Shown here piece after piece: positions 1-64,000 of a stretch of 64,000 nucleotides of DNA (position 1 is its first letter; each line of letters starts with the position of its first letter). The stretch is from NCBI GenBank assembly GCA_016875225.1, contig VGRW01000012.1, positions 1 to 64,000 of the forward strand, read 5' to 3'. Below the pieces are notes generated by a model. It was not told where the DNA came from, did no database searches, and saw only the letters and a list, made by a program, of their open reading frames with translations. The translations under genes were made by a program, and so were the position numbers. This DNA comes from Deltaproteobacteria bacterium. GTDB lineage: Bacteria; Myxococcota_A; UBA9160; SZUA-336.

Positions 1-128
1 AGACGCCCGCGGACTTCGCCGTCGACTTCACGCCGCGATACGTCTCGTTCGACGTTCCGCCACACGCGCTTCGGAGCGTGGGCCTGCTCGCTTCAGCGCC
101 GCGCGGCTCGGGCCGAAACCCGACGTAG
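1..128 (+). CDS. C-terminal fragment of an unidentified protein
   Basis: An open frame runs from the left edge (first full codon at 3) to TAG at 126-128 and encodes about 41 residues. The tail reads like the last beta-strands of a globular domain (…FTPRYVSFDVPP…) followed by a polar, Gly/Arg-rich end. The next gene starts on the base after this stop, so the two are probably co-transcribed. I do not recognise the family; too little is present to assign a function. Confidence 0.5.
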   Translation, partial: TPADFAVDFTPRYVSFDVPPHALRSVGLLASAPRGSGRNPT

Positions 129-1478
129 GTGAAGACGAGCCGCCGCGATTTCCTGCGCACCGTCGGATGGGCGAGCCTCGCGCTGCTCGGGCTGCCCCGC
201 GCCGGCCGCGCGGCCGAGCCGCTCGTGCCCGATCCCGCTCGCCTGCTCGAGCTCGCGCCGGGCTTCTCGTACCGCGTGATCTCGCGGACCGGCGACGAGA
301 TGAGCGACGGGCTGCTCACACCCGGAAGCCCCGACGGCACGGGCACGTTCGTCGGACCTCGCGGCCGGATCGTCCTGGTGCGCAACCACGAGCAGATCGC
401 GGGCCCGAACGCGCCCGGGCCGTTCGGCGCGAAGCTCGAGCGTCTGGACCGCGTCGCGCGCGATCGCCTCTACGACGTCGGCGCCGACGGGGTTCCGCAG
501 TCCGGCGGAACCACCACGCTGGTCTACGACCCGACGACCGGCCGCGTCGAATCGAGCTGGCTCTCGCTCGGCGGCACGACCCGGAACTGCGCGGGCGGAG
601 TGACGCCGTGGGGCTCGTGGCTCTCCTGCGAGGAGTTCTCGGTGCGCGCGGGCGGCCCGTTCAGCCGCGATCACGGCTTCGTCTTCGAGGTGCCCGCGAC
701 GGCGGAGCCGGCGCTCACCCCCGCAATACCTCTTCTGGCGCTGGGCCGGATGAACCACGAGGCCGCAGTGGTCGATCCGGCAAGCGGAGTGGTCTACCTG
801 ACCGAGGATCGCGAAGAGTCGCTCTTCTACCGCCTGCTGCCCGAGGTTCCGGGCCAGCTCTCGCGCGGAGGCAAGCTGCAGGCGCTGCGCCTGCGCCGCG
901 GCCCGAGCGACACGCGCAACTGGAACGGCGGTCCGGCGCTCGAGCCCGGCAAGAGCTTCGAGGTCGACTGGGTGACACTGGATGGCGTCGACTCGCTCGA
1001 AGACGATCTGCGCCTGCGCGGCCACGCGGAGAAGTCGGCCGCGCTCTTCGCGCGCGGCGAGGGCATCTGGGCCTCGCGCGCGGGGATCTTCTTCGCCTGC
1101 ACCACCGGCGGACCGTCGCTTCGCGGGCAGATCTTCCGCTACGTGCCGAGCGAGCGAGAGGGCCAGAGCGGCGAGTCGGTGCGGCCGGGCGCGCTCGAGC
1201 TCTTCTTCGAGACCGATGCCGAAAGCGACCTCCACAACCCCGACAACCTGACGATCGCGCCCTGGGGCGATCTCTTCGTCTGCGAGGACGGCGGAGGGAA
1301 CGACGGTCTGGTGCGGATCGACCCGCGCGGGAATCTCTCGACGATCGCGCGCAACACCTACACGCGATCCGAGCTCACCGGCGTCTGCTTCTCGCCCGAT
1401 GGCGCGACGCTCTTCGTGAACCTGCAGCAGCCGGGTATCACGCTCGCGATCACGGGGCCGTTCCGACGACACGGCTAG
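129..1478 (+). CDS. PhoX-family (DUF839) phosphatase-like protein, Tat-exported
   Basis: The 449-residue protein starts with a twin-arginine signal (SRRDFLRT then a hydrophobic stretch ending in an Ala-rich cleavage site near residue 28), so it is probably exported folded to the periplasm. The body has typical DUF839/PhoX landmarks: a strand with NHEQ near residue 94, the NCAGG…CEEF block near 154-170, MNHEAAVVD then DREESLFYR near 208-230, and NPDNL…FVCEDG near 370. PhoX enzymes are Ca/Fe-dependent alkaline phosphatases; many DUF839 homologues have no known substrate, so phosphatase activity is inferred from family only. It starts at GTG 129, immediately after the preceding stop. The length fits shorter PhoX-like members rather than the ~600-residue classical enzymes. 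Confidence 0.85.
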   Translation: MKTSRRDFLRTVGWASLALLGLPRAGRAAEPLVPDPARLLELAPGFSYRVISRTGDEMSDGLLTPGSPDGTGTFVGPRGRIVLVRNHEQIAGPNAPGPFGAKLERLDRVARDRLYDVGADGVPQSGGTTTLVYDPTTGRVESSWLSLGGTTRNCAGGVTPWGSWLSCEEFSVRAGGPFSRDHGFVFEVPATAEPALTPAIPLLALGRMNHEAAVVDPASGVVYLTEDREESLFYRLLPEVPGQLSRGGKLQALRLRRGPSDTRNWNGGPALEPGKSFEVDWVTLDGVDSLEDDLRLRGHAEKSAALFARGEGIWASRAGIFFACTTGGPSLRGQIFRYVPSEREGQSGESVRPGALELFFETDAESDLHNPDNLTIAPWGDLFVCEDGGGNDGLVRIDPRGNLSTIARNTYTRSELTGVCFSPDGATLFVNLQQPGITLAITGPFRRHG

Positions 1479-1502
1479 CCCTGCTGTGACAGAATCGCGG
1501 GC

Positions 1503-2531
1503 GTGCACGAGCTCGCCCCACGCATCGCCGCCTACGCGAAGCGGCGCCTGCCGCAGGCCGCGGACGTGGAGGCCTTCGACGTCGAGCGGATCCACGGCGG
1601 CGCCTCGCGCGAGACCTATCGCCTGCGGCTGCGCTACCGCGACGGGGCGGAGACGATCGAGCGGCGCCTGATCCTGCGCCGCGATCCGCCGGGAAGCCTG
1701 ATCGAGACCGACCGCGCGATCGAGTTCGCCGCGTATCGCGCCTTTCACGGCTCCGCCGTACCGGTTCCCGAGGCGCTCTGGCTCGAGGACGATCCAGCCC
1801 ACCTCGACTACCCGTTCTTCGTGATGCAGGAGCTCGCCGGCTTCGACGCGTCGCCCCAGAACATCCTGATGCCGCCCTACGCCGCGCACCACGAGAAGCT
1901 CGCGCAGCAGAAGTGGTCGATCCTCGGCGCGATCGCCCAGGCGGATCCGCAGAAGCTCGGCCTGCTCGAGACCATGAAGCCGGTCGAGCGCGATCAGGCC
2001 TGGCGCCGCGAGCTCGACCACTGGACCCGGGTGATCGACGAGGACGAGCTCGCGCCGCAGCCGATCATCCGTGCCGCGATCCGCTTCCTGAGACGCAATC
2101 CGCCGCCGCCGCCCCGGCGCCTGCACGTCGTCCACGGCGACTACCGCACCGGGAACTTCCTGTACGACAAGGAAGGGAACGTGCGCGGGATCCTCGACTG
2201 GGAGCTCGCGCACCTCGGCGACCCGCTCGAAGACCTCGCCTGGAGCCTGAACCGCGTCTGGTGTTGGGCGCGGGACGGCCGCGTCGGCGGGCTGACCTCG
2301 AAGGAGAACGCGATCAAAATCTGGGAGGCCGCGAGCGGCCTGCGCGCCGATCCCGAGGCGCTGCGCTGGTGGGAGCTCTTCTCGAGCGTGAAGGGTCTGG
2401 CGATCTGGGTCTCGAGCGCGCGCGAGTACCAGACCGGCAAGAACAAGGATCCGGTTCTCGCGCTCTCGGGATGGTGGCTGACCAACGCACAGGACCGCGC
2501 CGCGCTCGAGACGCTGGGGAGGCTGCGATGA
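1503..2531 (+). CDS. APH-type phosphotransferase (ACAD10/11-like kinase)
   Basis: A 342-residue protein of the aminoglycoside-phosphotransferase/choline-kinase fold. The catalytic loop HGDYRTGN lies near residues 212-219 and the metal-binding DWE of ILDWELAHLGDP near 231-240. This subgroup, common in bacteria that degrade fatty or cyclic acids, resembles the kinase domain of ACAD10/11, which phosphorylates 4-hydroxyacyl-CoA; here the substrate is inferred, not shown. It starts at GTG 1503. The stop overlaps the start of the next small gene (ATGA), so the two are translationally coupled. An analogous kinase plus small-partner pair lies at 33652-35027. Antibiotic resistance is unlikely given this context. 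Confidence 0.85.
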   Translation: MHELAPRIAAYAKRRLPQAADVEAFDVERIHGGASRETYRLRLRYRDGAETIERRLILRRDPPGSLIETDRAIEFAAYRAFHGSAVPVPEALWLEDDPAHLDYPFFVMQELAGFDASPQNILMPPYAAHHEKLAQQKWSILGAIAQADPQKLGLLETMKPVERDQAWRRELDHWTRVIDEDELAPQPIIRAAIRFLRRNPPPPPRRLHVVHGDYRTGNFLYDKEGNVRGILDWELAHLGDPLEDLAWSLNRVWCWARDGRVGGLTSKENAIKIWEAASGLRADPEALRWWELFSSVKGLAIWVSSAREYQTGKNKDPVLALSGWWLTNAQDRAALETLGRLR

Positions 2532-2974
2532 AGCCGGAGATCCCGAACGTGCTCGAGATCCTGGCCGGGACGCTGCTCTTCGACGTGATGCCGAACGTCT
2601 CGCCGTCCTACCGGCAGTCCTCGGTCGGCGTTTCCGCGATGCTGCTCGGGATGGTGCGCGAGGAGTGGGACCGCGCCGCAGCGCGAAGGAGCGAGGAGAA
2701 CGCGGCGCTGCGCGCGCTCTTCCGCGAATCGCTCTCCGCGGTCTCCGACGCGAATCTGCGTAGCCGGCTGGACGAGGCCACGCGGGGCGGCGATGCGAGC
2801 CTGAAGATCTCGGACCTCGAGCGCGACAACGAGAGGCTTCGCGCGCTTCTGATCGAGCTCCACGCGCACGTCGAGCTCGAGCCCGGCGCCCCTGCGCGCG
2901 CGGTCGAGGAGGCGATCTGGCGCGAGCTCTCCGCTTCGACCGAGCGCCGCAAGCTCGCGCTCGCCCCGTTCTAG
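2528..2974 (+). CDS. Small uncharacterised partner of the APH-type kinase
   Basis: A 148-residue, mostly helical and charged protein beginning MKPEIPNVLEILAG at ATG 2528, inside the stop region of the kinase gene (ATGA overlap). It has no signal peptide or membrane segment, so it is cytosolic. The second half (about residues 80-130) is rich in Glu/Arg/Leu and may be helical. No catalytic motif is visible. Coupling to the kinase suggests a subunit or pathway partner. It is the positional counterpart of the DUF6285 gene beside the other kinase at 33652-34656, although I see no clear similarity between the two small proteins. Confidence 0.75.
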   Translation: MKPEIPNVLEILAGTLLFDVMPNVSPSYRQSSVGVSAMLLGMVREEWDRAAARRSEENAALRALFRESLSAVSDANLRSRLDEATRGGDASLKISDLERDNERLRALLIELHAHVELEPGAPARAVEEAIWRELSASTERRKLALAPF

Positions 2975-2983
2975 GGCGCGGGA

Positions 2984-3448
2984 TCAGAACGCGCCGGCGA
3001 TCCTCGTGTCGCGGAACGCGACGACGCGCCAGCTTCCGCCATCTTCGACCAGGTGCGCCTCGACCTCGTGCAGCTCGGGAACCCCGAACGCCGAGAGATG
3101 CCCGGCCGGGTCGATGTTGACCGTCGCTCGTCCGGAGAGACGGATCGCCTCGCGGCCCGAGAGCTCCTTCTCGGTGTCGCGCTCGAGCTCGAGCGCGAAG
3201 CCGCGCGCGGTGCCGAGCTCCGCGGCCACGCCGACCGTGCGCTTCTCGAGCAGCGCCAGATCGGCCTCGCTGCCGGGCACGACGAGCGCGCCCGCGGCGG
3301 CCAGGTCGTTCCTCTGCAGCTTCCAGTAGAAGGTCGCGAACGCGTCGACGGCCGGGTGCTTCGTCCGGCTCGCGTCGAGCCAGGCGTGGCCCCACGCGCC
3401 GCCCGCGAGCAAGAGCGCCAGCGAGAGCACGAGCAAGAGCGTCTTCAT
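2984..3448 (-). CDS. Secreted protein of unknown function
   Basis: A 154-residue protein with a clear Sec signal peptide (MKTLLLVLSLALLLAGGAWG, cleavage near residue 20). The mature part has the helix-then-sheet pattern of small NTF2/DUF4878-like folds: an early FATFYWKLQRNDL helix region, then strands ending in GSWRVVAFRDTR. No catalytic residues stand out. It is convergent with the kinase partner gene (9 nt gap) and divergent from the glycosyltransferase gene. The 119 bp upstream hold no convincing promoter. A periplasmic location is predicted; the function is unknown. Confidence 0.75.
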   Translation of the reverse strand: MKTLLLVLSLALLLAGGAWGHAWLDASRTKHPAVDAFATFYWKLQRNDLAAAGALVVPGSEADLALLEKRTVGVAAELGTARGFALELERDTEKELSGREAIRLSGRATVNIDPAGHLSAFGVPELHEVEAHLVEDGGSWRVVAFRDTRIAGAF

Positions 3449-3567
3449 CGCCGATCCTCCGCGTGCAAGACGCGGCGGCCGACACCGCCGCTACCGAACG
3501 GATCGGCCGGGACGGCCCGGACCTGACCGATTTCTTCCGGATCGATTCGTGCGAAAGTGGCGCGCGG

Positions 3568-5031
3568 ATGGATCGCATTCGCGAGATCGCGTGGAGAGCC
3601 TGCGCCGGACTGCACTGGCTGCTGCTCGCGGGGGCGTATGGGCGACTGGTCTGCAAGGCGTTCCTCGACTTTTCTCGCGAGTGGGACTTCCTCGCCTATC
3701 ACCTGCCCGGGGCGCTCGCGACCTACGGACTCACCAGCTACACACCGGAGCCGCGGCTGGTCGCGGTGATCGCGGGGTTTCCGCCGCTTCCGCGCGTGGT
3801 CGCGGGCGCGCTCGTGCTGGCGACCGGACGCTTCTCGGCGGCGGGAGCGCTGAACGTCTGCGCGTTCTGCGGCCTCGTCGCGGGGCTGCTCTGGCTGTAC
3901 GGTCGACGGTTGAAGCTGCGCTGGCTGCTGACGGCTCTGCTCGGCGTGCCGCTCTTCGTGCTCCACCTCGCATCGGGCTACGTCGATCTCTTCGCAGGCT
4001 GCTGGCTGGCGCTCGCGCTCGCCGCGCTCTCGGGGCTCGAGACGGGAGCGAAGCGTCCGCTCGCGAGCGCGCTGCTCTTCACCGCGGCCATGGCGCTTGC
4101 GATGCTCTCGAAGCTGCAGGCCTGGCCGGTGGCGGTGCCGATCGTGGCGGCGGGGCTCTGGCGGCTGTTTGCGCTGGTCCGCTCGGACCGGCTCACTCGC
4201 TCGCGCGCGCTCGCCGTAGCATCGCTTCTGCTGCTCGCGGCGGGCGCCTGGCCGGTGCGAAACTTGATCGTGTATGCCAATCCCGTCTACCCGGTCGAAT
4301 TCCCGCTCGCGCCGCGGCTTTTTCCGAACGCGGTGGTCACGCCCGACTCGAGCCCGTCCAATCTCCCGATCTGGCTGGAAGCGAAGCCGCGGCCGGTGCG
4401 CTTCCTGGCGTCGGTCGCCGAGTGGAATCGCTTCCACTCCGGTGAGCGCTACGTCTGGAGCCTGGACCAGGGCGCCCGGGCGAATCCGGTGACGAGCCCC
4501 CACAACCGGCTCGGCGGCTGGTTTCCGTGGACGATCTTCTGGCTCGCGCTCGGAAGCATGGCCGCGCGGCGGGCGGGGCTCGTGCCCGGCGCGGCGCTCG
4601 CCGCGTTCCTCGTCGCGCTCGCGCTGGTCTCGTTGCTGCCGCAGGCGAACGAGCTGCGCTACTGGCTCTTCGCGCCGCTCGCGCTCGCGATCTGGACCGC
4701 GCTCGGCATCGAGCGCGCCGGCCCGCTCCTGCGCCGGGCGCTCTCGCTCTCGCTCGTCGCGGGCGCGCTCTTCGTCGTGGTCGCGACGCGACCGTTCGGG
4801 ATCGATGCTCGGCTGCCCGGCGAGCTCGCGCCGCGCGCGGCTCGGGAGTTCTGGGCGCAACAGGAGGCGCAGCCGAGCGCAGCGCCGGTGCGGATCTGCG
4901 ACAAGAATCCCGAGGGGATCTTCTGGTCGGGGCCGACCTTCCGCGAGCACCGCGTGATCGCGGCCTTCAGCTACGAGGAGCCCTGCGAGCCGACGCGCAC
5001 CCGCAACGAGAGAAGAGGAGATCCCCCTTGA
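3568..5031 (+). CDS. GT-C-like integral membrane glycosyltransferase (putative)
   Basis: A polytopic protein of about 487 residues with roughly ten hydrophobic helices and a short soluble C-terminus. After the first helix comes FSREWDFLAYHLP, a polar loop with acidic residues where GT-C (ArnT/PMT-like) enzymes hold their catalytic Asp/Glu. A second periplasmic-type loop (VYANPVYPVEFPLAP) resembles the conserved Asn/Pro loop of these families. They use polyprenyl-phosphate sugars to glycosylate lipid or protein in the periplasm; donor and acceptor cannot be read here. The frame is open from 3463, but ATG 3568 places the start just before the first helix. The stop overlaps the TTG start of the next gene, so the two are probably coupled. 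Confidence 0.65.
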   Translation: MDRIREIAWRACAGLHWLLLAGAYGRLVCKAFLDFSREWDFLAYHLPGALATYGLTSYTPEPRLVAVIAGFPPLPRVVAGALVLATGRFSAAGALNVCAFCGLVAGLLWLYGRRLKLRWLLTALLGVPLFVLHLASGYVDLFAGCWLALALAALSGLETGAKRPLASALLFTAAMALAMLSKLQAWPVAVPIVAAGLWRLFALVRSDRLTRSRALAVASLLLLAAGAWPVRNLIVYANPVYPVEFPLAPRLFPNAVVTPDSSPSNLPIWLEAKPRPVRFLASVAEWNRFHSGERYVWSLDQGARANPVTSPHNRLGGWFPWTIFWLALGSMAARRAGLVPGAALAAFLVALALVSLLPQANELRYWLFAPLALAIWTALGIERAGPLLRRALSLSLVAGALFVVVATRPFGIDARLPGELAPRAAREFWAQQEAQPSAAPVRICDKNPEGIFWSGPTFREHRVIAAFSYEEPCEPTRTRNERRGDPP

Positions 5032-6023
5032 ACCCGCCGCCGCTTCCCGCACAGCCGTCCGACACTCCCTGGCCGATGCGCGACTGGCCGCTCGGCGAGC
5101 TGCCGCGCGGCTTCGCCGAGCCGGTGTTCCCCGACGCGGGCGCGACGCACGCGCTCGTCGTGATCTGGCGGGGACGACTCGTGCTCGAGCGCTACGGATC
5201 CGAGCACGGTCCCGAGAGCGCGTTGATCTCCTGGTCGGTGGCGAAGAGCGTCCTGCACAGCCTGGTGGGGCTGCTCGTCCGCGACGGCAAGCTCTCGACC
5301 GGGATGCGCGCGGATCTTCCCGCCTGGCGCGCGCCGGGGGATCCGCGTGCCGCGCTCACGCTGGACGTGCTGCTGCGGATGTCGAGCGGCCTGGCCTGGC
5401 GCGAGGACTACGTGGACGCCGGGAGCTCCGATGTGATCGAGATGCTCTTCGGGCGCGGCAAGGACGACGTGGCCGCGTTCGCGGCGGAGTCCCGGCTCGA
5501 ACACGCTCCCGACACCGTATGGTGCTACTCCAGCGGCAGCAGCAATCTGGTCTCGGCGATCGCGGGACGCGCGATCGGCGGCGGCCAGGCCGGTGTAGAC
5601 GAGTACCTGCGCCGCGAGCTCTTCGACCGGATCGGCATGCGCAGCGCCACCGCGCGCTTCGACGCGGCCGGCACCTGGATCGGCTCCTCGTTCGTGTTCG
5701 CGAGCGCGCGCGACTTCGCGCGCTTCGGCCTGCTCCAGCTCCGCGACGGGATCTGGGCGGGCGAGCGCGTCCTGCCCGTGGGCTGGGTCGACTACGCGCG
5801 CACGCCGACGCCGGCCTCGAACGGGGAGTACGGCGCGCACTGGTGGCTCGCGCCCGAGGGCGACGGGATCTTCTCCGCGAACGGCTACCAGGGGCAGTAC
5901 GTGTACGTCGCGCCGGAGCAGGACGTCGTCGCGGTGCGGCTCGGCGCGTCGACGAGCGAGCAGCAGCCGCTGGTCAAGGCGTGGCTCGCGGATCTGGTTC
6001 GCCGCTTTCCCCGCATCGGCTAG
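5028..6023 (+). CDS. Serine hydrolase of the beta-lactamase/EstB family
   Basis: A 331-residue class C beta-lactamase-fold hydrolase. The nucleophile motif is S70-V-A-K73 and the second motif is a Tyr in WCYSSGSSN near residue 166. A GYQGQ segment near the C-terminus takes the place of the KTG strand. Such enzymes are mostly esterases or D-amino-acid/peptide hydrolases, not resistance enzymes. TTG 5028 was chosen because an AAGAGGAG ribosome-binding site lies just upstream (about 5013-5020) and it overlaps the previous stop (TTGA). A later ATG at 5076 is possible. No signal peptide is evident, so it may be cytosolic. Confidence 0.85.
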   Translation: MNPPPLPAQPSDTPWPMRDWPLGELPRGFAEPVFPDAGATHALVVIWRGRLVLERYGSEHGPESALISWSVAKSVLHSLVGLLVRDGKLSTGMRADLPAWRAPGDPRAALTLDVLLRMSSGLAWREDYVDAGSSDVIEMLFGRGKDDVAAFAAESRLEHAPDTVWCYSSGSSNLVSAIAGRAIGGGQAGVDEYLRRELFDRIGMRSATARFDAAGTWIGSSFVFASARDFARFGLLQLRDGIWAGERVLPVGWVDYARTPTPASNGEYGAHWWLAPEGDGIFSANGYQGQYVYVAPEQDVVAVRLGASTSEQQPLVKAWLADLVRRFPRIG

Positions 6024-6035
6024 CGCGGGCCTCGC

Positions 6036-7088
6036 TCAGGATGCGGGCGGGGTCTGACCCTTCGCCTCGAGCTCGCGGTCGATCCACTTGGAGAAGTCGT
6101 CGAGCGGTCGCGCGCCCGAGATCAGGATCCCGTTGATGAAGAACGCCGGCGTTCCGGTGATCCCGACCGTGCGCGCTGCGTCGGCATCGGCCTGGACGCG
6201 CTGCGCGGCCTCGGGGCTCGAAAGGCAGGCGTCGAACGCGGTCGTGTCGAGGCCGGCCGCCGTCGCGTGCTTGCGAAGATCCGCGTCGCCGAGGGCCTCC
6301 TGGTTCTGGAACAACAGCGCGTGGTACTCCCAGAACTTGCCCTGGTTCTCGGCGCAGACCGCCGCGATCGCCGCGGGTCGCGCCTGCGGGTGGATCGCGT
6401 CGAGCGGCAGGTGGCGGTAGACCTGGCGGACCTGCGTCGGGTACTTCGCGAGCACGGCGTCGATCGTCGGCTCCGCGCGCTTGCAGAACGGACACTGGTA
6501 GTCGCTGAACGAGATGATCACGACCGGGGCGTTCTCGGGACCGCGGGCGGGACCGAGCGCGTCGACGCTGGCGCGAGGCGGCTCGAGCGATACGGTGAGC
6601 TTTGCCTTGGCGCGCAGGTTCTCGGCCACCTGCTGCGGCCGCTGCGACTCGAGATGCGCTCTTATGCGCGGCGCGAGCTCATCGATCTTCGCTCCCGCGG
6701 GAAGCCGTGACTGGTTCGCGCTGAAGAAGTCGCTCACCTCTGCGTCTGTCACGGGACCGAGCGCGAGCGTCTGCGCCTCGATGAAGGCATCGGGCGTCTG
6801 GCCGGCCTTCTCGGCCGCATCCGCCACGAGCAGCTCGTCCACCATGGCGTCGATCGCCTGCGCCTGGTCCTCGTAGATCTCGCCGGCCGGCTTGTTGGCC
6901 ATTTCGCGCTTGTAGAGGTTGTCCTTCATCCAGCGTTCGAGCTCGGCGGCGTCGATGTCGCGGCCGTTCAGGTTCGCGACGACCGCAGACGCGCCGTTGC
7001 CGGAGGCCGTCTTGTTGCCGGCTTCCTGCGGCTGGCAGCCGAGCGCGGCGATCAGCAGGGCGAGCGGGACGAGCGGAGCGACGCGCAT
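6036..7088 (-). CDS. DsbA/thioredoxin-fold lipoprotein with SurA-like N-terminal region
   Basis: A 350-residue protein with a lipoprotein-type signal ending in ALGC (Cys18). Residues ~35-165 are helical and resemble the SurA/PrsA N-terminal chaperone region (NGRDIDAAELERWM…, followed by a long charged helix). Residues ~180-345 are a DsbA/DSBA-like thioredoxin domain with the redox motif CPFC (SDYQCPFCKRAEP) and a cis-Pro loop (GTPAFFING). This layout is known in periplasmic disulfide oxidoreductases of deltaproteobacteria. It probably acts on folding of exported proteins at the membrane. It is transcribed alone, convergent with the hydrolase before it and divergent from the symporter gene. 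Confidence 0.85.
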   Translation of the reverse strand: MRVAPLVPLALLIAALGCQPQEAGNKTASGNGASAVVANLNGRDIDAAELERWMKDNLYKREMANKPAGEIYEDQAQAIDAMVDELLVADAAEKAGQTPDAFIEAQTLALGPVTDAEVSDFFSANQSRLPAGAKIDELAPRIRAHLESQRPQQVAENLRAKAKLTVSLEPPRASVDALGPARGPENAPVVIISFSDYQCPFCKRAEPTIDAVLAKYPTQVRQVYRHLPLDAIHPQARPAAIAAVCAENQGKFWEYHALLFQNQEALGDADLRKHATAAGLDTTAFDACLSSPEAAQRVQADADAARTVGITGTPAFFINGILISGARPLDDFSKWIDRELEAKGQTPPAS

Positions 7089-7164
7089 TTTCGGGACCTC
7101 CTACCTGAAGCGGTCGGCGAGTCTAGCCTTGTCTCCGGAGGCTCGCCCGGAGAGAATCCGGTTC

Positions 7165-8973
7165 GTGCAGCCCGCGGTCGCCGAGAAATCGAGCCCGGAA
7201 GCTCCGGCCGCGCGCGCGCCGACCGCGCCCGAGCGACTCGCGCTCGGAATCAAGCTCGCCTACGGCGCGCCGAACTTTGCGGGCGCCGCGATGGTAATCC
7301 CGATCGCGATCCATCTCTCGATCTTCTATTCCGACGTCATTCTGGTTCCGCTGGGTGTGATCGCGCTCGCAAAGGCGCTCGGTCGCGCCTGGGACGCGCT
7401 CACCGACCCGATCATGGGTTGGGTGAGCGATCGCACGCGCAGCCCGTGGGGGCGGCGCCGGCCGTGGATGGCGATCGGCGCGCCGGCGGCAGCGCTCTCG
7501 TTCGTCGCCATGTTCACGCCGCCGGAGAGCTTCGACCCGGGCGGCGCCGGGCTCTGGCTCTGCGCGACCTACATCCTCTACTACCTGGGCCAGACGGTGT
7601 ATGCGATCCCGCACTACGGGCTCGGACCCGAGCTCACGACCGACTACCGCGAGCGCTCGAGCCTGTTCGGCTGGGAGCAGGGCTTCTCGGTCGCGGGCAC
7701 GATGGTCGCGGCCGCGATTCCGGGTCTGCTCGCGGCGCGACTCGGCGCGCGCGCCGGCTACTTCTGGTTCGCCGTCGGCTTCGGCTCGCTGCTCGCGGTC
7801 CTGTACTGGAACCTGGTCTGGCGCGTGCGCGAGCGCCCCGATTTCGCCAACCGCGTCCCCAATCCGCTCGTGCCCGGCGTGCGCCGCGTGCTGCGCAATC
7901 GGGTCTTCCGCCTGCTCCTGTCCGTCTACCTGATCGGCTCCGTCACCGGCGCGATTCCCGGCACGCTGATGCCGTACTTCGTAACGTACGTGCTGAAGCC
8001 CGAGAACCCGACCTGGTGGATCTCGATCTTCCTCACGATCTACTTCGGGTTCGGTTTCCTGTTCCTGCCCGCCTGGGTCTGGCTCGCGCGCCGCGCGGGC
8101 AAGAAGCTCGCCTGGCTGCTCTCGTTCGTCTCGGCGTTCTCGGGCTCGCTTGCGCTCTTCTTCGTCGGCGAGGGAGACCTGCTCGAAGTCGGCGTGATCC
8201 TCGCCTGGGCGGGCTCGTCGTTCGCGGCCCGGCTCTTCCTCGGGCCGGCGATCCAGGCCGACGTGATCGACTACGACGAGCTCTACACCGGGAAGCGTCG
8301 CGAAGCGCAGTACGGGGCGCTCTGGTCGGTGATGACCAAGTTCATGGTCATCCCCTCGCTCACGATCCCGCTCGCGGTGCTCGCGTCGCTCGGCTACCAG
8401 CCCAACGTCGAGCAATCGCCGCAGGTCCAGTTCGCGATCCGCGCCATCTTCGCGCTCGCGCCCGCGGCGACGGCGCTGGTGGCGTTCGGCGTGGCCTGCT
8501 TCTTCCCGATCAGCGAAGCGATCCACCGCGAGATCTGGGCGGGCATCGAGGCGCACAAACGCGGCGACGCGGCGACCGACCCGCTGACCGGCGTCGTGCT
8601 CCCGCCGCCGAACGACCGCGGCGTGGACGAGGACACCGGCTGGTTCCTGGACCACTTCACCTCGGGCGAGCTGCGCCGCGTGCTCGGCGACGGCGCAGCG
8701 ACCCTGCTGCGCGACGCGCTCGGCTGGTGCCTGGTGTCGCTCGCGCTCTGCGGCGCGGGCGCGTTCTACACCTTCGAGGCGGTGCGCGATCTCTCGGAGG
8801 AGCCGGGGCTGTTGCCGGTGGTCGCGATCGTGGTGGCGGGCGTGGCGTTCAGCATGGCGCTCTTCCACGCGATTCGCGTGCGCGCCGCGATCCTCTACCG
8901 GCGACGGCCGATCGACCCCGCGATCCTGCGCGCGCACATCCGCTCGACCTCGGGTCCCGCGACCGCCGTCTAG
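7165..8973 (+). CDS. GPH-type (MelB-like) MFS cation symporter
   Basis: A 602-residue major facilitator of the glycoside-pentoside-hexuronide:cation symporter family. Typical landmarks are the helix II-III segment GRAWDALTDPIMGWVSDRT with its conserved Asp residues, followed by RSPWGRRRPW (about residues 75-110). Twelve core helices end near residue 480. A further ~120 residues form a soluble stretch and two more helices (GWCLVSLALCGAGAF and LPVVAIVVAGVAF), which is longer than MelB. The substrate is unknown; homologues beside lipid or steroid genes need not carry sugars. The start is GTG 7165, with GGAG upstream at 7150-7153. The stop overlaps the convergent hydrolase gene by 4 bp. Confidence 0.85.
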   Translation: MQPAVAEKSSPEAPAARAPTAPERLALGIKLAYGAPNFAGAAMVIPIAIHLSIFYSDVILVPLGVIALAKALGRAWDALTDPIMGWVSDRTRSPWGRRRPWMAIGAPAAALSFVAMFTPPESFDPGGAGLWLCATYILYYLGQTVYAIPHYGLGPELTTDYRERSSLFGWEQGFSVAGTMVAAAIPGLLAARLGARAGYFWFAVGFGSLLAVLYWNLVWRVRERPDFANRVPNPLVPGVRRVLRNRVFRLLLSVYLIGSVTGAIPGTLMPYFVTYVLKPENPTWWISIFLTIYFGFGFLFLPAWVWLARRAGKKLAWLLSFVSAFSGSLALFFVGEGDLLEVGVILAWAGSSFAARLFLGPAIQADVIDYDELYTGKRREAQYGALWSVMTKFMVIPSLTIPLAVLASLGYQPNVEQSPQVQFAIRAIFALAPAATALVAFGVACFFPISEAIHREIWAGIEAHKRGDAATDPLTGVVLPPPNDRGVDEDTGWFLDHFTSGELRRVLGDGAATLLRDALGWCLVSLALCGAGAFYTFEAVRDLSEEPGLLPVVAIVVAGVAFSMALFHAIRVRAAILYRRRPIDPAILRAHIRSTSGPATAV

Positions 8974-9953
8974 CCGCGCGACAGTCCGGCGAGGAACCCG
9001 AGCAGCGCTTGGTTCGTGGCCTCGGGCGCCTCCTGCTGATTCCAGTGCCCCGCGCCCTCGATCAGCACCTTTCCGCGCAGGTCGGTGCAGAAGGTCGGGA
9101 GCATCTGCACCATCGGGCCCTCGCCCTCGCCGCCGGGACCGGTGACGACGCCGTCGCGAAGTCCACCGATGAAGAGAGCCGGCACCGTGACCTTCGCGTC
9201 GGCCCAGGGCGCGAGCAGCTCCCAGTTGCGGTCGAAGTTGCGGTACCAGTTCAGGCCGCCGCGGAAGCCGCGCCGCGCGAACTCTCCGGCGTAGTAATCG
9301 AGGTCGGCCTGCGTGAGCCAGTCCGGCAGCTTCGCGGGCTCCTTCATTCCGGTCAGGAATCCCGACGACTTCGGCAGGTCGAGGTTCCACTTCTCCTCGC
9401 GCGGCACCGAGCCCGACGCGCTGTAGAGCATCAAAAGCATGGTCTTCTTCGGGTCGGCGTCGAGCTCGCGCTCCGCCTTGCCGGGCTCCTGGAAGTAAAG
9501 GATGTACATGAAGCGGTCGCCGGCCATCGCCTTGAACATCTGCGTTGGCGGCATCGGGCCGCGCGGAAAGAACGGCACGCTCATGCCGCAGACCGAGCTG
9601 AAGCGGTCGGGCCGCAGCAGCGCCGAGTTCCACGCGACGATCGAGCCCCAGTCGTGGCCGACGATCGTGCACTCGCGGGCGCCGAGCGCGTCGAGCAGGC
9701 CGACCATGTCGCCGACCAGGTGGAAGACGGTGTAGCGCTCGATCTCCGCGGGCGCGTCGCTCTGGCCGTAGCCGCGCATGTCCGGCGCGACGGCGTGGTA
9801 GCCGGCGGCGGCCAGCGCGGGAAGCTGGTGGCGCCACGAGTACCACGACTCCGGGAAGCCGTGGCAGAGCAGGACCAAGGGGCCTTGGCCCGCCTCGGCG
9901 ATGTGCAGGTCGATGCCGTTCGTCTGGATCGTGCGGTGTCGGATCTCCGTCAT
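8970..9953 (-). CDS. Alpha/beta hydrolase, soluble epoxide hydrolase-like
   Basis: A 327-residue alpha/beta hydrolase. The oxyanion-hole motif HGFPES is at residues 31-36, the nucleophile elbow GHDWGS has Asp101, and the catalytic His is in GAGHWNQQE near the C-terminus. An Asp nucleophile and HGFPES/GHDWG are typical of epoxide hydrolases and haloalkane dehalogenases; lid-region Tyr residues favour the epoxide hydrolase reading. It is probably cytosolic, with no signal peptide. ATG 9953 was chosen because the fold begins right after it, although the frame is open further upstream. The 3' end overlaps the symporter gene by 4 bp. Confidence 0.85.
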   Translation of the reverse strand: MTEIRHRTIQTNGIDLHIAEAGQGPLVLLCHGFPESWYSWRHQLPALAAAGYHAVAPDMRGYGQSDAPAEIERYTVFHLVGDMVGLLDALGARECTIVGHDWGSIVAWNSALLRPDRFSSVCGMSVPFFPRGPMPPTQMFKAMAGDRFMYILYFQEPGKAERELDADPKKTMLLMLYSASGSVPREEKWNLDLPKSSGFLTGMKEPAKLPDWLTQADLDYYAGEFARRGFRGGLNWYRNFDRNWELLAPWADAKVTVPALFIGGLRDGVVTGPGGEGEGPMVQMLPTFCTDLRGKVLIEGAGHWNQQEAPEATNQALLGFLAGLSRG

Positions 9954-9995
9954 CGGCTTGCACCCTACCACGCGCGCCGCGCAGACTTCCGGCCG

Positions 9996-10415
9996 ATGCC
10001 GACCCTGCACACCGAGAAGCTGCGCGTGAACTGGATCGACACCGACGCGAGCGGCCGGATCCACTACACCGCGGCGCTGCGCTACTTCGAGGTCGCCGAA
10101 CACGGTCTGATGCGCGCGATTCTCCCCGTCGGCGGCACGCCGGGCGAGCGCGTGTTCTCGCTTCCGCGCGTGCACGTCGAGGCCGACTACAAGCTGGCGC
10201 TGCGCTACCCGGACGAATTCACCTGTGCGGCGCGCGTGGAGAAGGTCGGGAACAGCTCCGTGACGTACGGCTTCGAGATCCGGAATCTCGCGGGCGAGCT
10301 CGCGATCGTCGGTCGGATCGTCGCGGTGGCCACCGATCCCGCGGGCGGGAAGATGGCGCTCCCCGAGGCCTTCCGCGCCGCGCTCGAGACCGCTTCTAGA
10401 GATCGAGCGGGATGA
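9996..10415 (+). CDS. Hotdog-fold acyl-CoA thioesterase (4HBT/YbgC-like)
   Basis: A 139-residue single hotdog domain. The N-terminal strand NWIDTDASGRIHYTAALRYFE matches the 4-hydroxybenzoyl-CoA thioesterase/YbgC signature, with the catalytic-region Asp in the DTDASG segment (about residues 14-19). Such enzymes hydrolyse short or aromatic acyl-CoAs in the cytosol. It starts at ATG 9996, 42 bp from the divergent hydrolase start. Its last 20 bp overlap the end of the convergent atoE-like gene. The substrate cannot be told from sequence, but a short-chain acyl-CoA would fit the neighbouring fatty-acid transporter. Confidence 0.85.
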   Translation: MPTLHTEKLRVNWIDTDASGRIHYTAALRYFEVAEHGLMRAILPVGGTPGERVFSLPRVHVEADYKLALRYPDEFTCAARVEKVGNSSVTYGFEIRNLAGELAIVGRIVAVATDPAGGKMALPEAFRAALETASRDRAG

Positions 10416-11793
10416 GCAGCATCGCGAGCGCCGAGACGACGAAGCAGACCGCGGCGACCAGGAACGTGTAGCCGACGACCTCGCCGAAGCGCATTCGCGC
10501 GATCGACAGGATCGGGATCGCGAAGAAGGGCTGGATCAGATTCGTGGTCGAGTCACCGTAGGCGTACGCGAGCAGGGTGGTGACCGGCGAGACGCCGAGC
10601 GCCGACGCGGCGGGGAGCAGGAACGGCGCCTCGATCAGCCACTTCGATCCGCCCGACGGCACGAACAGATTCATCACCGCGGAGTAGACGTAGACGGCGA
10701 GCGGAAACGTGCCCGGCGTCGAGAAGCTCGCGAAGAGCTCGGCCAGCCAGCGGCCGAGGTGCGCGTCCTGCATCAGGCCGAAGATCCCCGCGTAGAACGG
10801 GAACTGCAGGATGATGCCCCAGGCCGCGTCGACGCCGTCGCGACACGCGCGCAGGAACGGCAGCGGCCGACCGTGCAGCAGCAGAGCCGCGAGCAGGAAC
10901 ACGGTGTTATAGGCGTTGATCGTCCAGGTCGAGCCGAAGCCGCGCGTCACCAGCGAGTGTAGGAGCGGGTAGCCGAGAAGCAGCGCCGCGAGCCAGACCC
11001 AGACGCGGAGCCCGTCGAGCGCCCCCGCGGGCGAATCGGCGTCGGGCTCGTCCGCGGGCGGCTTGGGCAGGATCGCCTCGACCTGCTCCGGCGACAGCGA
11101 CACGGCGCCCTTCCTGGGGTGCAGCGCCATGATGCAGGCCAGCGCGACGGCGGAGACGATCGCGATGTAGCCCAGGTTGAACGCGCTGAAGAGCGTCTCC
11201 GTCACCGGGTACAGGCGGCTGACGAGCGGCGCGCCGCTCGCGGGCGAGAGCAGGGGATTTCCGGGCGTCGCCAGGATCAGCGGCGCGGAGGCGGAGAGCC
11301 CGCCGTGCCAGAGCGTCCCGATCCCCAGGTAGGACGAGGCGATCAGCACGCGCACGTCCGCGCGCGGGTTGCGGCGCACGATGAAGGGCAGGAAGAGCGC
11401 GCATGCCACCAGGCAGATCGCCCAGTTCAGATAGGCGGCGGCGAGCGAGAACAGGCCCGCGAGCAGCACCGCCTGCAGCGGGCGCCCGGGGTCGGGCAGT
11501 GCGGCGAGCCGGTCGAGCGCCCGGTACACGGGCCGCGAGACCACGCAGGCGTGGGCGGCGACCATCGCGATGGTGAACTGCATGGCCAGCGCCAGCAGGC
11601 TCCACACGCCGTTTCCCCAGGCGAGCAACGCCTCCTCGACCCCGGCGCCGGCGCCCGCGATCGAGAGCAGGAGCGCCGTGGCGGTGAGCGCCATGCAGAT
11701 CACCCACGCGTCGGGCACCCAGCGCTCCGAGATCCTCGAGACCCCCGCGCCGAGCTCCCTGAGCCTGTCGAGCCCGCGCCCGCGATCTGGCAT
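10396..11793 (-). CDS. atoE: AtoE-family short-chain fatty acid transporter
   Basis: A 465-residue inner-membrane protein with about 12 helices, collinear with the AtoE/SCFA transporter family. Recognisable blocks are [11 protein letters not shown] near residue 28, [14 protein letters not shown] near 119, [14 protein letters not shown] near 160, and [20 protein letters not shown] and [17 protein letters not shown] in the C-terminal half. The family imports acetoacetate or butyrate-like acids. It starts at ATG 11793. A TATAAT on this strand (11814-11819) lies about 20 bp upstream and may be the -10 box. The 3' end overlaps the thioesterase gene by 20 bp. Confidence 0.85.
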
Positions 11794-12004
11794 GCTCCCC
11801 CCCGCCGACGGCCATTATAGGCAGCCCGCCGGCAGCGACCCCGCGGGCGCGTGGGGCAGGGGGATCCACTTCACGCCAGGAAGGGGTGGGAATTACACTC
11901 TCGCCTCCCGAACCGGGGCCGGGACCTTTGATCCGGGCCCGGCGCGGCGGTACGGGGATTGCGAGCAGACCGGCTCCGGGCAGGAGCCAGGAAGGAGTTG
12001 CGCG
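11794..12004. promoter_or_regulatory. Divergent intergenic region between atoE-like and pckG genes
   Basis: These 211 bp separate divergent genes. On the minus strand TATAAT (11814-11819) could serve the atoE-like gene, though no good -35 box is found. On the plus strand TTCACG (11870-11875), an 18-bp gap and TACACT (11894-11899) form a modest sigma70-like promoter for pckG. A strong ribosome-binding site AAGGAG (11992-11997) sits 7 nt before the TTG start at 12005 and decides that start. The promoter calls are by eye and weak. Confidence 0.4.
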
Positions 12005-13795
12005 TTGACGAAGAACCGGCGGCTTTCGGCGTGGGTCGACCAGATGGCAGCGCTCTGCAAGCCGGAGCGGATCCACTGGTGCGACGGCTCGCAGGAAGAG
12101 ATGGACGAGATGTTCCGCCTGATGCTCGCGAGCGGTACCGCCGAGCGGCTCAGTCCCGAGAAACGCCCGAACAGCTACCTGGTTCGCTCCGATCCGGCCG
12201 ACGTCGCGCGCGTCGAAGACCGCACCTTCATCTGCTCCGTGAAGCGCGAGGACGCGGGCCCGAACAACAACTGGCGCGAGCCCGGCGAGATGCGCGCGAC
12301 GCTCGAGGGCCTGTTCTCCGGCTGCATGCGCGGCCGCACGATGTACGTGGTGCCGTTCTCGATGGGACCGCTCGGATCGCACATCTCGTACATCGGCGTC
12401 GAGATCACCGATTCACCGTACGTGGTCGCGGCGATGCGCACGATGACGCGAATGGGAAAGGCCGCGCTCGAGGTGCTCGGCGACGGACCGTTCGTGCCCT
12501 GCATGCACTCGGTCGGCGCGCCGCTCGAGCCGGGCCAGCGGGACGTGCCGTGGCCGTGCAACGCCGACAACAAGTACATCGTGCACTTCCCGGAGACGCG
12601 CGAGATCTGGTCCTTCGGCTCCGGCTACGGCGGGAACGCGCTGCTGGGCAAGAAGTGCTTCGCGCTGCGGATCGCCTCGGTGATGGCGCGCGACGAGGGC
12701 TGGCTGGCCGAACACATGCTGATCCTGAAGCTGACTTCGCCCACCGGGCGGGTGCGCTACATCGCGGCGGCGTTCCCGAGCGCCTGTGGCAAGACGAACC
12801 TCGCGATGCTGCGCCCGAGCGTTCCCGGCTGGAAGGTCGAGTGCATCGGAGACGACATCGCCTGGATGAAGTTCCACGCGGACGGCCGGCTCTACGCGAT
12901 CAACCCCGAGGCGGGCTTCTTCGGCGTGGCCCCGTTCACGAACATGAAGTCCAATCCGAACGCCATGCTCACCCTGACACACGACTGTGTCTTCACGAAC
13001 TGCGCGAAGACCGGCGACGGCGACGTCTGGTGGGAGGACATGACGGAAGTTCCGCCGGCGAACGTCACCGACTGGCGCGGGCAGGCGTGGAGCCCGGCGA
13101 GCAAGACCCCGGCCGCGCACCCGAACGCGCGCTTCACGGTTCCCGCTTCGCAGTGCCCGGTGATCGCGCAGGAGTGGCAGGACCCGGCGGGCGTCCCGAT
13201 CAGCGCGATCCTGTTCGGCGGCCGCCGCGCGACGGTGGTTCCGCTGGTGAACGAGGCGCGCGACTGGCAGCAGGGCACGTTCTTCGGCTCGATCATCGGC
13301 AGCGAGAAGACCGCCGCGGCCGCGGGCACGATCGGAGAGCTGCGCCGCGACCCGATGGCGATGCTGCCCTTCTGCGGCTACGACATGGCCGACTACTGGT
13401 CCCACTGGCTCGCGATCGGAAGGCGCGCGGGCGCGGTGCTGCCGAAGATCTTCTGGGTGAACTGGTTCCGGAAGGGCCCCAACGGCGAGTTCCTCTGGCC
13501 GGGCTACAGCGAGAACAGCCGCGTGCTGAAGTGGATCTTCGAGCGGCTGGAGGGCGAGGCGAAGGGCATCGAGACGCCGATCGGCATCCTGCCGAGCGAG
13601 GCGGAGCTCGACACGAACGGCCTCGAGATCGACCCCGAGGATCTGGCGCTGGTGCTCGGCGCGGATCTCGAGAGCTGGCTCGCGGAGGTCCCGATGATCC
13701 GCGAGTACTACGCGCAGTACGGCGCCAAGCTTCCCGCCGAGCTCGCCAAGGAGCTCGACGCGCTCGAGCAGAGGCTGCTCGCGGCGAAGCGCTAG
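12005..13795 (+). CDS. pckG: Phosphoenolpyruvate carboxykinase (GTP)
   Basis: The 596-residue protein matches GTP-dependent PEPCK along its length. It interconverts oxaloacetate + GTP with phosphoenolpyruvate + CO2 + GDP, the entry step of gluconeogenesis. Seen directly are the P-loop FPSACGKTN with the reactive Cys typical of the GTP enzyme (near residue 262), the metal site GDDIAWM near 282, and SMGPLGS and FGSGYGGN in the substrate domain. The TTG start is supported by AAGGAG 7 nt upstream. The gene stands alone, divergent from the fatty-acid transporter. This fits growth on organic acids or acetyl units. Confidence 0.97.
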
Positions 13796-13802
13796 AGAGC
13801 CG

Positions 13803-14567
13803 ATGTCCGCCGCGCCGATCGCCGTCCAGCTCTACAGCCTGCGCGAGGCGGCCGGCCGCGACTTCGCGGCGGTGATCGAGCGGCTGGGCCGGATCGGCTA
13901 CGCGGGCGTCGAGCTCGCGGGTTTGCACGGCATGCCGCCTGCCGAGCTGCGCAGGCGCCTGGCCGACGCGGGCCTGGAGATCGCGGCCGCGCACGTGCAG
14001 GCGCCGATCGGGGATGCGCGCGAGCGCGTGCTCGACGAGCAGGAGGCGCTGGGGACGAAGACGCTCGTCGTCCCGTTCGTGCCGCCGGATCTCTTCAAGA
14101 CGCTGGACTCGATCCGCGCGGTCGCAGCGGAGCTCGACGAGGCGAGCCGCAACGCGCGCGCCCGCGGCATGGCGCTCGGCTACCACAACCACTGGTGGGA
14201 GTTCCAGATCGAGCACGGCGGGAAGCACGCGCACGCCCTGCTGATGGAGCTCGTCGATCCCGAGATCTTCGTCGAGCTCGACACGTACTGGGCGACGGTG
14301 GGCGGTCGCGATCCCGCGCGGATCGCGGCCGGGCTCGGGTCGCGCTTGCGGATCCTGCACCTGAAGGACGGGCCCGCCGACGGGTTCAAGTCGCCGATGA
14401 CGGCCGTCGGCGACGGCGTGCTGGACTTCCCCGCGATCACCGCGTCGGGCGCGAGCGCCCGCTGGCACGTCGTCGAGCTCGACGCGTGCGCGACGGACAT
14501 GTTCGAGGCGATCGAGAAGAGCCACCGCTTCCTGGTCGGCCACGGCCTCTCGCGGGGGCGCAGGTGA
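13803..14567 (+). CDS. Sugar phosphate isomerase/epimerase-like TIM-barrel protein
   Basis: A 254-residue AP-endonuclease-2/xylose-isomerase-like TIM barrel. The barrel strands show metal-ligand positions typical of the family: YAGVELAGL near residue 38, GYHNHWWEF near 123 (His ligands), FVELDTYW near 158 (Glu/Asp), and LHLKDG near 184. Such enzymes isomerise or epimerise sugars or dehydrate inosose-like substrates. It is the first gene of a tight three-gene set; its stop overlaps the next start (GTGA). It begins 7 nt after pckG and might be read through from it. The exact sugar is unknown. Confidence 0.85.
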   Translation: MSAAPIAVQLYSLREAAGRDFAAVIERLGRIGYAGVELAGLHGMPPAELRRRLADAGLEIAAAHVQAPIGDARERVLDEQEALGTKTLVVPFVPPDLFKTLDSIRAVAAELDEASRNARARGMALGYHNHWWEFQIEHGGKHAHALLMELVDPEIFVELDTYWATVGGRDPARIAAGLGSRLRILHLKDGPADGFKSPMTAVGDGVLDFPAITASGASARWHVVELDACATDMFEAIEKSHRFLVGHGLSRGRR

Positions 14568-15700
14568 CGGCGAAGGCGCGCCGCGCGCGCACGGGGATCG
14601 GCATCATCGGCTGCGGCGTGATCAGCCACGCGTACGCCGCGAAGCTCGCGGCGATTCCCGACGTCGAGCTCGTGGCCTGCGCCGACCTGGTCCCCGAGCG
14701 CACGCGCGAGCTCGCCGACAAGCACGCCATCCCGCAGGCGCTCGATCCCGAGCGGCTGCTGCGCAGCCCCGACGTCGAGGTCGTGCTGAACCTGACGATT
14801 CCGGCCGCGCACGCGCAGGTGAGTGCGGACGCGCTCGCGGCCGGCAAGTCCGTCTACGGCGAGAAGCCGCTCGCGCTCGATCTCGACGGCGGGCGCCGCC
14901 TGCTCGCGCAGGCCGAGCGCGCGGGGCTTCGGGTCGGCTGCGCGCCCGACACGTTTCTCGGCGCGGGCATCCAGACCTGCCGCAAGCTGATCGACGAAGG
15001 CGCGATCGGCGAGCCGCTCGCCGCCAACGCGTTCTTCCTCTCGCCGGGCCCGGAGAGCTGGCACCCGCGACCGCAGAGCTTCTACCAGCGCGGCGCGGGC
15101 CCGCTCTTCGACCTCGGCCCCTACTACCTGACCGCGCTGGTCGCACTGCTCGGACCCGCGCGCAGGGTCACCGGCTCCGCGCGCATCTCTCTGGCGCGCC
15201 GCGAGATCAGGAGCCAGCCGCTCGCGGGAACGATGATGGACGTGGAAGTGCCGACGCACGTCGCGAGCGTGATCGACTTCCACTCGGGTCCGGTCGCCAC
15301 GCTCGTGACGAGCTTCGACGTGCAGGCCGCGCGCCCGCGCAACATCGAGATCTACGGCACCGAGGGGACGCTCGCCGTTCCCGATCCGAACACGTTCGGC
15401 GGGCCGGTGCAGATCCGGCGCCGCGGCGACAAGGACTGGAGCGACGTTCCGCTCACGCACTCGAACGCGGCGCAGAGCCGGGGGATCGGGCTGGTCGAGA
15501 TGGTGCGCGCGATTCGCGGCGGCACCGCGCAGCGCGCCTCGGGCGAGCTCGCCTGCCACGTGCTCGAGCTGATGGAGAAGAGCGTTCTCGCGTCCGAGAG
15601 CGGACGGCACGTGTCGCTCGAGACGCGCTGCGAGCGCCCCGCGCCGATCCCCGCGGGGCTCCCCGACGAGGTGTTCGAGCGCGACGGAGGACCTGCGTGA
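14564..15700 (+). CDS. Gfo/Idh/MocA-family NAD(P) oxidoreductase
   Basis: A 378-residue dehydrogenase. A Rossmann domain starts GIGIIGCGVISHAYAAKL (about residues 13-30) and the GEKPLAL motif near residue 102 carries the family's catalytic Lys. The C-terminal alpha/beta domain includes GPLFDLGPYYL. Family members oxidise or reduce hydroxyls of sugars and inositols. It starts at GTG 14564, overlapping the previous stop, and ends overlapping the GTG of a second family member. The three genes form one operon. The substrate is not readable. Confidence 0.9.
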   Translation: MTAKARRARTGIGIIGCGVISHAYAAKLAAIPDVELVACADLVPERTRELADKHAIPQALDPERLLRSPDVEVVLNLTIPAAHAQVSADALAAGKSVYGEKPLALDLDGGRRLLAQAERAGLRVGCAPDTFLGAGIQTCRKLIDEGAIGEPLAANAFFLSPGPESWHPRPQSFYQRGAGPLFDLGPYYLTALVALLGPARRVTGSARISLARREIRSQPLAGTMMDVEVPTHVASVIDFHSGPVATLVTSFDVQAARPRNIEIYGTEGTLAVPDPNTFGGPVQIRRRGDKDWSDVPLTHSNAAQSRGIGLVEMVRAIRGGTAQRASGELACHVLELMEKSVLASESGRHVSLETRCERPAPIPAGLPDEVFERDGGPA

Positions 15701-16971
15701 GCCTGCGCTACGGCATCGTCGGCGGCGGATTCCTGCCCGGCTTCATGCTCCGCGCGCTCACGCAGGTGCGCGGCGTCGAGGTCGCGGGATTGGTCTCGCG
15801 CACGCCTCCGGAGGCGCTCGCCCGTTTCGCGCGCGAGCACGGGCTCGGTCCCGCGCGCGTCTTCGGCTCGATCGCCGAGATGGCTCCGCACGTCGACGTC
15901 GTCGCCTTCTTCGGCCCGAACTTCACCCGCGTCGAGGCCTTCGAGCAGGTCGCCGCGGCGGTGCGCGCGGGAGCGCGCCTCTCCGGCCTGATCTGCGAGA
16001 AGCCGCTCGCGCGCAATCTCGGCGAGGCGCGGCGCGTGCTCGAGCTCGCGCGCGAGATCGGCGCGCCGACCGCCTACTTCGAGAACCAGATCCACATGAA
16101 GAGCGTGTCCGCCGCGCTCGCGCAGCTCGCGAAGGTGATCCGGAGCAACGGCCCGCTCGTTCTCGCGCGCGCGGCCGAGGAGCACGGCGGTCCGCACGGC
16201 GCCTGGTTCTGGGATCCGAGACTCCAAGGCGGAGGCGTGCTCTCCGACATGGGCTGCCACTCGATCGCGCTCGCGTGGCATGCGCTCACGCCGCCGGGAA
16301 AGCCGCCGCGCTTCCTCGAGCCGGTCTCCGTGCTCGCCGACGTCGCGCTGCTGAAGTGGGGCCAGCCCCGGCACCGCGCCGAGCTGCTCGCACGCCACGG
16401 CGTGGACTACGCGAAGGTCCCCGCGGAGGATTTCGCCACCGGGCTCGTCACGTTCCGAAATCCGGAGACCGGCCAGCTCGTGAAAGGGCAGTTCACCGTC
16501 TCGTGGATGTACGACAAGCAGGGATTGCGACTCCTGCTCGACGGGATCGGACCCGGCTACGCGCTCGAGTCGAACTCGCTTCGCTCGCCGCTCGAGATCT
16601 TCGTCTCCGACGCCGCCGCCGCGGGCGAAGCCGGAACGAGCGACGCCGAGCTCGCGCTCGAGAAGGCGCAGGCCACCCGCGGCCTGCTCGCGGTTCAGCC
16701 GAACGAGCCCGACCTGTACGGCTACACCGACGAGAACGCCGACGCGATCCGCAGCTTCGCAGCCGGGCGCAGCGGATTTCTCGATTTCGAGTACGGCGTC
16801 GAGATCGTGCGGCTGGTGATGGCGGCGTACCTGTCCGCCGAGCGGGGCTCGGTCGTGGATCTGCGCGACGCAGAGACGCGCGACGAGCTCGAGCGCTACG
16901 TACCCTTGATCCAGCAGGGGCGCGGTGCGGAGCTTCTGCTCAGGCCGCGGATCGGCGACACCGGATCGTGA
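15697..16971 (+). CDS. Second Gfo/Idh/MocA-family oxidoreductase
   Basis: A 424-residue paralogue-type dehydrogenase. The nucleotide-binding start is YGIVGGGFLPGFML (residues 4-17), the catalytic motif CEKPLARN is near residue 104, and the C-terminal domain contains GGVLSDMGCHS (about 177-187). It is longer than its partner and only distantly similar to it, so this is not a recent duplication. Consecutive Gfo/Idh genes with a TIM-barrel isomerase often perform oxidation, isomerisation and reduction of one sugar. The GTG start overlaps the upstream stop. The 3' end overlaps the convergent nuclease-like gene by 32 bp. Confidence 0.88.
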   Translation: MSLRYGIVGGGFLPGFMLRALTQVRGVEVAGLVSRTPPEALARFAREHGLGPARVFGSIAEMAPHVDVVAFFGPNFTRVEAFEQVAAAVRAGARLSGLICEKPLARNLGEARRVLELAREIGAPTAYFENQIHMKSVSAALAQLAKVIRSNGPLVLARAAEEHGGPHGAWFWDPRLQGGGVLSDMGCHSIALAWHALTPPGKPPRFLEPVSVLADVALLKWGQPRHRAELLARHGVDYAKVPAEDFATGLVTFRNPETGQLVKGQFTVSWMYDKQGLRLLLDGIGPGYALESNSLRSPLEIFVSDAAAAGEAGTSDAELALEKAQATRGLLAVQPNEPDLYGYTDENADAIRSFAAGRSGFLDFEYGVEIVRLVMAAYLSAERGSVVDLRDAETRDELERYVPLIQQGRGAELLLRPRIGDTGS

Positions 16972-17995
16972 CGGCGATCGCCTCGTGATCCGAGAGTGCC
17001 GCGCCGGTCTCCGGTTCGACGGCGTCGATCACCGCGGGCTCGGAGACCTCCAGGCCGCGCGTGAAGAACCAGTCTAGCGCGAGCGTGCCGCGCGCCGATC
17101 CGCCGCCTCGGCTGCGCCGCTCCGTCGCGGTTCCGAGCGCGTTGCAGCCGCGGAAGTCCCAGCCGCGCCGCTCGGCCAGCGCGAAGAGCGGCTCGTGCGG
17201 GATCGGCTCCGCGAGGCGGAGTGGATCGACCTCGAGCGCGCGTGCCAGAAGCGCGCGGTCCGCGAGCTCGGCGCGCCCGAGCGAGTGCGTGTTCACGTCC
17301 CCGCCGACGAGCGCGGGCGAGCCCGGCGCGTACGCGTCGATCGCCGCGAACACGGCCTCGAGCTGTGCCGCGCGCTCGTCCGGATCGGAGTGGCTCTCCA
17401 GGTGGATCGCGGCGAAGGCGACTTCACATCCCCCGATCGGCAGGTGACACAGCACGGCGACGCGGCCACCCACGCGGCGCTCGCCGAGCTCTCCGTCGAA
17501 CCAGCGCCCGCTTCGCTCCAGCCGCACGAGCGACGGCTCGCCGAGCTCGCGCCTCGAGAGGATCGCCGCGCCGTGGTAGCCCACGGTGTTCTCCTGGCCG
17601 GCGTGCGCCTCGCGCTCGCGCGCGTCGCCGAGCCCGAGCTCGAGGAACTCCACGCCGAACGCGTAGCCGCAGCCGAGCCGCCGGGCGAGCTCGGCCGCGC
17701 AGTGGCGCTGCTCCGTGCGCGCCATGCCGTGATCGAGCTCCGAGAGCAGGAAGAGCTGCCCTCCGGTTCGCCGCAGCAGCGCGGCCGACGCTTCGGGATC
17801 GCGACAGCGCTGCGCGTTCCAGGCCACCACGCGCAGCGCTTCGCCGCGATCCGCTTCCGGATCGATCGGGCGCGCGAACTCGAGCGCCGCGTCGAAGCCG
17901 AGCTCGGCCAGCAGCGCGGCGTGGTCGCCCGTACCGCCGCGAAGCGACAGGATCTCGCGCCGTCGCTCCCGCGGGACTTCCGGTATGCTCGACAT
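16940..17995 (-). CDS. Endonuclease/exonuclease/phosphatase (EEP) family protein
   Basis: A 351-residue EEP-fold hydrolase. Core motifs are VVAWNAQR near residue 57 (Asn), LSELDHGM near 84 (catalytic-metal Glu), AIHLESHSD near 196, GGDVNTHS near 228 (Asp/Asn) and LSDHEAIAV close to the C-terminus (Asp-His). The fold covers DNases, sphingomyelinases and phosphoinositide phosphatases; the substrate cannot be chosen from sequence. There is no signal peptide. Its start (17995) is only 2 bp from the start of the divergent serine hydrolase, so both promoters must lie inside coding sequence. Confidence 0.85.
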   Translation of the reverse strand: MSSIPEVPRERRREILSLRGGTGDHAALLAELGFDAALEFARPIDPEADRGEALRVVAWNAQRCRDPEASAALLRRTGGQLFLLSELDHGMARTEQRHCAAELARRLGCGYAFGVEFLELGLGDAREREAHAGQENTVGYHGAAILSRRELGEPSLVRLERSGRWFDGELGERRVGGRVAVLCHLPIGGCEVAFAAIHLESHSDPDERAAQLEAVFAAIDAYAPGSPALVGGDVNTHSLGRAELADRALLARALEVDPLRLAEPIPHEPLFALAERRGWDFRGCNALGTATERRSRGGGSARGTLALDWFFTRGLEVSEPAVIDAVEPETGAALSDHEAIAVTIRCRRSAA

Positions 17996-17997
17996 CG

Positions 17998-19239
17998 ATG
18001 GAGAAAATCGAGCGGAACGTTCCGAACGGCAAGGTCGAGGGCAGCTGCGAGGCCGCCTTCATGGGAGTGGCGGACGAGTTCGAGCGGAACTTCCGCGAGC
18101 GCGACGAGGTCGGCGCTTCGGTCTGCATCCGCCACGAGGGCAGGACCGTGGTCGACCTCTGGGGCGGAATCGCGCGCCCGGCCGACGGCACGCCCTGGCA
18201 GCGCGACACGGTCTCGATCGTGTTCTCGTGCACGAAGGGCGCGGTCGCGCTCTGCGCGCACGTGCTCGCCTCGCGCGGCAAGCTCGACATCGATGCGCCG
18301 GTCGCCAGCTACTGGCCCGAGTTCGCGCGCAAGGGCAAGGAGTACGCGACGGTCCGGATGATGCTCGACCACTCCGTCGGCGTTCCCGCGTTCAAGACGC
18401 CGCTGCGTCCCGGCGGCTGCACCGATTGGGACTACATGGTCGAGATGCTGGCCGACGAGGAGCCGTTCTGGTTCCCGGGCACACGCAACGGCTACCACAT
18501 GATCAACTTCGGCTGGACCGTCGGCGAGCTCGTGCGCCGCGTCTCCGGCCGATCGCTCGGCGCCTTCTTCCGCGACGAGATCGCAGGGCCGCTCGGCATC
18601 GAGTTCTGGATCGGCACGCCCGAAGAGGTCGAGCCGCGCGTCGCGCCGGTGATGATGCACGCGCCCAAGCCGGGCGATCCGATCGGCGAGTTCATGATGA
18701 AGATCATGACGGACCCGCGCTCGACGCAGGCCCTGTCGCTGCTCAACACCGGCGGCTTCGATCCCAACAGCCGCGCCTGTCACGCGGCCGAGATCGGCGG
18801 CGGCGGCGGGATCTCGAACGCGCGCGGGCTCGCCGGCATGTACGCGCCGCTCGCGTGCGGCGGCGAGCTCGACGGCGTGCGCCTGGTCGATCGTGCGCAG
18901 CTCGCGCGCATGGGCGAGGTCTCCGTCGCGACGAACGAGGACGCGACGCTTCTGATCCCGACGCGCTTCTCGCTCGGCTTCATGAAGTCGATGGACAACC
19001 GCCGCAGGCCGCGCGGCGACCGCGACTCCGCGATCCTCTCGTCGGCGGCCTTCGGGCACGTCGGCGCGGGCGGGAGCATCGGCTTCGCCGACCTAGAGCT
19101 CGGGATGTCGTTCGGCTACTCGATGAACCGCATGGGGCCGGGGATCATGCTGAACGAACGCGGTCAGTCGTTGGTCGACGCGGCGTACCGGGCCGTCGGG
19201 TTCAGCTCGAACCAGAGCGGGGTCTGGACGCGAAGCTAG
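17998..19239 (+). CDS. Serine hydrolase, beta-lactamase/EstB-like esterase family
   Basis: A 413-residue beta-lactamase-fold protein. The nucleophile motif is S77-C-T-K80 (VFSCTKG), followed by the usual LDIDAPVASYWPEF and MLDHSVG segments. A NGYHMINFGW stretch (near residue 163) takes the place of the YxN motif, and a GHVGAGGSIGFAD strand near residue 350 the place of the KTG/HxG motif. These features match EstB/LACTB-like carboxylesterases acting on lipids or lactones. No signal peptide is seen. It is not close enough to the hydrolase at 5028-6023 to be a recent copy. Confidence 0.87.
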   Translation: MEKIERNVPNGKVEGSCEAAFMGVADEFERNFRERDEVGASVCIRHEGRTVVDLWGGIARPADGTPWQRDTVSIVFSCTKGAVALCAHVLASRGKLDIDAPVASYWPEFARKGKEYATVRMMLDHSVGVPAFKTPLRPGGCTDWDYMVEMLADEEPFWFPGTRNGYHMINFGWTVGELVRRVSGRSLGAFFRDEIAGPLGIEFWIGTPEEVEPRVAPVMMHAPKPGDPIGEFMMKIMTDPRSTQALSLLNTGGFDPNSRACHAAEIGGGGGISNARGLAGMYAPLACGGELDGVRLVDRAQLARMGEVSVATNEDATLLIPTRFSLGFMKSMDNRRRPRGDRDSAILSSAAFGHVGAGGSIGFADLELGMSFGYSMNRMGPGIMLNERGQSLVDAAYRAVGFSSNQSGVWTRS

Positions 19240-19373
19240 GCGGCAACTCGCCTCGAAGGCGCTCGACTAAAGCCGCGCTTCCGAAAGCTCGAAGAGACCG
19301 GGACGAGGTGCCCGTGGCGAATGCTCGCTCCGCGGTGTTGACGCCGTTCCGCTCCGGGTGCAACCTCGCCCGC

Positions 19374-19730
19374 ATGGCGATGTGGAGGCCTTGCGCGCGA
19401 TTCGTCGTCGCGCTCTCGTTGCTGGCGCTGATGGGGGCGCCGGTCGCGAGCGAGGCCTTTGCGCAGCGCGACCCGCACGCCTGCTGTCCCGAGTCCGCGC
19501 CGGTCCAAACCACGCCATGTCAGTACGTCGCGCCGCTCGCCTGCTGCGCGCAGATCGGGATTCCCGCCCCGACGCCCGCGGACGGGCTCGAGCTCTTCGG
19601 GCTCGCGCTCGCGTCGCCCGGCCTCGCGAGCGAGTCGCGGGCTCTGCCCGCGCAGTTCTTCGCCCGAGCTCGAAACGGCCACGGGCCGCCGCGCGCCGCG
19701 CAGAACCGCACGACCGTTCTCCAACTCTGA
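19374..19730 (+). CDS. Small Cys-rich secreted protein at the head of the metal-efflux operon
   Basis: A 118-residue protein with a signal peptide (hydrophobic core FVVALSLLALMGAPV, cleavage near residue 31). It is followed by a short mature part with two Cys-Cys pairs (HACCPE and ACCAQ) plus one more Cys. It precedes the RND efflux genes by 98 bp on the same strand. Small Cys/His-rich exported proteins at the start of Cu/Ag efflux operons often bind or sense metal in the periplasm; that role is inferred. ATG 19374 was chosen because the signal peptide begins there; ATG 19380 is also possible. No family is recognised. Confidence 0.65.
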   Translation: MAMWRPCARFVVALSLLALMGAPVASEAFAQRDPHACCPESAPVQTTPCQYVAPLACCAQIGIPAPTPADGLELFGLALASPGLASESRALPAQFFARARNGHGPPRAAQNRTTVLQL

Positions 19731-19828
19731 GCCGACTCCTCTCGCGGTTCCCCGGGACTTCGTCCCGATTTCCGTGAACACGCGAGCGTGCCGTCACCCG
19801 ACCGCACGCGCCCTGCGAGGAGATCGAA

Positions 19829-21187
19829 ATGTTGGAACGGACCGCGCGCGTCTGCGCGGCGGCTGTCGCGCTTACCGCGGGCCTGGCCTGCGCCAGCGCA
19901 GACCAGATGGAGCGCTACCGGGCGCAGCGGCTCGAGATCGCGCGCCCGAGCGTCGAATCCGCGAGCGCCGTACGGGGTGATCCGCTCGACGGCGCCGGGC
20001 TTCTCTCGCGAAGCGCTCTGGTGTCGCAGGTTCTCTTGCGAAACCCGGGGCTCGAGGCTTCGCGCTCGGCGTGGCAGGCGGCGCTCGCGCGCTACCCGCA
20101 AGTGGTGTCGCTTCCGGACCCGACGCTCGGGTACTCGGTGCGGCCGCGCTCGATCTCGGACCGCGACGTCGATCCCGCGCACGACGTGGAGCTTTCGCAG
20201 CCGCTTCCGTTTCCCGGGAAGCTGGCATTGCGCGGCGAGATCGCGCTCGCCTCCGCCGACGCGGCTTCCGAGGGCGTGGCGGGGGAGCGGGTGAGGCTGG
20301 CCGCGCTCGCCTCGATCGCGTTCGACGAGTACTGGCTCGCGGACATCGCGCTCGAGACGAACGCGCAGCACCTCGCGTTCCTCGAGGAGCTGCACGCCAC
20401 GGCGCTGGCGCGCTACGCGGCGGGAACCGCCTCGCAGCTCGAGGTGCTCGAGGCCGAGAGCGAGGTCGCGATGCTCCTGCACGGCGATATCGAGCTCCGA
20501 GCCCAGCGGAGGATCGCCGCCGAACGGATCAATCTGCTCCTGCACCGAGCGCCGGTCCTGCCGCTTCCGCCGCCTGCGCGCGAGCTAGAGGTTCCGACCG
20601 AGCACGATCTCGACGCGGACGCGCTCGTCGAGCGGGCGCTCGCGCGTCGGCCCGAGCTTCGCGCGCGCGTGGCCGAGACGCGCGCGAACCGGGCCGCGGT
20701 GGCGCTCGCCGAGCGCGAGTTCCTGCCCGACCTGGAGCTCCAGGCCGGCTACATGGGCTCGATGCAGGAGTCGCCGCTGCGGCCGTTCCTGGGCATCGAG
20801 CTCGAGCTTCCGATCCAGCTCGGCCGCAGGCGCGCGGCGCTGGACGAGGCCAACGCGCTTCTCGCGCGCGGAAGAAGCCGCAGCCGGGGGCTCGAGGATC
20901 GGGTCCGATTCGAGGTGGTCGTCGCGATCGAGCGCCTGCGCGAGGCGCAGCACCTGCTCGAGCTCTCGCGCGAGCGGCTGCTTCCGGCCGCGCGCAGCCG
21001 CTCCGCGTCCGCAGTCTCTGCGTTCCAGACCGGCCAGGCGGGCTTTCCCGAGCTCGTGAGTGCGGAGCGGGCGCTCCGCGCCGCGGAGTTCGGCGAGCAC
21101 GAAGCGCTGGCCAACCTCTCGCGCAGACGCGCCGAGCTGGCGCGCACCCTGGGCGAGACGGCCCCGCTCGAGAAGGAGCAGCGATGA
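19829..21187 (+). CDS. TolC/CusC-type outer-membrane efflux protein
   Basis: A 452-residue outer-membrane factor with two repeated long-helix regions (about residues 60-230 and 265-440), as in TolC/CusC/CzcC. The signal ends GLAC (Cys21), so it may be a lipoprotein like CusC. Family landmarks include NPGLEASRSAW and LPDPTLGYSV in the first repeat and RPELRARVAE in the second. It forms the channel of the tripartite pump encoded by the next two genes. It overlaps the membrane-fusion gene (ATGA), so translation is coupled. Confidence 0.92.
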   Translation: MLERTARVCAAAVALTAGLACASADQMERYRAQRLEIARPSVESASAVRGDPLDGAGLLSRSALVSQVLLRNPGLEASRSAWQAALARYPQVVSLPDPTLGYSVRPRSISDRDVDPAHDVELSQPLPFPGKLALRGEIALASADAASEGVAGERVRLAALASIAFDEYWLADIALETNAQHLAFLEELHATALARYAAGTASQLEVLEAESEVAMLLHGDIELRAQRRIAAERINLLLHRAPVLPLPPPARELEVPTEHDLDADALVERALARRPELRARVAETRANRAAVALAEREFLPDLELQAGYMGSMQESPLRPFLGIELELPIQLGRRRAALDEANALLARGRSRSRGLEDRVRFEVVVAIERLREAQHLLELSRERLLPAARSRSASAVSAFQTGQAGFPELVSAERALRAAEFGEHEALANLSRRRAELARTLGETAPLEKEQR

Positions 21188-22659
21188 TCGGAGAACGATT
21201 CGGACGCCGGACCTGGATCGTCGCGCTCGCGCTCGCGACGCTCGCCGCCTGTCGCGAAGCCGAGCGCGCCCCGGCCGCGTCCGCCGCGACCTTCTCGGGG
21301 ACGGGTCTACACGTGGACGTGTCGCTCGGAGGGGGCATGGCTCGCGAGGGCGAGAACGAGCTTCGGATCCGAGTTCGCGATGCGAGCGGCGCGCCGGTCG
21401 ACGATGCGAGCGCTTTTCTCGCCTACAGCATGCCGATGGCGGGCATGGCCACGATGGGCGGGAGGGTCGACTTCCAGCCGGTCGGGCGCGGCGAGTACGT
21501 CGCGATCGCGGCGCTCTCGATGGGTGGCACCTGGAAGCTCGAGCTCGAAGCATCGCGACCCTCGGGCGAGGTCGCGACCGCCGTGGGCTCGCTTCGCACG
21601 GGCGCGCCGGGGCTCGAGCTCGACGCTCCCTCCGGCCGCGCGGAGAAGCGGGCCAGCGCGCCGGCCTCGGCAGAGGTTCGCGTCGATCCGGCGCGCCTTC
21701 AGAAGCTCGGAGTCCGTTTCGCGAGCGCCGAACGAGGGCCGCTCGAGCGGATCGTCCGCGCGACCGGAACCGTCGTCTGGGACGAGACGGCGCTGGTCGA
21801 CGTCTCGCTGAAGGTGCGCGGCTGGGTGCGCGAGCTCCACGCGGACTCGCTCGGCGCACGCGTCGAGGCGGGCGATCCGCTGTTCAGCGTCTACAGCCCG
21901 GAGATCTACGCGGCCGAGGCCGAGTACCTAGAGGCGCTACGCGCGCAGGCGGCTGCTCGCAACAGCGCCTCGACGGACCGAGCCGATGCGATGGTCCGCG
22001 CCGCACGAGCGCGCCTGCGGCTCTGGGACGTCGCAGAGTCCGACGTCGCCGCCCTGGTCGAGCGAGGAGAGCCGCGCGAGTCGGTGCCGATTCGCGCTCG
22101 CTCGAGCGGATTCGTGCTCGAGAAGAACGTTGTTCTCGGCGCAGCGATCGAGCCGGGAATGCGGCTGTTCCGGATCGCGCCGCTCGACCGCGTCTGGGTC
22201 GACGCGCAGGCGTTCGAGTCCGACGTCGCGCTGCTGCGGGTCGGACAGACGGCGCGAGTGCGCGGTCCGACGCTGCCCGAGCGCGGGATCGAGGCGCGCG
22301 TCGCCTGGGTCTACCCATCGCTCGACGCCGTCGCTCGTACCTCGCGGGCACGGCTTACGCTATCGAACCCGGACTTCGCGCTCCGCCCGGGGCTCTGGGT
22401 CGAGGTGGAGCTGCGGATCGATCTCGGCGAGCGTCTATTCGTGCCGGCGTCGGCGGTGATCCATTCCGGCGCGCGTCGCGTGGTCTTCGTCGATCGCGGG
22501 GAAGGCCGGCTCGAGCCGCGCGACGTCCAGACCGGCGCGGCCGCCGGTCCATCGATCGAGATCGTATCCGGGCTCGCCGCCGGCGAGCGCGTGGTCTCGG
22601 CGGGGAACTTCCTGATCGCCGCGGAGAGCCGGCTGCAGTCGGCGCTGGAGCAGTGGTGA
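21184..22659 (+). CDS. CusB-type membrane-fusion protein with N-terminal FixH/YtkA-like domain
   Basis: A 491-residue periplasmic adaptor. The lipoprotein-type signal ends LAAC (Cys20). Residues ~35-145 look like a FixH/YtkA-like beta-sandwich, with a Met-rich run SMPMAGMATMGG. From ~165 on is the canonical CusB/CzcB body: VRFASAERGPLERIVRATG, YSPEIYAAEAEYLEA (hairpin), lipoyl and beta-barrel strands, and the end segment SGLAAGERVVSAGNFLIAAESRL. It links the inner-membrane pump to the outer-membrane channel and probably passes the metal on. The fused domain is an uncommon but known extension; its Met cluster suits Cu(I)/Ag(I). Both junctions overlap (ATGA before, GTGA after). Confidence 0.92.
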   Translation: MIGERFGRRTWIVALALATLAACREAERAPAASAATFSGTGLHVDVSLGGGMAREGENELRIRVRDASGAPVDDASAFLAYSMPMAGMATMGGRVDFQPVGRGEYVAIAALSMGGTWKLELEASRPSGEVATAVGSLRTGAPGLELDAPSGRAEKRASAPASAEVRVDPARLQKLGVRFASAERGPLERIVRATGTVVWDETALVDVSLKVRGWVRELHADSLGARVEAGDPLFSVYSPEIYAAEAEYLEALRAQAAARNSASTDRADAMVRAARARLRLWDVAESDVAALVERGEPRESVPIRARSSGFVLEKNVVLGAAIEPGMRLFRIAPLDRVWVDAQAFESDVALLRVGQTARVRGPTLPERGIEARVAWVYPSLDAVARTSRARLTLSNPDFALRPGLWVEVELRIDLGERLFVPASAVIHSGARRVVFVDRGEGRLEPRDVQTGAAAGPSIEIVSGLAAGERVVSAGNFLIAAESRLQSALEQW

Positions 22660-25600
22660 TCGCGCGCGTCATCGCCGGTTGTGCGCGCGCGCCGGGTCTG
22701 ACTCTTCTCGGTGTCGCTGCGGCCTGCCTCTGGGGGATCTTCGATATCCGGCACTCGCCACTCGACGCGATCCCCGACCTGTCGGACGTCCAGGTCATCG
22801 TTTCGGCGGAGTGGCCCGGTCGCGGGCCGGATCTGATCGAGGATCAGGTCACCTATCCGGTCTCGTCGACGCTGCTCTCGCTGCCGCGGGTGCGATCCGT
22901 GCGCGGACAGTCGTTCTTCGGGCTCTCGCTCGTATACGCGATCTTCGAGGACGGCACGGATCCGTACTGGGCGCGCAGCCGGGTGCTCGAGTACATGGAC
23001 GCGGCGCGCGCGCGGCTTCCCGACGGGGTCACGCCCGTGCTCGGGCCGGACGCGACCGGCGTCGGCTGGGTCTTCGAGTACGCGCTCGTCGACCGCAGCG
23101 GGCGGCACGATCTCGCGCAGCTTCGCAGCATGCAGGACTGGAACCTGCGCTACGCGCTCGCGAGCGTTCCGGGCGTCGCCGAGGTCGCGTCGATCGGCGG
23201 CTTCGTGCGTCAGTACCAGGTGCAGGTGGACCCGGGACGGCTGCGCGCCTACGGAATCCCGCTGCGCGACGTGATCTCCGCCGTGCGAGAGGCCAACCAC
23301 GAGACCGGCGGCGGCGTGATCGAGCTGGCCGAGCACGAGCAGGTCGTGCGCGGGCGCGGCTACGTCCGTTCGCTCGAGGATCTCGAACAGGTCCCGCTGC
23401 GCGTCGGAGACGCGGGGGTGCCGGTGCTTCTGCGCGACGTTTCGCGCGTCGTGTTCGGACCCGATCTGCGCCGCGGGCTGGTCGAGCTCGATGGCGAGGG
23501 CGAGGTCGTGGGCGGGATCGTGGTGATGCGCTTCGGCGAGAACGCGCTCGCGGTGATCGACGCGGTGAAGGCCCGCCTCGCCGAAGTCCGCCTCGGGCTT
23601 CCCGAGGGCGTCGAGCTCGTCACCACCTACGACCGCTCCGAGCTGATCCGCGCGGCCATCGGCACGCTCTCGCGCACGCTGCTCGAAGAGCTCGCCGTCG
23701 TCTCGGTCGTGATCGTGGTCTTCCTGCTGCACGTCCGCAGCGCGCTGGTCCCGATCCTGCTGATCCCGATCGGCATCTCGCTCGCGTTCGTTCCCATGCT
23801 CTACCAAGGATTGACCGCGAACATCATGTCGCTGGGCGGTATCGCGGTGGCGATCGGGGCGATGGTCGACGCGGCGATCGTCGTGGTCGAGAACGCGCAC
23901 AAGCGGCTCGAGAGATGGCAGGCCGGGGGAGGGCCCGGCGAACGGAGCGACGCGATCGTCGCGGCGATGCAAGAGGTCGGTCCGAGCATCTTCTTCGCGC
24001 TGCTCGTGATCACCGTCTCGTTCCTGCCGGTGTTCGCGCTGCAGGGCACGGAGGGGCGGCTCTTCAAGCCGCTCGCCTTCACCAAGACCTACGCGATGGC
24101 CGCCGCCGCGCTGCTCTCGGTGACGCTGACGCCGGCTCTCGCGGTGCTGCTGATCCGCGGCAAGGTGCGAGCCGAGCACGAGAATCCGCTGAACGCCTGG
24201 CTCGTGCGCGCCTACACACCCGCGGTTCGCTTCGTCGTGCGGCGGCGCGGGTGGGTGATCGTCGCCGCGCTGCTGCTCCTGGCCAGCGCGGTGCCTCCCT
24301 TTCTCTCGCTCGGCTCGGAGTTCATGCCGCCGCTGAACGAGGGCACGCTTCTGTACATGCCGACCGCTCCGCCCGGGATCGCGGTCGGAGAGGCCGCACG
24401 CGTGCTCCAGCTCATGGATCGCGAGCTGCGCGCGGTTCCCGAGGTCGAGCGCGTCTTCGGCAAGATCGGCCGCGCCGAGACGCCCACCGACGCCGCTCCG
24501 CTCTCCATGGTCGAGACGATCATCCAGCTCGCCCCGCGGGAGCGCTGGCGTCCGGGCCTCGACTGGGACGCGCTCGTGCAGGAGCTCGACGCGAAGCTCC
24601 GCTATCCCGGCATGCCGAACCTCTGGTGGATGCCGATCCAGACACGCACGGAGATGCTCGCCACCGGGGTCCGCAGTCCGCTCGGCGTGAAGATCTTCGG
24701 CGACGATCTCGAATCGGTCGAGCGCGCCGCGATCGAGATCGCAGCCGCGCTGCGCGGAGTTCCCGGAACGCGCAATGCGTTCGCTGAGCGGACCACCGGC
24801 GCCTTCTACCTCGACGCGCGGATCGACCGGGCGCGCGCTTCGCGACACGGCGTCTCGGCGCAGGATCTGAACGAGGCGCTCGAGGCGGCGATCGGCGGCA
24901 CGAACGTCTCGCAGACCGTCGTGGGACGCGAGCGCTACGCGATCAACGTTCGCTACGCGCGGGAATTCCGGGACGACGCCGAGCAGGTGGGTCGCGCGCT
25001 GGTGCCGACCGCCAGCGGAGCGCTGGTCCCGCTCGGCGAGCTCGCGGATCTGCGCTTCGAGACCGGGCCCGAGATGGTGCGAAGCGAAGCCGGGAAGGTG
25101 GTCGGCCTGGTGGCCGTCGACGTCTCGGGCCGGCCGATCGTGGACTACGTCGAAGAGGCGCGCAGCCGGATCGAGTCCAGCGTCGCACTTCCCGCGGGCA
25201 CACGAATCGCCTGGGTCGGGCAATTCGAGTACTTCGAGCGCGCGAAGGCGCGGCTCGCCTACGTGCTGCCGCTCACGCTCGCCCTGGTCGCGCTTCTGCT
25301 CTACCTGAACACGCGCTCCGGCGTCGAGACGGCGCTCGTGATGCTGGCGGTTCCGTTCTCGCTGATCGGTGCGGTCTGGCTGCTCTTCGCTCTCGACTAC
25401 AACCTGTCGGTCGCCGTCTGGGTGGGCATCATCGCGCTCGCGGGACTCGACGCGCAGACGGGCGTGGTGATGCTGCTGTACCTGTCGGTCGCGCACCGCG
25501 AGCGCGAAGCCGCGGACGGCCTGCGAAGCGCCTCCGATCTCGAGGACGCGATCGTCGAGGGCGCGGCGCGCCGCATCCGCCCCAAGCTGATGACCGTGCT

Positions 25601-25796
25601 GACGACGATGCTCGGCCTCTTGCCTCTGCTCTGGAGCAGCGGCACCGGTGCGGACGTGATGAAGCGGATCGCGGCGCCGATGGTCGGCGGCCTGGCGAGC
25701 TCGTTTGCGCTGGAGCTCTTGGTCTACCCGGCGCTGTTCGCGCTCTGGAAGGGGCGTGCGCTCGTCAGTCGATCCGGACGCGGAACCGCAGCGTGA
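22656..25796 (+). CDS. CusA/CzcA-family heavy-metal RND efflux pump
   Basis: A 1046-residue inner-membrane proton antiporter of the HME-RND family. Seen directly: SPLDAIPDLSDVQVI at the N-terminus, GGIVVMRFGENAL near residue 287, the TM4 proton-relay stretch GAMVDAAIVVVENAHK near 402, and GSEFMPPLNEGTLLYMP near 557. Two of the CusA methionine-triad positions appear kept (LLYMP and RTEMLATG). The third, in the GGxMVG region of CusA, reads GGTNVS here. Cu(I)/Ag(I) is the likely substrate, but the missing Met leaves some doubt. It starts at GTG 22656, overlapping the adaptor gene. The 3' end overlaps the convergent secreted-protein gene by 32 bp. Confidence 0.93.
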   Translation: MIARVIAGCARAPGLTLLGVAAACLWGIFDIRHSPLDAIPDLSDVQVIVSAEWPGRGPDLIEDQVTYPVSSTLLSLPRVRSVRGQSFFGLSLVYAIFEDGTDPYWARSRVLEYMDAARARLPDGVTPVLGPDATGVGWVFEYALVDRSGRHDLAQLRSMQDWNLRYALASVPGVAEVASIGGFVRQYQVQVDPGRLRAYGIPLRDVISAVREANHETGGGVIELAEHEQVVRGRGYVRSLEDLEQVPLRVGDAGVPVLLRDVSRVVFGPDLRRGLVELDGEGEVVGGIVVMRFGENALAVIDAVKARLAEVRLGLPEGVELVTTYDRSELIRAAIGTLSRTLLEELAVVSVVIVVFLLHVRSALVPILLIPIGISLAFVPMLYQGLTANIMSLGGIAVAIGAMVDAAIVVVENAHKRLERWQAGGGPGERSDAIVAAMQEVGPSIFFALLVITVSFLPVFALQGTEGRLFKPLAFTKTYAMAAAALLSVTLTPALAVLLIRGKVRAEHENPLNAWLVRAYTPAVRFVVRRRGWVIVAALLLLASAVPPFLSLGSEFMPPLNEGTLLYMPTAPPGIAVGEAARVLQLMDRELRAVPEVERVFGKIGRAETPTDAAPLSMVETIIQLAPRERWRPGLDWDALVQELDAKLRYPGMPNLWWMPIQTRTEMLATGVRSPLGVKIFGDDLESVERAAIEIAAALRGVPGTRNAFAERTTGAFYLDARIDRARASRHGVSAQDLNEALEAAIGGTNVSQTVVGRERYAINVRYAREFRDDAEQVGRALVPTASGALVPLGELADLRFETGPEMVRSEAGKVVGLVAVDVSGRPIVDYVEEARSRIESSVALPAGTRIAWVGQFEYFERAKARLAYVLPLTLALVALLLYLNTRSGVETALVMLAVPFSLIGAVWLLFALDYNLSVAVWVGIIALAGLDAQTGVVMLLYLSVAHREREAADGLRSASDLEDAIVEGAARRIRPKLMTVLTTMLGLLPLLWSSGTGADVMKRIAAPMVGGLASSFALELLVYPALFALWKGRALVSRSGRGTAA

Positions 25797-27756
25797 AGCT
25801 CGGTCCGGTGGGTCCGGCCTTGGCGGCGAAGCTTCCGCCCGGACTCACGCGAAGATGCGTCACGGCCGGGTCGGCTCCGTTCACGTCCGGGGTGGGGACG
25901 TAGCTCCAGGTCGCGCCGCCGTCGCTCGAGAACTCCAGGTCGTCCGCGAGGTTCGCGAGCGAGGCGTACGAGTAGGAGAGCGAGCTGGTCGGCACGCCCT
26001 GCGTGAACGCCACCGGCCCGCTGCCGGGTCCCGCGATGTCGTCGACGATCAGCTGCGACGGAACGGGGATCGGGTCGGAGAAGCGGATCGAGTCCGCGTC
26101 CGAGCTGCCGGCGCCCTGGTTGGAGACGATCACGGTGTACTCGATCACGGCGCCCGGGATCGCCCTCGGATTCGACGCGCCGTTCACCGGGTCCGAGAGC
26201 GTGAGCAGGGATTTCACGATCACCAGGTTCACCTTCACGAGCGAGAGGACCTGGTCGTCGATGTTCCAGTAGCCGGCCTGACTCTCGGGAGTGTTGGGTT
26301 GCCCGGAGCGATGCACGTGCCCGTTGGTCGCGCCGATCGTGCTGGTCGACCCGTCGCGCGCGTAGACGCGCACGGTCCAGCTGGCGCTCTCCGGATCGAC
26401 CGAGCTGAAGGTGTAGGTCGGGTTGGCCCCGACCGAGCCGTCATTCGTGAAGACGCGGTCGCCTGCGGTGGCGTCCCCGTGGCTTCCGTCGTCGTAGAGC
26501 ACGATCCCGCTCGCAACGGCGCTGCCGCCGGAATCGAGCAGGTCGGCGCGGACCGACGTGGTGGTGGCCTGGACGACCGCGCGGATCAGGAGCGGCTGTC
26601 CGACCTGGTAGATCGACGCGCTGGTGACTCCGGTGTCGTTCGGAGCGGTGATGTTGGCGCCGAAGGCCTCGACCAGCGCGTTGCTGATGGTCGCGTTCTG
26701 TCGGCTCCACTCCACGTCGTCGAGCTTCACCCAGGACTTGTACAGGTCGTCGTTGCCGTAGAAGCGCATGGTGAAGCGAAGCGTGACGGTCGTGCCCGCG
26801 TACGCGGCGAGATTCAGCGACGCTTGCCGCCAGCCGGCGTCGAGAAGCACCGGGCCGTAGGCGGGATTGCGGCCGACCCCGTAGGTCTGGATGTTCAGGT
26901 CCGCGAGCGGGTTCGCGATTCCCAGCGCCGTGTGGTTCACGAGCGTCCCGTTCACGTCGAGCGTCATGTAGTCGTACTGGGTCGAGCTCGTCATCGAGTC
27001 GAAGGCCTGATAGCGGAACTGGTACACGAAGCTTCCGGCGGCCGCGCCCGAGGGAACCGCCACCGAGCGCGAGACGCGGATGTACTCGGTCGTGTTTGCC
27101 GGGCTGTCCTCGCAGCGCGAGCGGTAGCCGAGCAGAAACCACGAGAGCCCGGTATTGGCGGCGTTGTCCACCCCCGCCGTCGCGTTGTCGTTGCATCCCG
27201 CGGGCAGGTTCACCGTCGCCGCTTCGGGCGGCACGGTGTGGACCTCGGCGTTGTGACCGCCAGCCGAGCCAGTGGTCGCGACGGTCCAGTTCGTGGGCGT
27301 GGCTCCGCTGGAGTGCTCGAAGTTCCCGTTGATCCGCGATGCCAGCGCCGTGGCCGCCTTGGCTCCGTTCTGGGTGATGTCGAAGTAGAGCCAGTACGTC
27401 TGAGCGCCGGCATCCTGGGCGATGAATCGGATCTCACCGCGGGCGTTCGCGGCGGCATCCGTGACGCCGCCGTACTTCACGTCCGTGAACTCCTGTGTCG
27501 CCACGAGCGTGGTGCCGTCGGCGCGCGTGACGCGCGGCGAGCTCGCGTCGAAGCTGCCGCTGATCCCGAGCTGCGCGAGCAGCGCCGCGAAGTTCGCGTC
27601 GACGACGACCGTGCTGTTCAAAGCTGACGACGCCGGAACCGAGATCGGCACCCGGTAGTGCCAGCTCGGGTCGTACCAGGCGGGCGCCGAGCGCAAGTCG
27701 GCCCTGGCGGTCCCGCCGAGCGCGAACACCAAGATGGCGAGCCATGCGCGTCGCAT
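25765..27756 (-). CDS. Large secreted DUF2341-like/DUF11-like protein
   Basis: A 663-residue exported protein with signal peptide MRRAWLAILVFALGGTARA (cleavage after ~19). Residues ~25-130 resemble DUF2341 (WYDPSWHYRVPISV…, …TYWLYFDI). The centre (~140-350) looks like a concanavalin-like beta-sandwich (NGNFEHSSGATPTNW…, LDDVEWSR). Residues ~365-480 resemble an Ig-like/CARDB-type strand-rich domain, and ~525-660 a DUF11-like repeat (PGAVIEYTVIVSNQGAG). Cys are few. It is probably a surface or released adhesin-like protein. No LPXTG or PEP-CTERM signal is seen. It stands alone, with lower codon bias than the neighbouring RND genes. Confidence 0.75.
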   Translation of the reverse strand: MRRAWLAILVFALGGTARADLRSAPAWYDPSWHYRVPISVPASSALNSTVVVDANFAALLAQLGISGSFDASSPRVTRADGTTLVATQEFTDVKYGGVTDAAANARGEIRFIAQDAGAQTYWLYFDITQNGAKAATALASRINGNFEHSSGATPTNWTVATTGSAGGHNAEVHTVPPEAATVNLPAGCNDNATAGVDNAANTGLSWFLLGYRSRCEDSPANTTEYIRVSRSVAVPSGAAAGSFVYQFRYQAFDSMTSSTQYDYMTLDVNGTLVNHTALGIANPLADLNIQTYGVGRNPAYGPVLLDAGWRQASLNLAAYAGTTVTLRFTMRFYGNDDLYKSWVKLDDVEWSRQNATISNALVEAFGANITAPNDTGVTSASIYQVGQPLLIRAVVQATTTSVRADLLDSGGSAVASGIVLYDDGSHGDATAGDRVFTNDGSVGANPTYTFSSVDPESASWTVRVYARDGSTSTIGATNGHVHRSGQPNTPESQAGYWNIDDQVLSLVKVNLVIVKSLLTLSDPVNGASNPRAIPGAVIEYTVIVSNQGAGSSDADSIRFSDPIPVPSQLIVDDIAGPGSGPVAFTQGVPTSSLSYSYASLANLADDLEFSSDGGATWSYVPTPDVNGADPAVTHLRVSPGGSFAAKAGPTGPSFTLRFRVRID

Positions 27757-27849
27757 TTCGCTTCTGAAACGGGGTATTGCGTCGCGGACTTGAGCGTCGC
27801 CCCTGCTAGCATGGGAAATGGATCAGTGATGCAGCTGCGGAGACCGGCA

Positions 27850-28218
27850 ATGAGCGACGACAACGTGACGATATCGATGCTGAAACAGCGCGCGCTGCGC
27901 TTCCGCGACGCGCGGCGCTGGCGGCAGTTCCACAACCCGAAGGATCTGGTACTCGCGCTCGCGGCGGAAGCCGGAGAGCTCTGCGAGCTGGTGCTCTGGA
28001 AGGACCAGTCGGAGCTCGCGTCGGAGCTCCGCGAGGCGCCCGCGCGAAGCCGCTTCGCAGACGAGATCGCGGACGTTCAGAACCTGCTGCTCCTGCTCGT
28101 GGACGCGATCGGCCTCGATCTCTCCGACGAGTTCGCGCGAAAGCTCGAGTCGAACGAGCTGAAATACCCGGTCGAGAAGGCGAGCGGCCGCGCGCTCAAG
28201 TACACCGAGCTCGACTGA
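27850..28218 (+). CDS. MazG-like nucleotide pyrophosphohydrolase
   Basis: A 122-residue all-alpha NTP pyrophosphatase of the MazG/RS21-C6 (dCTPase-like) type. The metal-binding motif is present as EAGELCEL (E-x-x-E) and DEIADVQN (E-x-x-D) in two helices. The preceding RRWRQFHNPKDLVLAL segment is typical of the RS21-C6 branch. These enzymes hydrolyse (d)NTPs to monophosphates and clean up damaged nucleotides. ATG 27850 (MSDDN) was chosen; the frame allows ATG 27811 or 27829. It is convergent with the DNA methyltransferase gene (6 bp between stops). Confidence 0.88.
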   Translation: MSDDNVTISMLKQRALRFRDARRWRQFHNPKDLVLALAAEAGELCELVLWKDQSELASELREAPARSRFADEIADVQNLLLLLVDAIGLDLSDEFARKLESNELKYPVEKASGRALKYTELD

Positions 28219-28224
28219 CCCCGG

Positions 28225-29388
28225 CTACGAAGGCTTGTGGAAGGCGAACGCGTGCTCGCGGCGGTTCGCACGGCCCGCGTGCTCGGGGCGCTCGACCGAG
28301 GCGCCGGCGACGAGCGCGAGCCCGGCGCGTGACGCAGCGTCGAGCGTCGGCTGCGACGCGTCGACGACTCCGGCGGGCAGAAGCCCGTCGCCGATCACGA
28401 CGACGAGATGGCCGCCGGGCGCGAGCGCGCGCGCGACGTTTCGAGTCCACAGATCGGTGTCGGTTCGCCAGATGTCCCGCGCGCGCTCGCGCCCGCCGCG
28501 CCAGAGCCTGCGCGCGCCGATCTCGAGCGACGCCTTCGGTCGTTCGCCGAGCCAGACGTGCCGCAGGTGCTGCATCGGCAGGTAATCGTACGTGGATGGG
28601 TACGGCGGCGACGTGAGCACGAGCGAGACCGGCTGCGGGGGCTCGATCTCGCGCGCGTCGGCGAGGACGATCTCGGCCTCGGGTGTCAGCGGCGGCACGG
28701 CTTCTCGCAGGCTCGCGAGCTGCCGCGCGAGCTCTCGCGATTTCTTGTGGAACAGCACCGCAGTCGTTCCCGCGGGCCGGTCGTGCTTCTCCCGCGACGC
28801 CTTCGTGTCCGACACGCGGTACGACACCTTCACGATCAGCGACGAGAACACGGCTTCGAGCAGACCTCGGACCGCCGCGTCGGAGGCGGCGATCCCTGCC
28901 CGCAGCGCCTCGAGCTCGCGCAGAACGTGTGGCGCGAACCAGGTCTCGACCGCGCGCACGATCTCGTCGCGTGGCGGCGCGCCGGTCGACGAGGCGGCCC
29001 GCGCGAGCTCCGTGAGCTTGCGCGCGCGCGAGCGGAACAGCGTGAGCGTGGCATCGTCCGGCGTCGCGCAGCGCGCCTTCGCCACGCGAATCGCCACGGG
29101 CGAGACGTCGCTGCCGTACGCGACCCGACCGGCCGCGCGCGCCTCGACCAGGGCCGTTCCGCCGCCGCAGAACGGGTCGAAGACAGATTCGCCGGGAAAG
29201 AGCGCGATCAGATCGCGCGCGGCGTCGGCGTGCATCCCCGCCGGGTAGGTGTGAAACGAATGTGTGTAACGCTCGACCGGACCGTGGCGCGAGAGCGCTC
29301 CGCACAGGCCCTCGGCGATCGCGTCGTCGCCGCGAAGCGCGCTCGAGAGAGCGGGTCGGTCGTGTGCAACTCGGCGGCGATCGGCCAT
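28225..29388 (-). CDS. DNA (N4/N6) amino-methyltransferase, orphan
   Basis: A 387-residue SAM-dependent methyltransferase. Motif I is DPFCGGGT at residues 71-78 and the catalytic motif IV is TSPPY (near residue 260, followed by PSTYDYLP), so motif order is I then IV (beta/gamma-like). SPPY is typical of amino-methyltransferases of DNA; some related proteins modify RNA. No restriction gene is adjacent, so it is an orphan, possibly regulatory. ATG 29388 (MADRRR) was chosen; the frame is open upstream to 29724, but that stretch coincides with the opposite-strand promoter and leader. The specificity is unknown. Confidence 0.82.
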   Translation of the reverse strand: MADRRRVAHDRPALSSALRGDDAIAEGLCGALSRHGPVERYTHSFHTYPAGMHADAARDLIALFPGESVFDPFCGGGTALVEARAAGRVAYGSDVSPVAIRVAKARCATPDDATLTLFRSRARKLTELARAASSTGAPPRDEIVRAVETWFAPHVLRELEALRAGIAASDAAVRGLLEAVFSSLIVKVSYRVSDTKASREKHDRPAGTTAVLFHKKSRELARQLASLREAVPPLTPEAEIVLADAREIEPPQPVSLVLTSPPYPSTYDYLPMQHLRHVWLGERPKASLEIGARRLWRGGRERARDIWRTDTDLWTRNVARALAPGGHLVVVIGDGLLPAGVVDASQPTLDAASRAGLALVAGASVERPEHAGRANRREHAFAFHKPS

Positions 29389-29432
29389 TGGAGCCGACAC
29401 GCTACCGCCGCGTGATCCGCGCGTCAGCTCCG

Positions 29433-29460
29433 TAGACAGCGCCGGGGCGGCGTATATAAT
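29433..29460 (+). promoter_or_regulatory. Sigma70-like promoter before the beta-glucan synthase gene
   Basis: TAGACA (29433-29438), a 16-bp spacer and a perfect TATAAT (29455-29460) form the best promoter seen in this very GC-rich window. Transcription would start near 29467 and read a leader of about 260 nt before ATG 29730. It lies in the gap next to the divergent methyltransferase gene. Confidence 0.6.
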
Positions 29461-29729
29461 GCCGCCCCGTGCGAAGCCTTTGTTGGCGTTGGTGAACCGG
29501 CCGCGCGGTGCAGCCGGGTCACCCATCGTAGACGCCGATTCCCTTCGCAAGCCAGTTTCCGGACTGGTCAAGAGACCGCCAAAGAACCCTCGACTTCCCT
29601 GGTTCGAGTCCCCTCCAGGTCTTGAGCGCGCCCGACGCGGGTTGAGACGCGAGTCTCCCAAATGCGGACGCAGCGCTTGACGTGTACCCGGGAAACGTCC
29701 GCGGGAGCCGAGTACGGCGTCCAAAGCCT
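29461..29729 (+). other. Long structured 5' leader, no gene
   Basis: About 270 nt between the promoter and the glucan-synthase start hold no convincing gene. Several hairpins are visible. GCCAGT/ACTGGT (29551-29568) has a 6-nt loop. CCTGG/CCAGG (29598-29619) has a 12-nt loop and competes with CTCGA/TCGAG (29590-29608). GAGAC/GTCTC (29644-29657) is closed by a GCGA tetraloop of the GNRA type. The T-arm-like GGTTCGAGTCC inside does not pair as a tRNA. No known riboswitch consensus was recognised. Confidence 0.4.
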
Positions 29730-32387
29730 ATGCGTCGATCCAGCCTCGCGATCATTTTCCTGATTGTCGTCGCCAACTTCACCGTCTTTGCCCTGCTGAA
29801 CCGCCCCGTCGATCCGCCTGCCTGGGAAGGGAAGATCGCGGGCGTCTCGTTCGCCCCCTACCGGGCCGGGCAGGGACCGATCGACAAGATCTACCCGACC
29901 GAAGCCGAGATCCGGGAGGATCTGCGCCACGTTTCGACGCACACCGGCTCGGTGCGCACCTACAGCTCGCTCGACGGGATGGAGCAGATCCCGCGGCTGG
30001 CGAGCGAGTTCGGGCTGGCCGTGACGGCGGGGGCCTGGCTGGATGGCGACCGCGCCAAGAACGAACGCGAGATCAAGGGCCTGCTGGCGAGCGCCCGGGC
30101 CAATCCGAACGTCACCCGGGTCGTCGTCGGAAACGAGGTCATGCTGCGCGGCGACCTGACCCGCCGGCAGCTCGCGGGCTATCTGCGCCGCGTGAGGGCG
30201 CAGCTGGCCGTACCGGTCGGTACAGCGGAGCCCTGGCACGTCTGGATCAAGCACCCGGAGCTGGCGCGAGACGTGGATTTCATCGCGGTCCACCTGCTCC
30301 CCTACTGGGAGGGAATCGCGGCCGACGACGCGATCGGCTTCGTCACGGATCGGCTCGCGGAGGTCAAGAAGAAGTTCCCCGGCAAGCCCGTGATCATCGG
30401 GGAGGTCGGCTGGCCCTCGAACGGCCGCATCCGCCGCGGCTCCGTGCCATCGCTGGCGACAGAGGCGACCTTCCTGCGCGAGTTCCTGAATCTCGCCAAG
30501 CGCAATGAGATCGACTACTTCGTGATGGAGGCGTTCGACCAGCCCTGGAAGATCCCGGTCGAGGGGGGCGTCGGCGCCTACTGGGGGATCTGGGACGAGG
30601 CGCGAAACGCGAAGTTCGCCTGGACCGGTCCGGTCGTGGGCGTGCCGGGCTGGCCGATCCTGTTCGCCATCGCGAGCCTCGTGCCGCTGCTGCCGCTGCT
30701 CTGGTTCCTGAACCGCTTCGAGCGCTTCCGCGTACGCGGCAAGATCTTCTTCGCGGGCGTCGCGCAAGCCGCCGCCTCGCTCTTCGTCTGGGTCGGCTAT
30801 CTGACGGTGAGCCAGTACCACAGCGCGTACTCCGCCACCGCGTGGGTCGTGCTGCTCGGCGCGCTGGCCGGGCTGCTCGCGATCGGGATCACGGAGGCCT
30901 TCGAGCTGGTCGAGCTGCTCTGGCACCGGAAGCTCGCGCGCCGGTTCCGCCCCGTCGCGCCTCGAGAGCCCGAGCGCATGCCGTTGGTCTCGCTGCACCT
31001 GCCGATCTGCAACGAGCCGCCGGAGATGGTGCGCGAGACGCTGGAGGCGCTCGCGGCTCTGGATTACCCGAACCTGGAAGTCCTGGTGATCGACAACAAC
31101 ACCAGCGACCCCGGTCTCTGGAAGCCCGTCTCCGATCTGTGTCAGGTCCTCGGTCCGCGCTTCAAGTTCCATCACCTCGACAAGGTCGAGGGATTCAAGG
31201 CCGGCGCGCTGAATCACGTGCTCCGGCTGACCGACCCCGCGGCGGAGATCGTCGCGGTGATCGACAGCGATTACGTGGTTCGCCCCGACTGGCTCGCGAA
31301 CCTGGTCCCGTACTTCGCGGACCCGAAGATCGGCATCGTCCAGGCACCGCAGGACTACCGCGACGGGAACGAGAGCGCCTTCAAGGCGATGTGCCGCTGG
31401 GAGTACGCGGGCTTCTTCGAGATCGGCATGGTCCATCGCAACGAGCGCAATGCGATCATCCAGCACGGGACCATGACGCTGGTGCGCCGCGCGGCGCTCG
31501 ACGCGCTCGGGGGCTGGGCCGAGTGGTGCATCTGCGAGGACGCGGAGCTCGGCCTGCGCATGATGGAGGCGGGCTACGAGACCGCCTACGTGAATCGATC
31601 CTACGGTCAGGGCCTGATGCCCGACACGTACACCGCCTACCAGAAGCAGCGCTTCCGCTGGGCGTACGGAGCGGTGCAGATCCTGAAGCGGCACTGGCGA
31701 GAGCTCGTGGGGCTCGCGCCCTCGAAGCTCACCGGCGCGCAGCGATACCACTTCATCGCCGGCTGGGCGCCCTGGTTCGCCGACGCGCTGAACACGGCGG
31801 TCACGGCGCTGGCGCTGGTCTGGACGGTGGGGCTGGTGACGCTGCCGAAGGTGTTCGAGTTCCCGCTGCGCTTCTTCCTGTGCGCGTCGCTCGGCTTCTT
31901 CTCGCTGAAGGTCGGCAAGACGCTCTGGCTCTACGCAGCCCGGGTGAAGGCGACGCCGGGCCAGAATCTCGCCGCGGCGCTCGCGGGTCTCTCGCTCACG
32001 CACACGATCGGCAAGGCGATCTTCTCGGGACTGTTCACGAAGAGCCGGCCGTTCATGCGTACACCGAAGTGTGAGGATCAGCCCGCATTCGTGCGCGGAC
32101 TGCTCGCGTCCCGCGAGGAGAGCACCATCCTCGGGCTGCTCGCGCTGGGCGCCTTCGCGATCTTCGTCCGCTACGGAAGCGACGACGTCGAGGCGCTGCT
32201 CTGGATCGCGCTGCTCGCGGTGCAGTCGCTCCCCTACGTGGCGTCGCTGTCGACGGCGATGGTCAATGCGCTCCCCGCGCGCGCGGTCGTGCAGGCGGCG
32301 CCCAAGCCGATCGGGCCGCTGGTCCCCTCCGAGTACGACTCGATCATGTCGGGAGTGGTCGGCGGACACGACCTGAACCGCACCTAG
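29730..32387 (+). CDS. Bifunctional GH17-GT2 beta-1,3-glucan synthase-like membrane protein
   Basis: An 885-residue protein anchored by an N-terminal helix (SLAIIFLIVVANFTVFALL). Residues ~30-300 form a GH17 (beta-1,3-glucanase/transglycosylase) domain with acid/base Glu in VVGNEV (near 133) and nucleophile Glu in IIGEVGWPS (near 223). Four helices follow (~305-400). Then comes a processive GT2 domain with NNTSDP, the DxD motif IDSDYV (near 510), EDAELG (near 601) and QKQRFRW (near 637). C-terminal helices complete the channel. Related NdvB/NdvC-type proteins make cyclic or linear beta-1,3/1,6-glucans in the periplasm. ATG 29730 was chosen for the membrane anchor; GTG 29682 is possible. No strong ribosome-binding site is seen. 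Confidence 0.88.
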   Translation: MRRSSLAIIFLIVVANFTVFALLNRPVDPPAWEGKIAGVSFAPYRAGQGPIDKIYPTEAEIREDLRHVSTHTGSVRTYSSLDGMEQIPRLASEFGLAVTAGAWLDGDRAKNEREIKGLLASARANPNVTRVVVGNEVMLRGDLTRRQLAGYLRRVRAQLAVPVGTAEPWHVWIKHPELARDVDFIAVHLLPYWEGIAADDAIGFVTDRLAEVKKKFPGKPVIIGEVGWPSNGRIRRGSVPSLATEATFLREFLNLAKRNEIDYFVMEAFDQPWKIPVEGGVGAYWGIWDEARNAKFAWTGPVVGVPGWPILFAIASLVPLLPLLWFLNRFERFRVRGKIFFAGVAQAAASLFVWVGYLTVSQYHSAYSATAWVVLLGALAGLLAIGITEAFELVELLWHRKLARRFRPVAPREPERMPLVSLHLPICNEPPEMVRETLEALAALDYPNLEVLVIDNNTSDPGLWKPVSDLCQVLGPRFKFHHLDKVEGFKAGALNHVLRLTDPAAEIVAVIDSDYVVRPDWLANLVPYFADPKIGIVQAPQDYRDGNESAFKAMCRWEYAGFFEIGMVHRNERNAIIQHGTMTLVRRAALDALGGWAEWCICEDAELGLRMMEAGYETAYVNRSYGQGLMPDTYTAYQKQRFRWAYGAVQILKRHWRELVGLAPSKLTGAQRYHFIAGWAPWFADALNTAVTALALVWTVGLVTLPKVFEFPLRFFLCASLGFFSLKVGKTLWLYAARVKATPGQNLAAALAGLSLTHTIGKAIFSGLFTKSRPFMRTPKCEDQPAFVRGLLASREESTILGLLALGAFAIFVRYGSDDVEALLWIALLAVQSLPYVASLSTAMVNALPARAVVQAAPKPIGPLVPSEYDSIMSGVVGGHDLNRT

Positions 32388-32418
32388 CGGCTACACTCCT
32401 CCGAGCGACGGAGGATGC

Positions 32419-33636
32419 ATGGCGGCCGAGGTCCTTCTCACGATCCTCGCTTCGATCGCGGCGCTCGTCGCCGTCGCGCTCGCGTATCGGCTCGCGCAGG
32501 CGTCGCGCCACTCCCTCGAAGTCGCGGAGCGCGCCGTGCGCGAGGAGCTCCGGATCGGCCGCGACGAGGCCGCGAAGGCCTCGAGCGAGCTGCGCGGCGA
32601 GGTGACGTCGCAGCTGAAGGGTCTCTCGGACTCCAACGAGCAGCGTCTCGACCGACTCCGATCGACGCTCGACACGCAGCTCGCGCAGCTTCAAGCGGGC
32701 AACGAGAAGAAGCTCGAGGAGATGCGCAAGACCGTCGACGAGAAGCTGCAGAGCACGCTCGAGAAGCGGCTCGGCGAGTCGTTCAAGCTCGTGAGCGACC
32801 GGCTCGAAGCCGTGCAGCGCGGGCTCGGCGAGATGCAGAACCTGGCGACCGGGGTCGGCGACCTGAAGCGCGTGCTCACGAACGTGAAGACGCGCGGCGT
32901 GTTCGGCGAGGTCCAGCTCGGCGCGATCCTCGAGCAGATCCTCACCCCCGACCAGTACGCGCGAAACGTCCAGCCCAAGCCGGGATCGCGAGAGATCGTC
33001 GAGTTCGCGCTGCGTCTGCCCGGACCCGACTCCGACCCGAACGCGTGTGTCTGGCTGCCGATCGACGCGAAGTTCCCGCAGGAGGACTACGCGCGTCTGG
33101 TCGAGGCCGCCGAGACCGGTGAGAGCGACGCCGAGCGCAGCGCGTCGGCCGCGCTCGCGCGCGCCGTGCGCGGCTTCGCCGCGAGCATCCGCGACAAGTA
33201 CGTCGATCCCCCGCACACGACCGACTTCGCGATCCTGTTCCTGCCGACCGAGGGTCTGTACGCGGAGATCCTGCGCCAGCCGAACCTGGTGCAGTCGCTG
33301 CAGCAGGAGTGCCGCGTGATGGTGGCCGGACCGACCACGCTCGCGGCGATCCTCACCAGCCTGCGCATGGGGTTCCGCACGCTCGCGATCGAGAAGCGAG
33401 CGAGCGAGGTCTGGCAGGTCCTGGCGGCCGTGAAGACCGAGTTCGGCAAGTTCGGCGAGGCGCTCGGCCGCGTGCGCAAGAACCTGGATACCGCAGCAAG
33501 GTCGATCGACGACACCGCCGTGCGCACCCGCGCGATGACGCGCCGCCTGCGCGAGGTCGAATCCCTTCCCGCGGGGGAGTCCGAGCAGGTTCTCTCGCTC
33601 TCCGCAGAGTCGCTGCAAGCGGAGGACGAGGTCTGA
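32419..33636 (+). CDS. rmuC: RmuC-family DNA recombination protein
   Basis: The 405-residue protein has the RmuC layout: an N-terminal membrane anchor (LLTILASIAALVAVALAY), a long coiled coil (residues ~35-140), then the RmuC nuclease-like core with GDLKRVLTNVKTRGVFGE (~144-161), LPIDAKFPQEDY (~214-225) and DFAILFLPTEGLYAE (~270-284). RmuC limits rearrangements at inverted repeats and acts near the membrane; the activity is predicted. It lies 31 bp after the glucan synthase, same strand, and is convergent with the second APH kinase gene. Confidence 0.95.
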   Translation: MAAEVLLTILASIAALVAVALAYRLAQASRHSLEVAERAVREELRIGRDEAAKASSELRGEVTSQLKGLSDSNEQRLDRLRSTLDTQLAQLQAGNEKKLEEMRKTVDEKLQSTLEKRLGESFKLVSDRLEAVQRGLGEMQNLATGVGDLKRVLTNVKTRGVFGEVQLGAILEQILTPDQYARNVQPKPGSREIVEFALRLPGPDSDPNACVWLPIDAKFPQEDYARLVEAAETGESDAERSASAALARAVRGFAASIRDKYVDPPHTTDFAILFLPTEGLYAEILRQPNLVQSLQQECRVMVAGPTTLAAILTSLRMGFRTLAIEKRASEVWQVLAAVKTEFGKFGEALGRVRKNLDTAARSIDDTAVRTRAMTRRLREVESLPAGESEQVLSLSAESLQAEDEV

Positions 33637-33651
33637 GCGGGCCGCGCGCGG

Positions 33652-34656
33652 CTACTCGATTCCGAGCCGGCCGAGCAGCGCGAGCAGATCGAACTCGAGT
33701 TCGGCCACGCGTCTTCCCGAGGCCGCCATGACGATCGAGGGAACCGAGCCGTCCAGGTGTCCGATCGCCTGGCGCGCCAGGCCGAGGCCCCAGCGCAGCG
33801 TGCCGAGCACCTTCCACCAGTGGAAGCTCTCGGCATCGACGCGGCCGCCCGCCTCGACGTAGGCGTCGAGCAGCGCCGAGCGGTGCGCGAAGCCGCCGAC
33901 CTCGAGCGCGTCGGCGCCGAAGCGCCAGGTGCGCAAGGCAATCCAGGCCAGATCCTCGTTCGGGTCGCCCAGGTGCGCGCCCTCCCAATCGAGCACCGCT
34001 CGCAGTCCCGTGGCGTCCACGATGATGTTTCCGTTGCGCAGATCGCCGTGCACGATCGAGAGCCGGGCGGCCACGCTCTTCGCCCGGCGCTCGAGCCAGC
34101 GCAGGCCGAGCGCGAGCGCGGGGGCCGGCTGCCAGAGCGAGTCGAGCTGCTCGCGCATCGCCTCGAGCGCCCGCTCGACCGCGGTTCGCGCGTCGCGCGG
34201 ACCGAGGCCCGCCGGCGCGCGCTCGAGTGGAATCGCGTGAAGCCTGGCGAAGGCGCGTCCGAGCTGACCCGCGAGCCTGGCTCCGATCCGCTCGCGCTCG
34301 ACCAGGCGCAGCACGCGGCGCGGAACCGTCTCGCCCGCGACGCGCGTGGAGACGAAGAACGGGCCGCCGACGAATCGCTCGTCGCTGCAGACCCAGTGCA
34401 CGTGCGGAACCGGGACTCCAAACTCCTCGGCAACGCGCAGCGCGCTCGCCTCGGTCTCGGTCGGCATCAACAGGATCGCGGCGGACGGGGTGATCGAGGC
34501 GACGAGCTCGAGGCGAGTCGAGCCGTCGATCGCATCGAAGAGCACGTTGCGACGGCGCGCGCCCGCGGATGCCTCGCCGAGAATCGAGATCTCGATTCCG
34601 CGTCCGAGCTCCTCGCCGAGATACTCCGCGAGGCCAGCCGCGACGGGCCGACTCAT
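33652..34656 (-). CDS. APH-type phosphotransferase (second ACAD10/11-like kinase)
   Basis: A 334-residue APH/choline-kinase-fold protein with catalytic loop HGDLRNGN (near residue 194) and metal-binding LDWEGAHLGDP (near 215). The N-terminal lobe has TRLELVASI and VPVPHVHWV, where nucleotide binding is expected. It follows the DUF6285 gene with a 4-bp overlap (ATG 34656 inside its stop). This kinase-DUF6285 pairing is seen in bacteria with many acyl-CoA dehydrogenases and suggests hydroxyacyl-CoA phosphorylation; that is inference. It is only distantly like the kinase at 1503-2531, so the two modules are not a recent duplication. Confidence 0.85.
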   Translation of the reverse strand: MSRPVAAGLAEYLGEELGRGIEISILGEASAGARRRNVLFDAIDGSTRLELVASITPSAAILLMPTETEASALRVAEEFGVPVPHVHWVCSDERFVGGPFFVSTRVAGETVPRRVLRLVERERIGARLAGQLGRAFARLHAIPLERAPAGLGPRDARTAVERALEAMREQLDSLWQPAPALALGLRWLERRAKSVAARLSIVHGDLRNGNIIVDATGLRAVLDWEGAHLGDPNEDLAWIALRTWRFGADALEVGGFAHRSALLDAYVEAGGRVDAESFHWWKVLGTLRWGLGLARQAIGHLDGSVPSIVMAASGRRVAELEFDLLALLGRLGIE

Positions 34657-35027
34657 GCGTCGACCGCTGAATCGTAGCTCTCGTACCCGGGGCGCGCGAT
34701 CGAGATCTTTCCCCGTGCGACTTCGGCGAGCAGCAATTGCGCGCGGCGCTCGAACCCGACATCCGTCGTCCCGGAGCGAAGTCGCGCGGCGAGGCGCGTG
34801 TTCAGCTCGAGCACGCTCTCGCCCGGCCCGACGAGCGACTCCAGCAGAGACCGCTCGCGCTCCAGCAGCTCGGGAGCGAGCCGCAGCTCGCGCTCGACGA
34901 TTCGGGCGAGATTCGCCGCGACCCGTACGCGGTACTCGAGCGCACCGTCGAGCGCGGGCATCACCTCTCGCTCGAGTGTCTGCGCGATCACTGCGAGCAG
35001 CTCTTCCGCATCCGGTCGATCTTGCAC
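34653..35027 (-). CDS. DUF6285 protein, partner of the APH-type kinase
   Basis: A 124-residue helical protein starting QDRPDAEELLAVIAQTLE (after GTG 35027), with ANLARIVERELRL near residue 45 and a Leu/Arg-rich middle. This matches DUF6285, a small family of unknown function found next to APH-type kinases and acyl-CoA dehydrogenases. It has no signal peptide or membrane helix. The GTG start is set by the family's conserved N-terminal DRP motif; longer upstream frames do not resemble the family. It is the first gene of a two-gene unit with the kinase. A regulatory or scaffolding role is possible. Confidence 0.8.
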   Translation of the reverse strand: MQDRPDAEELLAVIAQTLEREVMPALDGALEYRVRVAANLARIVERELRLAPELLERERSLLESLVGPGESVLELNTRLAARLRSGTTDVGFERRAQLLLAEVARGKISIARPGYESYDSAVDA

Positions 35028-35085
35028 GCGGCGAGTTTCGCACGCCGGGCGTGACAAGCGCGAGGCCTTCTGGTCGAATCGCCTC

Positions 35086-35892
35086 GTGTCGAACGAGTAT
35101 CCGCCGAAGCACCACATGACGCGCGACCTGCGCATGACGATGTCGCGCGAGGCGGGCGGCGGCTTCGCCAGACTGCAGATCGTCCCCGAAATCCTCGAGG
35201 AACGCGGAGCGGTCCGTGCGGGAGTCCTGGCGACGCTCGTCGACGTGTACTGCGGCGGACTCGCGCTCGAGATCGCAGAGCCGAACTGGCTCGCCACGCT
35301 CGATCTCTCTCTGCACCTGGGCCGACCGCTGTCGCGCGGCCACGTCGTCGCGCGCGGATCGGTGCTTCGCGCGGGTCGGCAGACGATCGTGCTCGAGGTC
35401 GCGCTCGCGGACGATGCGGGGACCGAAGCCGGAATGGCCACGATGACCTACGCGATCCTGCCGCGCCGCGCCGACACACCCGTCCACGCGCGCGATTTCT
35501 CCGCGTCGCGCACGGAGCTCGGTGTTCCCGGCTCGGGTCTCGCGTCGCCGTTCGCGGACAGTCTCGGGATTCGCGTCGTCGACGCGGCCGCGGGCCGCGC
35601 CGAGATCGAGATCACGGACTACGTGCGCAACAGCCTCTCCGCGCTGCAGGGCGGCGCGGCGGCGACGCTGGTCGACGTCGCCAGCGCCGCGTTCGGCCGC
35701 GAGCTGCTCGGCGCGCCGGTCGTGACGACCGATCTCGAGATCCACTATCTGGCGCTCGGAAAGCTCGCTCCGATCCACGCCAGCACGCGCCTGCTGCGGC
35801 GCGACGACCGGAGTGCCGCGCTTCGCGTCGAGGTCCGGGAGTCCGGGCCCGACGCCCGGCTCTGCTACGTGGCGACGACGCGTGTAGAATGA
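35086..35892 (+). CDS. Tandem hotdog-fold thioesterase (PaaI-like)
   Basis: About 268 residues with two hotdog domains. The first (~20-130) has GAVRAGVLATLVDVYCGGLAL, and the second (~150-265) has LSALQGGAAATLVDVASAAFG, both resembling the GG…TLxD helix signature of PaaI/YdiI-type acyl-CoA thioesterases. Each Asp in TLVD is near the expected catalytic position. The double-domain form occurs in bacteria as an internally duplicated dimer. The start is uncertain: GTG 35086 or ATG 35116. It is divergent from the kinase module by 58 bp, so a shared role in acyl-CoA metabolism is plausible. Confidence 0.8.
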   Translation: MSNEYPPKHHMTRDLRMTMSREAGGGFARLQIVPEILEERGAVRAGVLATLVDVYCGGLALEIAEPNWLATLDLSLHLGRPLSRGHVVARGSVLRAGRQTIVLEVALADDAGTEAGMATMTYAILPRRADTPVHARDFSASRTELGVPGSGLASPFADSLGIRVVDAAAGRAEIEITDYVRNSLSALQGGAAATLVDVASAAFGRELLGAPVVTTDLEIHYLALGKLAPIHASTRLLRRDDRSAALRVEVRESGPDARLCYVATTRVE

Positions 35893-35915
35893 CCCGCCGA
35901 GTGTAGGGGGATCGG

Positions 35916-37142
35916 ATGAATCCGGTCGGCTTCGCCTTGGCCCTGCTCCTCGTCGCCGTGCCCGCTCGCGCGTTCGGCGACTCCTTGCGCGCGAGCCCCA
36001 GCGACGGGCTGCGCTGGAATTCTGCGGACGGACAGCTCGCGCTCCACGCCGGTGGCGTCTTCGCCGGCGAGTTGGTGATCCACGATTCCGACAACCACAG
36101 TGGGAGCGGCCTCCGAACGGACCTGGCCAAGCCGATCGTCGAAGCGAGCTACGGCGACGCCTGGCGGCTGCGCATCGCGGGAGACCTCGAGGGCACCAAG
36201 ACCGCCTCGAACCTCTACGAGGCCTTCGTCTCCTGGTCGGGCGTGCCCGGGCTTCGCGTCTCTGCGGGGCTGCTGCAGCTTCCGCTCGGTTTCGAGGCCG
36301 GAACGCGCGCCGAGGACCTGTCGCTGATCGAGCACTCGTTCTCGTACTACCTGAACTACCGCACCGACTGGGCGCTTCGCGTCGAGGGCGAGCTGGCCGA
36401 CGGCGGCTTCGAGTGGGATCTGGCCGCGGCGCTCGGCGACGGCTTCGACGCGAACGGCGAGACGCAGCGCGGCCCGCGCGTCTCGGCGCGCGCGTTCGCG
36501 CGGCCGCTGCGCTCGCTCGCGGGTGCGGACGCCTCGTTCCTCGAGTCCCTGGCGGCGGGTCTCTTCCTCGGTGGCGGCTACGCGTACGGCTGGGACTGGG
36601 ACGGGAGCCTGCGCATTCGCGGCCCGGCCGGAGTGCGCCTTTTCGACACGATGCGCTTCGAAGCCGATCGACATCACTCGTACGCGCTGAGCTTCGGCGT
36701 CGAGGTCGGCGCCGTCCGGCTCTACTGGGAGGGCACGCGGGGCGGGTACTTCGACGTGCAAACGTCAGTCGGCGAGCGCGACCTCGACGACCAGACCGAT
36801 TCCTGGCACACGACGCTCTCGTGGCGGATCGTCGGCCCGGATTACGACGGGCGGATCTACCGGGAGCGCGAGCTCGCGCCGCTCGGCCCGAACGTCTGGG
36901 AGCTCGCGCTGCGCTACGCGAACGGCGACATCGATCGCGACTTCTACGAGCTCGCTCTGGCCGACTACCCGACCTCGTCCCAGGAGTTCCGCACGACCGC
37001 CGTGACGCTGAGCTGGTACGCGACGCGGAACCTCCGCCTCAGCGCCGAGGTCGCGCGCACACAGGCCGACGACGACATCGCGAGCCTGGGCTTCGAGGGA
37101 AGCGACGAGGTGGCGATCCTGCGCGCGCAGTACCGCTTCTAG
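35916..37142 (+). CDS. Outer-membrane porin, phosphate/polyphosphate-selective (OprP-like) family
   Basis: A 408-residue beta-barrel protein with a signal peptide (cleavage near residue 20) and a C-terminal Phe (RAQYRF), the usual OMP recognition end. Features shared with OprO/OprP-like porins are GLRVSAGLLQLPLGFE (near residue 108), alternating aromatic strands, FGVEVGAVRLYWEG, and a closing section with WELALRYANGDIDRD and LSWYATRNLRLSAEV. Substrate selectivity is not established by sequence. Ribosome-binding site AGGGGG lies 5 nt before ATG 35916. It follows the thioesterase gene by 23 bp. The stop overlaps the convergent transpeptidase stop by 4 bp. Confidence 0.85.
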   Translation: MNPVGFALALLLVAVPARAFGDSLRASPSDGLRWNSADGQLALHAGGVFAGELVIHDSDNHSGSGLRTDLAKPIVEASYGDAWRLRIAGDLEGTKTASNLYEAFVSWSGVPGLRVSAGLLQLPLGFEAGTRAEDLSLIEHSFSYYLNYRTDWALRVEGELADGGFEWDLAAALGDGFDANGETQRGPRVSARAFARPLRSLAGADASFLESLAAGLFLGGGYAYGWDWDGSLRIRGPAGVRLFDTMRFEADRHHSYALSFGVEVGAVRLYWEGTRGGYFDVQTSVGERDLDDQTDSWHTTLSWRIVGPDYDGRIYRERELAPLGPNVWELALRYANGDIDRDFYELALADYPTSSQEFRTTAVTLSWYATRNLRLSAEVARTQADDDIASLGFEGSDEVAILRAQYRF

Positions 37143-38743
37143 TTCGGCGTCGCGGCCGAGCTCGCGGGCGACTCGAGCTCGGCGGTGAGCCACTGGTCCG
37201 CGCGGTCGGGGCGACAGACGGAGGCGCGGCAGAAGATCGCGTTCAGGACCTGCGCTCCGACCTGCGAGCCGGTGGTGTGCCAGCGCTTGGGCTGCACGAC
37301 CAGCACCGCGATCGCGACCTTCGGCCGGTCGGCGGGCGCAAGGCCGATGAACCACTCGTAGCGGCCCGGCGGCGTCGTTCCGGAGAGGCTTCCGGTCTTC
37401 GCGGCGACGTTCATCGCCTTCAGGATCGGCCGGCCGTACGAGGCGTGAAACGCCCGTCGCGCCGTCCCGCTCTCGGTCGTCGCGACCATCAGATCGCGAA
37501 GCCGCGTGGCGAGCGCGGGCGTGAGCACCTGCACGGGGGGCCGGGCTTTCGGGAGCGCGAGCAGCTCGCCGTTCGCGTCGGTCACGCGCTCGATCCAGCG
37601 CGCCTCGCGGCGCTTGCCGTCGACGAGCGTCGCGGCGATCTCGGCCGCGTGCAGGGCGGTGATCTGCAGGCCGGCGAGTCCGCAGCCGAGCTTTCCGAGC
37701 GCGTACCGATCGCCGTGCGGGTCGGCGGCCTGGCCTGCCTCGTGCCCGCGACCGGGGCGTTCGAGCAGGCCGAAGCGTCGGATCGCATCGAGCATCCGCT
37801 TCGCCCCGAGATCGTTCACGGCCAGCTGCGCGAAGCACTGGTTGTTCGACATCGCCAGCGCCCGCTCGAGACTGACCTCGATCCCTCCCTTGGGCGGGAC
37901 GACGCGCGCCGCCGTCAGGCGATACGGATTGCCGACGTAGCGGCAGGTCCGGCCCGCCACGCCGGGCACGTTCTCGAGCGCGGCCGCGGCGGTCACCACC
38001 TTCACCAGCGATGCGGCCGGATAGACCTCGCCGGGCGGCAGACGCTTGGGATTCGTGCCTGCATAGGCGATCACGTTCCCGGTCGCCGGGTCGAGCACGA
38101 CCGCAAGGCCCAGAGACACCCGGCCGCGCTCGAAGATGTCGTAGATCGCGCGAGTCAGCTCGAGGTCCAGCGTGTAGTCGATGCGAAGCTTCGAGCGGGA
38201 GCCGGCGGGGCTCACGAGCTCGCTGACCCGCTCGCCGCGAGAGCTTCTCGCGCCGGACTCCCGACCGGCGACGAGCCGCGGCAGGCCGGCCGCGCCAACC
38301 GTGGGCAGCGGGACCGGAACCCTCGAGAGCACGTCCGGCGGCACCACCCCCTTCGCGCTGCGAAACGGCTTTGCAGCGGGGCTCTCCGCCGGCACCGCGC
38401 TCGGCGCCGTCGACGGCACCGGCGGCTGGGGAAGCGCGGGCTCGAACGGGTCGACCTCGGCGGCGGGCTCGTCCGCGGATTCGGGGCCGAACGCGCCCAC
38501 CTCCGGCAACGAGGCGCTCGGCTGCGGCTCGGCCGACGCGTCGCTTCCCACGCCGGCCAGCGCCGTCCAGACCGCGAGCCCCAGACAGCCGAGTCCGAGT
38601 GCGATCGTGAGCCGGCCGCGCGCCAGCATCTCCCTGCGAGCGCGGCGTTCGCCCGCTGCCAGACGTCGAGCGGCACGCAGGTCGCGCGGATCTCCTCGCA
38701 ACGACGATCCCCCCGTCTGCGTTTTAGCTTCGAGGGCGCGCAC
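37139..38743 (-). CDS. PBP2-type peptidoglycan transpeptidase (penicillin-binding protein)
   Basis: A 534-residue protein with a basic cytoplasmic tail, one helix (LTIALGLGCLGLAVWTALAG near 45-64), a Pro/Ala/Glu-rich linker (~70-150) and a transpeptidase domain (~190-515). The catalytic motifs are S-L-V-K near 246, S-N-N near 297 and K-T-G near 449. No dimerisation or pedestal domain of PBP2/PBP3 is seen, so it is a reduced class B-like enzyme. It probably cross-links or modifies peptidoglycan. The GTG start at 38743 is uncertain; ATG 38629 would remove 38 residues but still keep the anchor. Confidence 0.82.
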   Translation of the reverse strand: MRALEAKTQTGGSSLRGDPRDLRAARRLAAGERRARREMLARGRLTIALGLGCLGLAVWTALAGVGSDASAEPQPSASLPEVGAFGPESADEPAAEVDPFEPALPQPPVPSTAPSAVPAESPAAKPFRSAKGVVPPDVLSRVPVPLPTVGAAGLPRLVAGRESGARSSRGERVSELVSPAGSRSKLRIDYTLDLELTRAIYDIFERGRVSLGLAVVLDPATGNVIAYAGTNPKRLPPGEVYPAASLVKVVTAAAALENVPGVAGRTCRYVGNPYRLTAARVVPPKGGIEVSLERALAMSNNQCFAQLAVNDLGAKRMLDAIRRFGLLERPGRGHEAGQAADPHGDRYALGKLGCGLAGLQITALHAAEIAATLVDGKRREARWIERVTDANGELLALPKARPPVQVLTPALATRLRDLMVATTESGTARRAFHASYGRPILKAMNVAAKTGSLSGTTPPGRYEWFIGLAPADRPKVAIAVLVVQPKRWHTTGSQVGAQVLNAIFCRASVCRPDRADQWLTAELESPASSAATPN

Positions 38744-38774
38744 GCGCCACGTGGTCGGCTAAGATGGGGCGAGA

Positions 38775-39563
38775 ATGCGCAGACGACGCCTGCTTCTTCT
38801 CGGATTGGCACTCTGCCTGCCGACCTCCGCCGCCGCAGACGACCCGGTTCAAGAGGTCCGCGACTGCCTGAAGCGGAACATCCCCGCGAAGTCGAGCGTC
38901 CAGACGGTGCACTTCACGTCGGTGGACCGCATCGGCGGCCAGCGCGAGTTCCGCGCCAAGATGCTCGGCATGAAGCTCGCCGACGGCCTGCGCCGGGCCA
39001 AGCTCTGCATCACGCAGCCGCCGGACATGCGCGGCTCGGAGATGCTCTCGGTCGAGACGCCCGACGGTGCGCCCGACAGCTTCCTGTTCACGCCCGAGCT
39101 CCGAAAGGTCAAGCGGATCACGGGCGAGGGCATGGGTGGCAGCGTCTTCGGCACGGACTTCACCTACGAGGACCTGCAGCGCTGGCAGCAGCTGAACCGA
39201 CCCGAGAGCCACGAGCGCCTGCCCGATGCGGAGCTCGACGGCCGGCAGGTGTACGTGATGGCGACCCGTCCCAAGGAGGGCGCTTCGTCGTCGTACACGA
39301 AGGTCGTGAGCTACGTCGACAAGCAGACCTGCGTGGTGATCAAGTCCGAGTCGTTCGAGAACGGCGACCGGCTGCGCAAGCTGTTCCTGGCGAAGACCGA
39401 GGACATGCTCGAGGACCACGGGATCCACGCGCCTGCGGAGGTCGTGATGAAGGACGTTCGTGACGAGACGCAGACCACGGTCGTAGTCGAGGAGCTCGAG
39501 GTCGACGGAGGGGTCGACGAGCGCAGCTTCCAGGTGAGTTCGCTCGGCCGGCACTGCCGCTAG
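38775..39563 (+). CDS. LolA-like outer-membrane lipoprotein-sorting protein
   Basis: A 262-residue secreted protein (signal peptide cleaved near residue 22) of the LolA-like/COG2834 family. It has the half-barrel pattern seen in MMPL-linked homologues: FRAKMLGMKLADGLRRAKLCI, an ETPDGAPDSFLFTPELRKVKRI strand pair near residues 95-117, GSVFGTDFTYEDL near 127, and YVDKQTCVVIKSE near 177. Such proteins carry lipids or lipoproteins between the inner-membrane RND/MMPL pump and the outer membrane. It lies 37 bp upstream of the MMPL gene and almost certainly works with it. The cargo is unknown. Confidence 0.85.
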   Translation: MRRRRLLLLGLALCLPTSAAADDPVQEVRDCLKRNIPAKSSVQTVHFTSVDRIGGQREFRAKMLGMKLADGLRRAKLCITQPPDMRGSEMLSVETPDGAPDSFLFTPELRKVKRITGEGMGGSVFGTDFTYEDLQRWQQLNRPESHERLPDAELDGRQVYVMATRPKEGASSSYTKVVSYVDKQTCVVIKSESFENGDRLRKLFLAKTEDMLEDHGIHAPAEVVMKDVRDETQTTVVVEELEVDGGVDERSFQVSSLGRHCR

Positions 39564-39600
39564 TGGGCGGAATGGGTTCGACGCCCGTGCGAGCGCCCGC

Positions 39601-42338
39601 GTGAAGCGGATCTTCCGGATCGTCGCGCAGTGGCCGTGGCTCACGCTCCTCGCGCTGCTCGCGCTCACCGCCGTAGCCGTCCGTCCGCTCGTCGATCTCG
39701 AAGAGCTCCGCCTGCGCCCGCTCGACGTCGACATGTCGATGGACGGACTGCTTCCCGAGGACGCCGAGGTGCGGAAGTTCTACGACTACGCGCGCCGGGC
39801 GTTCGGCAGCAACGAGACGATGGTGGTCGCCGTCCGGACCGACGACGTCTTCACGCACGACTCGCTCGAGCGCATCGCGCGAATCACTGCCGAGATCGAA
39901 AAGCTCGACGGCCCCCACCACGCGATCGCGATCACCAATGCCGCCAACGTGCGCGGGAGCGAAGACGGGATCGACATCCGCAAGTTCGTGACGGAGATCC
40001 CGACCGATCCCGGGCAGCTCGCGGAGCTGCGCGGGCAGGCGCTGTCGAACCCGATCTACGCGGGGAGTCTGATCTCGCCCGACGCCCGGACCGCTGCGAT
40101 CGTGGTGCAGTTCCTGAACCTGTCCGATCGCGAGTTCATCGCGAAGGGGCTCGACGCTGCCGTGCACCGGATCGCGCACGAGGCCGCGGGCGACGCGCAG
40201 GTGTGGATCACGGGCGGGCCCCACATCCGCATCGCGCAGGCGAAGTATCTCGAGGCGAATCTGCTGCGCATGGCGCCGCTGATCCTGCTCGCGCTCGCGA
40301 TCGTGCTCGCGATCTCGTTCCGCACGCTTCGCGGCGTGATCCTGCCGCTGCTCAGCGTCTCGACCGCGGTGCTCTGGACGCTGGGGGCGTTGGCCTGGCT
40401 GGGGCGGCCGCTCACGCTGGTCACGTTCTTCGTCCCGGTCATGCTGCTGATCCTCGGCGTGGCGTACTCGGTACACGTCGTCTCCGAGTACTACGACACG
40501 CTTCGCGGCGATGCGAAGATCAGCTCGAGAGACGCCGTCGAGCACACGCTCTCGCTGGTCTGGCTGGCGGTGGTCCTGGCGGGGCTCACGACGGTCGCCG
40601 GCTTCCTCTCCAATGCGGTCTCGCCGCTGTCCGCGCTGGTCGAGTTCGGCTGGACGATGGTGATCGGGGTGCTCGCGCCGCTGATCTGCGCGCTGACGCT
40701 CACGCCGGCGCTGCTCTCGGCGCTGGGCCGGCCGCGCCGGATCGCCGTCTCGGCCGAGGTGAGCGAGCACGGAAGGTTCTCGCGCCTGCTCGGCCGGCTC
40801 GCGGCCTTCGACCTGCGCAACCGGCGCGCGATCTTCGTGGTCTGGGGCTCGGTCGCGCTCGCGTCCTGCGTGCTGGCGACGCGGCTGGTCGTCGGCAGCG
40901 AGGGCATCCGCTCGCTTCCCGCCGATTCCGAGGAGCGCCTCGACTTCGAGGCCGTGAACACGCATCTGGACGGCGCCAACGGCTTCCAGATCGTGGTCAA
41001 GGCGAAGGACGACACCAGCTTCAAGCACCCCGCGAACCTGCGCGCGCTGGAGCAGCTTCAGGCCTGGCTCGACGAGCAGCCCGAGATCGGCGGCACGCGC
41101 GGTCTGGTCGACTTCGTGAAGCTGTTGAACCGCGCCTTCCACGCCGACGCGCCCGAGCAGCTCGCCGTGCCCGAGAACGAGCGCCTCGCCGGCCAGCTGC
41201 TCTTCCTGGGCGCGAGCGACGAGCTCGAGGGCTACATCGACGCCCGCTACCAGCTGACGAACATCCAGGTGCGGACCACCGTGATCGGCAGCGATCAGAT
41301 CTCCGACCTGGTCGAGCGGATCGAGGCCAGGATGGCCGGCCTGCCGCCGAACCTCGAGGGCCGCGTCACGGGAAACCAGATCCTGATGGCCGGCGTGGTG
41401 GACGACCTGATCGTCGGCCAGCTCAAGAGCATCCTGACTTCGCTGCTGTTGATCTACGGGCTGCTCTGCGTGCTGTTCCTGTCCTGGACGCGGGGCATCT
41501 ACGCGCTGGTCCCGAACGTGATTCCTGTCGCGGTCTACTTCGGGGCGCTCGGCGTGACCGGAATTCCGCTGAATCTCACCACCAGCATCATCGCGCCGAT
41601 GGCGCTCGGCGTCGCGATCGACGACACGATCCACTACTTCCTGCGCTTCAGCGCCGAGGCCAAGCGCCTGGCCAACGAGGAGATGGGCACGGTCGCCGTG
41701 CTGCACTCGGTCGGCAAGCCGGCGACCTTCTCCACGCTCTCGCTCGTGGCGGGGTTCCTGATGCTCTGCGCCAGCGACCTGACCGCGTACCAGCACGTCG
41801 GGGGTCTGGGCGGATTCACGCTCGGCTTCGGCCTGCTCGTCGAGCTCACGCTCACGCCCGCGCTCTGCAGCGGCCTGCGCATCGTGACGCTCTGGGACAC
41901 CCTCGGGCTCGACCTGGGCGAGGACCCTCAGAAGGCGATTCCGCTCTTCAAAGGCCTGTCGAAGGCGCAGTGCCGGATCGTGGCGCAGATGGCGAGCCTG
42001 AGGGACCTGCCCGAGGGAACGCCGCTCGGGCACATCGGCGACAACGAACGCGAGATGTACGTGATCGTCGACGGGGAGGTCCGCGTCTGGAAGCCGGGCG
42101 ACGACGGCCCGATCGAGCTCAACCGCTGCGCGCGCGGCGAGGTCGTGGGCGAGGTCGGTCTGTTCTTCGGCGAGCGCAGCGCGAACATGGACATCGCCGC
42201 GAAGGCGCGCCTGCTGCGCTTCACGCCGAATACGTTCCAGCGGCTCTCGCGCCAGCGGCCGCGAATCGCGGCCACGCTGCTGCGCAACCTGAACGAGATC
42301 CTCGCCCAGCGCCTCTCGAGGTCCACTGACCGCTTGCG

Positions 42339-42342
<4 letters not shown>
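39601..42342 (+). CDS. MMPL/RND-type lipid exporter with C-terminal cyclic-nucleotide-binding domain
   Basis: A 913-residue RND-superfamily transporter of the MMPL/HpnN type. It has 12 helices in two halves, the periplasmic loops begin after helix 1 with DVDMSMDGLLPEDAE, and a proton-relay-like GVAIDDTIHYFLRFSAEAKR stretch lies near residue 665. Residues ~780-905 form a cyclic-nucleotide-binding (cNMP/CAP-like) beta-roll: GHIGDNEREMYVIVDGEVRVW, then RGEVVGEVGLFFGERSAN. The RSAN end takes the place of the phosphate-binding RxA motif, so ligand binding is plausible but uncertain. The fusion suggests that a nucleotide gates or recruits the pump. It starts at GTG 39601 and is convergent with pntB (4-bp overlap). 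Confidence 0.9.
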
Positions 42343-43738
<1,396 letters not shown>

Positions 43739-43742
<4 letters not shown>

Positions 43743-44035
43743 TTCGAGGGCTCCCGCTTCTTGAACATGCGCAGCATGCGGTCGGTGATCATGAAGCCCG
43801 AGACGATGTTGGTCACCGAGGCCGCGACCGCGATCGTGCCGAGCACGGTCGAGAAGGTGGTCTTCTGCTCACCGGCGATCAGCACCGCTCCGACCACCGC
43901 AATCGCCGAGATCGCGTTGGTGAGCGACATCAGCGGCGTGTGGAGCAGCCGCGAGACGCTTCGGATCACGTCGAATCCGATGAACGTCGCCAGCATGAAG
44001 ACGAACGCCATCGTCCAGAAGTCGAGCTGCTGCAC
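43739..44035 (-). CDS. pntA2: NAD(P) transhydrogenase alpha subunit 2 (membrane part)
   Basis: A 98-residue membrane protein with three helices, matching the split PntA C-terminal segment (PntAB). Key landmarks are FVFMLATFIGFDVIRSVSRLLHTPLMSLTNAISAI and GTIAVAASVTNIVSGFMITDRML, described here by position at residues ~11-45 and ~67-90. In three-subunit transhydrogenases this gene sits between pntA1 and pntB. Here the upstream gene is a phosphate transporter instead, 45 bp away. It overlaps pntB by 4 bp. Confidence 0.95.
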
Positions 44036-44080
44036 CTGCGGGCCTCCTCCTCCGGTTCTCCGGGCGGGAATCCAGTAGCG

Positions 44081-45076
44081 CTATCCGTCCCCGAAAACGA
44101 GCTTCGAGGCGATCGCGCAGAGCCCGCCGATCAGCCCCGCGGCGGGCAGGGTCAGGATCCAGGCCAGGAAGATGTCCCGGGTCAGCCCCCACTTCACCGC
44201 CGAGAGCCGCTGGGTCGCGCCGACCCCCATGATCGAGGTCGAGATCACGTGGGTGGTCGAGACCGGGAATCCGAAGTGGGCCGTGGCCATGAGCACGGCC
44301 GAGGCCGAGGTCTCGGCCGCGAATCCGTGCATGGGCGTGAGCTTCACCAGCCGCATGCCGAGGGTGCGGATGATCCGCTTGCCGCCCGAATAGGTGCCCA
44401 GCCCGATCACCACGGCGCTGGAGAGCTTGACCCAGAGCGGCACGTCCGCGGTCGGGATCGCCCCGCCGGCAAAGAGCGCGAGCGTGATCACGCCCATGGT
44501 CTTCTGGGCGTCGTTCGAGCCGTGGCTGAAGGCCATGAACGAGGCGGAGATCAGCTGCGCGATGCGAAAGCGGCGCGAGATCAGCCCCGGATGCGCGCGG
44601 CCGAAGGCCCAGAGCAGGAGCACCATGAGCGCGATGCCGACCGTGAATCCGACGACCGGCGCGATCACGGTCGGGACCAGCACCTTCTCGATGATCCCGT
44701 CCCATTTCACGGCGTCGCTTCCGGTGGTCGCGATCACCGCGCCGGCGACGCCGCCCACCAGGCAGTGGGACGAGCTCGACGGCAGGGCCCACCACCAGGT
44801 GAGGAGATTCCAGGTGATCGCGCCGACCAGCCCGCCGAACATCACCGGACCGGTCACGGCGCTCGACTCGACGATGCCCTTGGCCAGCGTGGCGGCGACG
44901 TTGGTCGAGACCAACGCCCCGGCCACGTTCAGGACCGCCGCGCCGAAGAGCGCGACGTTGGGCGGGATGGCGCGCGTCGAGATCGAGGTCGCGACGGCGT
45001 TCGCCGCGTCGTGGAAGCCGTTGGTGAAATCGAAGACGAGCGCGATCACGACGACCGCGACGAGCAGCCACTCCAT
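44081..45076 (-). CDS. pit: PiT-family inorganic phosphate transporter
   Basis: A 331-residue transporter with the two PiT signature repeats: FDFTNGFHDAANAVATSIS near residue 14 and FSHGSNDAQKTMGVITLAL near 178, both in the inverted-repeat halves. About ten helices are present. It imports phosphate (often as metal phosphate) with protons or Na+. ATG 45076 was chosen because the first helix starts right there; the frame is open upstream. It overlaps the stop of the DUF47 gene by 1 bp (TGATG), so the pair is translationally coupled. Confidence 0.94.
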   Translation of the reverse strand: MEWLLVAVVVIALVFDFTNGFHDAANAVATSISTRAIPPNVALFGAAVLNVAGALVSTNVAATLAKGIVESSAVTGPVMFGGLVGAITWNLLTWWWALPSSSSHCLVGGVAGAVIATTGSDAVKWDGIIEKVLVPTVIAPVVGFTVGIALMVLLLWAFGRAHPGLISRRFRIAQLISASFMAFSHGSNDAQKTMGVITLALFAGGAIPTADVPLWVKLSSAVVIGLGTYSGGKRIIRTLGMRLVKLTPMHGFAAETSASAVLMATAHFGFPVSTTHVISTSIMGVGATQRLSAVKWGLTRDIFLAWILTLPAAGLIGGLCAIASKLVFGDG

Positions 45077-45702
45077 CAGCTGTTCTCTAGAACCACGCCC
45101 TCGACGACGTTGGCGACGTCCTCGCAGCGATCGATCGCACCCTCGACGTCCTCGTAGATCTCCTTCCACTTGATCAGGGCGCGCGCGTCGAGCTCCTCCT
45201 TGAAGAGCCGCGCCGTCGCGCGGCGCAGCACCCGGTCGTTCTCCTTCTCGACCGTCTTCACGTTCAGGCAGAGCGCCCGCATCTTCTCGGCCGGAAGGCT
45301 GCCGGCGAGCCCGTCCACCGCCGCCTTCATCGCGTGCGTCGCGCTCACCACGTTCTCGGACATCTCGAGCATCTCCGGCGTGGGACGCTGGATCTCGTAC
45401 AGCCAGATCCGCTGCGCCGTCGCTTCGATGTGGTCCATGATGTCGTCGATCCGGCTCGAGATCGCGTGGATGTCCGAGCGGTCGATCGGGGTGATGAACG
45501 AGGAGTGCAGCATCTCCATCGTCTCCTGGCAGATCCGGTCGGCCTGGTGCTCGACCGCGTGGATCCGCTGGTAGCCCTCCTCGGCGCGGCTCGGATCGCG
45601 GAGCAGGTCCCGGAGCAGCCCCGCACCCTCTACGCAGAGCGCGGCGTGCTTCGAGAACAGACCGAAGAACTCCGTCTTTTTCGGCAGGATCCTGGAGAGC
45701 AT
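45076..45702 (-). CDS. DUF47/PhoU-like phosphate transport regulator
   Basis: A 208-residue all-helical PhoU-like protein of the DUF47 (TIGR00153) family: FGLFSKHAALCVEGAGLL at the N-terminus, EHQADRICQETM near residue 50, and FITPIDRSDIHAISSRIDDIMD near 70. Members are encoded next to Pit transporters and modulate their activity in the cytosol. It is the first gene of a likely operon with pit, pntA2 and pntB (gaps -1, 45 and -4 bp). A GGGGGA ribosome-binding site precedes ATG 45702. It begins 48 bp after the end of the nos cluster. Confidence 0.93.
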   Translation of the reverse strand: MLSRILPKKTEFFGLFSKHAALCVEGAGLLRDLLRDPSRAEEGYQRIHAVEHQADRICQETMEMLHSSFITPIDRSDIHAISSRIDDIMDHIEATAQRIWLYEIQRPTPEMLEMSENVVSATHAMKAAVDGLAGSLPAEKMRALCLNVKTVEKENDRVLRRATARLFKEELDARALIKWKEIYEDVEGAIDRCEDVANVVEGVVLENS

Positions 45703-45750
45703 GCGTCCCCCAAACGTGTCCGGCGCAAGCGGTGTATCACAACTCCCCGC

Positions 45751-46098
45751 TCAGCGCGGGTTCTCGTAGAAGACGTAGCTCGTCGAGTAGTCGCTGATCT
45801 CGAAGTAGAGCTTCTTTTCGCCCGGGTCGGCGATCCAGTTCTGGTTCTCGTCGTAGATCCCGTAGCCGAAGCGGTACGCGCGGGCCTCCCCGCGTGCGCC
45901 CGTGCCCAGGCTGGTGGTCAGCTTGTCGATCGCGATGAAGCGCATCGCCAGCCTCTCGCCTGCGTAGACGTCGAGCACGCCGTTGGTGCCGGTCCAGTTC
46001 TGGATCGCGCGCCCGAGCCGGTTCTGGCTCTCCTGGGTGCAGGCGAGCGCGAGCAGGGTCGTGAGCAGCGCTCCGAGCGGAATGCGTCTGGTGTTCAT
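45751..46098 (-). CDS. Small lipoprotein at the end of the nos cluster
   Basis: A 115-residue protein with a lipoprotein-type signal (…LLALAC, Cys20) and a short mature domain: VYAGERLAMRFIAIDKLTT near residue 43, then YRFGYGIYDENQNWIADPGEKKLYFEI. The Tyr-rich C-terminus (YSTSYVFYENPR) suggests a small beta-fold. It is the last gene of the nos cluster, 10 bp after a membrane protein gene. I do not recognise the family. Its position suggests a role in NosZ maturation or electron supply. Confidence 0.7.
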   Translation of the reverse strand: MNTRRIPLGALLTTLLALACTQESQNRLGRAIQNWTGTNGVLDVYAGERLAMRFIAIDKLTTSLGTGARGEARAYRFGYGIYDENQNWIADPGEKKLYFEISDYSTSYVFYENPR

Positions 46099-46108
46099 CC
46101 GGGTGTCC

Positions 46109-46735
46109 TCAGCTCTTGCTCTCGCGCCAGCCCCGGATCAGGCCGCGAAGATTCATCCCCAGCAGAGCGACGAGGCCGAGCGCGAAGAGCCCGATCCAGA
46201 ACGAGCCGCCGCCGGGGAAGCTCGTCGCCGTGAAGTTCGCGATCTGCTTGGTGCCCAGGATCGGCGGCGTGAAGGCCTCCATCTTGAACGGCGCCGTCGG
46301 ATTCAGGTTGTGTCCGAACAAGTAGAGCTTGTAGTAGAAGCGGGCCATCGAGAACGCTGAGAAGTACCCGAACAGGACCAGCAGATCGATCAGCGAACGG
46401 AGGTCTCCGACCGCGGCCACGCGAAGCGCGAGCAGGGCCAGTGCGCCGAGCGCGAACGGAATCCAGTCCAGGTCGGAGAGCGCCGCGCGGTCGATCTTCG
46501 CCATGCCGATGTAGTGGTTCAGCGTGTTCACCTCGGCGACGTCGCCCGCGACCGTGTAGGCGTAGATCTCCAGGTCCAGACCCTGCGGGTACTGGGGCGC
46601 CTTCATGTGCAGGTGCCAGAGCGGCGCCGAGAAGCCCAGCGCCAGTGGAACCACCAGGACCAGCAGGGCGCGCCGGGTTCCCGGGACGAGTCCGCCGGTG
46701 AGACTGCGATCGAACCGTTCGCGCAAGGTGGGCAT
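46109..46735 (-). CDS. nos-cluster membrane protein of unknown function
   Basis: A 208-residue inner-membrane protein with about four helices. Its first periplasmic segment reads SAPLWHLHMKAPQYPQGLDL and is followed by NTLNHYIGM. I recognise this APQYP…NHYIGM pattern from membrane proteins encoded near Sec-type nosZ genes in other phyla, from memory only. A later loop has FYYKLYLFGHNLNP and ILGTKQIANFTA. His, Met and Asn in the loops could bind Cu or haem; this is not shown. It lies between nosY and the lipoprotein gene on the same strand. Confidence 0.75.
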   Translation of the reverse strand: MPTLRERFDRSLTGGLVPGTRRALLVLVVPLALGFSAPLWHLHMKAPQYPQGLDLEIYAYTVAGDVAEVNTLNHYIGMAKIDRAALSDLDWIPFALGALALLALRVAAVGDLRSLIDLLVLFGYFSAFSMARFYYKLYLFGHNLNPTAPFKMEAFTPPILGTKQIANFTATSFPGGGSFWIGLFALGLVALLGMNLRGLIRGWRESKS

Positions 46736-46764
46736 GCTCGACTCCTCTTCTGGGTTTCTCGCGA

Positions 46765-47604
46765 CTAGACCAGGTCGAAACGGCGAAATGCGCGCAGCGC
46801 CAGGGCGAAGGCCGCGGCGCCGAGAATCGTCGGCCAGACGACGCCGAGCGCCAGCAGGCCGTTCGGCCCGAGCGTCTGGACCAGGTAGAAGCCGACCGGA
46901 CCCAGCGTCTCGAGGTCGACTCCGCCGGCCGAGAGCAGCCCGAGGCGGGCATCCTGGACCGGGTTCAGCGCGGCGAGCAGCAGCACCGCGCGCGGCTGGA
47001 GCTGCCAGCGCAGCATCGCGCCGATCAGCGCGAAGTCGACCAGGGCCACCCCCGCGAGCCAACACAGGATCACGTAGGCGTTGGCCCGAGCCGGGCTTCG
47101 CACGCGCACCGAGATCAGGAGCCCGATCGACGTGAACGCGAAGAGCAGCGCGGCGCAGAGGGCGGACGCGCGCGTGGCGATTCCGGCCGCGGCTCCCGCA
47201 CCGCTCCACGCGGCGCCGACGACGCCGAGCAGGACGAAGATCGCGAGCAAGGGAAGCGCGAGCGCGGCGAAGCGCACGGCGAGAATCGCGAAGAGATAGC
47301 GACCGCGTCGGATCGGCTGGCTCATCAGGAGCTCGAGCGTGCCTTCGTCGCGCGCCCGGTTCACCACCTGTCCGGTCGCCACCAACGCGACCAGCGGGAG
47401 CAGCAACACCAGCGTGTGGCAGAGCGAGAAGAGCGCGCGCCCGAGCCCGGTGAAGCCGATCACGCCCGACTCGCGCAGACCCGCCGCGACGAAGACCCCG
47501 GCGAGTCCGGCATAGAGCGAGAGACAGATCGCGAGCCAGCGCGAGCGAACCACCTCGGCCAGATCGAGCCTGGCGACCGCCGCGAAGTCCACCCCGGGCT
47601 TCAT
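46765..47604 (-). CDS. nosY: NosY-like ABC transporter permease
   Basis: A 279-residue membrane protein with six helices, matching the ABC-2/NosY permease layout. Recognisable are GQVVNRARDEGTLELLMSQP near residue 89 (the coupling region, with the ExTLE(L/Y)L(L/M)S(Q/L)P pattern of NosY) and ALNPVQDARLGLL near 218. With NosF and NosD it forms the complex that helps mature the CuZ centre of NosZ. ATG 47604 overlaps the nosL stop (ATGA), so the two are coupled. The frame is open further upstream but does not match the family. Confidence 0.9.
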   Translation of the reverse strand: MKPGVDFAAVARLDLAEVVRSRWLAICLSLYAGLAGVFVAAGLRESGVIGFTGLGRALFSLCHTLVLLLPLVALVATGQVVNRARDEGTLELLMSQPIRRGRYLFAILAVRFAALALPLLAIFVLLGVVGAAWSGAGAAAGIATRASALCAALLFAFTSIGLLISVRVRSPARANAYVILCWLAGVALVDFALIGAMLRWQLQPRAVLLLAALNPVQDARLGLLSAGGVDLETLGPVGFYLVQTLGPNGLLALGVVWPTILGAAAFALALRAFRRFDLV

Positions 47605-48071
47605 TTCGCCGTTCCCCGCCGCGAGGCTTCGAGCCGCTGCACCTCGGCGAGCGCCTCGACGCGCGAGCGGGCGCCGGGCTCGTCCGCGTCGACGGCGCCG
47701 AGCCCGTAGCTCATCGGCGTGCCTTCGGCGGCCACGAAGCCTGCGCTCGCTTCGGGAATCCAGCGCGGGTCGCGCAGGTGGTGGAACCACGCGGAGCCTG
47801 CTTCGTCCGGGCGCTCGGCCGCGTACAGGAGCAGGCAGCCCGCGTCGTCGAAGAAGCGCACCTCCCCCGCGGGGGTGTGCAGCTGCGCGGCGTGCGCCGG
47901 ATCGCCGACCAGCATGCCGCAGTGAGCGCACGGGGTCTGGCTCCAGCTCGGCTCGACGGGCCCTTCGGGCGGGCTCTGGGCCCAGCGCAGCGCGAGCACG
48001 AGCGCAGCGAGAAGCGCTCCGACGACGAGGAGCGGGCCGACCCGGCTGCGCGCTCCGCGCTCAGCGCCCAT
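47601..48071 (-). CDS. nosL: NosL-like copper chaperone
   Basis: A 156-residue membrane-anchored protein. The N-terminal helix (GPLLVVGALLAALVLAL) is followed by the NosL motif PCAHCGMLVGDPAHAAQL (Cys/Cys-Gly-Met near residues 48-53) and FFDDAGCLLLYAAE near 73. NosL binds Cu(I) in the periplasm and supplies NosZ. The classical lipobox Cys is replaced by an uncleaved-looking helix anchor. It overlaps nosF by 11 bp and nosY by 4 bp. Confidence 0.9.
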   Translation of the reverse strand: MGAERGARSRVGPLLVVGALLAALVLALRWAQSPPEGPVEPSWSQTPCAHCGMLVGDPAHAAQLHTPAGEVRFFDDAGCLLLYAAERPDEAGSAWFHHLRDPRWIPEASAGFVAAEGTPMSYGLGAVDADEPGARSRVEALAEVQRLEASRRGTAK

Positions 48072-48966
48072 CCGGATTCTCCGCGCGCGCAGCGCTGCGC
48101 GCAGCGAGCTCGAGCGAGTCGAGCTCGCGCACCGAGAAGTCGCGAATCGCGCCGTCGAGCGCTCGAGCCAGCTCGGGCAGCAGCGCGAGCTTCTCCTGCG
48201 TCGACGCCGCCCGCACCCACCAGTCTCCGGAGCCGCGCCGGAAGCCGTGCTCGCCGAGCCAGCTCGACGCGGACTCGCCCTGCGCGCGGACCTCGATCAC
48301 GCTCGAGAGCGACGCATCGAGGAGCGGCGCGGCCTCGCCGTCGTAGATCAATCGCCCCTCGTCGAGCAGCAGCACGTGGTCGACGAGGTGGCGCACCTCT
48401 TCGAGCCGGTGGGAGCAGAGGATCACCGTCGCGTCCCTCGCGAGCTCGTCGAAGAGCGGGAAGAACGCCTCGCGTGTGCGCGCGTCGAGCGAGCCGGTCG
48501 GCTCGTCCAGGATCAGCAGCGACGCATCGGCGGCGAGCGCCAGCGCGATCAGAAGCTTCTGCTTCATTCCCCCTGACAGGCTGCGGAACGGCTTCGACGC
48601 GATCTCGTCCAGCTGAAGACCCAGACGCGAGCAGATCTCCGCCACGCGCGCCGGGTCGCCTCCGCGCACGGAGACCAGCGCTCGCACCAGCTCGCCCGCC
48701 GGCACCGCGAGCGCGGGCGCGATCTGCGGCACGTACGCCATGCGCCGCGCGATCTCGAGCCGCTCGTCGCGCGCGGAGAAGCCGTCGATGCGGACCTCGC
48801 CTTCGAACGCGAGCAGACCCATGACGACCCGATTCAGCGTCGATTTCCCCGAGCCGTTCGGCCCCACCAGCGCGGTGCGCCGGCCGGAGGGCAGGCTGAA
48901 GCCGACGTCGCGAAGCGCGAGCAGGCCTCCGAACGCCTTCGACAGGCCCGAGACCTCAACCCGCAT
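48061..48966 (-). CDS. nosF: NosF-like ABC transporter ATPase
   Basis: A 301-residue ABC ATPase. Walker A is GPNGSGKST (residues ~36-44), the signature is LSGGMKQKL near 135, Walker B is LLILDEPTGSLD near 154-165, and the switch His is in CSHRLEEV near 188. The C-terminal extension (~215-300) is usual for NosF. It powers the NosDFY complex. Both ends overlap neighbours by 11 bp, so the nos genes are strongly coupled. Confidence 0.93.
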   Translation of the reverse strand: MRVEVSGLSKAFGGLLALRDVGFSLPSGRRTALVGPNGSGKSTLNRVVMGLLAFEGEVRIDGFSARDERLEIARRMAYVPQIAPALAVPAGELVRALVSVRGGDPARVAEICSRLGLQLDEIASKPFRSLSGGMKQKLLIALALAADASLLILDEPTGSLDARTREAFFPLFDELARDATVILCSHRLEEVRHLVDHVLLLDEGRLIYDGEAAPLLDASLSSVIEVRAQGESASSWLGEHGFRRGSGDWWVRAASTQEKLALLPELARALDGAIRDFSVRELDSLELAARSAARAENPDGR

Positions 48967-50227
48967 GGGTCGCTCCCGCGGGCCGCAGGCGCAGCCGTGG
49001 CTCCGGGTCGATCAGGATCGTCGTCGGCCGGAACAGCGGCACCACGCGACCGACGATCTCGACCAGCCACATCGCCGGGGTGCCGCGGAACAGCCGCAGC
49101 TGTGCGTTTCGCGTCGATAGGTCGCCCGCGAGCGAGCGCAGCTCGTAGGGCAGGTCCCCGACGCCGTCCCCGTCGAGGTCGTAGCCGGCGTAGTCGCCCC
49201 AGTCGTTGCCGCGAAACTCGGCCGCCCGCGCGTCGCCGCCACCCTCGATCCGAACCTGCACGTCGTTGTCGCCGAATCGGTTGGCCTCGAAGCGGTTGCG
49301 CTCGGCGATGCCCTGGAACGAGAGACCCACGTCGCAGCCGCGAACGTCGTTTTCGGAGAACGTGTTCCACTCCTCCGGCTGCAGCGGGCTGTTGTCTACG
49401 TGGATGCAGACGCTGTTCTGGACGATCGCGTTCGCGCGGATCTGGAGGTTTCCGGACTCCTTCGCGCCCAGCCCCATTCCGGCGGCGCCGGTCGCACACG
49501 CCATCAGGTTCCGCTCGATCCGCAGGTTGCGGCTGTACATGGCGAAGATCCCCACCACGTTCGCGATCATGCGATTGTCGGTGGCGACGTTCTCGTGGCT
49601 GTACATGAAGTGGATTCCGTAGCGGCCGCGCTCGACGACGTTCCGGATCAGCCGATTTCCGGGCGAGTACCAGACGACCAGATCGCGCGCGTCACGCGTG
49701 TGGTTGCCCTCGACGAGCGAGTCGCGCACCTCCCAGAGGCGGATCGCGTCGCCGCGCATGCCGAGCGCCTTGGCGGGGTTTCCGTCGACCTCGTTGCCGC
49801 GGATCACCAGCCGGCTCGCGCGATTCGCGAGGATGCCGAAGAGCGCGCTTCGCACCGCGACGCCCTCGACGCGCACCTCGTCGGCTGCGATGCGCACCGC
49901 GGCGTCGAGCAGGTCGAAGCGGCCGCCGCTTCCGTCGACGCTGATCCCTTCGAGCACGGTGCCGTCCGCCTCGAGCGAGATCGTCGAGCCCACCCCGCTG
50001 GCGCGAACCACCGCCTCGCGCGGACCCGAGATCGAGACGCGCCGTGTGACTCTCAGCGGGCCGGAGTGACTGCCCGCGCCGAGGCAGAACGCATCGCCGT
50101 CGGCCGCCGCGTCGAGCAGCGGCTGCAGCTCCACGCCGGCCGCCACGTCGCGACACGGGGACGGATCCGCCCGGACCAGGGACGCGAGAGCTAGAAGGCA
50201 CGCCCCGACGCCGTGTGCGACCTTCAC
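48956..50227 (-). CDS. nosD: NosD-like periplasmic CuZ maturation factor
   Basis: A 423-residue exported right-handed beta-helix protein (signal peptide cleaved near residue 20). It has repeated parallel-helix turns such as LVIRGNEVDGNP, RLIRNVVERGRYGIHFMYSHENVATDN (near 205-230, the NosD block) and FEANRFGDND. A C-terminal segment, MWLVEIVGRVVPLFRP, resembles the end of other NosD proteins. NosD works with NosF/NosY to mature NosZ. The start is GTG 50227, 15 bp after the nosZ stop. Confidence 0.93.
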   Translation of the reverse strand: MKVAHGVGACLLALASLVRADPSPCRDVAAGVELQPLLDAAADGDAFCLGAGSHSGPLRVTRRVSISGPREAVVRASGVGSTISLEADGTVLEGISVDGSGGRFDLLDAAVRIAADEVRVEGVAVRSALFGILANRASRLVIRGNEVDGNPAKALGMRGDAIRLWEVRDSLVEGNHTRDARDLVVWYSPGNRLIRNVVERGRYGIHFMYSHENVATDNRMIANVVGIFAMYSRNLRIERNLMACATGAAGMGLGAKESGNLQIRANAIVQNSVCIHVDNSPLQPEEWNTFSENDVRGCDVGLSFQGIAERNRFEANRFGDNDVQVRIEGGGDARAAEFRGNDWGDYAGYDLDGDGVGDLPYELRSLAGDLSTRNAQLRLFRGTPAMWLVEIVGRVVPLFRPTTILIDPEPRLRLRPAGATHAG

Positions 50228-50242
50228 GCTCTCGCGCCTGTG

Positions 50243-52231
50243 TCAGTTCGTCGGTTCGACGAGCAGGTAGGCCGCCATCTCGAGGTGGAGCGCCGAGCAG
50301 AACTCGGTGCAGTAGATCGGGAACACGCCGGGCAGCGATGCCACGAACTCGATATCCGAGTGCTCGCCGGGCTCGATGCTCACATTCACGTTGTAGTCCG
50401 CGATCGCGAACCCGTGGGTCGCGTCGAGCGCCTGCTCCGTGTTCGTGAGGTGGATGTGCACGGTCTCTCCCTGCTTGACGCGGATCACGTCGGGCACGAA
50501 GTGGCTGCGTACGGCGGTCATGTAGACGTGCACGCCGTCGCCGCGCCGCTCGATGCGCTCTTTGCCCGCCCCGACCGCGTTGGGCGAGACGGCGCGGAGC
50601 AGCGGATCGGTCCCGACCGGCGAGTACACGTCGATCGCCTTGATCTTGTCCGCCTTGATCGTCTGCGCGTAGTGCGGCTCGCCGTTCGGGATCGGCAGGT
50701 CGTAGAGCAGCTGCATCGGCTCCGACGCCGTGTCGATCAGCTGGAAGTTCTGCGGCAGGAGCGGCCCGACGTCCTGGAAGCGGTCGATCGCCCACTTGTT
50801 CATCGCCACCAGGTAGCCGCCGTCCGGACTCACCGTGTCGCCTTCGGGTGTCGTGATGTGGCCCACGTTGTAGTGCACCGGGATCTTCGAGATCAGCTTC
50901 AGATCCGCGAGGTTCCATTTCGCGATGACGGACTCGAGGAAGAGCGACGTGTAGGCGTTCCCTTTGTCGTCGTACTGCGTGTGCAGCGGGCCGAGACCGA
51001 GCTCGACCTGGCCGCGGATCACGTCCTCGAAGGGCAGGATCGGCACGCCGTAGGCGTCCACGCCCGCGTACTTCTTGGCCTCGATCGCCGCCTTGAGCTT
51101 CTCGATCGTGTAGATGGTCGCGTGCGTGTCGAGCTTGCCGGCGATCACGATCTCCTTGCCGTCCGGGGTCACGTCCACGCCGTGCGGGCTCTTCGGCTCG
51201 GGAACCAGGTGCAGGATTCCCTCGGAGGCTGCGGTCTCGAGCGAGATCACCCGCATTCCGGCGATCAGCTTCGTCTTGCCGTCGGCGACCGCCTTCTCGG
51301 CCTTCCGGATGTCGAAGACGTGCAGGAAGTCCATGTCGTTCTGAGAAGCGCCGGATTCCAGCGGCGGATTGCCCTCGAGCGAGCCGCCCCAGGAGCGCTC
51401 GGTGTTGAAGGAGTTCACGAAGAAGTAGCCCTCGCTGGCGAGCTTGCCCGCGTCGGCGAGGTCCTGGCCGTAGGGAGGCAGCTCGATCGCGAACGACTCC
51501 TCCTTCACGATCCGGCGCTTCTCGCGGTCGAACTTCCAGAGGATCGTCGCGCCGCGGTACGCGTCGTTGAACTGCTCGATCGGCGCGTAGCCGCCGCCGA
51601 GCGGCGCAGGGTACTGACTGGTCTCGATCACGTATTCGGTGTTCGGGGTGACGAACGTCGCGCCGTGGTTGGACTGGATCAGTCCGCTGCGCACGATCTG
51701 GGTGGTGGTGAAGTCCTCGAGGTCGATCACGGCGACGCGCGCGTTCGCCTTGTCGTTCACGAACAGGAACTGGCCGTCGTAATCGCCCTTCGTCTCGGAG
51801 AGCGCGGGGTGGTGCACGTCGGCCCAGCGAAGTGCGATGCCCTTCGTGTCCCCCTGGCCGATCACGCTCTCGCTCTGGTCGCCATAGCCGTAGCCCTGCC
51901 AGGGCTCGGGCGTGAAAACGCCGATCACCTTCAGGATCCGCATGCTCGGCAGGCCGATCACGATCACCTGACCCGAGTGGCCGCCCGACGCGAAGATGTA
52001 GTACGGGTCGTGAACACCGGTCGGTGTGTAGGTCTTGAGCGCGGCGGTCACGTCGTTCTCGGTCAGCGATCGCTGCTTCATCAGCGCGCTGGTCGAGGCT
52101 CCGTTCTGACCACCCGCCGGCTGGAGCTCCTGGCTGCCCTGCGGACCGCACGCGAGCGCGCCGGCTCCGAGCAGGCACGACAGCGCGAGCGCGACTGCGC
52201 GCGACCGATGAGACGACCTCGAAATCCGCAT
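50243..52231 (-). CDS. nosZ: Nitrous oxide reductase, Sec-exported (clade II-like)
   Basis: A 662-residue copper enzyme reducing N2O to N2 in the periplasm. A seven-bladed propeller supplies the CuZ histidines, visible as DVHHP, SNHG, SPHGV, PLHTQY, YNVGH and EPHYAQ. The C-terminal cupredoxin domain has the CuA motif CTEFCSALHLEM. The signal is Sec-like and possibly lipoprotein (…GALACG) and has no twin arginine, which marks the clade II type. ATG 52231 was chosen because AAGGAG lies 7 nt before it (52239-52244); ATG 52252 is less well placed. It follows the cytochrome c gene by 26 bp. Confidence 0.97.
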   Translation of the reverse strand: MRISRSSHRSRAVALALSCLLGAGALACGPQGSQELQPAGGQNGASTSALMKQRSLTENDVTAALKTYTPTGVHDPYYIFASGGHSGQVIVIGLPSMRILKVIGVFTPEPWQGYGYGDQSESVIGQGDTKGIALRWADVHHPALSETKGDYDGQFLFVNDKANARVAVIDLEDFTTTQIVRSGLIQSNHGATFVTPNTEYVIETSQYPAPLGGGYAPIEQFNDAYRGATILWKFDREKRRIVKEESFAIELPPYGQDLADAGKLASEGYFFVNSFNTERSWGGSLEGNPPLESGASQNDMDFLHVFDIRKAEKAVADGKTKLIAGMRVISLETAASEGILHLVPEPKSPHGVDVTPDGKEIVIAGKLDTHATIYTIEKLKAAIEAKKYAGVDAYGVPILPFEDVIRGQVELGLGPLHTQYDDKGNAYTSLFLESVIAKWNLADLKLISKIPVHYNVGHITTPEGDTVSPDGGYLVAMNKWAIDRFQDVGPLLPQNFQLIDTASEPMQLLYDLPIPNGEPHYAQTIKADKIKAIDVYSPVGTDPLLRAVSPNAVGAGKERIERRGDGVHVYMTAVRSHFVPDVIRVKQGETVHIHLTNTEQALDATHGFAIADYNVNVSIEPGEHSDIEFVASLPGVFPIYCTEFCSALHLEMAAYLLVEPTN

Positions 52232-52257
52232 CTCCGTTCTCCTTCCGATCATTGCGT

Positions 52258-52713
52258 CTAGTCCTCCGCGCCCAGTTCGCGAATGTGCGCGACCAGACCC
52301 TTCACGACCTCGGGTTTCGCGATCAGGTCGGGATTGCCGGGCATCATCGGGCTGCGCCCGACCGCGGCGCCACCGTAGAGGATGATCTTGTTGATGTGAT
52401 CGTCGCTGACCGAAGCCTGCCAATCCTTGTCGTGGAAGTTCCTCGGCTTGGGGGTCAGTGCCGCGGAGCCGGGGCCGTCGCCCATCCCCGTCATTCCGTG
52501 GCAGGTGTAGCAACGCGTCTCGAAGATCTTCTTGGCCTCGTCGCCGGCTGCCTCACTCGAGGCCGCGGCGGGAGCGGGTGCTGGCGCCGCGGCCGCAGCC
52601 GGAGCCGGCGCGGCGCCCGGAGCAGCGGGCTTTCCAGAGTCCTCGCCCGATCCGCACGCGAGCAGAGCGCCCGCGATCGCCAGCGCACCCATCCATCTCA
52701 GACGACCCCTCAT
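52258..52713 (-). CDS. Lipoprotein monohaem cytochrome c, likely NosZ electron donor
   Basis: A 151-residue cytochrome. The lipoprotein-type signal ends ALLAC (Cys20), then comes an Ala/Pro-rich linker (~27-52), and then a class I cytochrome c domain with haem motif C68-Y-T-C71-H72 and a likely axial Met in SPMMPGNPD near residue 118. It is the first gene of the nos operon; ribosome-binding site AAGGAG (52720-52725) lies 6 nt before ATG 52713. The position suggests it passes electrons to the CuA site of NosZ at the membrane surface. Confidence 0.93.
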   Translation of the reverse strand: MRGRLRWMGALAIAGALLACGSGEDSGKPAAPGAAPAPAAAAAPAPAPAAASSEAAGDEAKKIFETRCYTCHGMTGMGDGPGSAALTPKPRNFHDKDWQASVSDDHINKIILYGGAAVGRSPMMPGNPDLIAKPEVVKGLVAHIRELGAED

Positions 52714-52997
52714 CCGATTCTCCTTCCGCCATCGCTGGTTCGGTGGACACATCTCGTCGTTCAGGCAGACCGAACACTCGAGTAGAGCGCACGAGTCACA
52801 CGCTCGAGCTCTGGCTCCAAGACGACGTGAACCACATCGACGCTGCCGCGAGCCACGGGAATTCGGAGCTCCGGCCGGCAGAGTGGGGGCGAACGTATCG
52901 CGCCGGGTTGCTGATGGCAACGAACGAAATGCTGCAGGGTGGTCCGCCCGACCACCCTGGGGACGTGCCTGCTTCGATCTGCGAGCATCGCAACGAG
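52714..52997. promoter_or_regulatory. Divergent region between the nos operon and the DsbA-like gene
   Basis: These 284 bp lie between divergent genes and should hold the nos promoter. No clear FNR-type box (TTGAT-N4-ATCAA) was found. GTTGC-N5-GCAAC (52907-52921) is a short inverted repeat. A perfect 10-bp hairpin lies at 52935-52959 and is listed separately. No sigma70 -10/-35 pair is convincing. The plus-strand frame is open through most of this stretch, but it does not resemble a protein before ATG 52998. Confidence 0.4.
52935..52959. repeat. Perfect 10-bp inverted repeat with 5-nt loop
   Basis: CAGGGTGGTC (52935-52944) and GACCACCCTG (52950-52959) pair perfectly around CGCCC. It sits 38 bp before the DsbA-like start and about 220 bp from the nos operon start. 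No T-run follows, so it is a poor terminator; an operator or mRNA hairpin is as likely. Confidence 0.6.
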
Positions 52998-53663
52998 ATG
53001 GCCCTCGAGATCGATCTGTTCTGGTCCTTCCGCAGCCCGTACTCGTACCTCGCGACCAAGCGCATCGTGAGCCTGGAACAGCGCTACGACCTCGACGTGC
53101 GGGTCCGCCCCGTGCTGCCGATCGCGGTGCGCATTCCCGGCTTCTTCGAGCGCGTGAATCCGCTCTGGCCCCCGTATCTGCTTCGCGACACGCTGCGGAT
53201 CGCGCAGTCGCTGGGCCTTCCCTACGCATGGCCGCGGCCCGACCCGATCGTCCAGGAGTTCCCGTCGCGAGTCGTCGCGGCCGAGCAGCCGTACATCCAT
53301 CGCCTCACGCGGCTCGGGGCGCTCGCGGCGGAGCGCGGAAGGGGACTTTCGTTCATCGACGAGGTCTCGACCCTGATCTGGGGCGGAACCGCGGGCTGGA
53401 ACGAGGGCTCGCATCTCGCGCGGGCCGCCGCTCGCGCCGGCTGCGATCTCGCGGAAATGGACGCGGCGATCTCGCGCGACGCCGATCGACTGGATCGGTT
53501 GATCGCCGGCCATCAGAGCGACCTCGAGAAGGCGGGCCACTGGGGCGTTCCGACGCTGGTCTTCCGCGGCGAGCCGTTCTTCGGGCAGGACAGGATCGAC
53601 CTGCTCGTCTGGCGGCTGCGTCAGCACGGTCTCGCCGAGCGCATCGGGCCGGACGCCGGATGA
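52998..53663 (+). CDS. DsbA-like/2-hydroxychromene-2-carboxylate isomerase family protein
   Basis: A 221-residue thioredoxin-fold protein of the HCCA isomerase/GST-kappa branch. The N-terminus FWSFRSPYSYLATKRI has the active-site Ser in place of the Cys pair of DsbA. The cis-Pro region is WGVPTLVFRGEPFFGQDRIDLL near residue 180. Family members use glutathione in isomerisation or carry out related chemistry; the substrate is not readable. It is cytosolic, with no signal peptide. The stop overlaps the start of the M48 peptidase gene (ATGA). Confidence 0.85.
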   Translation: MALEIDLFWSFRSPYSYLATKRIVSLEQRYDLDVRVRPVLPIAVRIPGFFERVNPLWPPYLLRDTLRIAQSLGLPYAWPRPDPIVQEFPSRVVAAEQPYIHRLTRLGALAAERGRGLSFIDEVSTLIWGGTAGWNEGSHLARAAARAGCDLAEMDAAISRDADRLDRLIAGHQSDLEKAGHWGVPTLVFRGEPFFGQDRIDLLVWRLRQHGLAERIGPDAG

Positions 53664-55123
53664 GATCCCGAGCCGCATGGCGACTCGCGCTGGCGTCGCT
53701 TCTTCTCGCCCTGGGCGAAGGGTGCGCGCCTCCTTCGTCCTCGCCGACGGCGCCGGCTCGAACCGTGGTGCTCTCGACGCCCGAGGCGGATGCGAGCGCG
53801 GGCGAGGAGGCCAGTCGCGAGGTCGCGGCCCAGATCGGAGTCGTGAAGGACGAGAAGCTCGCGGCCTGGGTGGAGTCGATCGGCCAGAGGCTGCTGCGCT
53901 TCACGCCGCGCCAGCCGTTCGCCTACCGGTTCCAGGTCGTCGATCAGTGGAGCCCGAACGCCTTCGCGCTTCCCGGTGGACACATCTTCGTGTCGCGCGG
54001 GCTGCTCGTGCTGGCGAACTCCGAGAACGAGCTCGCCTGCGTGCTCGCGCACGAGATCACGCACGCGGCGGCCCGGCACCATGCCGGGCGCCAGGCCTAC
54101 TCCGAGCGCTTGAGCCCCTTCTCGCTCGGCGTTCCGCGCATGGCGCGAATCGCGGCGTACGCGCGCGATCAGGAGCGGGCGGCCGACACGGGCGGGCAGC
54201 GAATCTGCGCCGCCGCTGGATACGATCCCCGAGCGCTGGGCACGTTCCTGCTCTCGCTCGACAAGATCGAGCGGCTGCAGATGGGGATCTCGCGGATTCC
54301 GACGTTCCTCGACACGCACCCGAGCAGTCCCGAACGCGTCGCGGGCGCGTCGATCTCGGCGGCCGCGCTCGGCGCGCCCGCGCAGGCCGACGCTCGGGCG
54401 GCGCGCGAGGCGTACTTCGCGCACATCGACGGGCTGATGCTCGGTGCGGATCCGGCCGAGGGCGTCGTGCGCGGCTCGCGCTTCCTGCACCCCGATCTCG
54501 GCGTCACGCTGGAGTTCCCGCGCGGCTGGCAGATCGCGAACACGCCGGCGGCCGTGGTCGCGATCGCGCCGGACGGGCGCGCGCGCTTCGCGCTCGAATA
54601 CGCGGGAAAGGGCGCCGACCCGCAGCCGTTCGCGCGAGCCGAGGTCGGCGCGAGGCTCGCGCAGATGCGCGCGCTGATCGACTCGGCCGCGCCGCAGCAG
54701 ACGCCTTGCTGCAAGAGCTTCGCGGTGCGCGGTCGTCTCGTCACCCCGCAGGGGGAGCTCGCCGGCCAGCTCACCTGGATCGCGCTCGGCGGCCACGTGT
54801 ACCGGCTCTCCGCGGTCGCGCGCGCGATCGAGCTCGAGAAGTACTCCGGGCGGGCGTCGCGGCTGGTGCGCAGCCTGCGAGCGCCGACGCCCGAGGAGCT
54901 CGCGTCGGTGACGGTCGATCGGCTCCGCCTCGCGCGCGCGATCGGGGGCGAGACGATCGCGGAGTTCTCCCAACGCAATCGCAACGTCTACGAAGTCCAT
55001 CAGACCGCGATCGCGAACGATCTCGAGGTCAGCGCGCGCCTTGCCGAGGGCCAGCTGCTCAAGATCGGCGTGCGCGAGCCCTACCGCCCGGTGCTTGACT
55101 CGGGCAGCGGGGGCGGACTCTGA
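53660..55123 (+). CDS. Exported M48-family zinc metallopeptidase (BepA-like)
   Basis: A 487-residue protein with a signal/lipoprotein-like N-terminus (…LGEGC, Cys23). The metallopeptidase domain (~45-240) has the zinc motif H131-E-I-T-H135 in VLAHEITHAAARHH, the third ligand Glu in ERAADTGG near 172, and NAFALPGGHIFVSRGL upstream, as in BepA/YfgC and LoiP. Residues ~270-400 form an uncharacterised sheet-rich domain. The C-terminal ~60 residues (FSQRNRNVYEVHQTAI…) look LysM-like. It probably handles outer-membrane protein quality control. ATG 53660 overlaps the previous stop. Confidence 0.88.
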   Translation: MRSRAAWRLALASLLLALGEGCAPPSSSPTAPARTVVLSTPEADASAGEEASREVAAQIGVVKDEKLAAWVESIGQRLLRFTPRQPFAYRFQVVDQWSPNAFALPGGHIFVSRGLLVLANSENELACVLAHEITHAAARHHAGRQAYSERLSPFSLGVPRMARIAAYARDQERAADTGGQRICAAAGYDPRALGTFLLSLDKIERLQMGISRIPTFLDTHPSSPERVAGASISAAALGAPAQADARAAREAYFAHIDGLMLGADPAEGVVRGSRFLHPDLGVTLEFPRGWQIANTPAAVVAIAPDGRARFALEYAGKGADPQPFARAEVGARLAQMRALIDSAAPQQTPCCKSFAVRGRLVTPQGELAGQLTWIALGGHVYRLSAVARAIELEKYSGRASRLVRSLRAPTPEELASVTVDRLRLARAIGGETIAEFSQRNRNVYEVHQTAIANDLEVSARLAEGQLLKIGVREPYRPVLDSGSGGGL

Positions 55124-55143
55124 TTCCTGCACGGAGGGTGACG

Positions 55144-57294
55144 ATGACGACGAGCTCGCGTTTCTGGACCCTGTCCGCGCTGCTCCTCTCGGCGCTCGCC
55201 TGTGGCGAGCGCGCGGAGCAGAAGCCGCCCGCGGCGGAAGCGCCCGCGGCCGAGCCGGCGCCCGCAGCCGAGCCGAAGGCGGGGCGCGTCGATGCCGCGC
55301 GCGTCGCGCGGGCGGATCAGGACGCGGGCCAGTGGCTGGTTCACGGCCGTACGCACGGCGAGCAGAGATTCAGCCCGCTCGCGGCGATCGATCGCGGGAA
55401 CGTGAGCTCGCTCGGGCTCGCGTGGTCGTTCGACCTGGGCTCGACGCGCGGCGTGGAGGCGACCCCGATCGTCGTCGACGGCGTGATGTACGTGACCGCG
55501 TCGTGGAGCGTGGTGTTCGCGCTCGATGCCGCCACCGGAAAGGAGATCTGGAAGTACGACCCGAAGGTCCCCGGCGAGTGGGCGCGACACGCCTGCTGCG
55601 ACGTGGTGAATCGCGGCGTCGCGGTCTGGGAGGGCTCGGTCTTCGTCGGGACGCTCGACGGCCGGCTCGTCTCGCTCGACGCGGCGACCGGCGCGGTGAA
55701 CTGGGAGGTGCTGACGATCGATCCGAAGCGACCCTACACGGTCACCGGCGCGCCGCGCGTGCTGAAGGGAAAGGTCGTGATCGGCAACGGCGGCGCGGAG
55801 CTCGGCGTGCGCGGCTACGTGACCGCGTACGACGCGAAGACCGGCGCGCAGGTCTGGCGCTTCTACACAGTCCCAGGCGATCCCTCGCAGCCCTTCGAGC
55901 ACCCCGAGATGGAGGTCGCGGCGAAGACGTGGAGCGGGGAGTGGTGGAAGGTCGGCGGCGGCGGGACCGCGTGGGATTCGATGGCCTTCGATCCAGAGCT
56001 CGACCTGCTCTACGTCGGCACGGGAAACGGCTCGCCGTGGAGCCGGATCGCGCGCAGCCCGGGCGGCGGAGACAACCTGTACCTCTGCTCGATCCTCGCG
56101 CTTCGCGCGGACACGGGCGAGCTCGTCTGGCACTACCAGACCACGCCGGGCGACAACTGGGACTACACGTCGGTGCAGCCGATCATCCTCGCCGAGCTCG
56201 AGATCGGCGGCGCGACCCGCAAGGTGCTGATGCAGGCGCCGAAGAACGGCTTCTTCTACGTGCTCGACCGAGCGACCGGCGAGCTGATCTCGGCGGAGCC
56301 GTACGTCGCGGTCACCTGGGCGACGGGCGTCGACCCGGCGACGGGCCGGCCGATCGAGACCGAGCAGAGCTCGTACCTGGAGAAGGCGAAGCTGATGCTT
56401 CCCGGGCCGCAGGGCGGTCACAACTGGCAGCCGATGGCGTTCAGCCCGAAGACGGGGCTGGTGTATCTGCCCGCGCACGACACGCCGTTCTGGTACGCGA
56501 ACGAGGGCGTGTTCAAGGTCCGCCCGGGCACCTGGAATCTCGGGCTCGACATGGACGTGGTCGTCGAGCGGACCGAGACCGACACGCCGGTCGCGAAGGG
56601 TCAGCTGATCGGCTGGGACCCGGTCGCGAGGCAGGCGCGCTGGCGCGTCGAGCACGAGGGGCACTGGAACGGAGGCACGCTCGCGACGGCGGGTGGCCTG
56701 GTCTTCCACGGCCTCGGCAACGGGGTGTTCCGCGCCTACCACGACGAGACCGGCGAGGTGCTCTGGGAGGTCCGCTCGCAGACGGGGATCATCGCAGCGC
56801 CGATCTCGTACGCGCTCGGCGACGAGCAGTACGTCGCGGTCGCGACCGGCTGGGGCGGCGGCTCGATCGCGGGCGGACTGAACGAGACCACCGCGATCGC
56901 GAATCACCACAACGTGGGCCGCGTGCTGGTGTGGAAGCTCGGCGCGGCGAACCCCATGCCGACCAACCCGCCGCGCGACCGCACGATTCCGCCGCCGCCG
57001 GTGCTCGAGGCGTCGGCCGAGCAGGTCGCGGCCGGCAAGAGCGTCTACGACTACAACTGCCTCTGGTGCCACGGCTTCTCCGCGGCGTCGAGCTTCCTGG
57101 TTCCCGATCTGCGCATGATGAGCGCCGAGCGGCACGCGGCGTTCGAGGACATCGTGCTGCGCGGCGCGCTGCGCGGGACCGGCATGCCGTCGTTCGAGGG
57201 CATGCTGACCCCCGAGGAGGTCGCGAGCGTCCGCGCCTACGTCGTCGGCGAGGCGCGCAAGGCCTACGAGAAGCAGCAGGCGCCGAAGAACTGA
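55144..57294 (+). CDS. PQQ-dependent quinohaemoprotein alcohol dehydrogenase
   Basis: A 716-residue type II alcohol dehydrogenase: an eight-bladed PQQ propeller (~45-600) plus a C-terminal cytochrome c domain with C639-L-W-C642-H643. The vicinal disulfide C151-C152 (HACCDVV) that packs on PQQ, the Glu of GGAELGVRG, the Asn of GTGNGSPW and the catalytic Asp of GDNWDYTS are all visible. The residue two after that Asp is Thr, not the extra Asp of lanthanide enzymes, so Ca2+ is the expected metal. The signal ends SALAC, possibly a lipoprotein. ATG 55144 sits 6 nt after GGAGG (55133-55137); GTG 55138 is an alternative. It oxidises primary alcohols in the periplasm. Confidence 0.95.
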   Translation: MTTSSRFWTLSALLLSALACGERAEQKPPAAEAPAAEPAPAAEPKAGRVDAARVARADQDAGQWLVHGRTHGEQRFSPLAAIDRGNVSSLGLAWSFDLGSTRGVEATPIVVDGVMYVTASWSVVFALDAATGKEIWKYDPKVPGEWARHACCDVVNRGVAVWEGSVFVGTLDGRLVSLDAATGAVNWEVLTIDPKRPYTVTGAPRVLKGKVVIGNGGAELGVRGYVTAYDAKTGAQVWRFYTVPGDPSQPFEHPEMEVAAKTWSGEWWKVGGGGTAWDSMAFDPELDLLYVGTGNGSPWSRIARSPGGGDNLYLCSILALRADTGELVWHYQTTPGDNWDYTSVQPIILAELEIGGATRKVLMQAPKNGFFYVLDRATGELISAEPYVAVTWATGVDPATGRPIETEQSSYLEKAKLMLPGPQGGHNWQPMAFSPKTGLVYLPAHDTPFWYANEGVFKVRPGTWNLGLDMDVVVERTETDTPVAKGQLIGWDPVARQARWRVEHEGHWNGGTLATAGGLVFHGLGNGVFRAYHDETGEVLWEVRSQTGIIAAPISYALGDEQYVAVATGWGGGSIAGGLNETTAIANHHNVGRVLVWKLGAANPMPTNPPRDRTIPPPPVLEASAEQVAAGKSVYDYNCLWCHGFSAASSFLVPDLRMMSAERHAAFEDIVLRGALRGTGMPSFEGMLTPEEVASVRAYVVGEARKAYEKQQAPKN

Positions 57295-57320
57295 GTCGCC
57301 CCGCCGGGACGCCGAGCCGG

Positions 57321-58595
57321 CTAGCCCTCCTCGACCACGCCCTTGGGCGCGCGCTGGCTCATGAAGCCGAACATGTAACCGGCCACGCGGCGCATCTGGA
57401 TCTCTTCCGCACCCTCGGTGATGCGGTAGCGGCGGTGGTGCCGGTAGATGTGCTCGAACGGCTTGTGGCGCGAGTAGCCCATTCCGCCGTGCACCTGCAT
57501 CGCGCGGTCGGCGGCCTCGCAGCAGAGCCGGTTCGACCAGTAGTTGCACATCGAGACCTTGTCCGAGACCGAGAAGTTCCCGTAGGTGTCCATGCCCCAG
57601 GCGGTCTTGTGGATCAGCGCGCGCAGCATCTCGCACTGCGTCTGCAGCTCGACGAGCGGGAACTGGATGCCCTGATTGCTCGCGAGCGGCTTGCCGAAGG
57701 GCTTACGCACCTTTGCGTAGGCGACCGATTCGTCGATGCAGAACTGCGCCGCGCCGAGGCTCGCGGCGGCCTGGCGGATCCGGTTCTCGTTGAAGAAGTG
57801 CTGCACGACCTGCAGGCCCCGGCCCTCGCCGCCGAAGACCGCTTCGTCCGGCACCCAGACGTTGGTGAGCGACACGTGCGCGTGGTCGCTCGGCATGTTG
57901 AACGTCCACAGGAACTGCTCGACCTTGAAGCCCGGCGAGCTGGTCGGCACCAGCAGCGCGGTGATGCCGTTCGCGTCGCCCGCCTTGCCGGCGGTGCGCG
58001 CGAAGATCAGGTCGAACGGCGCGCGGTGGATGCCGGTGTTCCAGGTCTTCTCGCCGTTGATGCGCCAGCCGTTCCCGTCGCGGACCGCGGTCGTCTCCAT
58101 GTGGGTCGCGTCGGAGCCGTGGTTGGGCTCGGTGATGCCGAACGCGAAGCCCGTGGTGCCGTTCAGCAGGCCCTCGACGAACTGCGCCTTCTGCGACTCG
58201 GTGCCGTAGGCGAGCATCAGCAGCACGCCGACGTTGTTCGCCACGATCGAGTGCTCGTTCTGCAGGTCGTTGTGCAGGCCGAGACCGCGCGCCGAGAGGT
58301 GCTCGCGGATGATCGCCATGCCCAGGTTCGTGCCGTCCTTCCCGCCGTACTGCTTGGGCAGCGCGTAGCGGTAGTGCCCGGCCTTGTCGGCGATCCGGCG
58401 CGCCTCGCGCAGCAGCTCCTCCCAGTCGTCGGTCGGCAGCCCGCCGTTCGCCCAGTCCGTGCGCGAGTCCTCGCGGCGGTGGTCGAAGAAGCGGATGTTG
58501 TCGTCGCGCTGCTCGAGCGGCTTGATCTCGCGCTCGATGAACTCGTCGAGCTCGACGAGGTAGGCAGCGAGGTCGCGCGGGATGTCGAAGTCCAT
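57321..58595 (-). CDS. Acyl-CoA dehydrogenase family protein
   Basis: A 424-residue flavoprotein of the ACAD fold: an N-terminal helical domain, then a middle beta domain with FAFGITEPNHGSDATHMETTA (near 150) and INGEKTWNTGIHRAPFD near 178. The C-terminal helices include RKPFGKPLASNQGIQFPLVELQ, DRAMQVHGGMGYSRHKPFEHIYR and ITEGAEEIQMRRVAG. Like ACAD10/11-type enzymes it may act on branched or hydroxylated acyl-CoAs. It is the likely partner pathway for the APH-type kinases elsewhere in the window. A ribosome-binding site (AAGGAAGA) precedes ATG 58595. Its 3' end is 26 bp from the convergent alcohol dehydrogenase gene. Confidence 0.93.
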   Translation of the reverse strand: MDFDIPRDLAAYLVELDEFIEREIKPLEQRDDNIRFFDHRREDSRTDWANGGLPTDDWEELLREARRIADKAGHYRYALPKQYGGKDGTNLGMAIIREHLSARGLGLHNDLQNEHSIVANNVGVLLMLAYGTESQKAQFVEGLLNGTTGFAFGITEPNHGSDATHMETTAVRDGNGWRINGEKTWNTGIHRAPFDLIFARTAGKAGDANGITALLVPTSSPGFKVEQFLWTFNMPSDHAHVSLTNVWVPDEAVFGGEGRGLQVVQHFFNENRIRQAAASLGAAQFCIDESVAYAKVRKPFGKPLASNQGIQFPLVELQTQCEMLRALIHKTAWGMDTYGNFSVSDKVSMCNYWSNRLCCEAADRAMQVHGGMGYSRHKPFEHIYRHHRRYRITEGAEEIQMRRVAGYMFGFMSQRAPKGVVEEG

Positions 58596-58703
58596 CGGGT
58601 TCTTCCTTCGCAGGTGGTGCGCGCCATCCTACCGCGCCGGCAAATCCGCGCGCAGCGCGGGGCGGTCGGGACGGGGCGGCGCCGTTCGCGCTAGGCTGCG
58701 TGC

Positions 58704-59576
58704 ATGTCGGGAATCAGCCAGCGAACCTTCGTCAGCTACATCGATCGCACGCGCGAGTACTACGGCGCGCAGGGCTACGAGAAGCCGTATGCGTGGGCGC
58801 GGCACGTCGAGGCGCCGTTCGCGCCGCTGTCGCGGGGCCTCGCGCAGGCCTGCGTCGCGCTGGTGACGACGGCGAGCCCGTGGCGGGACGAGAAGCCGGT
58901 CGACGGCGTGCTTCGCGGCGACAAGCAGGTCTGGTCGGGGCCGACCGACGCGCCGCCCGAGCGCCTGTTCACCGACGATCTCGCCTGGGACAAGGAGGCG
59001 ACCCACACGCGCGACGTCGAGAGCTTCCTGCCGATCCGGCGCCTGCAGGAGCTCGCCGTCGCGGGCCGGATCGGCCGCGTCGCGAAGCGATTCCACGGCG
59101 TGCCCACCGACTACTCGCAGCGACGGACGATCGAGCAGGACGCGCCCCAGATCCTCGCGCGCTGCCGCGAGGACGGAGTGGACGTCGCGCTTCTCGTCCC
59201 TCTCTGACCCGTCTGCCACCAGACCGTGAGTCTGGTCAGCCGGCACCTCGAGGCGAATGGCATCGCGACCGTGGTGGTCGGCTCTGCGCGCGACATCGTC
59301 GAGGAATGCGGTGTGGCGCGCTTCCTGTTCAGCGACTTCCCGCTGGGCAACCCCTGCGGGCGGCCGTACGACGTGGAGATGCAGCGCGCGATCGTGGGAA
59401 TGGCGCTCGATCTGGTCGAGAGCGCGCGCGTTCCGCGCACCACCGTGCAGACGCCGTTTCGCTGGAGCGAAGACGAGAGCTGGCGGCAGAACTATGCGCG
59501 CGTGGATCCCGAGCGCATCGAGGCGCTGCGCCGCGCGGGCGAGCGGCGCCGAGCGCAGCAGCAGGAGGCGAAGTGA
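58704..59576 (+). CDS. GrdB-like selenoprotein (glycine/sarcosine/betaine reductase B family), Sec at TGA 59205
   Basis: One 290-residue protein if TGA 59205-59207 is read as selenocysteine (U168). The N-terminal part (58704-59204) ends DVALLVPL. The same frame continues PVCHQTVSLVSRHLE… to 59576, giving the motif U168-P-V-C171, as in the GrdB-like family, where Cys homologues read C-P-V-C. Conserved family blocks lie on both sides: RLFTDDLAWDKEATHTRDVESF before and GSARDIVEECGVARFLFSDFPLGNPCG after. A SECIS-like hairpin follows the TGA. The enzyme's substrate is unknown; relatives are redox proteins. It is divergent from the acyl-CoA dehydrogenase and its stop overlaps the next gene (GTGA). 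Confidence 0.88.
59219..59235 (+). promoter_or_regulatory. SECIS-like hairpin for UGA recoding
   Basis: CCAGAC (59219-59224), loop CGTGA, GTCTGG (59230-59235) form a perfect 6-bp stem, extendable by one A-T pair. It starts 11 nt after the TGA and is 17 nt long, the spacing and size I recall for the minimal SelB-binding hairpin of E. coli fdhF. The loop contains GU, as bacterial SECIS loops do. It is part of the coding sequence. Confidence 0.75.
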
Positions 59577-59956
59577 GCGAGCAGAGCGACGCGATCGCCG
59601 CAGCGCAGAAGTGCCTGGACGAGTTCATGGCCGCGTTCAACGCGCGCGACGTCCGCAGCTTCGAGAAGACGTTCAACTTCCCGAGCGTGCGGCTGGCGTC
59701 GAACACGCTCACGATCATCGAGCCCGGGTATCACAAGCCCGAGATGTTCGGAACCGGGGCACTCGCCGACTGGCATCACTCGGCCTGGCAGCGCCGCGAC
59801 GTGATCCACGCCGGCGCCGACAAGGTCCACATCGACACCCGCTTCACGCGCTACCGCGCGGACGGCAGCGTGATCGGGAGCTTCGACTCGATCTACGTCG
59901 TCACCTGCGAGAGCGGGCACTGGGGGATCAAGGCGCGTTCGAGCTTCGCGCCCTGA
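59573..59956 (+). CDS. NTF2-like (SnoaL-type) small protein
   Basis: A 127-residue alpha+beta barrel protein typical of the NTF2-like superfamily: the helix AAAQKCLDEFMAAFNARDVRSFEKTF, then strands ending DSIYVVTCESGHWGIKARSSFAP. It starts at GTG 59573 with AGGAGG 5 nt upstream and overlaps the selenoprotein stop, so the two are coupled. Family members are enzymes or ligand-binding subunits; no catalytic residue can be assigned. It may assist or follow the selenoprotein reaction. Confidence 0.85.
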   Translation: MSEQSDAIAAAQKCLDEFMAAFNARDVRSFEKTFNFPSVRLASNTLTIIEPGYHKPEMFGTGALADWHHSAWQRRDVIHAGADKVHIDTRFTRYRADGSVIGSFDSIYVVTCESGHWGIKARSSFAP

Positions 59957-59970
59957 CGTCGGGCACCCGC

Positions 59971-60645
59971 TCATCCGGGTGCGGCCGCGGCGGGATGGAA
60001 GAAGAGCGCGGTCCAGAGCCAGGCGATCGTCTCGCTGAGCACCTCCTTCGTTCCGGCGCTCGTCCGCCACCACGTCTCGGGATCGTAGGCGCTCGGTCGC
60101 GAGGTCAGGATCCCGACGCGGACGCTCGGGCCGAGCGCCAGGCGATGGAGCGCTCGCGAGCGCCGCCCGTGCACGCCGGACGAGAACACGTCGATCGCAG
60201 AAACGGCGACACCCGAGCGCGTCGCCCACTCGCGAACCATCCGCGCGTTCTGGAACGAGCGATCCTGCGCTGTCGCGGGAGCGGGGACCGCGATCACTTC
60301 GTCCGCCGGCCATCCGCGAAGCACGAGGTAGTTCCGCGCCCGCTCGGCGTAGCTCGCGGCCGCGTCGAAGCGATCGAACTCGTGCGCGATCGGGCCACCG
60401 GTGGTCAGGACGAGCGGGTACCCGCCGTTTCGGCAGGCGGCGAGCGCCTGATCGAGCTCGTCCAAGGGCAGCCAGCCCTCGACGACCAGCAGACGGGCGC
60501 CGATCGGCTGGTTCGGCGCGAGAAAGCCGTGGATCCGAGCTCCCCAGCAGAGCAGCGAAGCGGCGCCCGCAAAAAGGATGGCGAGCCCACCCCAGACGGT
60601 CGGAACCCAAACCTGCTTCCGCCTGAACAGGACCGGCGACCTCAT
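59971..60645 (-). CDS. DUF218/YdcF-family protein
   Basis: A 224-residue membrane-anchored protein with one N-terminal helix (WGGLAILFAGAASLLCWGA) and a DUF218 domain. Seen are LLVVEGWLPLDELDQAL, TTGGPI near residue 81, ARNYLVLRGWPADEV near 104, and a Ser-Ser-Gly-His/Arg-rich segment VFSSGVHGRRSRALHRL near 152. YdcF/ElyC-like proteins act in envelope or polysaccharide processes, largely unknown. It is convergent with the NTF2-like gene (14 bp apart). Confidence 0.85.
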   Translation of the reverse strand: MRSPVLFRRKQVWVPTVWGGLAILFAGAASLLCWGARIHGFLAPNQPIGARLLVVEGWLPLDELDQALAACRNGGYPLVLTTGGPIAHEFDRFDAAASYAERARNYLVLRGWPADEVIAVPAPATAQDRSFQNARMVREWATRSGVAVSAIDVFSSGVHGRRSRALHRLALGPSVRVGILTSRPSAYDPETWWRTSAGTKEVLSETIAWLWTALFFHPAAAAPG

Positions 60646-60771
60646 CGAGCGAGCAAGCTTACCGGCCGGGACGAGGCACCGGCAGGGAGCGGGCCGAAGT
60701 GCCAGGGGCCGCAGCGTTCCGGCCCAGTGTCCCCGATCGCGCTGCGAGCGGCCTTCAGCTGGTCTTCAGGA

Positions 60772-60803
60772 CGTATGAGTGCCAATATGACGCCGCTCAT
60801 ACG
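60772..60803. promoter_or_regulatory. Perfect 8-bp inverted repeat upstream of the LuxR-type gene
   Basis: CGTATGAG (60772-60779) and CTCATACG (60796-60803) are perfect inverted halves with a 16-bp spacer, ending 35 bp before ATG 60839. The half-sites are 24 bp centre to centre. The position suits an autoregulatory operator or promoter-proximal site. The rest of 60646-60838 shows GTATACCGT at 60820-60828, echoed in the leader of the next gene. Confidence 0.5.
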
Positions 60804-60838
60804 CCGCGCTTAGACGCAGGTATACCGTTCGTTTGCCA

Positions 60839-61363
60839 ATGAAGACGAACTCTGGAATGAACGACGTCCCAGCCGTAGTCGTGGCCCGACTCGATGGCCG
60901 CGTCGTCAGCCAGAACGCAGCGGCCCGCACCTTGATGGGAGATGCCAAGGGGCGGGACTGCTGGCACGTCGTCGGTGACCTGGAGGGAGCCGAGGGGCTG
61001 CCGTGCCGCACCGGCTGCGTCCGTGAGCTGCTCGCGAGCGGAATGGACCGCGCCAGGCACTCGCGCGTCTCGCTCGACGGTCGTCGGCATTCGCTGACCT
61101 GCGTGCCGCTCGAGGACGCGGTCATCTGCTCGCTGAGCTCGCCATCTGCCGACCGGCCGGAGGCATGGGAGCTGATCACGGCTCGCGAGCGCGAAGTTCT
61201 GTGCGCCCTCTCCGAAGGCAAGACCGATCGCGCGATCGCGGCGGATCTGGGCTTGCGGGCCTCGACGGTGCGAACCCATGTGGAGCACATGCGGACCAAG
61301 CTCGGCGTGACCACGCGAGCCGCGTTGGTCGCCCGCGGGTTCGAGCTCGGGTTCTTGTCATGA
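60839..61363 (+). CDS. LuxR-type transcription regulator with Cys-containing PAS-like sensor
   Basis: A 174-residue protein. Residues ~8-95 are PAS-like (VVARLDGRVVSQNAAARTLMG). They hold the pattern G-R-D-C41-W…G-L-P-C56-R-T-G-C60, a three-Cys signature seen in some PAS sensors and possibly able to bind Fe-S, haem or NO. Residues ~112-174 are a LuxR/NarL helix-turn-helix (TAREREVLCALSEGKTDRAI, then ASTVRTHVEHMRTKLGV). No receiver domain is present. ATG 60839 was chosen; a TTG two codons earlier and ATG 60857 are alternatives. It lies 181 bp upstream of the NO dismutase-like gene on the same strand and is the natural candidate to control it. Confidence 0.85.
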   Translation: MKTNSGMNDVPAVVVARLDGRVVSQNAAARTLMGDAKGRDCWHVVGDLEGAEGLPCRTGCVRELLASGMDRARHSRVSLDGRRHSLTCVPLEDAVICSLSSPSADRPEAWELITAREREVLCALSEGKTDRAIAADLGLRASTVRTHVEHMRTKLGVTTRAALVARGFELGFLS

Positions 61364-61472
61364 TGGCGCGGGGCGGCCGGTCGAGCTCTCGTCAGGAGAG
61401 AGAATTTGCAGATCGGTCAAACGACGGATGCGCCGCTCGCCGCAGGCTGTCTAGCATCTCGTCGGGTGTGTT

Positions 61473-61486
61473 TTCATGTAATTCAA
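61473..61486. promoter_or_regulatory. Candidate CRP/FNR (NnrR/DNR)-type site before the NO dismutase-like gene
   Basis: TTCAT-GTAA-TTCAA matches TTGAT-N4-ATCAA at 8 of 10 defined positions, in an AT-rich patch (61471-61488) that stands out in this GC-rich DNA. Its centre is 66 bp before ATG 61545, so activation from about -41.5 is possible with a transcript start near 61521. The rest of 61364-61544 holds GTGTACCGT (61501-61509) and the ribosome-binding site GGGGGAG (61532-61538). Confidence 0.45.
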
Positions 61487-61544
61487 AACCAAGCCGGAAC
61501 GTGTACCGTCTTGGGTCGTCGCCAATAGACCGGGGGAGCCGAAA

Positions 61545-63869
61545 ATGAGTAATACGAAGAGGAACCTAGCCCAGGTATTGCACGACAAGAAGACGTGGTG
61601 GGTCCACTTCTTGATTGTCGCTGCGATCTGTTTGAGTGGGCTCGTCTATCTGGGAACGGAGACCTATACGGGGGCTCCGCCGATCGAGGACTACGTGTCG
61701 GCCACCACCGGGGAGGTGGTGATCCCGCTCGCGACGATCAAGAAGGGCCAGGAGGTGTTCCACCTCAGGGGCCTGATGCTCTACGGCTCGTTCTGGGGTG
61801 ACGGCGCCGAGCGCGGTCCGGACTTCACGGCCGACGCCCTGCACCGCACGGGCGTTGCCATGCGCTCCTTCTACGAGCAGCAGGGCGGCGGAAACCTGGC
61901 TCAGTACGACAAGGACGCGATCGACGTCCGGGTGATCCGCGAGATCAAGACGAACACCTGGAACGAGAGCGCCAAGCAGATCGTGATCAACGACGCTCAG
62001 ATCCACGCGTTCAACGAGCTGAAGGCCCACTACACGCGGATGTTCAACGATCCCGAGTACGAGGAGGCCTTCAAGCCCTCCGGCGCGATCAGCGCCCCCG
62101 AGGACATCGAGGCGCTCACCGCGTTCTTCTTCTGGGGCGGCTGGGTCTCGGGCGCGGAGCGACCGGGCCAGACGTACAGCTACACGCACAACTGGCCGTA
62201 CGACCCGTCGACCGGCAACCTGCCCACGAACCAGACGATGGTTTGGAGCTTCATCTCCATCTTCGGCCTGTTCCTGGGCATCCTCGTGATCCTGTACGTC
62301 TACGGGCAGTTCAAGGAGGAGGGCGATCCGTTCACCGGTAACGGAACGTCGGGGACCACGAACGACCTCGAGCAGGGCCGGATCCGAGCCACGCAGAAGG
62401 CCACGTACAAGTTCTTCGTCTTCTCGATCATCCTGTTCGGCGCTCAGGTGCTCTCGGGCATGCTCGCGGCCACCGACTTCGTGACCCCGTTCGGTGTCTC
62501 GCTGGCGAGCATCATCCCGTTCAGCGTCCTGCGCAGCTACCACACGCTGTTCCAGATCTACTGGTTCTTCATGGCGTGGGTCGGTTACACGATCTTCTTC
62601 CTGCCCCGAATTTCGAAGGTTCCGAACGGCCAGCTCTTCCTGATCAACCTGCTCTTCGCCATCTGCATGGTGACGGGCGTCGGCGCGCTGGTCGGAATCT
62701 ACATGGGCCAGACGGGGATGATCACCGGCGCGACGGCGTACTGGTTCGGAAGCCAGGGCTGGGAGTTCATGGAGCTCGGTCGCGCGTTCCAGTACACGCT
62801 GCTCAGCTCGTTCGCGCTCTGGATCTACATCATCTACCGCTCGGTTCGCCCGTGGCTGACCACGAAGAACATCTGGTCGGTGCCCTCGTGGCTGCTGTAC
62901 GGCAGCGGCATCATGGTCGCGTTCCTGTTCTTCGGCCTGATGATCTCGCCGGACCAGAACTGGGCCGTGGCCGACTACTGGCGCTGGATGGTCGTGCACA
63001 TGTGGGTGGAGGTCACCTTCGAGGTGTTCACCACCGTCATCGTCGGCTACATGCTGGTCCAGATGGGCCTGATCTCTCGCATGATGTGCGAGCGGGTCAT
63101 CTTCCTGGCCGTCATGATGTTCCTCGTCACGGCGACGCTGGGCATCTCGCACAACTTCTACTGGATCGCGAAGCCCACCGGCATCATCGCCGTAGGCGGC
63201 GTCTTCTCGACGCTGCAGGTGCTGCCGCTGCTTCTGCTCACGCTCGACGCGTGGCGCATGAAGTCGGAGGCGGTTCGCGCCAAGACGCACGTCGCGGCGG
63301 GGCGACAGGTCTTCGTGATGGAAGGCGTGTGGCTCTTCATCCTTGCGGTCAACTTCTGGAACATCTTCGGCGCCGGCGTGTTCGGCTCCCTGATCAACCT
63401 GCCGATCGTGAACTACTACGAGCACGCGACCTACATGACCGGCAACCACGCGCACGCGGCCATGTTCGGCGTGAAGGGCAACATCGCGTTGGGCGGCATG
63501 CTCTTCTGCGCTCAGCATCTGCTTACCAAGGCTGATTGGAGCGAGAAGCTGGTCAAGAACTCGTTCTGGTCGCTGCAGATCGGTCTGCTTCTGATGATGA
63601 CCCTGGACCTGTTCCCGGTCGGTCTCTACCAGCTCATGATCGTGTTCCAGGAAGGTCTGTGGTACGCGCGGTCCCAGGAGGTTATCACCGGCCCGGTGTG
63701 GACCTTCCTCACCTACATGCGCTCGATCGGTGGAACGCTGTTCATCGTCGGCGGTGTGCTGCCGCTGATCTGGCTGTTCGTTTCCCGCGTTGGAAAGCTC
63801 CGGAAGGAAACGCCGGAGCTCGAGAGCGAGGGCGAGTGGACCGTCTACGAGAAGGACTGGGCAGCGTGA
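61545..63869 (+). CDS. nod: Putative nitric oxide dismutase (qNOR-family, NOD type)
   Basis: A 774-residue qNOR-like membrane protein: an anchor helix, a periplasmic cytochrome-c-like domain without haem (~40-225) and 12-13 helices. The low-spin haem and FeB region is intact in part: RSYHTLFQIYW, and H485 with a following Glu in VHMWVEVTFEVF. The normal His-His FeB pair reads S-H536-N537-F-Y-W, so the second His is Asn, and the Glu 21 residues later is Q558 (FSTLQVLP). The quinol site (AHYYVE in qNOR) is replaced by LAATDFVT near residues 307-314. These are the substitutions described for NO dismutases (2 NO to N2 + O2). Ribosome-binding site GGGGGAG lies 6 nt before ATG 61545. Confidence 0.9.
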   Translation: MSNTKRNLAQVLHDKKTWWVHFLIVAAICLSGLVYLGTETYTGAPPIEDYVSATTGEVVIPLATIKKGQEVFHLRGLMLYGSFWGDGAERGPDFTADALHRTGVAMRSFYEQQGGGNLAQYDKDAIDVRVIREIKTNTWNESAKQIVINDAQIHAFNELKAHYTRMFNDPEYEEAFKPSGAISAPEDIEALTAFFFWGGWVSGAERPGQTYSYTHNWPYDPSTGNLPTNQTMVWSFISIFGLFLGILVILYVYGQFKEEGDPFTGNGTSGTTNDLEQGRIRATQKATYKFFVFSIILFGAQVLSGMLAATDFVTPFGVSLASIIPFSVLRSYHTLFQIYWFFMAWVGYTIFFLPRISKVPNGQLFLINLLFAICMVTGVGALVGIYMGQTGMITGATAYWFGSQGWEFMELGRAFQYTLLSSFALWIYIIYRSVRPWLTTKNIWSVPSWLLYGSGIMVAFLFFGLMISPDQNWAVADYWRWMVVHMWVEVTFEVFTTVIVGYMLVQMGLISRMMCERVIFLAVMMFLVTATLGISHNFYWIAKPTGIIAVGGVFSTLQVLPLLLLTLDAWRMKSEAVRAKTHVAAGRQVFVMEGVWLFILAVNFWNIFGAGVFGSLINLPIVNYYEHATYMTGNHAHAAMFGVKGNIALGGMLFCAQHLLTKADWSEKLVKNSFWSLQIGLLLMMTLDLFPVGLYQLMIVFQEGLWYARSQEVITGPVWTFLTYMRSIGGTLFIVGGVLPLIWLFVSRVGKLRKETPELESEGEWTVYEKDWAA

Positions 63870-63886
63870 TCTGACCCAGGAGCGAG

Positions 63887-63923
63887 GGGTTCCGGCGCCG
63901 AGCCCGGTTCGGCGCCGGAACCC
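63887..63923 (+). terminator. Strong hairpin after the NO dismutase-like gene
   Basis: GGGTTCCGGCGCCGA (63887-63901) pairs perfectly with TCGGCGCCGGAACCC (63909-63923) around a 7-nt loop, 18 bp after the stop. A pyrimidine-rich run follows but no true T-run, so it may be an intrinsic terminator or an mRNA-protecting end. It suggests the gene is transcribed without a downstream partner. The remaining bases to 64000 show nothing else. Confidence 0.65.
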
Positions 63924-64000
63924 ACCGCGACTCTTCTCTCTGCTTCCCCCGCCTCGTTCTGGTCGTGCGCTGGATCCCTCGGTGTAGTGCCGGAATCGGA

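Follow-up and report, generated by a model that had tools for sequence, protein, structure and literature searches.

The window, by which we mean the whole 64,000-nucleotide stretch of DNA that was analysed, belongs to an uncultured deltaproteobacterial/Myxococcota-type MAG of 3.87 Mb that is 97.8% complete. Close to its end lies an ATG-initiated reading frame with zero internal stop codons (Table 1). Pfam placed two domains on the encoded 774-aa protein, NorB_cytochrome_c-like (residues 51–219) and COX1 (residues 286–732); the cytochrome c-like domain is heme-less. An earlier note had proposed that the protein is a putative nitric oxide dismutase (NOD) rather than a quinol-dependent nitric oxide reductase (qNOR), and that automated annotation would call it a nitric oxide reductase. 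Automated naming does fail here: every NCBIfam model stayed below its cut-off when searched with the 774-aa protein. A PDB sequence search at E 1e-3 returned qNOR and cNOR entries only, with no named NOD, and the closest solved relative by sequence is the Geobacillus qNOR 3ayf (405 bits). An AlphaFold2 model of the protein chain alone, without hemes or metals, was computed with the locus alignment as input and reached a pLDDT of 82 and a pTM of 0.86. Foldseek placed 3ayf first with this model (TM 0.88), followed by other qNORs.

Table 1. Features of the nod-like locus, its diagnostic codons and related genes of the same MAG. Positions refer to the window unless a contig is named; residue equivalents are those of 3ayf.
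Feature	Position	Strand	Remarks
Putative nod-like gene, 774-aa qNOR-derived heme-copper superfamily protein	61545..63869	+	ATG start, intact ORF
LuxR-type (GerE) regulator, immediately 5' of the nod-like gene	60833..61363	+	Pfam GerE 50 bits
181-bp leader, regulator to nod-like gene	61364..61544	+	From ORF positions
Published nod primer 684Fv2 site	62180..62197	+	1 mismatch; primer from PMC10286720
Published nod primer 1446F site, as printed	63155..63175	-	Exact match; encodes FYWIAKP; primer from PMC10286720
Degraded quinol site, T310..T314 for His328..Glu332	62472..62486	+	From alignment; LAATDFVT is residues 307-314
H485 (FeB ligand, H508), E489 (E512) and E493 (E516), all kept	62997..63023	+	No variation across NOD-like and qNOR rows
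H536 (kept FeB ligand, H559) and N537 (for FeB ligand His560)	63150..63155	+	Codons CAC AAC; N537 codon AAC at 63153-63155
Q558 for catalytic-site Glu581	63216..63218	+	Codon CAG
Kept heme-ligand histidines H635, H637 (HAH)	63447..63455	+	Invariant in alignment
G730 for quinol-binding Asp746	63732..63734	+	From alignment
YfhL-family dicluster ferredoxin, next gene 3' of the nod-like gene, past the window end	contig C12 ~64021-64383 (L106:6021-6383)		90.2 bits, cut-off 86
Clade II (Sec-type) nitrous-oxide reductase NosZ ORF	50243..52513	-	TIGR04246 826 bits, cut-off 625
nosD maturation gene	48956..50227	-	TIGR04247 338 bits, cut-off 300
ABC ATPase of nos cluster, nosF-like by position	48061..48966	-	ABC ATPase models; role inferred from neighbours
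Candidate eNOR subunits I and II	contig C1, L104:8986-11272	-	Active-site Gln for Tyr

Residues were numbered by alignment to 3ayf. The alignment contained 84 NOD-like rows (the window protein and 83 homologues), 12 qNORs and 5 cNORs. The homologues came from 80 named loci found in one scan of genome contigs, together with same-family and same-class relatives from whole-genome searches, and the qNORs comprised 2 PDB sequences, 2 sequences of the same class and 8 from bacterial and archaeal plasmid records. The published marks of a NOD are His560 to Asn, Glu581 to Gln and replacement of the quinol-site residues (PMC3413370, PMC10286720). In the window protein Asn537 aligns with His560 and, 21 residues later, Gln558 aligns with Glu581, just as the earlier note had read them. 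Position 537 is asparagine in 84/84 NOD-like rows and histidine in 12/12 qNORs and 5/5 cNORs; position 558 is glutamine in 84/84 NOD-like rows and glutamate in 12/12 qNORs and 5/5 cNORs. These two columns are the only ones fixed differently between all 84 NOD-like rows and all 12 qNORs.

The quinol His/Glu pair, which had also been called lost, is occupied by T310 and T314, and to this loss we add G730 in place of Asp746. Position 730 is glycine or alanine in 83/84 NOD-like rows and aspartate in 12/12 qNORs. Glu332 is kept in none of the 83 homologues and Asp746 in one of them. A histidine aligns at His328 in 28/83 homologues, so that, of the changes taken in the earlier note as NOD marks, the Asn and Gln hold for the entire clade and the loss of His328 does not. 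Threonine at His328 is the most frequent state among environmental NODs in a published survey (PMC10286720). At the Glu332 position the window protein has threonine, in contrast to the arginine that is commoner in putative NODs. Five heme or metal ligands are kept according to the alignment (H333, H485, H536, H635 and H637), of which we take H635 and H637, from what is known of qNOR structures, to be the heme b3 and heme b ligands. Taken together, the protein departs from the qNOR pattern of three FeB histidines with Glu581 and a His328/Glu332/Asp746 quinol site, and carries the published NOD pattern, in which His560 is Asn, Glu581 is Gln and His328, Glu332 and Asp746 are replaced while the other ligands and the qNOR architecture are kept.

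Phylogenetic analysis was carried out with IQ-TREE (LG+C20+F+G4, 1000 ultrafast bootstraps) on 25 sampled NOD-like proteins, the qNORs and the cNORs, after removal of the segment with the quinol site and of the diagnostic columns. All 25 NOD-like proteins formed one clade with 100/100 support, separate from the qNORs and from the cNORs, and a larger quick tree of 101 rows gave the same outcome. The window protein does not group with cNOR NorB, which forms a separate clade; its neighbors are the proteins of L024 and L006, and next that of L028. It is 41–88% identical to members of the NOD-like clade, 30–36% to qNORs and 22–23% to cNORs. The same-family and same-class relatives, at 70–88% identity, also possess the Asn and Gln. 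Anammox reactors are where the nearest relatives come from. Both the alignment and the tree called for in the earlier note thus place the protein outside the ordinary qNORs. Neither the sampled rows nor the tree include the Methylomirabilis and HdN1 type NODs, and likeness to them is drawn from published criteria, not from direct sequence comparison. Assignment to NOD is based on the published residue criteria, the match to nod primers and the presence within the clade of Algoriphagus and Cecembia, genera that were reported to carry nod (PMC10264387, PMC13386854). With this evidence, the 774-aa protein is almost certainly a member of the NOD family, derived from a quinol-dependent NO reductase.

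The 83 homologues span at least seven phyla, over which the Asn and Gln pair is an absolute marker of the clade. Plasmid records searched for NOD yielded qNOR-like matches only, at 36% identity or less. A genome of the same genus is without the gene, and the window copy groups with copies of another family instead of those of its own. This patchy distribution suggests transfer or repeated loss of the nod-like gene.

The window protein resembles other putative NODs (DAMO_2434/2437 of Methylomirabilis, HdN1, Muricauda, and later Bacteroidota and others; PMC3413370, PMC10264387, PMC13386854) in its qNOR-like fold and heme-less cytochrome c-like domain, as well as in the His560 and Glu581 replacements, the lost quinol site and a clade apart from qNOR. 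It differs from them in its carrier, a MAG of the deltaproteobacterial/Myxococcota type with NapA, NirK/NirS, eNOR and NosZ. With the qNORs (3ayf, 8bgw, 6l3h) it shares the fold (TM about 0.88), the domain layout, 5/6 heme/metal histidines and equivalents of E512 and E516, but one FeB histidine, the catalytic glutamate and the quinol His/Glu/Asp are replaced and it falls in a different clade. The heme-copper core and histidine framework are also those of cNOR NorB (3o0r, 4xyd), although NorB has no N-terminal extension and keeps the HH and E.

The gene directly upstream encodes a LuxR-type regulator, and the nod genes of M. oxygeniifera and HdN1 are likewise reported to be accompanied by LuxR regulators (PMC13386854). 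No FNR-type box with at most 1 mismatch was found in the leader between the two genes, and matches across the window were no more frequent than expected by chance. Downstream, past the window end, the next gene encodes the YfhL-family ferredoxin. A YfhL-type ferredoxin is also the neighbor of the nod-like gene at seven further loci (L024, L025, L028, L029, L038, L039 and L107), and another small ferredoxin lies near it in four gammaproteobacterial loci; most of the scanned loci have no ferredoxin neighbor. An Rrf2/NsrR-type regulator occurs near the nod-like gene in 22 scanned loci, mostly of Bacteroidota, and NorC-, NnrS-, Ric- and truncated-globin-like genes were recognized by eye near nod-like genes of the clade.

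Two other genes were observed between nosZ and the nod-like gene. The first (55138-57294, plus strand) encodes a PQQ-dependent dehydrogenase of the methanol/ethanol family with a C-terminal cytochrome c-like part. The second is a PrdB-like reading frame (58704-59576, plus strand) interrupted by an in-frame TGA at 59205-59207. Read through the TGA it gives ...LLVPL-U-PVC..., which contains a UxxC motif, and its halves match successive parts of TIGR04483. The MAG has a SelB match above cut-off, and no unusually stable RNA fold was found just 3' of the TGA. The PrdB-like frame probably encodes a selenoprotein.

The remaining denitrification genes were sought throughout the MAG. NapA (a partial-length match, 819 bits) and NirK (474 bits, above cut-off) are on contig C90, and NirS (Cytochrom_D1, 420 bits) is on contig C37. 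A clade II nos cluster occupies 48061-53229 of the window on the minus strand and consists of nosZ, nosD, the ABC ATPase gene and, upstream, a gene for a small cytochrome c; the true start of NosZ is probably inside the 5' end of its ORF. A COX1 search of the MAG identified three proteins, namely the nod-like protein, subunit I of an aa3-type oxidase (contig C91) and a B-family protein (contig C1). The last has glutamine (GHMSQQ) where oxidases have the cross-linked tyrosine (GHPVVY) and is adjoined by a subunit with a COX2 domain. Glutamine at the oxidase tyrosine site and an adjacent cupredoxin-type subunit II are the published criterion for eNOR (PMC8756737), and the B-family protein is therefore likely an eNOR. 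Like NOD, eNOR is an NO-handling heme-copper enzyme; it is encoded by a separate gene of the MAG, belongs to a different superfamily branch, and its glutamine sits at the oxidase tyrosine, not at the position of Q558. Next to the candidate eNOR is a gene for a second membrane protein that is heme-copper-like and has no Pfam match (L104:11421-12998). A cytochrome b/4Fe-4S fusion is also encoded near it on C1, and a similar set is found near nod in L025 and L026.

The three COX1-family matches had raised the idea that NOD is the sole NO-consuming enzyme of the MAG, which was rejected in view of the eNOR glutamine signature of the B-family match. Since NapA, NirK, NirS, NosZ and an enzyme with the eNOR signature are all encoded, the nod-like protein is probably not the only NO sink, and this organism could probably take nitrate to N2 through N2O without NOD. 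Loci L025, L026, L041, L042 and L094 also carry eNOR genes, no more than 10 kb away from the nod-like one. Because several carriers hold an eNOR nearby, the presence of nod alone does not mean that N2O is bypassed.

What, then, would the protein do? The reaction that we favor, with some reserve, as its main activity is NO dismutation, 2 NO -> N2 + O2. This reaction was proposed for NOD by authors who themselves called it speculation (PMC3413370), and a 2026 report states that no NOD has been purified and that the family is still uncharacterized, with conflicting physiological results (PMC13386854). Devoid of the quinol-site residues, a putative NOD would be unable to draw electrons from quinol. 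Its heme b3/non-heme metal site would bind two NO, the N-O bonds would be cleaved, the N and O atoms would be re-paired, and N2 and O2 would be released. NO from nitrite is provided for in the MAG by NirK and NirS, and the Rrf2/NsrR-type regulators near the nod-like gene in 22 scanned loci also speak for dismutation. At scarce external O2 the product could feed the aa3 oxidase or oxygenases of the P450 or desaturase type, both of which are represented among the genes of the MAG; a pMMO search of the MAG gave 0 matches, as it did in the control genomes. Dismutation would also clear toxic NO. Several observations argue against it. The candidate eNOR and NosZ could turn NO into N2 without NOD, the ferredoxin gene could mean that the nod-like protein receives electrons, and no operon dedicated to the use of O2 was observed next to the nod-like gene.

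The ferredoxin raises a different prospect, rather unlikely in our judgment, that the protein is a qNOR-derived NO reductase served by another electron donor, such as the adjacent YfhL-type ferredoxin, and produces N2O; N537 and Q558 would then serve to tune its metal site. The recurrence of ferredoxin genes at the loci named above, the kept ligands of hemes b and b3, and a NosZ that would need N2O are consistent with such a reductase. However, most loci are without the ferredoxin neighbor and the candidate eNOR already supplies N2O. Glu581 and the FeB histidine are both implicated in NO reduction, and Glu581 and one FeB histidine are replaced in every member of the clade.

Likewise unlikely is a role in NO detoxification or NO binding through other chemistry (such as oxidation of NO, N-N coupling in which an oxo group passes to a substrate, scavenging or sensing), whose main product would not be free O2. 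The recurring neighbors of the NO-stress type described above fit this role, detoxification has been raised for the family (PMC13386854), and the family's function is unproven. Against it, the strict conservation of the catalytic-core ligands across several phyla points to catalysis rather than simple binding.

Finally, it is next to impossible that the protein is an ordinary qNOR in which the Asn and Gln arose by sequencing or assembly error, a worry raised in the earlier note: each change amounts to a single base (CAC/AAC, GAG/CAG), but both occur in all 83 homologues from independent genomes, including the relatives at 70–88% identity, and the clade has further residues of its own (D86, R90, H215, F312 and K543) and 100/100 support without the diagnostic columns.

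Returning to NO dismutation, we also considered a wider scheme, which must be regarded as doubtful. NOD would branch off from a whole nitrate-to-N2 chain (NapA, NirK/NirS, eNOR and NosZ) and exchange some of the NO for internal O2, the co-located ferredoxin would prime or reset the heme centers of NOD, and eNOR and NOD would form a linked pair splitting the NO pool.

The MAG is a new carrier of the already known NOD family, which is known from many phyla, and not the source of a new kind of enzyme. Should the activity proposed for NOD hold, one more uncultured lineage of bacteria would be able to produce O2 for itself in the absence of light and to bypass N2O. The proposed reaction could be assayed in cultured carriers within the clade, which include Magnetovibrio blakemorei MV-1, Terasakiella brassicae, Roseovarius amoyensis, Algoriphagus, Cecembia and Hydrotalea flava.

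More than one copy of the gene was observed in several places. In L029 (contig JAFDDB010000058.1) a second, divergent NOD/qNOR-like copy follows the nod-like gene in tandem at about 12377-13960; it is 41% identical to the window protein, has one in-frame TGA and is truncated near the contig end. Two nod-like genes are present in Acidobacteria RIFCSPLOWO2_02_FULL_67_21 (L036 and L039) and in the Planctomycetota MAGs PLA1 (L051 and L093) and Bin_90R (L052 and L086). In the Planctomycetota, the two copies of a MAG belong to widely separated parts of the clade.
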